Source: Parabacteroides distasonis (lineage in GTDB: Bacteria; Bacteroidota; Bacteroidia; Bacteroidales; Tannerellaceae). From it: a stretch of DNA of 37,859 bases. Shown in pieces: positions 1 to 37,859 of this stretch. The notes under the pieces were generated by a model, which worked only from the letters and a program-made list of their open reading frames with translations, was not told the DNA's origin and made no database searches. How positions within the stretch are numbered: the first letter of the stretch is position 1; each line of letters starts with the position of its first letter. A program made the position numbers and the translations under genes. The DNA is taken from assembly GCF_004793765.1 (NCBI RefSeq), contig NZ_SRYM01000042.1, positions 1-37,859 on the forward strand, in the 5' to 3' direction.

Positions 1-521
1 CATGAGTATGCTAATTATCGTTAACCGTATTCTGTTTTTATATTATAGTTCATATCTTTAATAAACGATCCGTCTAATTGTTTTTGATGCCAAAGATAGC
101 ATTTAGTAATTGAATTTAATGCCTTTATCAAATAAATATCGGGTAGGCACCGCATAAAAAACGGGAGGCCCGGATTGTTCACCATTCCCGCCGCGAGTCC
201 GCTCTGTCCTCGTTCTGCCCTCGTTCTGCCTTCGTTCTGCCCTCGTTCTTTAGGATCGAAGATAGAACGGATCTGGAACGGACCTGGATCTTTAACACGG
301 CGGCCCTGCTTGTTGAAAGCGATTTGGCACGGGAGGAAAGCGTGTTGTTAATAGGATGTGATCTGCGACTCGGCCGGGATCATGGGGACGGGGCGTTTGG
401 GCGAATCGGTGGTAGAGGTGATAAATTTGTGGAGTTACCGTGTCGGGCTTGTTAAAATGCAACCTTGTTGTCTTGTTTTGTTGAGAATTGAAAGAAAAAA
501 GAAGAATTTCCTTTTAAACCC
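1..521. other. Intergenic region upstream of the ilv operon
   Basis: No convincing protein gene is seen. A 76-codon frame at 358-588 has no family resemblance and runs into the ilv leader start. The first three bases read as a minus-strand ATG, and a minus-strand TATCTTTG box lies at 98-91. A divergent gene may therefore begin at the window edge, but this is only a guess. The most structured part is the pair of 11-bp tandem repeats at 196-287, listed separately. Confidence 0.5.
196..287. repeat. Two short 11-bp tandem arrays
   Basis: Positions 207-250 hold four direct units of 11 bp (TCCTCGTTCTG, CCCTCGTTCTG, CCTTCGTTCTG, CCCTCGTTCTT), with a degenerate fifth unit at 196-206. Positions 266-287 hold two further 11-bp units of another sequence (AACGGATCTGG, AACGGACCTGG). 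The period equals about one helical turn. No coding frame explains it. The role is unknown; it may be a structural or protein-binding array, or simply a slippage product. Confidence 0.75.
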
Positions 522-552
522 CTTGCGCGTATCGATTATTGTTCTACATTCG
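522..552 (+). promoter_or_regulatory. Candidate ilv operon promoter
   Basis: CTTG at 522-525 and TACATTCG at 545-552 are separated by 19 bp, each one mismatch from the Bacteroidales consensus TTTG-N19-TAnnTTTG. The -7 box starts 40 nt before the leader-peptide ATG, matching the 42 nt seen for the stronger leu promoter. That similarity is the main reason for choosing it over TAAATTTG at 422-429, whose TTTG partner sits 22 bp away. Confidence 0.5.
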
Positions 553-584
553 CGGTGTCAAACAAATAAAGACAACAGGAAAAG

Positions 585-644
585 ATGATGAACAACGTAT
601 TGCATATTATTCTCGTGGTGGTCCTTCTAGTCATTAGTAGGTAA
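585..644 (+). CDS. ilv operon leader peptide
   Basis: A 19-residue peptide, MMNNVLHIILVVVLLVISR, in which 12 residues are Ile, Leu or Val. It has two adjacent ATG codons at 585 and 588 and a TAA at 642-644. The stop lies directly against the antiterminator strand at 645. This is the arrangement of a ribosome-mediated attenuation leader: when charged Ile, Val or Leu tRNA is scarce, the ribosome stalls in the run of codons at 606-635. The peptide itself probably has no function beyond being translated. Confidence 0.88.
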   Translation: MMNNVLHIILVVVLLVISR

Positions 645-721
645 GGAGAAAGGTGTGCAAGAAGTCGTGAAGTCGTGAAGATATTTCTTAAGCCTTTCTC
701 CATATAGGGAAAGGCTTTTTT
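622..721 (+). promoter_or_regulatory. ilv transcription attenuator with competing hairpins
   Basis: Three mutually exclusive pairings can be read. Strand 2, GGAGAAAGG at 645-653, is exactly complementary to CCTTTCTCC at 693-701, giving a 9-bp antiterminator. Strand 3 (690-700) pairs instead with 707-717 to form the terminator. A pause or protector hairpin is possible between TCCTT at 622-626 and AAGGA at 643-647, extended by CTA (627-629) with TAG (638-640). A ribosome finishing the leader covers 645-653 and favours termination; a ribosome stalled upstream leaves it free for antitermination. The role in BCAA control follows from known attenuators; it is not measured here. Confidence 0.85.
690..721 (+). 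terminator. Attenuator terminator before ilvD
   Basis: An 11-bp stem (AAGCCTTTCTC at 690-700 with 707-717, one U-G pair) has a CATATA loop, followed by six T (716-721). It lies 63 bp before ilvD, so it acts inside the operon leader rather than at a gene end. Confidence 0.88.
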
Positions 722-784
722 GGTATAAATAAATTAAGGTGGAGGTGTGGGTAAAGCACCCCGCGAATAAAAAACAGGAAAGAG

Positions 785-2620
785 ATGAAGAATCCGTTAA
801 GAAGCTCATTTAGCACTGAAGGTCGTAGGATGGCCGGAGCCCGTGCGCTATGGCGTGCCAACGGGATGAAAGAGGAACAGTTCGGCAAGCCTGTTATCGC
901 TATCGTAAATTCATTTACCCAGTTCGTGCCGGGTCATACGCATTTGCATGAGATCGGGCAACTGGTCAAGGCCGAGATCGAGAAACAAGGTTGTTTCGCC
1001 GCTGAATTTAATACGATCGCTATCGACGACGGTATCGCTATGGGGCACGACGGGATGCTTTACTCGCTTCCTTCACGCGACATTATCGCGGACAGCGTGG
1101 AATATATGGTAAATGCCCATAAGGCGGACGCTATGGTTTGCGTCAGCAATTGCGATAAGATCACGCCGGGCATGCTGATGGCTTCCATGCGATTGAATAT
1201 CCCGACGGTGTTCGTGTCCGGAGGCCCGATGGAGGCTGGTGAGCTGGATGGCCGCCACCTGGATTTGATCGACGCGATGATTGAGTCCGCCGATACATCG
1301 GTAAGCGACGAGCGTATCGAGCAGGTGGAACGCCATGCGTGTCCGGGTTGCGGTTGTTGTTCCGGCATGTTTACCGCTAACTCTATGAACTGCTTGAACG
1401 AGGCGATCGGTCTGGCGCTTCCGGGTAACGGGACGATCGTGGCTACCCATAAGAACCGTATCCAGCTTTTCCGCGACGCGGCTAAGCAAATCGTTGAAAA
1501 CGCTTACAAGTACTATCGTGACGGGGATGATTCCGTGTTACCTCGCAACATCGCTACCCGCCAGGCTTTCTTGAACGCCATGTCGCTGGATATCGCCATG
1601 GGGGGGTCTACCAATACGGTGCTTCACTTATTGGCCGTGGCACAAGAGGCCGGCGCCGATTTCCATATGGAGGATATCGATATGTTATCCCGCAAGACCC
1701 CTTGCCTGTGTAAGGTAGCCCCGAATACGCACACTTATCATGTGCAAGACGTAAACCGTGCCGGTGGAATCCTCGGTATCATGAACGAGTTGATGAAAGC
1801 CGGGCTTGTGGATGGCAGCACGAGACGTGCGGACGGCCTGACCTTGGCCGAGGCTGTTGATAAATACGCCGTCACTTCCCCGAACGTAACGGAGGAGGCG
1901 ATCCGTAAATACAAGAGCGCTCCCGCTCATCGGTTCAGTATCCGGATGGGTTCCCAAGAATCTTATTATAAAGAATTAGATACGGATCGTGCCGAAGGTT
2001 GTATCCGCGACGTGGAGCACGCTTATTCCAAGGATGGCGGCTTGGCTGTTTTGAAAGGGAATATCGCCTTGGACGGATGTGTCGTAAAAACCGCCGGCGT
2101 GGATGAGAGTATTTGGGAATTCTCCGGCCCGGCGAAAGTCTTCGATTCACAGGATGCCGCTTGCGAGGGCATTTTAGGAGGCAAGGTCGTTTCAGGCGAT
2201 GTGGTCGTCATCACGTATGAGGGTCCGAAAGGGGGGCCGGGAATGCAAGAGATGTTATATCCTACCTCTTATATAAAGAGCCGTCACTTGGGTAAGGAGT
2301 GCGCTTTGATCACGGATGGTCGTTTCAGCGGCGGTACGTCCGGTCTTTCTATCGGGCATATCTCTCCCGAGGCCGCTTCCGGTGGCGCGATCGGATTGGT
2401 GAGAGACGGGGATGTCATCGAGATCAATATCCCGGAACGTTCCATCAACGTGCGGCTGAGCGACGAGGAGTTGGCCGAGCGCCGTAAGGCGGAAGAGGCG
2501 CGTGGAAAGAAAGCCTTTACGCCGCCGACGCGTCAGCGTGAGGTATCGAAAGCGTTGAGGGCGTATGGGAAGATGGTTAGCTCCGCCGATAAGGGAGGTG
2601 TAAGGATTGTTGAGGATTAA
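785..2620 (+). CDS. ilvD: Dihydroxy-acid dehydratase
   Basis: Makes 2-oxoisovalerate and 2-oxo-3-methylvalerate from the dihydroxy acids, the third common step of valine and isoleucine synthesis, in the cytoplasm. The 611 residues match the full length of the IlvD/Edd family. The start MKNPLRSSF is the only one that keeps the conserved [14 protein letters not shown] region. Iron-sulfur cysteines are visible in [12 protein letters not shown] (about residue 118) and in [17 protein letters not shown] (about 185). [19 protein letters not shown] near residue 514 is the conserved C-terminal family signature. First structural gene of the operon, 35 bp before ilvB, and controlled by the upstream attenuator. 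Confidence 0.97.
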
Positions 2621-2655
2621 AGCCAATAATATATACATTAAACACGTTATTTCTT

Positions 2656-4359
2656 ATGGAGAAACAAAAGATAACCGGCTCGGAAGCTTTGCTGAAAGCG
2701 TTGATTGCGGAAGGAGTGGATACTATCTTCGGTTATCCCGGAGGACAAGCGATACCTATTTACGACAGTTTATATGATTATAAAGACCAGTTGAGGCATG
2801 TATTGGTGCGCCACGAGCAAGGCGCTACCCATGCGGCTCAAGGATATGCCCGTGTATCCGGCAAGGTAGGAGTGACACTGGTTACTTCCGGCCCGGGCGC
2901 TACGAATACCATCACGGGTATCGCTGACGCGCTGATGGATAGTACGCCAATGGTCGTGATCGCCGGTCAAGTACCCTCGCCGTTGTTGGGAACCGACGCT
3001 TTTCAGGAAGTCGACGTGATTGGCATCACGCAACCGATCACGAAATGGGCTTATCAAATCCGCAAGCCGGAGGAGATCGCGTGGGCTGTTTCTCGTGCTT
3101 TCTATATCGCTTCTACAGGCCGTCCGGGTCCGGTTGTGCTGGATTTGGCAAAGGACGCTCAAGTCGGGCTGGTGGACTATGAATATAAGAAGGTAGATTA
3201 CGTACGTAGCTATCAACCGGAGCCGGATATCAAAAAGGATCGCATCAAGGCCGCCGCCGATTTGATCAATGGGGCCGAGAAACCCTTCTGTCTGGTCGGG
3301 CAGGGAGTTGTGCTAGGCGGTGCGGAAGAGGAATTGAAAGCGTTTCTCCAAAAGAATGATATACCTGCCGGATCTACGGTATTGGGCTTATCCGCATTGC
3401 CAACCGATTTCCCTTTGAACAAGGGAATGCTCGGTATGCATGGAAACGTAGGGCCGAACCGGAAAACGAATGAATGTGATGTATTGATCGCTATCGGTAT
3501 GCGTTTCGACGACCGTGTGACTGGCGATTTAAAGACATACGCTAAGCAAGCCAAGATTATACACCTGGATATCGACAACTCGGAAATCGGCAAGAACGTT
3601 GCCGTAGACGTAAAGGTGCTGGGTAATGCCAAGCACACGATACCGATGATCACGGCGTTGTTGGAAGAACGTAAACGCCCGGAATGGAACGCCGAGTTCG
3701 ACCGGGACGCAAAAGAGGAATACGATAAGGTAATCGAGAAGGAATTGTATCCGACCGAGGGCCAACTGAAAATGGGCGAGGTGGTCCGTAAGGTTTCCGA
3801 GGCGACCGGCAACGACGCTGTACTGGTAACCGACGTTGGGCAGAACCAGATGATGGGCGTCCGCTATTTCAAATATAAACAAACCCGCAGCGTAGTGACT
3901 TCCGGTGGTTTAGGTACGATGGGATTTGGTCTGCCGGCCGCTATGGGCGCTAAGCTCGGAGCCCCGGACCGTACGGTCTGCTTCTTTACCGGTGATGGGG
4001 GGATGCAGATGACAATTCAGGAATTGGGCACCATCATGCAGGAGAAACTGAACGTGAAGATTATCATTCTTAATAATAACTTCTTAGGGATGGTACGTCA
4101 GTGGCAGGAATTGTTCTTCCACGAGCGTTACTCGAACACCATCATGGAGAATCCTGATTTCGTGGCGATCGCCAAGGCCTATGGAATCGCCAGCCGTGCC
4201 GTTGAAAAGCGGGAGGAATTGGATGACGCTATCGCCGAGATGCTAAACCACGACGGTGCTTACGTGTTGGTCGCTAACGTGGAGACTTGCGGGATGGTAT
4301 ATCCGATGGTTCCTGCCGGGGGAAGCGTGACAAACATGATTATGGGAGACGAGAAATAA
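2656..4359 (+). CDS. ilvB: Acetolactate synthase large (catalytic) subunit
   Basis: Thiamine-diphosphate enzyme that condenses pyruvate with pyruvate or 2-oxobutyrate, the first common step of valine, leucine and isoleucine synthesis. At 567 residues it has the normal family length. GYPGGQAIPIYD (about residues 26-37), the catalytic Glu54 in RHEQGATHAAQGYAR, and the ThDP/Mg motif starting GDGG near residue 446 and ending in ILNNN are all present. TSGGLGTMGFGLPAA precedes the ThDP motif. It forms a holoenzyme with the product of the next gene, which begins 15 bp downstream. The symbol is used in the generic sense; isozyme naming (ilvB, ilvG, ilvI) cannot be decided from sequence. Confidence 0.96.
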   Translation: MEKQKITGSEALLKALIAEGVDTIFGYPGGQAIPIYDSLYDYKDQLRHVLVRHEQGATHAAQGYARVSGKVGVTLVTSGPGATNTITGIADALMDSTPMVVIAGQVPSPLLGTDAFQEVDVIGITQPITKWAYQIRKPEEIAWAVSRAFYIASTGRPGPVVLDLAKDAQVGLVDYEYKKVDYVRSYQPEPDIKKDRIKAAADLINGAEKPFCLVGQGVVLGGAEEELKAFLQKNDIPAGSTVLGLSALPTDFPLNKGMLGMHGNVGPNRKTNECDVLIAIGMRFDDRVTGDLKTYAKQAKIIHLDIDNSEIGKNVAVDVKVLGNAKHTIPMITALLEERKRPEWNAEFDRDAKEEYDKVIEKELYPTEGQLKMGEVVRKVSEATGNDAVLVTDVGQNQMMGVRYFKYKQTRSVVTSGGLGTMGFGLPAAMGAKLGAPDRTVCFFTGDGGMQMTIQELGTIMQEKLNVKIIILNNNFLGMVRQWQELFFHERYSNTIMENPDFVAIAKAYGIASRAVEKREELDDAIAEMLNHDGAYVLVANVETCGMVYPMVPAGGSVTNMIMGDEK

Positions 4360-4374
4360 GGAGGAGATGAAGCT

Positions 4375-4929
4375 ATGACAACAAAGAAATTATATACCGT
4401 TATTATCTTTTCAGAGAATATCGTAGGTCTTTTGAACCAGATAACGATTATCTTTACACGCCGGCAGTTGAACATCGAGACTCTGTCCGTCTCTCCGTCC
4501 GCTATCAAGGGTATCCATAAGTTTACGATCACGACCTTCGCCGATGAGGATATGATCGATAAGGTGGTGAAACAGATCGATAAACGTGTGGATATCTTGA
4601 AGGCTTATTATAATACGGATGAGGATCTGGTTTATCAAGAGATCGCCCTTTATAAGCTAAGTACCGAGCTTTTCATCAAGATGGGAACCGTGGAGGGCTT
4701 GATCCGTAAATACAACGCCCGTATCTTGGAGATGAACGAGACCTGCGTGGTATTGGAGAAGAGTGGCCACTATGACGAGACACAAGCCTTGTTCAATGAG
4801 TTGAGCGAGACGATCGGTGTCCTGCAATTCATCCGTTCCGGACGTGTGGCTATCACGAAGAGCAAGGTGGAGCGCTTGAGCGATATGCTGGCCGATATGG
4901 AGCGAAAGTTACAGGAAAAGCAACAATAA
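4375..4929 (+). CDS. ilvN: Acetolactate synthase small (regulatory) subunit
   Basis: Regulatory partner of IlvB that raises activity and carries feedback control. The 184 residues hold an N-terminal ACT domain (about 6-80) and a second ACT-like C-terminal half. Asn15, Gly18 and Asn33 line up with Asn11, Gly14 and Asn29 of E. coli IlvH, residues known from valine-resistant mutants, so a valine site is probably kept (inference by alignment from memory). It is slightly longer than E. coli IlvH, through the C-terminal end. Preceded by a purine-rich GGAGGAG sequence at 4361-4367, an unusually good ribosome-binding site for this phylum. Also called ilvH in many genomes. Confidence 0.94.
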   Translation: MTTKKLYTVIIFSENIVGLLNQITIIFTRRQLNIETLSVSPSAIKGIHKFTITTFADEDMIDKVVKQIDKRVDILKAYYNTDEDLVYQEIALYKLSTELFIKMGTVEGLIRKYNARILEMNETCVVLEKSGHYDETQALFNELSETIGVLQFIRSGRVAITKSKVERLSDMLADMERKLQEKQQ

Positions 4930-4935
4930 TAAGAT

Positions 4936-5661
4936 ATGGAGAAAGTAGGATTATTTCATTTCGTGGCGGAACCTTATTTAATGGATTTCCGGGGACGTGT
5001 AACGCTCCCCATGATTGGTAACTACCTGATTCACGCCGCTTCCAGCCATGCCGGAGAGCGTGGGTTCGGTTTCAATGATATGTCGGAGCGCCATACCGCT
5101 TGGGTGTTGTCCCGTCTGGCTATCGAGATGAAGGAATACCCTACAGCCTTCGATAAGATTAATTTATATACTTGGATCGATGAGGTCGGACGCCTCTTCA
5201 CCAGCCGTTGTTTTGAACTGGCGGATGAGAATGGGAAAACCTTTGGATTCGCTCGTTCTATCTGGGCGGCTATCGATGTGGAGACCCGCCGGCCTACCTT
5301 ATTGGATATAGAGGCATTGAGCAAATATATCGACGAGCGTCCGTGCCCGATCGAGAAGCCGGGTAAGATCATGCCGGCGGAGAATAAGGCGGAGGGAATC
5401 CCGTATTCGATCAAATACAGCGACTTGGATATCAACGGTCACTTCAATAGCGTGAAGTATATCGAGCATCTGCTGGATTTGTTCGATATCAACCGGTTCA
5501 AGACCCATGAGATCGGCCGTTTGGAGATCGCCTACCAATCCGAGGGTAAACAAGGCATGCCGCTTACGCTTCATAAGGTAGAGCCCGGTCCCGATAAGCA
5601 GGACATGGCTATTTGCCATGAGGGAAAGGCGATCTGTCGTGCGGCGGTTACTTGGAGATAA
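4936..5661 (+). CDS. Acyl-ACP thioesterase (FatA/FatB family)
   Basis: Predicted to hydrolyse acyl-acyl carrier protein to free fatty acid. The 241 residues form two hot-dog halves. The second half holds DLDINGHFNSVKYIEHLL (about residues 161-178), which matches the plant FatA/FatB active-site run D-x-N-x-H-x-N. A conserved acidic residue follows in GRLEIAYQSEG (about 194). Starts 6 bp after ilvN and lies 49 bp before ilvC, so it is embedded in the ilv operon and co-regulated with it. That placement suggests a link to branched-chain (iso) fatty acids made from BCAA keto-acids; this is an inference, and chain-length specificity cannot be read. Confidence 0.88.
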   Translation: MEKVGLFHFVAEPYLMDFRGRVTLPMIGNYLIHAASSHAGERGFGFNDMSERHTAWVLSRLAIEMKEYPTAFDKINLYTWIDEVGRLFTSRCFELADENGKTFGFARSIWAAIDVETRRPTLLDIEALSKYIDERPCPIEKPGKIMPAENKAEGIPYSIKYSDLDINGHFNSVKYIEHLLDLFDINRFKTHEIGRLEIAYQSEGKQGMPLTLHKVEPGPDKQDMAICHEGKAICRAAVTWR

Positions 5662-5710
5662 TGAAAGAGATACATAAATAGGTTTTTAAACATTAATAGT
5701 TAAAAAGAAA

Positions 5711-6754
5711 ATGGCACAAATGAATTTTGGCGGTGTTGTAGAGAATGTAATGACCCGCGAGGAATTTCCGTTGGAAAAGGCAAGAGAGATATTGAAAGAT
5801 GAGACAATCGCTGTTATCGGTTATGGCGTACAGGGACCGGGACAGTCATTGAACCTTCGTGACAATGGTTTCAACGTAATCGTTGGCCAACGCCAAGGTA
5901 ATACTTACGAGAAAGCGGTTGAGGACGGATGGGTTCCGGGTGAGACTCTGTTCGGTATCGAGGAGGCTTGCGACAAGGCCACGATCATCATGTGCTTGTT
6001 GTCTGATGCTGCCGTTATGTCTGTATGGCCTACGATGAAGCCTTATCTGACAGCTGGTAAGGCCTTGTATTTCTCTCACGGTTTCGCGATCACTTGGAAC
6101 GATCGTACAGGTGTTGTTCCTCCTGCGGATATTGACGTGATCATGGTCGCTCCGAAGGGTTCCGGTACGTCTTTGCGTTCTATGTTCTTGGAAGGCCGAG
6201 GCTTGAACTCTTCTTTCGCTATCTATCAAGACGCTACCGGCAAGGCGATGGATCGTACGTTGGCGTTGGGTATCGGTATCGGTTCCGGTTATTTGTTTGA
6301 GACGACTTTCATCCGTGAGGCTACTTCCGACTTGACCGGTGAGCGCGGTTCCTTGATGGGCGCTATCCAAGGTTTGTTGTTGGCTCAGTATGAGGTATTG
6401 CGCGAGAATGGACATACTCCTTCCGAGGCTTTCAACGAGACGGTCGAGGAGTTGACTCAATCCTTGATGCCTTTATTCGCTAAGAACGGTATGGACTGGA
6501 TGTATGCGAACTGCTCTACGACTGCCCAGCGTGGCGCTTTGGACTGGATGGGTCCGTTCCACGACGCTATCAAGCCGGTTGTCGAGAAATTGTATGCGAA
6601 CGTAAAATGCGGTAACGAGGCTCAGATCTCTATCGACTCAAACTCTAAGCCGGATTATCGTGAGAAATTGGAGGCTGAATTGAAGGCATTGCGCGAGAGC
6701 GAGATGTGGCAGACAGCTGTTACTGTACGCAAGCTTCGTCCGGAGAACAACTGA
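5711..6754 (+). CDS. ilvC: Ketol-acid reductoisomerase
   Basis: Isomerises and reduces acetolactate or acetohydroxybutyrate with NAD(P)H and Mg2+, the second common step of BCAA synthesis. 347 residues, close to the short (class I) form. The Rossmann motif is GYGVQGPGQSLNLRDNG (about residues 37-53), the catalytic HGF motif follows near residue 124, and VAPKGSGTSLR and the acidic Mg-binding segment DLTGERGSLMGA lie downstream. SSFAIYQDATGKA resembles the plant and Bacteroidetes versions. Last gene of the ilv operon; a hairpin at 6817-6845 follows. Confidence 0.96.
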   Translation: MAQMNFGGVVENVMTREEFPLEKAREILKDETIAVIGYGVQGPGQSLNLRDNGFNVIVGQRQGNTYEKAVEDGWVPGETLFGIEEACDKATIIMCLLSDAAVMSVWPTMKPYLTAGKALYFSHGFAITWNDRTGVVPPADIDVIMVAPKGSGTSLRSMFLEGRGLNSSFAIYQDATGKAMDRTLALGIGIGSGYLFETTFIREATSDLTGERGSLMGAIQGLLLAQYEVLRENGHTPSEAFNETVEELTQSLMPLFAKNGMDWMYANCSTTAQRGALDWMGPFHDAIKPVVEKLYANVKCGNEAQISIDSNSKPDYREKLEAELKALRESEMWQTAVTVRKLRPENN

Positions 6755-6816
6755 ATAATTGAAAATGGAGAATTGAGAATTGAAAATTAGGATAGTATTT
6801 AATTGTTGATTGATAG

Positions 6817-6845
6817 AGGCGGGTCACTTGTGGGTGGCTCGCCTT
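6817..6845 (+). terminator. Hairpin after ilvC, between convergent genes
   Basis: AGGCGGGTCAC (6817-6827) pairs with GTGGCTCGCCT (6834-6844) as 11 bp with two G-U pairs and a six-base loop. Only a weak T tract follows. It lies 9 bp before the stop of the minus-strand toxin gene, so it could serve both directions. Just upstream, 6758-6789 holds near-repeats of GAATTG and AATTGAAAA, which are common in Bacteroidales intergenic DNA. Confidence 0.6.
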
Positions 6846-6853
6846 GCTTTATG

Positions 6854-7195
6854 TCATTCGATGTGGATATTCCTTGTCTTCTTGATCTTCCGCATACTGG
6901 ATGCGGAATGGACGATGTCCAGCACCTCGATGCGTTCCTCGGTGATGCGGTAGATGATAAGGTGTGAATCCAAGATGATGTTCCGGTACATACGGCTTTT
7001 CGTAGTTAGGTGCCGGCATTCGGGATAATAAGGATACGTTCGGTCTAACTCGTATAAGATGGCTTTTATCTTGTTAGCGTATAATTCCGCTTGGTAGAAT
7101 CCAAATAAGTCAAGGCCTTGAACATATACATTATCATAACTCTCCCAAAATGAGCTACTGGTTATAACCTGCTTTTGAGTAGGTCTTGCTTCCAT
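6854..7195 (-). CDS. RelE/ParE-family toxin
   Basis: A 113-residue basic protein with the small RelE/ParE fold pattern: an N-terminal helix pair (SFWESYDNVYVQGLDLFGFY, then ANKIKAILYEL) and a C-terminal beta part, RNIILDSHLIIYRITEERIEVLDIVHS, which is the most characteristic segment. RelE relatives cut mRNA on the ribosome and ParE relatives poison gyrase; which applies here cannot be told. Its start overlaps the end of the antitoxin gene by 34 nt, implying translational coupling. Its stop converges on the ilvC hairpin. Confidence 0.75.
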   Translation of the reverse strand: MEARPTQKQVITSSSFWESYDNVYVQGLDLFGFYQAELYANKIKAILYELDRTYPYYPECRHLTTKSRMYRNIILDSHLIIYRITEERIEVLDIVHSASSMRKIKKTRNIHIE

Positions 7196-7398
7196 GCCTC
7201 AAAACGTTTAAAACCTTCATCCAGGGTTAGGAACGGCCCCTTCTCAATCTCATGGATATGTTCCCATATCTCCTCTTGGGTGAATTGGATGGGGCGGGTG
7301 GGATCCCATTGGGGGGCGGTCGGGGCGGTTTTGGCCTTGCGTGTCCTTGCGGCCTTGGCCGCTGTTTCTTTTACGGGGATGTTACTTAATTTCGTCAT
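7162..7398 (-). CDS. Antitoxin of the RelE/ParE-type pair
   Basis: 78 residues lying directly before, and overlapping, the toxin gene. A basic, Ala/Lys/Thr-rich N-terminus (about 1-28) is followed by FTQEEIWEHIHEIEKGPFLTLDEGFKRFEAWKQDLL, a helical segment typical of the toxin-wrapping part of small antitoxins. A clear DNA-binding motif cannot be identified. A minus-strand TACATTTG box at 7435-7428 sits 30 nt before the ATG and is the likely promoter core. The call rests mainly on the partner gene and on size and order. Confidence 0.65.
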   Translation of the reverse strand: MTKLSNIPVKETAAKAARTRKAKTAPTAPQWDPTRPIQFTQEEIWEHIHEIEKGPFLTLDEGFKRFEAWKQDLLKSRL

Positions 7399-7427
7399 AG
7401 TCGTAATCCTTATTAATTCGTGTGGGG

Positions 7428-7435
7428 CAAATGTA
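7428..7435 (-). promoter_or_regulatory. -7 box for the toxin-antitoxin pair
   Basis: TACATTTG on the minus strand fits TAnnTTTG exactly and lies 30 nt before the antitoxin ATG. No good TTTG box is found 19 bp further upstream. Confidence 0.45.
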
Positions 7436-7495
7436 CGGAATATAGTTGGTAATTAATAGTTAATAAGGGATAATGGTTTGCGGATGACGCTGGAA

Positions 7496-8341
7496 TTATT
7501 CCTTATCCTTTATTATAAGGTTTGTTATCCATACGGAGAGTACGAAAGGGGCGGTAAGGGTCGTGATCCCCAGACGCATGCCGCCAATCTGTAATCCGAT
7601 AGATAGTAAGATCGCCAAGGTTGCCCGTATCAGGCTACGGATAGAAAGATGGTTGCCTGCTGCGATAGCGCATAATACACCGTTGTAGCCGAGCAACCCC
7701 ATGTTAAAATCAGCAATGCTTGTCGCTGGTAGTAATATCATTCCCAATGGCAGCAATGCGCCCCATATTGTGTAGGCTGCGTTTAAGCGTGAGTTTAATA
7801 AGATGGCGAAAAGAAGGAATAGCCCTGTTAACATATTGCCTTGAAACATCACTTGTCCGATGTTAGCGCTGAAAGCATAAAGTAAATTTGGGACATGTTC
7901 GGGAGGAGTCGCTACAGGTGGGAGCATCAACGAAGGGAATAGATATCGACATAGGATTAATAAAATCCATACCGAAAGTATGAATGGGGCTGTATATCCC
8001 GGTAGTTTATTCTGGCGATTGAATTGCCGGGCGATCCCGCTTGATAAGGCGGATCCCATAAGAAGCAGAGATATCGACCAGATATTTATTCTCATGAATA
8101 CTCCGATCGCTATACCTACCAGTGTTCCGTTGAAACCATATAGGCCTTCGCGTATATCTTCGCGAGAATATCCGAGGAAATAGGCCGCCAGCGTACTTGC
8201 GATATTGCCGGCTAACGCCAATAACGCTAAAGTCCATGAACTACAGGCAATACCTATCAGCATTAATAGTCCGGAAAGAGCATTGCCTTGAAACATCACT
8301 TGACCGATTCCCCGGCCTACAACGAGTAATCCCTTATACAT
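7496..8341 (-). CDS. Urea transporter (UT family)
   Basis: Predicted inner-membrane channel for urea. The 281 residues are almost wholly hydrophobic and show the internal duplication of the UT family. GIGQVMFQGNALSGLLMLIG (about 11-30) recurs as NIGQVMFQGNMLTGLFLLFA in the second half, and the signature GLYGFNGTLVGIAIG recurs as GLLGYNGVLCAIAAG. These LGxNG-type motifs line the urea pore in known structures. It is shorter than mammalian UTs but normal for bacteria. No urease or nickel genes are in the window, so its metabolic partner lies elsewhere or it acts alone. Confidence 0.88.
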   Translation of the reverse strand: MYKGLLVVGRGIGQVMFQGNALSGLLMLIGIACSSWTLALLALAGNIASTLAAYFLGYSREDIREGLYGFNGTLVGIAIGVFMRINIWSISLLLMGSALSSGIARQFNRQNKLPGYTAPFILSVWILLILCRYLFPSLMLPPVATPPEHVPNLLYAFSANIGQVMFQGNMLTGLFLLFAILLNSRLNAAYTIWGALLPLGMILLPATSIADFNMGLLGYNGVLCAIAAGNHLSIRSLIRATLAILLSIGLQIGGMRLGITTLTAPFVLSVWITNLIIKDKE

Positions 8342-8492
8342 ACCATTTTAGTTTTGACTGCGAAAATAACGAAAATAGCACAATCACGAGCGTAATTCGG
8401 GCAACTGTGCCAAGATTCCGGTTACGATATGTTTTGCGGCATGATCGTCAACCTGTTTCTTTTGCGTTTTTTTGCAAATAACCGCTTATATT

Positions 8493-8523
8493 TTTGTTTG
8501 TTAGGATTAAATATCTAACTTTG
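8493..8523 (+). promoter_or_regulatory. Canonical Bacteroidales promoter, orphan
   Basis: TTTG at 8493-8496 and TAACTTTG at 8516-8523 are separated by exactly 19 bp, a full match to the phylum consensus. Transcription would begin near 8530, 16 nt before the ATG of the repeat-containing ORF and about 475 nt before the HU-like gene. Confidence 0.75.
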
Positions 8524-8545
8524 GCTCTTGTTATAAGAGATACGA

Positions 8546-8677
<132 letters not shown>

Positions 8678-8691
8678 ATATACGGAATATG

Positions 8692-8731
8692 CGATCCCGT
8701 GTGCGGAGGATTTCCTCTGCGTGCGGGATCG
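8692..8731. repeat. 19-bp hairpin with minimal loop
   Basis: 8692-8710 pairs with 8713-8731 over 19 bp, including four G-U pairs, leaving only TT at the tip. The G-U pairs form better in a plus-strand RNA than as a DNA cruciform. A short T-rich stretch (TTGTGTTTA) follows, too weak for a confident terminator call. Confidence 0.7.
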
Positions 8732-8890
8732 TTGTGTTTATGGCAATCCATACCCCGGAAAGGTCATCCGGACACAATACGACACGCTAAGCCGGGAATG
8801 GCGAGGGAATCCCGGTATAAGATATTTTGGCAGTCTTCCGGAAGGGCGATTCCCGTCCGGGAAAGATGGTTTTGGAAGGGTCGTCACCGA

Positions 8891-8941
8891 ACGTGGTCGG
8901 AGTCGTCACTAGGCAGTGTCTGGTGACGACTCCGACCATGT
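8891..8941. repeat. Long inverted repeat upstream of the HU-like gene
   Basis: 8891-8909 pairs with 8923-8941 over 19 bp with a single G-U pair. Three more pairs (TAG 8910-8912 with CTG 8920-8922) leave a seven-base loop. It lies 62 bp before the HU-like start. No T tract follows. It may be an RNA leader structure or a binding site for a dimeric protein. Confidence 0.75.
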
Positions 8942-9003
8942 CGGGTGGCGGCCCTCATTTTTGTCTCTCCCCATGAGCTGCCGTAAACTGTAAAAATGAC
9001 ATT

Positions 9004-9465
9004 ATGGCATTTTATAAGAAGTATCAGCAAAAGGTCAACGGGCTTTGGTATCCCATGTCTGTAACGGCTGGCAAACCAGTCACTACGGACGAGATCGCCG
9101 ACCGCCTGTCGCAGATCTCCACCGTGAGCCGTGCCGACACCTACGCCGTGTTGAAAGACATGGCGGGGGTACTGGCAGACTACATGGCGCAAGGTCGTAC
9201 GGTGAAGATCGATGGGTTGGGTACGTTCTACTACACCGCCAACGCCTCCAAGCAGGGCGTGAAGGAGGAGAAGGACGTGAACGCCTCCCAGATTACCGGC
9301 GTGCGCGTGCGCTTCATCCCCGAGGCTCGTAGGAGTGGTAGCGGACGGAACATGGTACGCTCCTTGATCAGCGACAACATCTTCTGGATGGAGTTGCCGG
9401 CCAATGCGAAGACCACCGATCCGGAGCAGGGCAGTGGAGATTCGGAGAGCCCGGACGAGGTCTGA
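9004..9465 (+). CDS. HU-like DNA-binding protein (HU-HIG type)
   Basis: 153-residue nucleoid-type protein. The N-terminal MAFYKKYQQKVNGLWYPM and the central segment around TYAVLKDMAGVLADYMAQGRTVKIDGLGTFYY (about residues 46-80) are the signature of the Bacteroidetes variant of HU/IHF (HU domain fused to IG-like, HU-HIG). The arm region follows (about 95-107, ITGVRVRFIPEAR), and the C-terminus is an acidic low-complexity tail (about 138-153). Such proteins are present in many copies per genome and the target of this one is unknown. Two long hairpins precede it, and the two giant secreted proteins follow after 173 bp. Confidence 0.85.
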   Translation: MAFYKKYQQKVNGLWYPMSVTAGKPVTTDEIADRLSQISTVSRADTYAVLKDMAGVLADYMAQGRTVKIDGLGTFYYTANASKQGVKEEKDVNASQITGVRVRFIPEARRSGSGRNMVRSLISDNIFWMELPANAKTTDPEQGSGDSESPDEV

Positions 9466-9638
9466 TCCCGGGCGTTTGTGCGGCGTGTTCCCGCCGGAGT
9501 ACACCTCTAGGTGGATGTGCTTGACGAGAATATCGTAACCTGATTATGTGCGGGAATGTCGTTCGGTACGAACGTGCCGGACGACCTATCCCTGCGTTCT
9601 AAGCGTGATAGAATACATTTATTTAAATCTTTATGTTT

Positions 9639-12600
9639 ATGAAGACATCTTTACGAAGATTCAGTTTGAGGTTGTCGCTGGTGGCGATGATCTTGTGCTT
9701 GTACGCCGCCTTGCCGGGGCAGGGCTTGGCGTGGGGGCAGACGGATGGGGAGGTACGGTTTGGAAATACTCCTGATCCTGTTTCCTATGGATTTATTTAT
9801 GATTCAAATGAAACGACCGACTACTCTCATTTTTTTGTGTCCGGCTTCACGGAAGGCATGGCAGTCCGGGTGCAGTTGGCGGACAAGGCGAATCCTAATG
9901 GGGTAAGGTTTGCTATTTGGGCGAATGATGCGGAATCTATGCTTGATTTGGTGGACGGTGGATGTTGGATACCGGATGATGTGGTGTCCGCTAATATTAA
10001 CTTGAGGCTGACTAGTTCAAAGGTGTGCGATGTGGAGTATACCGTGAGCGTGTACGCATCGATGGATATGGCGACCGCTCCTTTGGCTACTACCTTGCAT
10101 ACGGTACGGTATATGAATTCTAGCGATAGGCCGGAGATTAGCAGACCGGATCGTATATCCGGCGAATTAAATACTGATATTCCCTTTACGATTAATGTAT
10201 CGAAGGCTGGATTCCTGCAAGGGCAACCTGTGCAGATTATGATCTATTTGATAGGGTCGTACGAAAATTTGAGCCTTTCTGGGGAAAACTTACGGAAAGA
10301 GTCTGGCAATAGGTATTATTTGAGTGTTCCTTCTTTCTCCGCTTCGCAATATACGTTGACAGCCCATGCGACGGATGTGTGTGGTGGAAATTATGAAATA
10401 CATATATGTGATAAGGATGGAAACAATGTGACTTTTGCAGATCAAGCCTCGTTTATCATCCCTATTGAGTACTCTGCTGAGGATATCGCCGCCTTGAAAG
10501 CGATCGCCGAGGCCAATCCTTTGAGTAATGACTTGCGGAACTTCATCGCTAACAAGGAGTATCTGAAGGATCGGATGCAGGGTGATGGTTATAATGTGGG
10601 AGTCCGTTGGAATACGAAACTTCCTGCTCAAGTGAGTAGTTTCTTTATTAAGGATTATAGGACACATACTGTTTCTTCCTTGGACTTGTCGGCTTTGACC
10701 GGGCTGGAAAGCGTCTCTTTGAATGGTACTCGATTGAAGTCTTTGGATGTATCTGCGCTGACGAAATTGAGGTATTTGTATTTGGATGGCAACGATTCCC
10801 TCACATGGTCTACTGTGAAATTCCCAGATCCATTGCCTGATAATTTTAACGTGCAAGGTTTTACGAAAATTATGGCCGGTACTCCGGTAGACGATTATAA
10901 TTCATACGTCACCTCCGGTACGGAGATCGACCTTTCCGCTTACGCTGAGGTGAATGGCGTGAAGTCTACGTATCAATGGTATCGTGTGGTTCGGGAGCCT
11001 TATAGCAGGACGGAAGCCACGATGGAAGCCGTATCCGGCAAGGAAGGTGCTTTTATCTTTAAGGGAACGCCGGGCGAATATTACCTCTGCGAGATCCGTA
11101 ACACTACGTATTACGATTGGTATATGCGTACGCCCGAGATCAAGGTAGCCCGCAGATCGGATGATTACTCTCCGGTTGACATCGCCGCCTTGAAGAAACT
11201 GGCCGCCGACAATCCGAACGTCACCCAGTTGCAAGAGTTCGTGGACAGCAAGGGCTGGGAACATGAGAATTGGAATAAGTATGGGGATGCGGTTTGTACG
11301 GACTGGAGTGCGGAGGAGCTTGGCCGATTGACGCATCTACGTATCCAATTGGATTGGAACTCGAAAGATACGATCTCTTCCCTCGACTTAAGCGCCTTTA
11401 CTGAATTGAAGTATTTCGAGTGCGAGCGTTTCATGAATATCGAGAAGCTGGATCTCTCGAAGAATACGAAACTGGAGCATTTGCACGTATACAGCAAGAA
11501 TCTGGCTTCTTTGGATCTTTCTAATTGTCCTGATCTGCAATATTTCCGCTTTGGTACAAACTCTATTGGCGAGGGTAGCTATCAGAATTCGAAGCTGAGT
11601 ACGGTCAATTTGAGTGGTTGTACAAAGTTGACGGAGCTCTATTTGGAGCACTCGCCGCTTGCCTTGCTGGATATCTCTTCTTTCAAGCAATTGAACCGGT
11701 TGGAGATCGAATATTGTCCGAACTTGAAGTTGCAAGGCTTTGATAACGCTACACGATTGGAATACTTAGCCTTGCCGCATACAGACCAGTTCTCCGATCT
11801 TTTGAAGAACTTACCCGCTAACATCCGTCATTTGTATTTACAAAGTACGGAGTATGCCCTTCCTTCCTCTGAGGAGGCGAGGCATTTACTTACATTAGGC
11901 GTGCCAAGTAATGTGGAGAGCTTGGATATGGCTCAATATCCGAATTTGACAAGGTTGGAGGTTGGTTATGATAACCGTTCCGGCTTGAGGTATTCCACCT
12001 TGAAGAATTACCGGCAGAATGTTCGGTATAATGGATTGAGTCGTTATCAGCTTACCTCTCCCTCTCATCCGCATGATCCTGATTTATTCATGAACGGCGA
12101 TACGATCGACCTTTCATCCGAGGCCGTGATCGATGGCGTGGAGACCGTATTCCTTTGGGTGAACGGCAAGTACGGTATAGAAGAGAAAGAGGCTTTGAAG
12201 CCGGTACCGGGTCGTCCGGGCGTATTCGTGCTGGATAGCAAGGAGGAAGGATATGGCAATTATTATTGCAAGATGATGAACACGAAGTTCTGTGAGATCA
12301 CGGAGATTAATTACAGAAATGGCTGGCAGGTCGAGACCTCATACATCCACGTCGAGACCTCCGTACCGCAAGTATTCGCTGAGAGCGACGTGGTTACCTT
12401 GGCCCGTATCGTGGACGCTTCCAACAACAAGGCGTTGACCGAGTGGTGGAACAGCGGCGCATGGCAGACGAATGAGAACTCATCAAATGCGCAAGCTGTT
12501 TGGAACAAGGAGAACCCGCGCCGATTGACGGAATTATATTTATATCAGATGGGCAACAGCTTTGCAAAGGAGGTAGATCTCTTGGCGTTGGATAAATTGG

Positions 12601-14102
12601 AAGTCCTGTCGTTGGCTGGCAATCGAGTGGAAAAATTGTTCTTGCCGAAGAACAATACGGTATTGCGTTCCTTGATGCTGGGTGGTAACTATTCCTTGAA
12701 ATCCTTGATCGTATCCGAATATCCGTCGTTGGAGTATTTGGACGTATCCAATACGGGCTTGACGGCTCTCGACTTGTCTAACAACAAGAACTTAAAGGAA
12801 CTGTTCTTGAATTGGACGATGCTTGACGGGGTAGAGAACGGCACTCCGGACCTTGCCGCTCAATTAACCGCATATGGCTTGCCTATGTCCACTACCCGGA
12901 TCGACTTAGCGAACTTCCCGGCCTTGATGTCTTTCAATGCCGATGGTTCGGGCTTGGAGTTCACCAACGTGGAGAACCCGCGACAAATGGAAGCCGCCTT
13001 CGGTGTTGTCAGGTTGCCGGTAGGCGAGGTTCGCCCGGGAGGTTTCGTGGCTTATGGGGAGACAATCGATCTTTCCTCACAAAAGATGGTAGGAACATCT
13101 GCCTCTCGCTTCACTTGGGTATTTGGCAATGACACGATCGACCATACCGACAGCCGCTATACGATTACGGAGGACTTGACCCCGAATTATCAAATCGCCG
13201 GTAATGTAACCAACCCATTGTTCCCCGGCTGGACGGTTCAGTATCGTGCTTGGGTTTATACTTGCGACGGTGATGCGAACCTCGACAAGCAGGTGAACGT
13301 GCAAGACGTGACGGCTACCGTAAGCTACATCTTGAGAGACTCGGCTAATATGATAACAAACTTCGGATGGGCCGAGGCGGACGTGAACTATGATAATAAT
13401 GTAGAGATCGCCGATGTGGTCGGTATCGTCAACATCATCCGCGACCAGCCTGTTACCAAGGCCGGCATGCTACGTGCCGAGACCGAGGCTCCCGTGTTGG
13501 TGGAACTGGATACGGACAACTTCCTGACCATCTCCAGCCAGGTGCCGGTAGCCGGTATCTACTTGGAACTGGTAGGCACTACCGAGGAACTTCCGCTCGT
13601 GGGTGAGGCCGCCAAGTTCTTGCAAGCCTCTCACCGGAATGGCGACACGTTGCGTGTGATCGGCTATAGCTTGGACGGACGGACGATTCCTTCGGGCAAG
13701 ACCCGTATCTTACGTATGCCGGCGGGCGTTACCTTGGTGGGCGCGTCCTTCTCCGACGCGAAGGCGAATAGCTTGAAGTCTGCGGGAGATGCGATCGTGA
13801 CTTCCAACGCCCCGATAGAGGCGATCGAGCGCTTGGATGCCGTGTCCAACTACCCGAACCCGTTCCGCGGCAGCACGACTTTCCGCTATCAACTGGCTGA
13901 GCCGGCCGACGCAGTGACGATCCATGTATTCTCTGCCAACGGAGCTTTGGCCGCAGTATTGAACGGTCTGCCCGGCGAGGTAGGCGAGAACCGGCATACC
14001 GCCGCGCTTACGCTTCCGGCCGGTGTCTACTACTATCGCTTGACAGCGAAAGCCGGTCGAGGCGTGAAGGCAAGTAATACTAACATCTTAATCATTAAGT
14101 AA
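9639..14102 (+). CDS. Giant secreted leucine-rich protein with dockerin-like and type IX sorting domains
   Basis: About 1487 residues. The start at 9639 (MKTSLRRFSLRL) is preferred to the ATG two codons earlier because it gives a standard signal peptide (about 1-32). Three modules repeat: a helical opener (AEDIAALKAIAEANP, PVDIAALKKLAADNP, ESDVVTLARIVDAS), irregular leucine-rich repeats with LDLS-type cores, then an Ig-like sheet with GxxIDLS. They occupy roughly 275-505, 507-904 and 910-1207. Two calcium-loop motifs, GDANLDKQVNVQDV and ADVNYDNNVEIADV (about 1210-1268), form a dockerin type I-like pair. A beta domain follows. The last 85 residues, beginning NYPNPFRGS, are a type IX secretion (Por) sorting domain. 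Likely cell-surface; ligand unknown. Confidence 0.85.
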   Translation: MKTSLRRFSLRLSLVAMILCLYAALPGQGLAWGQTDGEVRFGNTPDPVSYGFIYDSNETTDYSHFFVSGFTEGMAVRVQLADKANPNGVRFAIWANDAESMLDLVDGGCWIPDDVVSANINLRLTSSKVCDVEYTVSVYASMDMATAPLATTLHTVRYMNSSDRPEISRPDRISGELNTDIPFTINVSKAGFLQGQPVQIMIYLIGSYENLSLSGENLRKESGNRYYLSVPSFSASQYTLTAHATDVCGGNYEIHICDKDGNNVTFADQASFIIPIEYSAEDIAALKAIAEANPLSNDLRNFIANKEYLKDRMQGDGYNVGVRWNTKLPAQVSSFFIKDYRTHTVSSLDLSALTGLESVSLNGTRLKSLDVSALTKLRYLYLDGNDSLTWSTVKFPDPLPDNFNVQGFTKIMAGTPVDDYNSYVTSGTEIDLSAYAEVNGVKSTYQWYRVVREPYSRTEATMEAVSGKEGAFIFKGTPGEYYLCEIRNTTYYDWYMRTPEIKVARRSDDYSPVDIAALKKLAADNPNVTQLQEFVDSKGWEHENWNKYGDAVCTDWSAEELGRLTHLRIQLDWNSKDTISSLDLSAFTELKYFECERFMNIEKLDLSKNTKLEHLHVYSKNLASLDLSNCPDLQYFRFGTNSIGEGSYQNSKLSTVNLSGCTKLTELYLEHSPLALLDISSFKQLNRLEIEYCPNLKLQGFDNATRLEYLALPHTDQFSDLLKNLPANIRHLYLQSTEYALPSSEEARHLLTLGVPSNVESLDMAQYPNLTRLEVGYDNRSGLRYSTLKNYRQNVRYNGLSRYQLTSPSHPHDPDLFMNGDTIDLSSEAVIDGVETVFLWVNGKYGIEEKEALKPVPGRPGVFVLDSKEEGYGNYYCKMMNTKFCEITEINYRNGWQVETSYIHVETSVPQVFAESDVVTLARIVDASNNKALTEWWNSGAWQTNENSSNAQAVWNKENPRRLTELYLYQMGNSFAKEVDLLALDKLEVLSLAGNRVEKLFLPKNNTVLRSLMLGGNYSLKSLIVSEYPSLEYLDVSNTGLTALDLSNNKNLKELFLNWTMLDGVENGTPDLAAQLTAYGLPMSTTRIDLANFPALMSFNADGSGLEFTNVENPRQMEAAFGVVRLPVGEVRPGGFVAYGETIDLSSQKMVGTSASRFTWVFGNDTIDHTDSRYTITEDLTPNYQIAGNVTNPLFPGWTVQYRAWVYTCDGDANLDKQVNVQDVTATVSYILRDSANMITNFGWAEADVNYDNNVEIADVVGIVNIIRDQPVTKAGMLRAETEAPVLVELDTDNFLTISSQVPVAGIYLELVGTTEELPLVGEAAKFLQASHRNGDTLRVIGYSLDGRTIPSGKTRILRMPAGVTLVGASFSDAKANSLKSAGDAIVTSNAPIEAIERLDAVSNYPNPFRGSTTFRYQLAEPADAVTIHVFSANGALAAVLNGLPGEVGENRHTAALTLPAGVYYYRLTAKAGRGVKASNTNILIIK

Positions 14103-14105
14103 GTT

Positions 14106-17100
14106 ATGAACGTAAATCATATAAAACAATTATTCGTAGCCCTCTTCCTGCTGTTATCAGCGGGAACGGCTACCGCCGCCCAGTGGATGTTGAAGAAGAC
14201 GGACTTGAACGCCGCGGGTAGCAAGGACACGCTTGTCTTGGGCGTGTATGGTAATTCCTTTGGTTTCTCTTCTTTCCAAGTGGATTTCACCTTGCCGGAA
14301 GGGGTCTTGCCGGATGGTGCGCCTATTTTGGGCGATGTCGCGATCGACCATGCGCTTACGTGGAAACAGGAGAATGGCAGCTACCGTTGCGTAGTCTATA
14401 GCCCGAAGAACACGGAAATGAAAACCCCGGAGGGAGGCCTGCTTTACCTTCCCGTGGAATTGGCCGCTTCTTTTAAAATGGGTACTTTCACGGCTAAGAA
14501 CGGTCTCTTGTCCAATAAGAAGTCCGAGGGACAAACGGTACCGGATATGACCGCTACCTTGAAATCGTATAAAGAGAAGGCAGATTTGGTGGTGAACGTA
14601 TCGGGCTTGGAAAAGGTGATGGCGGATCTGAACGGAAACCCCGCCGAGCTAAGCTATACGACCGTACCGGAAGGCAAGGAATTGACGGTCGCTTACTACA
14701 CGGACGATGCTTGTACGGAAGCGGCTACTGACGCTGATCGCACGAAAGAGGGCATTCTGTATGTAAAACTCTCCTATGCGGGTGATGAGGATTATAACGC
14801 TTTCGAGAAGGTCTATGTCATGAGTTTGACCAGCAAGAAGGCGATTGCGACGAGTGGAATCATTGCGCCTGAGGCCACCTCGATCAAGGAAGGACAATTA
14901 CTTTCCGCTTCCTTGCTGTCTGGCGGTAGCGTTACGGATGAAGGTTATACCGTAGTCGGTAAGTTCGCTTGGACGGATGGAAGTATCGTGGTTCCGGCTG
15001 GTGAAAAAGCATATTCTGTTACTTTTTATCCTGATAATTCCTCTTATTATGCTACGGCATCGGTTTCCGTGCCGGTAGCGGTAACCAAGACTTATACGAT
15101 TACCGCCGTGGCGTCTACCGGTGGTGTGGTGAATGTGTTGGGTAAGACGGAGGATAATAAATATGTAGAAGGACAGACTGTCTCTTTGAAAGCGATCCCG
15201 CTGCCTAACTATCAGTTTGACGGTTGGTCGGTGACAGGCTCGAGCGAGACGTTGACCACTGGTGATTCTATCGCTGTCATGGTAGATACAGACAAGACTT
15301 ACACCGCCAACTTCTCACCGATTATGCACACGTTGTCAATCGCTGTGGAAGGAAATGGTAGCCTGTCGGTTACGGCAGAAGGGAATGAGGTGACCAACGG
15401 CGTTTCCCTACAGCAGGGGACGGTCTTGCAGATCCTCGCGACTCCCGACATGAACGCTCAGTTGAAGGAATTGACTATAAATGGCGACTCGCTCAAGGGG
15501 GATAAGGTTACGCTAACGAAAGCCTTGGAGATCCGGGCTGCGTTCGAGGCGAAACCCGTGGAGATGGCACTTGTCAACATCCGGCAGACGGCTCACGGCT
15601 CTATCTTATTATATAAGGAAGACGGATCGCCGATCGCTTCCGGCTCTACCGTGCGGAAAAACTCGAAGGTACGGGTGATCGCGCTTCCGGACGCCGGGTA
15701 TCAGTTGGAGGGTAACGTGGCCTTGTCGAACGTATCGGGTGGTACGGACGATCTGTATACCGTGAATGGTGATATCACGGCAACCGCCTCTTTCACGGAG
15801 AAAAAGTATAAGGTGGCCGCTTCTGCCGTGAGCAGCAACCCGGGTGAGACGACTGCCGCCGGCAAGATCACCTTGGATAAGGTAGGCGAGCAGCCGTATG
15901 GCACGGAGGTACGTATCCTAGATGTCGAGGGACAAGACGGAGCACGCTTGCTTACGATCTTGGCGAATGGTAAGGAAGTTGCCCAGAATGAGGTCTTGAC
16001 TGTGACCGGCGATTTGACAGTAACGGCCGTATTCGATCATCGGGTGGCGATCAAGAAGGAATATATCATGTGGCCTTACCAAGAATATTACTACAATGGT
16101 GTGTCTCGTAATTTCGTGCCTTTCGCTTCCCAAACCTATGCGGGCTTCTCGTTCGAGGTATTATATAAGGACTCGGAAGAGAATGTGACCAAGAAGGCGA
16201 TCGATGCGGATCATTATACCGTCTTGTTGCATCGTGATGAGGATGGCCTGTACAAAGAGTTCAACGAGACCTATGAGGATGGCTTGGTCATCAAGAAGTC
16301 TAAAATTGCGGTGACACAGGTACTTGACGGTGCCGAGGGCTTGAAGACACGTCCAGGCAGGGATGAGGTGGAAGTAGAGATTGACCCGTCCTATCCTGAT
16401 GCCGATGTGACAAAATATGTGATTTCTCCTAAGAGTACTTCTGCTAAGAAGAACTACGAAGGTACGGTTTATTACCATTCAACGAAACCGGCGAAGCCAT
16501 TGAACTTTGGTGCATCTGTCTTGCGTTCGGGTGGAGAGCCAAACGGCTATGTACGCATCACCAACGGCGGTATGCCGTATGTGGCAGAGAATGGCGTGGT
16601 GTCTGTTCCCGAAGGGGTAACGGTACTATTGGAGGCCGTGCCTGCTGCGGGGTATAAATTCTCTAAGTGGGCTGATGGTAATATGGAGAACCCGAGAGAA
16701 TACAAGGTGACTGCCGATGCGACAGGTCTCACGCCCGAATTTGTCGGCAAGCCCGAGGCCTCTTTCGCCTTGGCGAGAAACATCTCCGCTTACAATGGTG
16801 TGGCGCAGACTGTATCTGTAACGGGTGAGGGTAACGAGCAGTGCCAGATCACCTTCTTCTTCGATCGAGCATGTACACAACCGGCTATCTTGAAAAATGC
16901 CGGTACGTATTACGTCCGTGTATACCGTCTAGAGGATGATGTCTATCAAGCGTATGAGAAGACCTTTGAATACACAATTGAGCAGGCTGACGCAAAGGTG
17001 GTATGGCCTACCGCATCCGCTATCTTGTCCGGGCATGCGTTGGCAGAGTCTGTCTTACAAGGTGGCCACGCCGGTATCGTTGCCGGAACGTTCGCTTGGA

Positions 17101-17528
17101 ATGATCCGGAAGTCGTGATGACGGCCGGGGGCGACAAAGAAGTGATCTTCACGCCGACTGATCCGAACTATAAGCCGCAGAGTTCTCAGGTGAAAGTAAC
17201 GGTTGTTTCCTCTGTTTCCTCCTCTACGGATCCCGAGAATCCGGTGACTCCGGTTGATCCGGTTGATCCGGAGAATCCAGAAGGGCCGGACACGCCGACT
17301 GGCGTAGAATCCATTGAGGAAGACGCTGTTTTGTATGCCGCGAATCTTTCTATTTTAGCGAATATGCCTAAGTCGGTTACGCTGACGGTGATTGATGTGG
17401 CCGGTATTATCGTTTATAAGGAAACGGTAGCGGGCGAGGTGATGATACCCGTAAGCCATGCGGGAGTCTACTTTGTTCGTTGCGAGGCCGCCAGCGAGGT
17501 GTTCGTGAAGAAGATCGTAGTTCATTGA
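14106..17528 (+). CDS. Giant secreted protein with cohesin-like and InlB-like repeats
   Basis: 1140 residues, 3 bp after the previous stop, so probably co-transcribed. Signal peptide about 1-24, ending TATAA. Residues 26-145 (SFQVDFTLPEGVL, then YRCVVYSPKNTEM) resemble the cohesin-like sandwich of Bacteroidetes surface proteins. InlB-type repeats with WSVTGSS and YTANFSP lie about 325-490 and 505-650, with another near 805-885. A module with FAWTDGS recurs later with FAWNDPE, showing internal duplication. A Pro/Asp/Glu linker (about 1040-1062) leads to a C-terminal beta domain that resembles type IX sorting tails or the DUF6383 kind, without the YPNPF motif. Surface location is inferred; function unknown. 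Confidence 0.78.
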   Translation: MNVNHIKQLFVALFLLLSAGTATAAQWMLKKTDLNAAGSKDTLVLGVYGNSFGFSSFQVDFTLPEGVLPDGAPILGDVAIDHALTWKQENGSYRCVVYSPKNTEMKTPEGGLLYLPVELAASFKMGTFTAKNGLLSNKKSEGQTVPDMTATLKSYKEKADLVVNVSGLEKVMADLNGNPAELSYTTVPEGKELTVAYYTDDACTEAATDADRTKEGILYVKLSYAGDEDYNAFEKVYVMSLTSKKAIATSGIIAPEATSIKEGQLLSASLLSGGSVTDEGYTVVGKFAWTDGSIVVPAGEKAYSVTFYPDNSSYYATASVSVPVAVTKTYTITAVASTGGVVNVLGKTEDNKYVEGQTVSLKAIPLPNYQFDGWSVTGSSETLTTGDSIAVMVDTDKTYTANFSPIMHTLSIAVEGNGSLSVTAEGNEVTNGVSLQQGTVLQILATPDMNAQLKELTINGDSLKGDKVTLTKALEIRAAFEAKPVEMALVNIRQTAHGSILLYKEDGSPIASGSTVRKNSKVRVIALPDAGYQLEGNVALSNVSGGTDDLYTVNGDITATASFTEKKYKVAASAVSSNPGETTAAGKITLDKVGEQPYGTEVRILDVEGQDGARLLTILANGKEVAQNEVLTVTGDLTVTAVFDHRVAIKKEYIMWPYQEYYYNGVSRNFVPFASQTYAGFSFEVLYKDSEENVTKKAIDADHYTVLLHRDEDGLYKEFNETYEDGLVIKKSKIAVTQVLDGAEGLKTRPGRDEVEVEIDPSYPDADVTKYVISPKSTSAKKNYEGTVYYHSTKPAKPLNFGASVLRSGGEPNGYVRITNGGMPYVAENGVVSVPEGVTVLLEAVPAAGYKFSKWADGNMENPREYKVTADATGLTPEFVGKPEASFALARNISAYNGVAQTVSVTGEGNEQCQITFFFDRACTQPAILKNAGTYYVRVYRLEDDVYQAYEKTFEYTIEQADAKVVWPTASAILSGHALAESVLQGGHAGIVAGTFAWNDPEVVMTAGGDKEVIFTPTDPNYKPQSSQVKVTVVSSVSSSTDPENPVTPVDPVDPENPEGPDTPTGVESIEEDAVLYAANLSILANMPKSVTLTVIDVAGIIVYKETVAGEVMIPVSHAGVYFVRCEAASEVFVKKIVVH

Positions 17529-17536
17529 TATCCTCG

Positions 17537-17614
17537 ATGCCCATCGTAATATGACTACAATGGGCATTGTAAACATTTTATACTGCCCATCGTAACAACC
17601 TAACGATGGGCAGT
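17537..17614 (+). terminator. Two tandem hairpins after the secreted-protein pair
   Basis: The first stem pairs 17537-17544 with 17560-17567 (ATGCCCAT/ATGGGCAT). The second pairs 17582-17593 with 17603-17614 as 12 perfect bp (ACTGCCCATCGT). The two share the sequence GCCCATCGTAA. The second lacks a strong T tract, so it is only a moderate terminator by sequence; position at the operon end supports the role. Confidence 0.6.
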
Positions 17615-17686
17615 GTTATTTCGTAAGGCATATGGTTGTTTGGCTTATAGTTTGTAATAAATAATGGATAAAAACTTCGAATTATA

Positions 17687-17717
17687 TTTGGTGGTATCAA
17701 AAAAGGCCGTATCTTTG
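17687..17717 (+). promoter_or_regulatory. leu operon promoter
   Basis: TTTG at 17687-17690 and TATCTTTG at 17710-17717, spaced exactly 19 bp, match the Bacteroidales consensus in full. Transcription would start near 17723, about 29 nt before the leader-peptide ATG. Confidence 0.85.
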
Positions 17718-17751
17718 CAACGTTGAAACAAAAACAATAAAGACAAGAACA

Positions 17752-17826
17752 ATGACACGCAACTTGCAAAATAGTCTCATTATTTCTCTAAACATTATTC
17801 TACTCTGGGAACGGGATAGGAAGTGA
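17752..17826 (+). CDS. leu operon leader peptide
   Basis: 24 residues ending at TGA 17824-17826. The middle part, LIISLNIILL (residues 9-18), has eight Leu or Ile codons among ten, with no valine, fitting an operon that makes leucine and, through CimA, isoleucine. The last codons (AGG AAG TGA) overlap the antiterminator strand, so a ribosome that completes the peptide hides it. The preceding AATAAAGACAA (17736-17746) also occurs before the ilv leader start. Confidence 0.87.
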   Translation: MTRNLQNSLIISLNIILLWERDRK

Positions 17827-17897
17827 GACTGTATGCTTTGCGAGCATTACGATAGATGAAAGAGCCTTTCTCACTTCCTTGTGAGAGAGGCTTTTTT
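17773..17897 (+). promoter_or_regulatory. leu transcription attenuator with 1:2, 2:3 and 3:4 pairings
   Basis: Strand 1, AGTCTCA (17773-17779, inside the leader codons), is complementary to strand 2, TGAGACT (17824-17830). Strand 2 extended, AGGAAGTGAGA (17818-17828), is perfectly complementary over 11 bp to strand 3, TCTCACTTCCT (17869-17879), giving the antiterminator. Strand 3 can instead form the terminator with 17881-17892. All three competing structures of a classical amino-acid attenuator are therefore visible. Stalling at the Leu/Ile codons should free strand 2 and allow read-through into leuA. Confidence 0.87.
17861..17897 (+). terminator. Attenuator terminator before leuA
   Basis: GCCTTTCTCAC (17864-17874) pairs with GTGAGAGAGGC (17881-17891), 11 bp with one U-G pair, loop TTCCTT, then six T (17892-17897). 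It is 39 bp before leuA. Confidence 0.9.
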
Positions 17898-17936
17898 AGT
17901 TAGTATAGGATATTAGTAAATTAAGAATATAAGATT

Positions 17937-19439
17937 ATGTCAGACAGATTATTTATTTTCGACACCACCTTACGTGATGGTGAACAGGTTCCGGGATGCC
18001 AGTTGAATACAGTGGAAAAGATTCAAGTAGCCAAGGCGTTGGAACAGCTCGGCGTAGACGTGATCGAGGCGGGTTTCCCCGTATCCAGCCCGGGGGATTT
18101 TAAGAGTGTGGTTGAGATCTCAAAGGCCGTGACTTGGCCGACCATCTGTGCCTTGACCCGTGCGGTGGAGAAAGATATCGACGTGGCTGCCGAGGCGTTG
18201 AAATTCGCTAAGCGGGGACGTATCCATACGGGTATCGGTACTTCGGATTCTCATATCAAATACAAGTTTAACTCCACGCGGGAGGAGATCATAGAGCGTG
18301 CGATCGCCGCCACGAAATACGCTAAGAAGTACGTGGAGGACGTAGAGTTCTATTGTGAGGATGCCGGGCGTACGGATAATGAATATCTGGCCCGTGTCGT
18401 AGAGGCCGTGATCAAGGCCGGGGCTACCGTGGTGAATATACCGGATACGACGGGATATTGCTTGCCGGATGAGTACGGGGCGAAGATCAAGTATCTGATG
18501 GAACATGTGGATGGCGTACATAACGCTATTCTTTCCACCCATTGCCATAATGACTTGGGCATGGCTACCGCGAACACCGTACAAGGCGTGTTGAACGGAG
18601 CCCGTCAGGTGGAGGTAACCGTAAACGGTATCGGTGAGCGTGCGGGTAACACGTCATTGGAAGAAGTCGCCATGGTTTTCAAGAGCCATAAAGAACGTGA
18701 TATTATTACCAATATCACGACGAATAAGATCTATAGTACGAGCCGTATGGTTTCTAGCTTGATGAATATGCCGGTACAACCGAATAAAGCTATTGTCGGA
18801 CGTAACGCATTCGCTCACTCCTCCGGTATCCACCAAGATGGCGTTTTGAAGAATGCGCAAACCTACGAGATCATCGATCCGAAGGATGTGGGTATCGATG
18901 ATAACGCGATCGTATTGACTGCTCGTAGCGGTCGTGCGGCGTTGAAGCATCGCCTGCATGTTTTAGGTGTGGATCTGGAGCAGGAGAAATTGGACAAGGT
19001 GTACGATGAGTTCTTGAAACTGGCCGATCGTAAGAAAGATATTAATGATGATGATGTTTTGATGTTGGTCGGAAAGGATCGTACGGCCACCCACCGTATT
19101 AAATTGGAATATTTACAGGTAACTAGTGGTGTTGGAGTACAATCAGTCGCAAGTATTTGTTTAAATTTGTCGGGAGTAAGAAGATATGAGGCCGCGGCTG
19201 GTAACGGTCCGGTTGACGCAGGCATCAAGGCGGTGAAAAAAGCCATTAGTAATAGTGACATGACGATTCAGGAATTCTTGATTCAAGCCATTAATAAAGG
19301 TAGCGATGATACGGGCAAGGTGCATATGCAGGTAGAGTATAACGGGGCTACCTATTATGGGTTCTCCGCAAATACCGATATTATCGCCGCTTCCGTGGAG
19401 GCTTTCGTGGACGCCATCAATAAGTTTATAGTAGACTAA
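17937..19439 (+). CDS. leuA: 2-isopropylmalate synthase
   Basis: Condenses acetyl-CoA with 2-oxoisovalerate, the committed step of leucine synthesis. 500 residues, full length, with the DRE-TIM barrel motif [13 protein letters not shown] at residues 8-20, the metal ligands HCHND (about 202-206), [14 protein letters not shown], and a C-terminal LeuA regulatory domain (about 370-500) that normally binds leucine. Numbering matches E. coli LeuA: His97 and Asn167 are kept, but Ser139 of the 2-oxoacid pocket is Tyr here ([10 protein letters not shown]). First gene of the leu operon and under its attenuator; leuC starts 14 bp downstream. Confidence 0.94.
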
Positions 19440-19453
19440 AAATAGACAAGACA

Positions 19454-20851
19454 ATGAGCAAGACATTATTTGAGAAAATCTGGGACAAACACGTGGTGGA
19501 CACGTTGCCCGACGGAACCATACAATTGTATATCGACCGTCTGTATTGTCATGAGGTGACTAGCCCGCAGGCTTTCGCCGGATTACGTGCACGTGGATTG
19601 AAGCCCTTCCGTCCCGCACAAATCACTTGTATGCCGGACCACAATATCCCGACATTGAACCAAGATAAGCCTATCGAGGACCCTATATCCAAGAATCAAG
19701 TGGATACCTTGGAAGAGAATGCGAAGTATTTCGGCTTGACGTATTACGGTCTTCAACATCCGAAGAATGGTATCATCCATGTGGTAGGTCCGGAGACAGG
19801 CTTGACGCAGCCGGGTATGACGATCGTTTGTGGCGACTCCCATACTTCTACGCACGGTGCCATGGGTGCTATCGCCTTCGGTATCGGTACGAGCGAGGTG
19901 GAGATGACCTTGGCTACCCAATGTATCATGCAGCGTAAGCCGAAAACGATGCGTATCACGATCGATGGTGTACGCAAACCGGGCGTTACGGCGAAGGACT
20001 TTGCCTTATACATTATTAGTAAGATGAGTACCAGCGGTGCTACGGGCTATTTCGTGGAGTACGCCGGCGAGGCGATCCGTAATACGACCATGGAGGAACG
20101 TCTGACGATCTGCAATCTTTCGATCGAGATGGGTGCCCGTGGTGGTATGATCGCTCCGGACGATGTTACTTTCGATTATTTGAAAGACCGTGAGTTCGCC
20201 CCAAGAGGCGAGGAATGGGAGCGGAAGGTGAGCGAGTGGCGTCAGTTATATAGTGATCCGGACGCTAAGTTCGATAAGGAGATCGTTTTCCACGCCGAGG
20301 ATATCGACCCGATGGTTACGTACGGTACGAACCCGGGCATGGGTATGAGTATCAGCAAAGATATCCCCTCCTTAGAAAGCGTGCCCGAGGCAGGCCGTAT
20401 CTCTTATAAGAAGTCTTTGGATTATATGGGCTTCAAGGCAGGCGAGTCTATGTTGGGTAAGAAAGTGGATTATGTCTTTTTAGGTAGCTGTACGAATGGC
20501 CGTATCGAGGATTTCCGTGCTTTCGCCTCTTTGGTGAAAGGAAAGAAGAAAGCGGATGATGTAACGGTTTGGCTGGTTCCCGGCAGTTGGCAGGTAGAGC
20601 GGGAGATTCGTGCCGAGGGGATCGACAAGGTTTTGGCTGAGGCCGGCTTCGTCCTTCGTCAACCGGGATGTTCCGCTTGTCTGGCGATGAATGAGGATAA
20701 GGTTCCGGCAGGTAAATATGCGGTCTCCACTTCCAACCGTAATTTCGAAGGCCGCCAAGGACCGGGTGCCCGCACTATCTTGGCGGGGCCGCTTGTGGCC
20801 GCCGCCGCTGCCGTGACCGGTAAGATCACAGACCCGAGAGAACTGATGTAA
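19454..20851 (+). CDS. leuC: 3-isopropylmalate dehydratase large subunit
   Basis: Aconitase-family enzyme that isomerises 2- to 3-isopropylmalate; in this setting it probably also handles citramalate from CimA. 465 residues, the normal bacterial length. [20 protein letters not shown] (about 129-148) is the family signature. The [4Fe-4S] ligands are Cys in GSCTNGR (about 346) and the two in PGCSACLA (about 406-409). [12 protein letters not shown] near the C-terminus is substrate-binding. Works as a heterodimer with LeuD, encoded 26 bp downstream. Confidence 0.96.
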
Positions 20852-20877
20852 AGACTAATCTAATAAAGTAGCATAAG

Positions 20878-21465
20878 ATGAAAACAAAATTCAATATAAT
20901 CACAAGCATGTGTGTGCCTCTTCCCTTAGAGAACGTGGATACCGACCAGATTATCCCAGCTCGCTTTCTGAAAGCGACTACCAAAGAAGGGTTCGGCGAG
21001 AACTTATTCCGGGATTGGCGATATGATAAGGAAGGTAATAAGATCGAATCATTCGTCTTGAACGATCCTACGTATAGCGGAAAGATATTGGTAGCGGGAA
21101 AGAACTTCGGTTCCGGTTCCAGCCGTGAGCATGCGGCTTGGGCGATAGCCGATTACGGTTTCCGTGTCGTGGTCTCCAGTTTCTTCGCCGATATCCATAA
21201 AAACAACGAGTTGAACAACTTCGTGCTGCCGGTTGTTGTGACTGAAGAGTTCCTCGCTGAATTGTTCGATTCGATTTACAAGGACCCGAAAACTGAGGTC
21301 GAGGTAAATCTACCGGAGCAAACGATCACGAACAAGGCTACGGGCAAAAGCGAGCATTTCGAGATCAACGCCTATAAAAAGGATTGCCTGATCAACGGAT
21401 TGGACGATATCGACTATTTACTGGCAAATAAATCAAAGATAGAAGCCTTCGAGGCAGCACGCTGA
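20878..21465 (+). CDS. leuD: 3-isopropylmalate dehydratase small subunit
   Basis: Small, swivelling-domain partner of LeuC. 195 residues, usual length. [20 protein letters not shown] (about 21-40) and [16 protein letters not shown] (about 75-90) are the family signatures; the second contacts the substrate. The stop is followed after 2 bp by the ATG of cimA, indicating tight co-translation. Confidence 0.96.
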
Positions 21466-21467
21466 TT

Positions 21468-22982
21468 ATGATAGAAATAATGGATACAACCCTCAGAGAT
21501 GGGGAGCAAACTTCGGGCGTCTCCTTCGCCGCTCACGAGAAGCTTAGCATAGCGCAAGTGCTGCTGAGCGACTTAGGCGTGAACCGGGTGGAGATCGCCT
21601 CCGCCCGTGTGTCGGACGGAGAGTTTGAGGCCGTGAAGCGTGTAGCCGCTTGGGCCGCCCGTTCCGGAAACCTAGACAAATTGGAGGTCTTGGGTTTCGT
21701 GGATGGTACGGTCTCTCTCGACTGGATTGAATCCGCAGGTTGCCGTGTCGTGAACTTGCTTTGCAAGGGCTCTTATAAGCATGTCACCGAACAGCTCCGT
21801 AAGACTCCCGAGCAACACGTTGACGATATTCGTACGGTCGTATTGGAAGCGGAGAGACGGAAGATCGACGTGAATATCTATCTGGAGGACTGGTCGAACG
21901 GTATCAAGCATTCCCCGGATTACGTGTTCTTGGTGATCGATGCGTTGAAAGGACTTCCGATCTGCCGTTTCATGCTCCCGGATACCTTGGGCGTCTTGAA
22001 TCCCGGGAATACTTACGAGTATTGCAAGATGATGGTAGACCGCTACCCGGATTTAAGGTTCGACTTCCATGCGCATAACGACTATGATCTTGCCGTCGCG
22101 AATGTATATTCCGCCATCCGCGCGGGTATCAAGGGAATCCATACGACCGTGAACGGCTTGGGAGAGCGTGCGGGCAACGCTCCTTTGAGCAGCGTACTTG
22201 CCGTTATCAAGGACCAGTTGGGAGAGGAGACGAACTTGAGGGAGGAAAAGATAAACAAGGCGAGCCGTTTGGTCGAGACCTATTCCGGGGTACATATCCC
22301 GCCCAATAAGCCGATCATCGGAGAGCATGTGTTTACGCAGTGCGCCGGTGTCCATGCGGACGGTGATAGCAAGAATAACCTGTATTGCAACGACCTGCTT
22401 CCTGAACGTTTCGGACGGGTTCGCGAGTACGCCTTGGGCAAGACCTCCGGAAAAGCGAATATCCGCAAGAATCTGGAAGCGCTCGGTATCGACATGGACG
22501 AGGGTTCGATGCGTAAGGTTACGGAACGGATCATTGAGTTAGGGGATAAGAAAGAAATGGTTACCCCGGAGGATCTTCCTTATATTATCAGCGATGTGCT
22601 TCATCATGATAATGCGCTGGAGGATCAGAAAATACGGATCTTGAACTATTCCTTATCCTTGGCCCAAGGGTTGAAGCCGGTGGCTACCTTGAAGATCGAG
22701 ATCAATGGCGAGGCTTACGAGGAATCGGCTTCCGGTGATGGACAATACGACGCTTTCGTTCGTGCCCTACGCCGGATTTATTCCCGTTTGAACCGCCCGT
22801 TCCCGATGTTGACGAACTATTCGGTATCCATCCCGCCGGGAGGACGTACGGATGCGTTCGTGCAGACGGTCATCAGCTGGAATTATGCCGGGGTCGATTT
22901 CAAGACTCGTGGTCTGGACGCTGATCAGACCGAGGCGGCGATCAAGGCGACATTGAAGATGCTGAACAAGATAGAGGATTAA
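21468..22982 (+). CDS. cimA: Citramalate synthase (LeuA-related)
   Basis: 504-residue LeuA-family enzyme, [15 protein letters not shown] at the start and a C-terminal regulatory domain (about 375-504). It is far closer to Leptospira CimA than to LeuA: EIASARVS, LGFVDG, NIYLEDWSNG and FTQCAGVHADGD are all shared as I recall that sequence. The pyruvate-pocket residues known from the Leptospira structure (Leu81, Leu104, Tyr144) align with Leu75, Leu98 and Tyr138 here. It would condense pyruvate and acetyl-CoA to citramalate, which LeuCD and LeuB turn into 2-oxobutyrate, a threonine-independent isoleucine route. The neighbours are exactly those enzymes. Specificity is inferred. Confidence 0.82.
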   Translation: MIEIMDTTLRDGEQTSGVSFAAHEKLSIAQVLLSDLGVNRVEIASARVSDGEFEAVKRVAAWAARSGNLDKLEVLGFVDGTVSLDWIESAGCRVVNLLCKGSYKHVTEQLRKTPEQHVDDIRTVVLEAERRKIDVNIYLEDWSNGIKHSPDYVFLVIDALKGLPICRFMLPDTLGVLNPGNTYEYCKMMVDRYPDLRFDFHAHNDYDLAVANVYSAIRAGIKGIHTTVNGLGERAGNAPLSSVLAVIKDQLGEETNLREEKINKASRLVETYSGVHIPPNKPIIGEHVFTQCAGVHADGDSKNNLYCNDLLPERFGRVREYALGKTSGKANIRKNLEALGIDMDEGSMRKVTERIIELGDKKEMVTPEDLPYIISDVLHHDNALEDQKIRILNYSLSLAQGLKPVATLKIEINGEAYEESASGDGQYDAFVRALRRIYSRLNRPFPMLTNYSVSIPPGGRTDAFVQTVISWNYAGVDFKTRGLDADQTEAAIKATLKMLNKIED

Positions 22983-23002
22983 TAATTAAAAAGGTAAAGG
23001 GT

Positions 23003-23446
23003 ATGAAAAAGTTGACTATCGCGCTTGTAGCGCACGACAATCGTAAGGCGGAAATGGTAGAATGGGCGGTACATAACGCTGAGTTCTTGTCTCACCACCA
23101 TATTGTTTGTACGGGTACGACCGGAAATTTGGTTCGTAAAGCTCTCGAGGAAAAAGGGGTGAACGCGGATATTGCTTGTATGCATTCCGGTCCGATGGGA
23201 GGCGATGCTGAGATTGCCGCTATGGTTGTCCGTAAGGAGATCGATTTGGCGGTCTTTTTGATAGACGACTTGAATCCGCAACCGCACGAGGCCGACATCC
23301 AGATGTTGCTTCGCCAGTGCCGTGTTCATAACGTACCTATCGCTTGTAACCGTTATAGCGCCGACTTGATGATTACAAGTACCCTGTGGGATGATGACAC
23401 GTATTTCCCCACGGAGCCTAAGTATGTACATTTTAACAGAGAATAA
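23003..23446 (+). CDS. mgsA: Methylglyoxal synthase
   Basis: Converts dihydroxyacetone phosphate to methylglyoxal and phosphate, a bypass that relieves phosphosugar build-up. 147 residues, normal length. ALVAHDNRK (about 7-15), phosphate-binding CTGTTGNLV (about 37-45), SGPMGGDAEI with the catalytic Asp, and the segment DDLNPQPHEADI with its His all match the family. It sits between cimA and leuB, 20 and 15 bp from its neighbours, so it is co-transcribed with leucine genes even though no BCAA reaction needs it. Confidence 0.93.
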   Translation: MKKLTIALVAHDNRKAEMVEWAVHNAEFLSHHHIVCTGTTGNLVRKALEEKGVNADIACMHSGPMGGDAEIAAMVVRKEIDLAVFLIDDLNPQPHEADIQMLLRQCRVHNVPIACNRYSADLMITSTLWDDDTYFPTEPKYVHFNRE

Positions 23447-23461
23447 TAACAAACATTTACG

Positions 23462-24523
23462 ATGAAACTGAATATAGCAGTACTTCCCGGAGACGGGATC
23501 GGACCAGAGATTTCCGTGCAAGGCGTGGAAGTAATGAGTGCCGTTTGTGAGAAATTTGGACATGAGGTTCACTATGAGTATGCCCTTTGTGGCGCTGACG
23601 CGATCGATAAGGTAGGCGATCCTTTCCCGGAGGAGACCTATCGGATTTGTAAGGATGCCGACGCTGTTCTTTTCTCGGCTGTGGGCGATCCTAAGTTTGA
23701 TAATGATCCGACAGCGAAAGTACGCCCGGAGCAAGGTCTTTTGGCGATGCGTAAGAAGTTGGGCCTGTTCGCTAATATCCGTCCGGTGCAGACCTTCAAA
23801 TGCCTATTGCATAAATCGCCGTTGCGTGCCGAATTGGTGGATGGCGCGGATTTCTTATGTATCCGTGAGTTGACCGGTGGTATGTATTTCGGTGAGAAAT
23901 ATCAAGACAACGATAAGGCATACGATACGAATATGTATACCCGCCCGGAAATCGAGCGTATCTTGAAAGTGGGCTTCGAGTATGCGATGAAACGGAATAA
24001 GCACCTGACGGTTGTTGACAAGGCGAACGTACTTGCCTCTTCCCGTCTATGGCGCCAGATCGCTCAAGAGATGGCTCCTAGCTATCCGGAAGTAACGACA
24101 GACTATATGTATGTGGACAACGCCGCTATGCGTATGATCCAAGAGCCGAAATTCTTCGACGTGATGGTAACCGAGAATACGTTTGGTGATATCTTGACGG
24201 ATGAGGGTTCTTGCATCAGCGGCTCTATGGGCTTGCTGCCTTCCGCTTCAACCGGAGAGAGCACACCGGTTTTCGAGCCGATTCATGGCTCTTGGCCGCA
24301 GGCGAAAGGGCTGAATATTGCGAACCCCTTGGCGCAAATTCTTTCAGTAGCGATGTTATTCGAGTATTTCGACCTCAAAGAAGAGGGAGCCTTGATCCGT
24401 GAAGCCGTAGACGCTTCCCTCGACGCGAATGTCCGTACGCCGGAAATCCAAGTGGAAGGTGGAGCGAAATATGGAACGAAAGAAGTGGGTAGTTGGATTG
24501 TCAATTATATCATGGAAAAGTAG
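23462..24523 (+). CDS. leuB: 3-isopropylmalate dehydrogenase
   Basis: NAD-dependent oxidative decarboxylation of 3-isopropylmalate, and probably of 3-methylmalate on the CimA route. 353 residues, normal length. [10 protein letters not shown] (about 8-17), the substrate segment with three Arg ([21 protein letters not shown]), ELTGGMYFG, the catalytic Lys in TVVDKANVL (about 185), and the metal-binding DNAAMRMI / GDILTDE region are all visible. GSAPD-type nucleotide motif appears as [12 protein letters not shown]. Last gene of the leu operon; a long hairpin follows. Confidence 0.95.
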
Positions 24524-24546
24524 TATAAATGGGCCGATTTCGCACC

Positions 24547-24643
24547 AGTAGTGGCGCAGGCTCACACGTATAGTGGCATCGGCTCATGCGAGTAGTGGCG
24601 TAGGCCAATACCACTACTCGCGTGAGCCGATGCCACTATACGT
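24547..24643. repeat. 22-bp tandem units folded into a 33-bp hairpin
   Basis: Three direct units of 22 bp at 24547, 24569 and 24591 share the core AGTGGCNNNGGC. Positions 24566-24598 pair with 24611-24643 over 33 bp with one U-G pair and a 12-base loop. It lies between the convergent leuB and TPR genes (stops at 24523 and 24656), so it may terminate both transcripts. No T tract follows on the plus strand. Confidence 0.85.
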
Positions 24644-24655
24644 ATAAAAACAGCC

Positions 24656-25477
24656 TTAACGAGCCATCTTCATCAACTCGTCGATAGTCGTTTTATCATA
24701 TCCCATATCCTCAGCTTTCTTGAAGTCTAAGGCGGCCGATGCCTTCTCATATTGGGCGAGTTTTACTTTGCCTCGCAATACATATAAAGCGGCTGTCGGA
24801 GTACTTTCCACGAAAACACGATTGATATCGGCCATAGCCCGGGCGTTCTTGCCCATCATGAAATATAGATCGGCACGGCCCTCGTATAAGATCCATTCAC
24901 GGGGCATCTCGCTGATCAAGTAATTAAAGATGCGTTCGCTCTCATCGTAATTCCCCCGTAGCTTTTCGAGAATCGCGTGTCCCAGACGTCCTTTCACGGA
25001 TTTCTCGTTTACTTCCAGTATCTTATCGAAATCCTGCTCGGCCAAAAGATAGTTCTTATGTTGCAAATGAAGCATTGCCCTGCAATATAACGCCTCTTGA
25101 TGATGGGGATTCAAGATTAGCAGGGCGTTGTAATCGTTTGTCGCTTTTTCGATGTCACCTATTTCCGTATATAAACCGGCACGATTTTCCAATATAGCCT
25201 CATTATTCGGATGGCGGCTTAGGGCGGCGGTATAGGAGAGAAGGGCATCTTCCAGTTTCCCTTGCCTGCGCTGTATCGTCCCGAGGTTCATGAGCAAGGC
25301 GTAGTTATTGGGGTTGCCCGGTTCAAGGCGCATGGCGGCTCGTAGGCTCTCTTCGGCGGAGACTAAGTCGTTCTTGTCCAAGAAGTCAAAACTTTTCTCG
25401 ACAAACTTCTCGTATGTCTGAGCGTGGCCATAGCCTATTGAAAGGAAAAGGGCGGCGAGTATCGCAAGGATTTTCAT
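24656..25477 (-). CDS. Exported tetratricopeptide-repeat protein
   Basis: 273 residues with a signal peptide (MKILAILAALFLSIGYGHAQ, cut after about 20), then at least five TPR helix pairs. Recognisable units include NYALLMNLGTIQRRQGKLEDALLSYTAALS, NEAILENRAGLYTEIGDIEKA and HQEALYCRAMLHLQHKNYLLAEQDF, each with the usual small and aromatic positions. TPR arrays bind other proteins; the partner cannot be read. Periplasmic or lipoprotein-free secreted location is inferred because there is no lipobox Cys. Minus-strand TAGCTTTG at 25517-25510 is a likely -7 box. Confidence 0.8.
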   Translation of the reverse strand: MKILAILAALFLSIGYGHAQTYEKFVEKSFDFLDKNDLVSAEESLRAAMRLEPGNPNNYALLMNLGTIQRRQGKLEDALLSYTAALSRHPNNEAILENRAGLYTEIGDIEKATNDYNALLILNPHHQEALYCRAMLHLQHKNYLLAEQDFDKILEVNEKSVKGRLGHAILEKLRGNYDESERIFNYLISEMPREWILYEGRADLYFMMGKNARAMADINRVFVESTPTAALYVLRGKVKLAQYEKASAALDFKKAEDMGYDKTTIDELMKMAR

Positions 25478-25534
25478 GCTGTCGTATTTAACGTGTTATT
25501 TGATTGATGCAAAGCTACGTAATTATTTCATGGT

Positions 25535-25565
25535 TTTACCAGATTAAAAAAACTTTATACCTTTG
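25535..25565 (+). promoter_or_regulatory. Candidate mscS promoter
   Basis: TTTA at 25535-25538 and TACCTTTG at 25558-25565 are 19 bp apart, one mismatch from consensus in the first box. Start would be near 25571, 65 nt before the ATG. Confidence 0.55.
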
Positions 25566-25635
25566 CTACATTTCATAATATTTTTGGAAGATCAGATTGT
25601 TATATAATTAATAGATTAACTAAAATAGAAGAGAT

Positions 25636-26481
25636 ATGGTATTATTAGCAGCTGTAGAAGCGAGTTCTAAATTAGAGGAAGCTATCAGATCCTTGGTTGA
25701 GCATGGCTCCCAATTGGGTTTTACGATTATTAAAGCCCTTATTGTCTTTTTGGTGGGACGATTGGTTATAAACTTACTAAATAAACTGGTTCGGAAGATA
25801 TTGAGCAAACGGGATATCGATCCTTCTGTCAAGACTTTTGTGGGTAGTTTGGTGAATGTCAGTTTAACCATTTTATTGATTATTTCAGTCGTAGGGGCGT
25901 TAGGCGTTCAAACTACGTCGTTTGCCGCCTTGTTGGCTTCCGCCGGTGTCGCTGTCGGTATGGCATTGAGCGGTAACCTGTCAAACTTTGCCGGTGGATT
26001 GATCATCCTTCTTTTCAAGCCTTATAAGGTGGGTGATTATATCGAGGCGCAAGGTGTTGGTGGCACGGTAAAAGAAATACAAATGTTTCATACGGTATTG
26101 GGTACTCCGGACAATAAGATTATCTATATACCGAACGGCTCCTTGAGTAGTGGCGTTGTGACTAATTTCAGTAACCAGACGACTCGTCGTGTAGACTGGA
26201 CTTTTGGCGTGGAATACGGAAGCGATTATGAGAAAGTAAAGCAAGTGATAGAGTCCGTATTAGCGAAGGATTCCCGCATCTTGTCTGAGCCGGCCGCTCC
26301 GTTTATCGCCTTGACAGCCTTGGCGGACAGCAGCGTAAACGTGGTGGTACGGGTTTGGGTAAACAGTTCCGACTATTGGGGTGTGTATTTCGATATTAAC
26401 AAGAATATCTACGCAACCTTCAATGAAGTAGGTATCGATTTCCCGTTTCCGCAACTTACCGTACATCAAGCGAAGGATTGA
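25636..26481 (+). CDS. Small-conductance mechanosensitive channel (MscS family)
   Basis: Inner-membrane tension-gated channel that releases solutes on osmotic downshift. 281 residues, close to the 286 of E. coli MscS. Three membrane segments are seen at about 25-50, 68-92 and 96-125. The third is the pore helix with alternating Ala/Gly (GVAVGMALSGNLSNFAGGLI). The cytosolic beta domain follows, with FKPYKVGDYIEAQGVGGTVKEI and IYIPNGSLSSGVVTNFS, both strongly conserved. C-terminal alpha/beta domain ends near residue 278. Appears to be a single-gene unit. Confidence 0.93.
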   Translation: MVLLAAVEASSKLEEAIRSLVEHGSQLGFTIIKALIVFLVGRLVINLLNKLVRKILSKRDIDPSVKTFVGSLVNVSLTILLIISVVGALGVQTTSFAALLASAGVAVGMALSGNLSNFAGGLIILLFKPYKVGDYIEAQGVGGTVKEIQMFHTVLGTPDNKIIYIPNGSLSSGVVTNFSNQTTRRVDWTFGVEYGSDYEKVKQVIESVLAKDSRILSEPAAPFIALTALADSSVNVVVRVWVNSSDYWGVYFDINKNIYATFNEVGIDFPFPQLTVHQAKD

Positions 26482-26588
26482 AGTTCGTGATAATCTATGA
26501 CTTGTCCTTAAAAGGAATCTCTTTGTTCAAAAATCTTTGAGTTTCGTTAGATGTGCGATTATTTTATAGATGGTTGAACAAAAAGATT

Positions 26589-26738
26589 TATCTTTGTGAA
26601 TCGTAAATTAGAGGTTAGGCACAGAGTGTATACGATATTACGGGACTTTATTTTATTACTTTAGTATTTTTATTTGATTATATTTGAGTAGAATGATTTA
26701 AGGCTCATCCTTATAGATTAAGGGTGGGCCTCGTTTTT
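26589..26738 (+). ncRNA. Candidate small RNA unit
   Basis: TATCTTTG at 26589-26596 fits the -7 box, although no good TTTG lies 19 bp upstream. Transcription from about 26603 would run about 130 nt to the strong terminator at 26701-26738. Between them there is no ORF longer than a few codons. No known RNA family is recognised. It could also be an attenuated leader. Confidence 0.35.
26701..26738 (+). terminator. Intrinsic terminator
   Basis: AGGCTCATCCTTA (26701-26713) pairs with TAAGGGTGGGCCT (26719-26731) over 13 bp with two U-G pairs, loop TAGAT, then five T at 26734-26738. It lies 220 bp after mscS. Confidence 0.8.
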
Positions 26739-26754
26739 ATAGCGATGTGTAGAG

Positions 26755-26807
26755 ATTCCACATTTTCGTGGGGAAATTTTCTACACTCCACGGTTTATTC
26801 CACATTT
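26755..26807 (+). promoter_or_regulatory. Direct repeats, possible activator site for the sigma-54 promoter
   Basis: ATTCCACATTT occurs at 26755-26765 and again at 26797-26807, 42 bp apart, which is four helical turns. Between them are TCCAC (26787-26791) and a reverse-oriented GTGGGGAAAT (26768-26777). The pair lies about 85-140 bp upstream of the sigma-54-type promoter, where enhancer-binding activators usually bind. Role inferred. Confidence 0.5.
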
Positions 26808-26892
26808 AGGCAACCACATGATTAGTTCTTTACTTTAAGTTAATTATCGGATTTACAACTTATTATTCTCTTTCTGTTTTTCAGGGTGAGTT

Positions 26893-26909
26893 TTGGCACG
26901 GAGATTGCA
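26893..26909 (+). promoter_or_regulatory. Sigma-54-type promoter
   Basis: TTGGCACGGAGATTGCA fits the RpoN consensus TGGCAC-N5-TTGCA with the GG and GC doublets 10 bp apart, the required spacing. Expected start near 26920, about 50 nt before the ATG at 26971. No TAnnTTTG box is present there. Confidence 0.75.
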
Positions 26910-26970
26910 CCTTAGTGTGCGAATTTATGATGTAAGAGAAAAAAGGTTTAGGTATTTAGGTTTTTAAGGT

Positions 26971-27300
26971 ATGAAAAAGATTGTTTATGGGGTTATTGTC
27001 GCTTTATGTGGCTTATTGATTGCCCCTAATGTAGAAGCGCAAGCCGGGATGACCGGTAGTGTTAAGGAAATAGTGGTACAGGATGAATTTTATCCGATCG
27101 ACGTGACTGATATGCCCCAAATATTGTGCGATGCGGTAAATACTTCCTATGAAGGATGTATGGTGAAATCAGTTGAGGTGTCGAATAATAGCACATTTGT
27201 GAAGTATAAGGTGGTATTAGTTACCAGAAATGGTAAGATATATAAGGTTTATTTCGATGACAGAGGTCATGTCGTTAAGGAACATGCTTATTTCGAGTAA
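26971..27300 (+). CDS. Small exported protein, PepSY-like
   Basis: 109 residues with a signal peptide (MKKIVYGVIVALCGLLIAP, cut near AQA at 23-25). The mature part is one small alpha/beta unit: VDVTDMPQILCDAV-like helix, then strands in MVKSVEVSNN, FVKYKVVLVTRNGKIYKVYFD, and a C-terminal DRGHVVKEHAYFE. This order resembles the PepSY-like/BLIP-like domains common in Bacteroidetes periplasm. The family call is tentative. Two Cys are present (about residues 49 and 60). It stands alone, with a sigma-54-type promoter upstream and a hairpin terminator downstream, so it is probably induced by a specific signal. Confidence 0.7.
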   Translation: MKKIVYGVIVALCGLLIAPNVEAQAGMTGSVKEIVVQDEFYPIDVTDMPQILCDAVNTSYEGCMVKSVEVSNNSTFVKYKVVLVTRNGKIYKVYFDDRGHVVKEHAYFE

Positions 27301-27338
27301 GCCTGTGAAGATATTTATTGAGTAGATTAGATTTCCAG

Positions 27339-27369
27339 CCGTTTTGCCTGTGAAGGTGGAGCGGTTTTT
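27339..27369 (+). terminator. Terminator of the small exported protein gene
   Basis: CCGTTTTGCC (27339-27348) pairs with GGTGGAGCGG (27355-27364) over 10 bp with four G-U pairs, loop TGTGAA, followed by five T. It is 38 bp after the stop codon. Confidence 0.65.
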
Positions 27370-27434
27370 CTCCAAAATATATAGTTTCATGATATTACTA
27401 TATAAATACACTGTTTACATTTTTAGTAGTATAG

Positions 27435-27465
27435 TCGTCCTGTTCGTGAGAATAGGACGATTTTT
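27435..27465 (+). terminator. Second intrinsic terminator
   Basis: TCGTCCTGTTC (27435-27445) pairs with GAATAGGACGA (27450-27460), 11 bp with one G-U pair and a GTGA (GNRA-type) tetraloop, followed by five T. Either a back-up terminator or the end of an unseen short transcript. Confidence 0.82.
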
Positions 27466-27634
27466 GTTATAAGACGCTAAATCGATTGTTAATCTCATAC
27501 CCCCTCAAAGCCTTTTCTAAACGACCCCTGTTTAGACTGTGATTAATAAATAAAATCTATTTGATTATGGACAAAAAATGTACTGTAGGGGTCCCGGTGC
27601 TTTTTTATAGGTAGGCCATTTGTATGGAGGGATT

Positions 27635-28459
27635 CTACTCCTCCAGTTTATTCTTTAGATAAGCGATCTTCTTTTCCGATTTCTCTTTCAAGGTGTTCAT
27701 GCTCTTAATATCGCTTAATACGGTGGCAAGGTTGAAGGTGCTGACGATCGCTTTCTTGTCGGCGTCCGCCATATATATAATGTAAGGCTTGCCTCCCGTG
27801 TATTCCACTTTGATCCGTTCTTTCTCGTTATCGTAGATGAACTTGACGGCATCGACGCAGTGCTCCCCCTTGTAGGTCACTACCTCCGTGGTGCTTCCCA
27901 TATCCTTGAAGCGGTAATTCAGTCCGCCGTCGTACGGGATGGAAGCGGTCTCGGCGAATTGGCCGTCTTTCAGGCTCAGCTTGATTCCCGTATGCTCGAT
28001 GGGGCGTCCGCCGTAATATACGCTGGCCAGATACATCTCGCCCTCCTCGTTCACGCCGCAACGTACGTAACAACGTTGCACGTTGCGCTCGATCGTCTGC
28101 TGTCTCCAGATATAATTGCCGATTTCCTCGTAAACGGAATCCTTCTCGAAAGCGAAGCCTTTCTTCAACACCTCTACTTCCTCCAGCTTGATAGGGAGCA
28201 AGCTGTCGCAGAAAGCGATATTGCGCTCTGCCTCCTTTACTTCTACTTGGCGCATAAGCGTTAATCCCTGTTTCAGCACCTTTACTTCCTTGGGATAGAG
28301 GGTGCGGATACTGTCTATCTCGTTCTTCGCTCCGAAAAACTCGTTATTCTCGTACATGGCCTGGGCCTTATCCAAACGGGCTTGAGCCGCTTTCTCGTCT
28401 CCGTTACAGCCTGTTAAAATGGCGGCAATGAGCGTTATACAGATCGCTAACTTTTTCAT
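27635..28459 (-). CDS. Lipoprotein of unknown function
   Basis: 274 residues when started at MKKLAICITLIAAILTGC, whose ILTGC is a lipobox; an upstream in-frame ATG would bury this signal and overlap the divergent promoter. After the Cys there is a charged, helical stretch (about 22-100), possibly coiled, then a beta-rich middle (MYLASVYYGGRPI, YRFKDMGSTTEVV) and another coiled helix at the end (SDIKSMNTLKEKSEKKIAYLK). No family is recognised. The sequence looks like one of the Bacteroidales lipoproteins facing the periplasm. A minus-strand TACTTTTG box lies just upstream. Divergent from the CCA-adding enzyme gene. Confidence 0.75.
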   Translation of the reverse strand: MKKLAICITLIAAILTGCNGDEKAAQARLDKAQAMYENNEFFGAKNEIDSIRTLYPKEVKVLKQGLTLMRQVEVKEAERNIAFCDSLLPIKLEEVEVLKKGFAFEKDSVYEEIGNYIWRQQTIERNVQRCYVRCGVNEEGEMYLASVYYGGRPIEHTGIKLSLKDGQFAETASIPYDGGLNYRFKDMGSTTEVVTYKGEHCVDAVKFIYDNEKERIKVEYTGGKPYIIYMADADKKAIVSTFNLATVLSDIKSMNTLKEKSEKKIAYLKNKLEE

Positions 28460-28509
28460 ATCTTTCTCGTTCAATGTATTTGATACCGCAAAAGTACATG
28501 AAATTTGAT

Positions 28510-28517
28510 TATCTTTG
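28510..28517 (+). promoter_or_regulatory. -7 box of the CCA-adding enzyme gene
   Basis: TATCTTTG fits TAnnTTTG. Start of transcription would fall near 28523, which rules out the in-frame ATG at 28515 and supports the start at 28548. The TTTG box is not at the usual spacing. Confidence 0.55.
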
Positions 28518-28547
28518 CGCTCTTTATTGGATTTGGAATACATAAAT

Positions 28548-29978
28548 ATGTATATAAACGAGGAAGAGATAGTAAATCATATATCCGCGAAGCCTTTCCA
28601 TTTGATATCGGAGGCGGCGGAAGAGCTAGGTGTTGAGGTATATGTAATAGGCGGATATGTGCGGGATATTTTCTTGAACCGCCCATCCAAGGATATCGAT
28701 GTGGTAGCGGTTGGCAGCGGTATAGAGTTGGCCAAACGAGTGGCCAAGAAGATCGGGCGTGGCGCTTATCTTTCTGTCTTCAAGAATTTCGGGACGGCGC
28801 AGGTGAAAGCCGGCGATCTGGAGCTGGAATTCGTGGGGGCGAGGAAAGAATCCTACAGCCATGACAGCCGTAAGCCGATCGTGGAAGACGGCACCTTGGA
28901 GGATGACCAGAACCGCCGCGATTTCACGATCAACGCCTTGGCCCTTTGCCTGAATAAGGAGCGTTACGGAGAATTGGTCGATCCCTTCGGCGGGTTGGAG
29001 GATATGGACGAGCTTACGATCCGTACGCCTCTAGACCCGGATGTCACTTTCAGCGATGATCCGCTCCGGATGATGCGCGCGGTTCGTTTCGCCACTCAAT
29101 TAGGTTTCTTTATCGATCCCGATACCTTCGACGCCATCATCCGCAACCGGGAGCGTATCTCCATCATCTCCAAGGAGCGTATCGTGGACGAGTTGAACAA
29201 GATCGTCCTCTCGCCAAAGCCCTCTATCGGTTTCGACTTGCTGGATAAATGCGGACTGTTGCCCTTGATCTTCCCCGAGCTTTGCGCCTTGAAGGGCGTG
29301 GAAACCAAGGAGGGGATCGGGCATAAGGATAATTTCGCCCATACCTTGATGGTGCTGGATCGTTTGAGCAAGACTTCTGATAATCTATGGCTGCGTTGGA
29401 GCGCCCTCTTCCACGATATCGCCAAGCCTGCCACGAAGCGTTTCGACCCTCGCTTGGGATGGACGTTCCATAATCATAATTTTATCGGCGAGCGGATGAT
29501 CCCCGGTATTTTCAGGAAGATGAAACTCCCGATGAACGAGAAGATGAAGTACGTACAGAAGATGGTAAGCCTGCATATGCGTCCGATCGCCTTGTCGGAC
29601 GATGAGGTGACGGATTCGGCGATCCGCCGTCTGCTGTTCGACGCGGGAGATGATATCGACGATTTGATGAAACTCTGTGAGGCCGATATCACGAGCAAGA
29701 ACCCGGAGAAGGTTCGCCGTTTCTTGAACAATTTCCGTAAGGTGCGCGAGAAACTGGCCGATATAGAGGAAAAAGACCGTGTCCGTAACTTCCAGCCTCC
29801 GGTATCCGGCGAGGAGATTATGGAGACGTTTGGCTTGGCTCCCTCCAAGCCTGTCGGCGTGCTGAAAGAGGCGATCAAGAACGCCATCCTCGACGGCGTG
29901 ATCCCGAACGAGTATGAGGCGGCCCGTCAATTCCTTATACAACGTGCGGAGAGGATGGGGCTGAAGCCGATTCTGTGA
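28548..29978 (+). CDS. CCA-adding tRNA nucleotidyltransferase with HD domain
   Basis: Adds or repairs the 3' CCA end of tRNA. 476 residues from MYINEEEIV. The class II nucleotidyltransferase core shows GGYVRDIFL (about 35-43) and the metal pair in KDIDVVAVG (about 48-56), then [11 protein letters not shown] (about 124-134) and [17 protein letters not shown] (about 168-184). A C-terminal HD phosphohydrolase region begins [18 protein letters not shown] (about 273-290) and is common in bacterial enzymes with 2',3'-phosphatase activity. Whether this protein adds all of CCA or only part cannot be decided alone. The relA gene converges from the right. Confidence 0.92.
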
Positions 29979-30015
29979 TCCGGGTATAGTCACAAGGCAC
30001 AGTCTTACAGTTGGC

Positions 30016-30106
30016 ACAGTACTCTCTAGGAAGTACCGCGGTACTTCCTAGAGAGTACTGTAGTACTTCGTACAGAGTACTACGGTACTTCGTGCACAGG
30101 ACGCTG
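30016..30106. repeat. 46-bp perfect palindrome inside a 22-bp tandem array
   Basis: 30016-30061 is a perfect 46-bp palindrome centred on CCGCGG. It is part of four units of 22 bp starting at 30019, 30041, 30063 and 30085, each beginning GTACT; the first three are themselves near-palindromes with GTACT and AGTAC ends (GTACT/AAGTAC in the first), separated by four-base spacers. It lies between the convergent CCA-enzyme and relA genes, three bases before the relA stop. A bidirectional terminator role is possible but there is no T tract. Confidence 0.88.
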
Positions 30107-30108
30107 TC

Positions 30109-32322
30109 TTAGGAATTTAGTCGCTCTACCGTTTTCACGCCGTTTACCGCCTTGATCTTTTTCGTCAGCAAGTTTAATGCGGTCGTATCTCTTACCGATA
30201 CGGTGAAGTTCCCTTGGAATAATCCGTCCACGGAGTTGATATTCAACGAGCGAAGCGTGACGTTCGACTCCTTGCCGATCACGGAGGTGATGTTGGTGAC
30301 GATCGCTATATCGTCTCGTCCGATCACCCGCAACGTAACCGTATAGCCGTTGTCTCCCTTGCCGCTCCATTTCGCGCGGATGATCCGGTAACCGAAGCGG
30401 CTGAACATCTCTTGGGCGTTAGGGCAATCCATGCGGTGTATCTTGATACCTTGCGTGGAGACGAAACCGAAAACCTCGTCGCCATAAATCGGGTTGCAGC
30501 ATTTGGCGAGTTTATATTCGATGCCCGTCAGGTTCTTGTCGATCACCAGGACATCCTTGTTCGTCGATCTCTCCTCTGCCGGAGTTGTCGTCACGAATTC
30601 CTCAGCGCTACGTACCTCGGTGCGTTCGTTAGTCTCCGTTTCCTTGCGGAAGGCCTCCAGATATTCGTCGATCACTAGGTTGGGATCGAGGCGTTCCTCG
30701 GCGATCTCGATGTAGAAGTCCGTGACGGTCTTGAATCCTTTCTTCTTGATATAACGCATCATGGTCGGCTCGTCCATGTCGATCTTTCGGTTCTTGAAGC
30801 GGCGCTGCAACATCTCCTTGGCGAATTCCACGGCCTTCACGGTCTCCTCCTTCAAGGCCTGCTTGATCTTCACACGGGCCTTCGAGGTGACGACGAAGTT
30901 CAGCCAATCCCGCTTCGGGCTTTGCGCCGGCGACGTAATCACGGATACGCTATCGCCGTTGTTCAACACGTATTTGATCGGTACGTTCTTCCCGTTCACC
31001 TTAGCCGATACGCATTTGCTTCCCAGCTTCGTGTGGATGGCGAAGGCGAAATCGAGTACGGTCGCTCCTTTAGCCAGCTTGATAAGCTCGCCGGTAGGGG
31101 TGAAGACGTAGATCTCGTCCTTATATAAATCCATCTTGAAATCCTGCATCAAGTCAAGCGGATTATTTTCTTTAGACTCTAAGGCGGCACGTACGGTATT
31201 CAAGAACTCGTCTAGCCCGCTTTCCGCTTTCACGCCCTTGTATTTCCAATGCGCCGCCAGGCCCCGCTCGGCGATCTCATCCATCCGCTTCGTACGGATC
31301 TGCACCTCCACCCATTTATTTTGCGGCCCCATAACCGTGATATGCAAGCTCTCGTAACCGTTGGTCTTCGGGATGGAGATCCAGTCCTTCATACGCTTCG
31401 GGTTGGGCTGGTACATATCGGTGACAATGGAGTAAACTTGCCAGCATTCCGAGCGTTCCTTCTCCAGCGGCGTATCCAATACGATCCGGATAGCGAAAAG
31501 ATCGTAGATACCCTCGAACTCCACCTGCTGCTTTTTCAGCTTGTTATTAATGGAATGTATGGATTTGGTACGTCCCTTGATATCGAACTTGAATCCCGCC
31601 GCTGCCAGCTTCCGCTTGATTGGGGCGATGAACTCGGCGATATAAGCGTCACGGGAGCGTTTCGTCTCATTCAGCTTCCGCTTGATGAAGTCATACTGTT
31701 TCCTGTCCGTGTATTTCAAGGAAAGGTCTTCCAGCTCGCTCTTGATCGTATATAAACCCAGTCGGTGAGCGAGTGGAGCGTATAAATAAGAGGCCTCGGT
31801 AGCCAGTCGGATACGATCATCCTCTTGTATCTGTTTACCCATGCGCATGAGGCAGAGGCGGTCGGCGATCATAAGCAAGATCACACGTACGTCCTCGGCA
31901 AACGAGAAAAGCAAATGATGGAAATTCTCCGAGTTGACGGCGGTGTTCCGGGCATACAGGTCGGAGGTCTTCAAGAGGCGACGGATGATCAAGGTCACGT
32001 CCGCCCCGAATTTCTGCTCCACTTCCTCTATCGTGATCGCTTTCTTCAATACGGGGCGGTATAATAGGAGAGCGATGACCGAGGTACGTTTCAAGCCAAT
32101 CTCCAAAGTAGCGATCAAGGCCGTGTCGATATTTCGCAATAAACCGTTGATACCATTTTTATCCCTGCCGTAGCAATCGAGAGCGACAACCCGTTTCATC
32201 AGCTCCTTCATCTTCCTGATATCTTCCCGCTCGAGGAAAGAATAAAGGTTTCGTAACAAGAGCCTGTATTTGGAGAAGAACAGCTTCTTTTCTTCAGACG
32301 TAAAGAATCCAATTGTATCCAT
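30109..32322 (-). CDS. relA: RelA/SpoT-family (p)ppGpp synthetase with inactive hydrolase domain
   Basis: 737 residues, full long-RSH length. The N-terminal HD hydrolase region is degenerate: the family HDxxED appears as YRPVLK (88-93) and the later HNMR as CLMR (157-160), so hydrolysis should be lost. The synthetase is intact: GRTKSIHS (250-257), YDLFAIRIV (273-281), NGYESLHITV (321-330) and VEVQIRTKRMDEIAERGLAAHWKY. It carries RMKD (310-313), the RxKD form usual in bifunctional enzymes, not ExDD. TGS domain about 402-463, Cys motif KCCNPIYGDEVFGF about 607-620, and C-terminal ACT about 657-735. Probably the alarmone synthetase that answers amino-acid starvation. Confidence 0.92.
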   Translation of the reverse strand: MDTIGFFTSEEKKLFFSKYRLLLRNLYSFLEREDIRKMKELMKRVVALDCYGRDKNGINGLLRNIDTALIATLEIGLKRTSVIALLLYRPVLKKAITIEEVEQKFGADVTLIIRRLLKTSDLYARNTAVNSENFHHLLFSFAEDVRVILLMIADRLCLMRMGKQIQEDDRIRLATEASYLYAPLAHRLGLYTIKSELEDLSLKYTDRKQYDFIKRKLNETKRSRDAYIAEFIAPIKRKLAAAGFKFDIKGRTKSIHSINNKLKKQQVEFEGIYDLFAIRIVLDTPLEKERSECWQVYSIVTDMYQPNPKRMKDWISIPKTNGYESLHITVMGPQNKWVEVQIRTKRMDEIAERGLAAHWKYKGVKAESGLDEFLNTVRAALESKENNPLDLMQDFKMDLYKDEIYVFTPTGELIKLAKGATVLDFAFAIHTKLGSKCVSAKVNGKNVPIKYVLNNGDSVSVITSPAQSPKRDWLNFVVTSKARVKIKQALKEETVKAVEFAKEMLQRRFKNRKIDMDEPTMMRYIKKKGFKTVTDFYIEIAEERLDPNLVIDEYLEAFRKETETNERTEVRSAEEFVTTTPAEERSTNKDVLVIDKNLTGIEYKLAKCCNPIYGDEVFGFVSTQGIKIHRMDCPNAQEMFSRFGYRIIRAKWSGKGDNGYTVTLRVIGRDDIAIVTNITSVIGKESNVTLRSLNINSVDGLFQGNFTVSVRDTTALNLLTKKIKAVNGVKTVERLNS

Positions 32323-32423
32323 AGTTATATCATTTTTATTGCCCGATTGAGGACAGGCCGCAAAACATGCTGTAAAAATACTTTTTTCTATGGAATTTCA
32401 ACACGTATCTTGCGGTTATTTTA

Positions 32424-32431
32424 TACATTTG
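32424..32431 (+). promoter_or_regulatory. -7 box upstream of the DUF4301-type gene
   Basis: TACATTTG fits TAnnTTTG and lies 68 nt before the chosen ATG (32499). The upstream box is not clear. Confidence 0.45.
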
Positions 32432-32498
32432 CGATACACATAGCGCATAAGTGCCCTGTGGCGTTACTGATGAGATTATTCACATTAAATACTATACT

Positions 32499-34019
32499 AT
32501 GTTAAACGCGAACGATTTAGAACAGCTGAAAGCCAAAGGAATCAGCGAAAAACAGATTGAAGAGCAACTCGCTTGCTTCGTAAAAGGTTTCCCTTTCCTT
32601 GAGATAGCGGCCTCCGCTTCGGTAGAAAAAGGTATTATGGTAATATCTAAAGAGGAACAGGCCTCTTATATGGATGCTTGGGACGCTTATCTGGCTAAAA
32701 ACAAGAAAATCGTAAAATTCGTACCTGCCTCCGGTGCCGCTAGCCGTATGTTTAAGAATCTGTACGAGTTCCTTTCGGCGGATTATAAGGAACCGACGAA
32801 CGCTTTTGAGAAGAAGTTCTTTAGCGAGATCGAGAAATTCGCTTTCTATAAGGCTTTGGACAAGAAGTGCGTGGAGAATACAGGGAAAGATATTCCTGCG
32901 TTGGTAGCCTTGGGCGAGTACAAGGAGGTGGTATCCAATTTATTGGATCCGAAAGGCTTGAATTACGGGCAGCTGCCGAAAGGCTTGTTGCTTTTCCATA
33001 AATATGCCGATACGGTTCGTACGGCGATGGAAGAACATTTGGCCGAAGGTGCCATGTACGCCAAGAATAACGCCGGAGAGGTGAATATCCATTTCACGGT
33101 ATCTCCGGAGCATCAGGCTTTATTCGAGCAATTGGTTGCCGATAAATCAGGCGAGTACGAGGAGAAGTTCTCCGTGAAATACGATGTCTCTTTCAGTATC
33201 CAGAAACCGAGTACTGATACGGTAGCGGCCGCTATGGATAACACTCCGTTCCGCGATAAGAATGATAAGTTGCTGTTCCGCCCGGGTGGACATGGAGCCT
33301 TGATCGAGAATTTGAACGATGTGGATGCCGACGTGGTATTTATCAAGAATATAGATAACGTGGTTCCGGATAGCTTCAAATGCTCTACGGTTATCTATAA
33401 GAAGGTGATCGCCGGTGTCTTGGTAACATTGCAGGAGAAAGCCTTCAGATATCTGGAACAGATCGAGACCGGTAAGTATACCCACGCCGAGGTAGAGGAG
33501 ATGATCCATTTCTTGCAGGACGATTTGTGCATTAAGAATCCGGATACGAAATTACTGGAAGACGCTGAGTTAATCCTGTATATCAAGAGCAAACTGCTTC
33601 GCCCGTTGCGTGTATGCGGTATGGTGAAGAATGTCGGCGAGCCGGGCGGCGGTCCGTTCTTGGCGGAGAATCCGGATGGTACGGTTTCCTTGCAGGTGCT
33701 TGAAAGCTCCCAGATCGATATGAGCGATCCGGCTAAGAAGGCGATGTTTGAGAAGGGTACTCACTTTAATCCCGTGGATTTGGTTTGCGCCGTTAAGAAT
33801 TATAAGGGAGAGAAATACAACTTGCCGGATTACGTGGATAAGAACACGGGCTTCATCTCTTATAAGAGCAAGGATGGCCGTGAATTGAAAGCGCTGGAAT
33901 TGCCGGGCTTGTGGAACGGTGCCATGAGCGACTGGAACACGGTATTCGTAGAAGTCCCTATCGAGACATTCAACCCCGTGAAGACGGTGAACGATCTTTT
34001 GAGACCGGAGCATCAATAA
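32499..34019 (+). CDS. DUF4301-type protein with nucleotidyltransferase-like motifs
   Basis: 506 residues from MLNANDLEQL; an earlier ATG (32451) adds 16 residues without conserved features. I recognise it as the Bacteroidetes DUF4301 kind, with no assigned function. Three motifs recall UDP-sugar pyrophosphorylases: PASGAASRMFKNLY (76-89), PGGHGALIENLND followed by VVFIKNIDNVVPD (about 260-290), and GMVKNVGEPGGGPF (about 373). In UDP-sugar pyrophosphorylases the glycine-rich loop binds the nucleotide, and GHG and NIDN segments contact substrate. A sugar nucleotidyltransferase activity is therefore an inference worth testing. No sugar-pathway neighbour supports it directly. Confidence 0.72.
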   Translation: MLNANDLEQLKAKGISEKQIEEQLACFVKGFPFLEIAASASVEKGIMVISKEEQASYMDAWDAYLAKNKKIVKFVPASGAASRMFKNLYEFLSADYKEPTNAFEKKFFSEIEKFAFYKALDKKCVENTGKDIPALVALGEYKEVVSNLLDPKGLNYGQLPKGLLLFHKYADTVRTAMEEHLAEGAMYAKNNAGEVNIHFTVSPEHQALFEQLVADKSGEYEEKFSVKYDVSFSIQKPSTDTVAAAMDNTPFRDKNDKLLFRPGGHGALIENLNDVDADVVFIKNIDNVVPDSFKCSTVIYKKVIAGVLVTLQEKAFRYLEQIETGKYTHAEVEEMIHFLQDDLCIKNPDTKLLEDAELILYIKSKLLRPLRVCGMVKNVGEPGGGPFLAENPDGTVSLQVLESSQIDMSDPAKKAMFEKGTHFNPVDLVCAVKNYKGEKYNLPDYVDKNTGFISYKSKDGRELKALELPGLWNGAMSDWNTVFVEVPIETFNPVKTVNDLLRPEHQ

Positions 34020-34025
34020 ATACCC

Positions 34026-34061
34026 AGTTGTAGAGACGGGGTACACCCCGTCTCTACAACT
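34026..34061. repeat. 17-bp perfect inverted repeat between convergent genes
   Basis: 34026-34042 (AGTTGTAGAGACGGGGT) pairs perfectly with 34045-34061, leaving AC at the tip. It starts 6 bp after the stop of the DUF4301-type gene and ends 6 bp before the oxidoreductase stop. GTAGAGACG-type palindromes are known as dispersed intergenic elements in several bacteria; likely a terminator for both genes. Confidence 0.8.
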
Positions 34062-34067
34062 AGATCC

Positions 34068-35381
34068 TTAGATTTTCGGTAGCTCCCACGGTGCTCTGTA
34101 TTCCTTGCACAGCAGCTTATCCGCCTCCGCGTCATGGAAACTCTTTCCATCCCAAGATAATTTTTTCCCGGTCCGATAAGCGATATTCCCCAATTGCGAG
34201 AACTTGGCGATATGCGCCCCGATCTCTACGCTGGCATTGCAATTCCGGTTCCGGCTCTTGATACATTCCAAATGATTCTTCGCATGCAAATTCAAGCCAC
34301 CCTCTCCGTATGACTTCTTCAAGGGAACAGCCTCCATGCGGGCCTGTCCGTTTACTTTTTCCGGAATAACCTCCCAACCGCCACGATCAATCACCAAAGT
34401 ACCGTTCTCGCCAACGAATCCTAGGCCATGATTTCGCCCGTAGGCCCCATCGTCGATACCGATCGCATGATCCCACATGACGGTGAAATTCTTGAATGTA
34501 TAGACGGTTTGCAATAAGTCCGGGGTCTCGCAAGCATCATCCGGATAACCGAACTTGCCTCCGGAAGCCATGATAGATTCCGGTGCGGTGACGTTCATAC
34601 CATATAATGCGTAATCCAATAGATGTACTCCCCAATCTGTCATCAAACCTCCCGCATAATCCCAGAACCAACGGAATGTGAAATGAAAACGGTTCCGATT
34701 GAACGGACGTTTCGGGGCCGGCCCCAGCCACATATCATAATCCACTCCGGCGGGAACCGCCTCATCCGGCTTGACGGGGATAGAGGGGCACCAACCTTGA
34801 TAAGAGAATACACGTACGGTGCGTATCTTACCCAGCTGTCCGCTATGTACGAATTGCATGGCGTCTTGCCAGTGCGGATCGCTACGTTGCCATTGGCCTA
34901 CTTGCACGACCCGGTTGTATTTCTGTGCCGCCCTTACCATGATGTTGCATTCCTCGATGCTATTTCCCAGCGGTTTCTCACAGTACACATCCTTCCCGGC
35001 TTGGCAAGCGGATACCATTTGCAGACAGTGCCAATGGTCGGGAGTACCTACGATTACGAGATCGATATCCTTGTTATCTATCAATTTACGCCAGTCTTTA
35101 TACAAATGCTTCACTTTTTTCCCGGTGATCTTCTCGGTTTCTGCCGCCCGGTTATTCAATACGTTCTCGTCGATATCCGACAAGGCGATACATTCTACCT
35201 CCGGGTTACGGAGGAAAGCCTTTAAGTCCTCGAATCCCATACCGTTACATCCGATAAGCCCAATGCCTATCTTGTCGTTTGCGCCCACACCGGCATTCCC
35301 GGCTTTAATGAAAAAAGGACTGATGGAAAATCCGGCACCGAGCAAAGCGGTTTGCCGGAGGAAATCTCTTCGTGTTGTCAT
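34068..35381 (-). CDS. Tat-exported Gfo/Idh/MocA-family oxidoreductase
   Basis: 437 residues. The N-terminus MTTRRDFLRQTALLGAGFS is a twin-arginine export signal, so the enzyme acts in the periplasm with its cofactor bound. A Rossmann fold follows: IGIGLIGCNGMGFEDLKAF (about 38-56), then the DID segment (about 73-75) and EKPLGNSIEECN (about 135-146), which carries the catalytic Lys of the family. Typical reactions are NAD(P)-dependent oxidation or reduction of sugars and inositols. The substrate cannot be read. WFWDYAGGLMTDWGVHLLD in the C-terminal half is a common motif in the Bacteroidetes and Planctomycetes branch. Confidence 0.88.
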   Translation of the reverse strand: MTTRRDFLRQTALLGAGFSISPFFIKAGNAGVGANDKIGIGLIGCNGMGFEDLKAFLRNPEVECIALSDIDENVLNNRAAETEKITGKKVKHLYKDWRKLIDNKDIDLVIVGTPDHWHCLQMVSACQAGKDVYCEKPLGNSIEECNIMVRAAQKYNRVVQVGQWQRSDPHWQDAMQFVHSGQLGKIRTVRVFSYQGWCPSIPVKPDEAVPAGVDYDMWLGPAPKRPFNRNRFHFTFRWFWDYAGGLMTDWGVHLLDYALYGMNVTAPESIMASGGKFGYPDDACETPDLLQTVYTFKNFTVMWDHAIGIDDGAYGRNHGLGFVGENGTLVIDRGGWEVIPEKVNGQARMEAVPLKKSYGEGGLNLHAKNHLECIKSRNRNCNASVEIGAHIAKFSQLGNIAYRTGKKLSWDGKSFHDAEADKLLCKEYRAPWELPKI

Positions 35382-35527
35382 ATGGTCTATACAGATTTAA
35401 GTATACGCGATATTAATGGAATTTTATGACAATCGCAAGGATATTAGGTATCAAAAAGTAGGATCAGGCCGAATAAAACATCCTTCCTCCATACTATAAA
35501 CTCGTTTGTTGCCTATTCTCTTCTTTA

Positions 35528-35611
35528 TTCGCCACCGCTGAACGATCGTTCGCCGCCATTGAATATATATTCGCTGCCGCCGAATGATCGTTCGCCGCTG
35601 CCGAACGAAGA
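35528..35611. repeat. 21-bp tandem array of four units
   Basis: Units start at 35528, 35549, 35570 and 35591, each beginning TTCGC and containing GAA near position 13-15. The six bases that separate one GAA from the next TTCG are self-complementary in two units (CGATCG, TATATA) and nearly so in the third (TGATCG). The junctions form CGAACGATCGTTCG-type palindromes. No function is known. Confidence 0.85.
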
Positions 35612-35712
35612 ATATAGGTATATCTGTTCGGGAATAATAGGGTTAGCCGGATAATTAGCAGATAAATGTGAAAGGTTTTCGTTCGAGATGTGCTACTTAT
35701 CGCATAATCGAT

Positions 35713-35720
35713 TATCTTTG
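35713..35720 (+). promoter_or_regulatory. -7 box of the PCMD lipoprotein gene
   Basis: TATCTTTG matches TAnnTTTG. No TTTG lies at the usual 19-bp spacing upstream. Confidence 0.5.
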
Positions 35721-35784
35721 TTCACTAGGAATGATGAGAAGGTGTGGTCTTTTTTTCAAGTATGAATTATAAAGATATTGAAGT

Positions 35785-36879
35785 ATGAAGGTACAAAGTT
35801 TTGTTTTATGCTTTTTATTGACGCTACTCTCCGTCGCTTGTATCCGGGAGGAGGCGCCCAATGCGGAAGCGGATATCTTGTCGTGTACGGTAGATGGCGA
35901 TATATTGAAAGCCGAGCCGGAGATCGAAAATGAGTCCGTGACGCTGACCGTGAAAAGTGACGCTGATATTACAAATCTAGCCCCGGCGTTTACTTTGACT
36001 CCCGGAGCTGCTATCAGACCGGCTAGTGGTTCCGCTTTTGATTTTACGACACCGAGAACCTATACGGTTACTTCCGAGGATGGCCACTGGACGAAGACCT
36101 ATACGGTGCGTTGCATCGTTTCTGGCGTAAGCACGGAATATCATTTCGAGCATATAACGATGGAGCCGAAGAATGAGCGTTATCAGATATTCTATGATTT
36201 CACGTCGAATGGGGATTCGGTAACGTGGGCGAGTGGTAACGCCGGTTTTGGTTTGACGGGTGTGCCCAAGACACCGTTGGATTATCCCACCATGCAAGAC
36301 GATAACGGATATGTCGGTAAATGCGCTAAGTTGGTGACCCGCGGCACGGGTAGTTTCGGTAGCGGATTCGGTATGCCTATCGCCGCGGGAAACCTTTTTA
36401 TCGGTACGTTTGATTTGCTGAACGCTATTCCGGACGCAAGGAAAGGCACGAGGTTGGGACGTCCTTTCGATCATGTGCCGACTTACCTGAGTGGCTATTA
36501 TAAATATAAAGCGGGAGAATCGTATAAAGTGAATGGCGAGGAGGTAAAAGGTAAGAAAGACCAATGTGATATCTATGCCATCTTCTATGAGACGGATGAG
36601 GATGTGAAATATTTGGATGGCTTCAACGGGTTGACAAGTCCGAACCTGATATCCGTTGCCCGGATCAGCGATCAGAAAGAAACGGATGAGTGGACGCGCT
36701 TCTATATCCCGTTCGTGGCTAAGCCTGGTAAGGTGATCGATAAGGATAAGCTGGCGAAGGGTGGTTATCAGTTATCCATAGTCTTCTCTTCGAGTTTGAA
36801 AGGCGATGTCTTCGAGGGAGCGGAAGGCAGCACGCTTTGGATCGATGAGGTTGAGATAATCCAGTCCGGTGAGAATTAA
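35785..36879 (+). CDS. PCMD-domain surface lipoprotein
   Basis: 364 residues. Signal and lipobox end at LLSVAC (Cys19). Residues about 30-115 form an Ig-like sheet of the kind that opens many Bacteroidales lipoproteins (TVTSEDGHWTKTYTVRC at about 93-109). The C-terminal 240 residues fit the PCMD (putative carbohydrate metabolism) domain: NERYQIFYDFTSNGDSVTWASGN, the GYVGKCAKLVTRGTG segment, YLSGYYKYKAGESYK, and a final GSTLWIDEVEII. Such proteins are often next to outer-membrane proteins; here a barrel gene starts 13 bp downstream. A glycan-binding or processing role is only suggested by the family name. Confidence 0.82.
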   Translation: MKVQSFVLCFLLTLLSVACIREEAPNAEADILSCTVDGDILKAEPEIENESVTLTVKSDADITNLAPAFTLTPGAAIRPASGSAFDFTTPRTYTVTSEDGHWTKTYTVRCIVSGVSTEYHFEHITMEPKNERYQIFYDFTSNGDSVTWASGNAGFGLTGVPKTPLDYPTMQDDNGYVGKCAKLVTRGTGSFGSGFGMPIAAGNLFIGTFDLLNAIPDARKGTRLGRPFDHVPTYLSGYYKYKAGESYKVNGEEVKGKKDQCDIYAIFYETDEDVKYLDGFNGLTSPNLISVARISDQKETDEWTRFYIPFVAKPGKVIDKDKLAKGGYQLSIVFSSSLKGDVFEGAEGSTLWIDEVEIIQSGEN

Positions 36880-36892
36880 AAAAACAGAGGGT

Positions 36893-37675
36893 ATGAAAAG
36901 ATATATAGTATTAATAGGTATACTGTGTCTGTCGGGTGTCGTTACGTTGAAGGCGCAGCAGGAAAGAAACCAAGGAATAATCTGGTCTTCCCTCAGGGGA
37001 TTGGAATATACGGTAAGAGCCGGGATCAATATTGGCGGAACCGCTCCGGTGCCATTGCCTCGTGAGATTCGTGCGATAGATAGTTACCGTCCTACGCTTT
37101 GCGTCTCTATAGAGGGCGATATCAAGAAATGGTTCGGCGAGAGCAAGGAGTGGGGTATGATGATCGGTTTCCGTCTGGAGAATAAAGGTATGGAGACGAA
37201 AGCGACGGTTAAGAATTACAGCATGGAGATCATTGGCTCCGGCGGCGAGAAGCTGAAAGGAAATTGGACTGGCGGCGTGCGTACGAAGGTGGAGAACTCT
37301 TATTTCTCGATCCCGGTCGTGGCTCTTTACCAATTAAATAACCGGGTGAGTTTCTCGGCGGGACCCTTTGTCTCGTTCGCTACAAACCGGAACTTCTCCG
37401 GCTACGTGTACGACGGTTATCTGCGTGAGATCAATCCTACCGGTACGAAGGTGGAGTTTTCCGGCGACAACCGTGCTTCCTATGACTTCTCGGATAACTT
37501 AAGAAAGTTCCAGTGGGGAGCTCAGATCGGTACGGAATGGAAAGCGTTTAAGCACCTTATCGTATACGCCGACTTGACATGGGGATTGAACGATATCTTC
37601 CAAAAGGATTTCGATACGATCACCTTCGGGATGTATCCGATCTATCTGAATGTAGGCTTCGGATATGCTTTTTAG
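36893..37675 (+). CDS. Outer-membrane beta-barrel protein (PorT-like)
   Basis: 260 residues from MKRYIVLIGILCLSGVVTLK; the ATG 24 bp earlier overlaps the previous stop and would spoil the signal peptide. Signal peptide cut is near KAQ (about residue 22). Alternating hydrophobic strands follow, with pairs such as MMIGFRLENKGMETKATV and SYFSIPVVALYQLNNRVSFSAG, and the chain ends in Phe (NVGFGYAF), the usual outer-membrane barrel signal. Resembles the PorT/OMP_b-brl_2 family, about eight strands. Forms a two-gene unit with the PCMD lipoprotein, and both probably sit in the outer membrane. Confidence 0.82.
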   Translation: MKRYIVLIGILCLSGVVTLKAQQERNQGIIWSSLRGLEYTVRAGINIGGTAPVPLPREIRAIDSYRPTLCVSIEGDIKKWFGESKEWGMMIGFRLENKGMETKATVKNYSMEIIGSGGEKLKGNWTGGVRTKVENSYFSIPVVALYQLNNRVSFSAGPFVSFATNRNFSGYVYDGYLREINPTGTKVEFSGDNRASYDFSDNLRKFQWGAQIGTEWKAFKHLIVYADLTWGLNDIFQKDFDTITFGMYPIYLNVGFGYAF

Positions 37676-37694
37676 AATTGATTTTAGTCAAAAT

Positions 37695-37725
37695 AAGGCT
37701 ATCTTTTAAAAGGTGGCCTTTTTTT
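37695..37725 (+). terminator. Terminator after the PCMD/barrel unit
   Basis: AAGGCTATCTT (37695-37705) pairs with AAGGTGGCCTT (37710-37720), 11 bp with two U-G pairs and a TTAA loop, then a run of T to 37725. It lies 20 bp after the stop. Confidence 0.85.
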
Positions 37726-37760
37726 ATTAAAAGATTATTATGGAAATAAATTATTTTTTA

Positions 37761-37768
37761 TAACTTTG
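37761..37768 (+). promoter_or_regulatory. Candidate -7 box near the right edge
   Basis: TAACTTTG fits TAnnTTTG; no TTTG lies 19 bp upstream. It may serve a gene beyond the window. Nothing else is recognised in the last 100 bases. Confidence 0.4.
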
Positions 37769-37859
37769 GGGCAATAATTCTCAGACCAAGTTACATTTTA
37801 TCTTCACTACTGTCCCATTAAAATCTGAAAAAGTTCTTTGAAATTATTGAAATATAGTT

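Follow-up and report, generated by a model that had tools for sequence, protein, structure and literature searches.

The window analyzed here is the whole stretch of 37,859 nucleotides from a contig of Parabacteroides distasonis. It carries an ilv operon (ilvD, ilvB, ilvN, and ilvC) and, downstream of it, a leu operon with the following genes:

17937..19439, plus strand: leuA, 2-isopropylmalate synthase (NF002086, 725.9 bits, above the cut-off)
19454..20851, plus strand: leuC (TIGR00170, 619.8 bits, above the cut-off)
20878..21465, plus strand: leuD (TIGR00171, 190.5 bits, above the cut-off)
21468..22982, plus strand: a cimA-like gene, probable citramalate synthase (best family NF042433, 635.5 of 950 bits, below the cut-off)
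23462..24523, plus strand: leuB (TIGR00169, 426.1 bits, above the cut-off)

The gene preceding this operon (14106-17528) is followed by a long inverted repeat, ATACTGCCCATCGT...ACGATGGGCAGTGT (17580-17616), which is nearly the same in locus L003 and is perhaps the terminator of that gene. Farther downstream, 39 nt 5' of leuA, lies what appears from direct reading to be a complete ribosome-mediated attenuator, with a promoter motif, a leader open reading frame (ORF), and a terminator:

17710..17717, plus strand: Bacteroidota-type promoter -7 element TATCTTTG (TAnnTTTG), by direct reading
17752..17826, plus strand: leader ORF MTRNLQNSLIISLNIILLWERDRK, ATG at 17752, 24 codons, TGA at 17824-17826, by direct reading
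17773..17779, plus strand: segment 1 of the initial annotation, AGTCTCA, partner 17824-17830, by direct reading and folding
17792..17826, plus strand: widespread control-codon hairpin, 17792-17806 with 17813-17826, predicted to sequester segment 2, by consensus fold
17794..17805, plus strand: main control codons ATT ATT CTA CTC (Ile-Ile-Leu-Leu), by codon statistics, spacing, and masked folding
17818..17828, plus strand: segment 2, the anti-terminator 5' arm AGGAAGTGAGA, overlapping the leader stop, by direct reading and covariation
17858..17897, plus strand: intrinsic terminator with a 17-bp stem, its 3' arm continuing into a T tract, by folding and consensus fold
17869..17879, plus strand: segment 3, TCTCACTTCCT, whose partner is either segment 2 or the terminator 3' arm, by direct reading and covariation

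The initial annotation had read this region as an attenuator rich in Leu and Ile, with three competing pairings. The peptide LIISLNIILL, which has Leu and Ile without Val, is indeed part of MTRNLQNSLIISLNIILLWERDRK, and two of the pairings are exact: AGTCTCA at 17773-17779 is complementary to TGAGACT at 17824-17830, and AGGAAGTGAGA (17818-17828) is perfectly complementary over 11 bp to TCTCACTTCCT (17869-17879), a match equalled in none of 60 mononucleotide shuffles of the leader. The terminator also folds, with a stem of 17 bp, and is somewhat longer than first proposed, extending over 17858-17897 instead of 17864-17891. The annotation had further set this leader apart from that of the ilv operon; reading of the latter (585-644) agrees, since the ilv leader carries Val codons and the leu leader none.

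The folded transcript has a minimum free energy of -53.6 kcal/mol, compared with -31.3 ± 4.05 kcal/mol for its shuffles (z = -5.5, with none of 200 as good). This is mostly due to the terminator, since positions 17723-17880 folded without the terminator 3' arm reach a z of only -1.6, with 11 of 200 shuffles as good. The terminator at 17858-17897 is absent from the list returned by a simple consensus terminator scan of the window, probably because its stem runs into the T tract. We considered whether the element is merely the ordinary terminator of the gene at 14106-17528 accompanied by a short ORF arising by chance, given that this gene ends only about 180 nt 5' of the promoter motif and that simple terminator scans return many chance sites. 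We rejected this explanation, to which we attach almost no likelihood, because the gene already has a separate stable inverted repeat behind it and because the element has its own promoter motif and precedes leuA in most of the loci examined below.

The initial annotation had also taken the operon to serve isoleucine by way of CimA. Among PDB structures, the best match of the cimA-like gene product is 3ble, the citramalate synthase of Leptospira (390.5 bits), followed by a homocitrate synthase (190.1 bits); the best isopropylmalate synthase match reaches 147.2 bits. The C-terminal domain of biosynthetic threonine dehydratase (PF00585) was not found in this genome; it turned up in 5 of 14 control genomes but not in the control Bacteroides. 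The structure match and the absent PF00585 thus make it plausible, if not proven, that isoleucine is made through citramalate in this genome; the annotation as CimA gains from both and is weakened by a score of 635.5 bits, short of the 950 bits that the NCBIfam CimA model requires.

To place the element among relatives, we compared the window with the best 80 of at least 594 confirmed LeuA loci in genome contigs, giving 81 sources in all. The titles of these 80 loci name Bacteroidales genera or families, including the genera Parabacteroides, Bacteroides, Phocaeicola, Prevotella, and Segatella, or unnamed Bacteroidetes or Bacteroidia bacteria, and the closest among the loci listed is from Parabacteroides, with 94% LeuA identity. 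The element lies 5' of leuA in 65 of the 80 best-listed loci, 62 of them identified by script and 3 by eye. The script used a motif-anchored search, which took over from a scoring of the best terminator in the 450 nt upstream that had chosen other hairpins in several loci, the window included. It recovered 63 of the 81 sources (the 62 loci plus the window); its pattern passed over L021, L044, and L056, which were picked out by eye. Two loci, L008 and L027, have too little upstream DNA, and the element is absent 5' of leuA in 13 (L015, L017, L022, L028, L029, L032, L042, L046, L048, and L077-L080). Some of the contigs without it, for example L042 and L077-L080, are titled Prevotella, Prevotellaceae, or Paramuribaculum; in these, the attenuator must have been lost or moved.

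Alignment A1 comprises 64 sequences, including the window, after the duplicates L007 and L038 were dropped. L006 and L007 are two inverted leuA loci on one contig (JAJDIA010000049.1); their leaders are the same and their upstream DNA matches close by, which reflects either a duplication or an assembly artifact. From A1 we built a covariance model, R1, which returned no match at E up to 1 in the 13 lacking loci and in L008 and L027. R1 matches 64 of 198 Bacteroidales genomes under strict filters, with which weak matches are lost. Among the 77 of these genomes with a full-length leuA, 40 have a match at most 500 nt 5' of it, and 37 have none directly upstream at E 0.001 and the same filters. In six genomes (L103, L104, and L108-L111), the match lies 4.8-7.6 kb 5' of leuA, and the attenuator precedes ilvD; the best family for that gene is dihydroxy-acid dehydratase in all six, the proteins being partial. 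At the level of the phylum, R1 matches 37 of 296 genomes, 3 of them from Bacteroidales itself, and in a genome of another order of the same class the leader MTNYTNIIIAIISIIAIQQ stands before ilvA (threonine ammonia-lyase, 631 bits, above the cut-off). Three weak genome matches (27-29 bits; C111, C137, and C104) were rejected on reading as chance. The motif TAnnTTTG, which we take to be the Bacteroidota -7 promoter consensus, occurs within 75 nt 5' of the leader ATG in 57 of the 59 loci counted, compared with 2.8 expected from shuffles. Shine-Dalgarno-like 4-mers precede only 2 of the 59 leader starts.

The composition of the leaders points to the amino acids that would be sensed. Over the 64 sequences, Ile and Leu together make up 36.3% of leader residues, versus 18.4% and 7.3% in the other frames, and every one of the 64 leaders contains both, each with at least 6 in total. 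The two are about equally frequent (17.9% Ile and 18.5% Leu); Val accounts for 3.3% of residues and occurs in 31 of the 64 leaders. The leader therefore reads as a short ORF with clustered codons for the end product of the pathway, as would be required of an attenuator. Codon choice is also unusual: the rare CTA supplies 95 of the 286 leader Leu codons (33.2%), compared with 19 of 2,057 (0.9%) in leuA of the same loci and 3.3% of Leu codons in the genes of the window itself. Likewise, ATT makes up 79.4% of leader Ile codons versus 38.3%, a bias to which hairpin pairing could contribute.

The position of these codons is constrained as well. In the window, the last Leu control codon begins 16 nt 5' of GGAAGTGAG, and in 46 of 63 rows GGAAG follows the first base of the final clustered Ile or Leu codon at a distance of 15-16 nt. 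The stop codon falls between -3 and +24 nt of the start of the core in 62 of the 63 rows, counts that retain two rows in which the script misplaced the core (L052 and L047) and three in which it is doubtful (L035, L036, and L060). When two duplicates and three rows with a poor core match are removed, the spacing is 15-16 nt in 43 of 58 loci, compared with a mean of 4.5 and a maximum of 11 over 1,000 rounds of shuffled codon order; rows with fewer than 7 core pairs were excluded both here and from the set of 53 loci folded below. GGAAGTGAG itself occurs in all three reading frames relative to the leader (36, 20, and 7 of 63 rows, a few with a doubtful core), and therefore RNA rather than peptide is conserved there. 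The sequence, conservation, covariation, codon bias, and spacing of the element are direct observations.

Both arms of the proposed switch covary among related genomes, a check that the initial annotation had itself suggested, by shuffles that ignore the relatedness of the sequences. For the anti-terminator (segments 2 and 3), 91.4% of cells in A1 are paired, 5 of 9 pairs are changed on both sides, and there are 13 double-change cells versus 2.5 in these shuffles, such as U-A to C-G in 7 sequences. For the terminator, 86.7% of cells are paired over the 64 sequences, with 48 double-change cells versus 14.7, again with relatedness ignored. Terminator and anti-terminator thus appear, from the alignment, to be mutually exclusive structures conserved with compensatory change.

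The structure upstream of them differs from the one first proposed. The 7-bp helix between segments 1 and 2 is present in the window, but among the loci it is confined to some Parabacteroides relatives: an equivalent of 17773-17779/17824-17830 with at least 7 contiguous bp occurs in 5 of the 9 sequences grouped as Parabacteroides (the window, L003, L009, L010, and L011). As a general feature, a contiguous helix of this kind was rejected, reaching p < 0.05 against mononucleotide shuffles in only 6 of 60 rows, a set that includes two duplicates. The alignment indicates that the widespread upstream structure is instead the hairpin holding the control codons (17792-17806/17813-17826). In it, 80.9% of cells are paired, and 76 are changed on both sides versus 35.1 in shuffles that ignore relatedness; on two of five measures, the counts of changed pairs (7) and of further pair types (28), it does not outdo the shuffles. 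Slid versions of all three structures score lower both in cells paired and in covariation score. For segment 2, the mean predicted probability of being held by the leader is 0.77-0.82, depending on the frame group, versus 0.44-0.56 in shuffled leaders, and it is through the hairpin recurring in the consensus folds that it is held more than expected. In Prevotella-like leaders (e.g., L050, L055, L062, and L067), a control codon changes from CTA (Leu) to CGA (Arg). In 9 sequences the G of CGA is part of a G-C pair at A1 column pair 75:96, where in 11 sequences a U stands opposite a C, unpaired; this hints, suggestively only, that RNA structure has outweighed one control codon in these leaders.

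Such strongly conserved structure, with GGAAGTGAG and CCTTTCTCACTTCC nearly fixed, could also be expected if an aptamer or a protein (a riboswitch, a T-box, or an RNA-binding regulator) sensed the amino acid and the ORF were incidental. We find this extremely unlikely. No Rfam 15 family reaches its gathering threshold in the window, the enterobacterial leu leader, the T-box, and the amino-acid riboswitches included, and the T-box and riboswitch were rejected on this ground. At E up to 1, the region 17650-17950 gives three weak matches, all far below their cut-offs and none to the enterobacterial leu leader. In addition, the two competing helices explain the conserved nucleotides, and conservation follows the codons and the position of the stop.

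We then modeled how a ribosome on the leader would affect folding. From 61 distinct loci, 53 were chosen for canonical geometry (spacing of 12-19 nt and a good core), and the RNA transcribed through segment 3 was folded with the ribosome footprint masked, its edge taken to lie at P-site +15. When the ribosome sits on the last control codon, the probability of the anti-terminator exceeds 0.5 in 53 of the 53 selected loci; with the ribosome on the stop codon, it does so in none. Without a ribosome, 18 of the 53 exceed this value, so that the state without translation is not uniform. In the window, the probability is at least 0.99 with the A site at codons 5-19, 0.63 at codon 20, and 0.05 at codon 21, which places the switch between codons 19 and 21; it is 0.04 without a ribosome. 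According to these simulations, the control codons are placed so that a stalled ribosome would free, and a terminating ribosome would cover, the anti-terminator arm. When the full-length RNA is folded to equilibrium, most loci favor the terminator despite a stalled ribosome; the anti-terminator then has a probability of 0.0 in the window and a median of 0.001 over the 53. The mechanism must therefore be kinetic, with the anti-terminator formed before segment 4 is made.

These results support the initial reading of Leu- and Ile-sensing attenuation, which we state as a prediction drawn from the leader, its rare codons and spacing, the covarying helices, the position before leuACD, the cimA-like gene, and leuB, and the simulated folding. 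The element is very probably a classical ribosome-mediated transcription attenuator that senses charged tRNA-Leu and tRNA-Ile. When Leu and Ile are plentiful, the ribosome would reach the stop codon at 17824, overlapping and masking segment 2, so that segments 3 and 4 would form the terminator and transcription would end near 17897. With too little Leu-tRNA or Ile-tRNA, it would instead stall in ATT ATT CTA CTC, with its front edge halting just short of segment 2 and the control-codon hairpin broken; segment 2 would then pair with segment 3, no terminator would form, and leuACD-cimA-leuB would be transcribed. With no ribosome, the leader hairpin would hold segment 2 and, in the window, the terminator would form. 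Stalling, read-through, the response to each amino acid, transcription of the operon, and kinetic trapping of the anti-terminator are steps that we infer.

A regulated terminator could also respond to general translation arrest or slow initiation on the leader, the Ile/Leu run being a by-product of constraint on RNA structure. Part of that run (ATTATTCTA) does double as the 5' arm of the conserved hairpin, and in the window the anti-terminator results when the leader is masked as far as nearly any of codons 4-19. Yet CTA is equally enriched 5' of the hairpin arm, where it supplies 53 of 146 Leu codons (36.3%), Ile and Leu are enriched in the leader frame, the last Leu codon keeps a tight position, and the his, trp, and phe leaders of the same genome carry HHHHH, WWW, and FTYYFYYFYF, each matching its pathway. 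We therefore regard general arrest as very unlikely to be the signal and favor sensing of charged tRNA.

These other leaders of the same genome are each followed by a terminator-like hairpin: on the minus strand of L086, MKITTALHHHHHYSGQ before hisG (TIGR00070); on the minus strand of L085, MRTFVVNTYWWWRSVQLKRS before trpB (TIGR00263, 585.7 bits, above the cut-off); and on the minus strand of L090, MNRFSFTYYFYYFYFSGVRAGVCM 5' of the prephenate dehydratase gene pheA (PF00800). R1 scores 22.8 bits at the trp leader, which is not significant, and no Thr/Ile-rich leader was seen in the region read upstream of thrA. R1 does find the ilv leader of the window, and the two attenuators of the window are therefore related or alike in form. 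In some relatives, attenuators form tandem pairs in which both members have an Ile/Val/Leu leader and a terminator-like hairpin of their own; this occurs in 5 of 198 Bacteroidales and 3 of 296 phylum genomes (L112 included), and such attenuators could act as gates in series:

585..722 of the window, plus strand: attenuator resembling that of leu, before ilvD, comprising the leader MMNNVLHIILVVVLLVISR (585-644) and a terminator (R1, 44.1 bits, E 5.9e-8 in the window)
L103, 649-945; L104, 522-866; and L107, minus strand: tandem attenuators before ilvD
L106, minus strand, and L114, minus strand: tandem attenuators before ilvE
L105, 552-842: tandem attenuators before ilvB
L113, 453-714: tandem attenuators before an ilvN-like gene
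L112, minus strand, 1091-1494: a possible series of three attenuators before ilvE

Two of the L112 leaders (MKTNSNIIIISIIIRSFE and MKTNMNIIIISIIIRSFE) are nearly identical, suggesting duplication; the third match scores lower (26.1 bits), and where it begins the leader lacks an ATG. On balance, we lean toward the view that Bacteroidota run much of their amino-acid biosynthesis through ribosome-mediated attenuators diversified from one architecture (leu, ilv, his, trp, and phe here, with tandem and perhaps triple ilv arrays in relatives), those of leu lacking a Shine-Dalgarno-like start. If so, the lead ribosome in this phylum would trail RNA polymerase at a distance short enough for it to govern termination. 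The leu element would then serve as an either/or sensor for Leu and Ile, in keeping with an operon that makes leucine and citramalate-derived isoleucine.

Attenuation has been raised before in this phylum. In Flavobacterium psychrophilum, "strong clues" were reported for leader-peptide attenuation 5' of amino-acid biosynthesis operons (PMC9723704); this is the same phylum and the same suggested mechanism, although the portion of that report available to us names no leu element, no covariation, and no Bacteroidales. In Bacteroides thetaiotaomicron, of the same order, short ORFs in long 5' untranslated regions were called "reminiscent of leader peptides" and attenuation was raised as a possibility, but the example given in the available text is BT_4401, not leu, and no mechanism is given there (PMC7366714). 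The principle is thus old, and its presence in the phylum had, as far as the accessible parts of these two papers go, already been suggested. A 2010 study states, in the part available, that leader-peptide systems were to its authors' knowledge unknown outside Proteobacteria and Actinobacteria, barring the atypical leader of ermC and a Firmicutes example of their own (PMC2965389). Leader-gene distances have been given for Bacteroidetes, with no leu or ilv case in the accessible text (PMC4833913), and a study of his genes in the phylum mentions attenuation once in its available part, as general his regulation, without a leader (PMC8305728). The attenuator of Corynebacterium ilvBNC, with its upstream ORF, is likewise a branched-chain amino-acid leader, in a different phylum and before different genes, as described in the accessible portions of two reports (PMC10272879, PMC11857589).

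We found no description of a Bacteroidales leu attenuator in the open-access literature searched. A comparative survey of attenuators by Lopatovskaya et al. (2010) may include Bacteroidetes. The leu element is ordinary in principle, its mechanism being that of the textbook, but it is solid and useful, and the leu family is without an earlier description in the literature searched. Its value lies in the precise RNA family, which has no match in Rfam 15 and is expected to govern the synthesis of leucine and isoleucine in many Bacteroidales of the gut. Because attenuation needs the first ribosome to pace RNA polymerase, the element is also a ready-made reporter of transcription-translation coupling. 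Bacteroidota start translation mostly without Shine-Dalgarno sequences, and such a reporter is of interest in a phylum with this mode of initiation.

The closest known counterpart is the enterobacterial leu operon leader (leuL), which is presumably what Rfam lists as leu_leader (RF00512). Unlike leuL, the window element has no Rfam match, Ile is about as frequent as Leu in the Bacteroidales leaders, and Shine-Dalgarno-like 4-mers are nearly absent from their starts. Like leuL, the element combines a Leu-rich leader, rare CUA codons, mutually exclusive helices, and an intrinsic terminator 5' of leuA.
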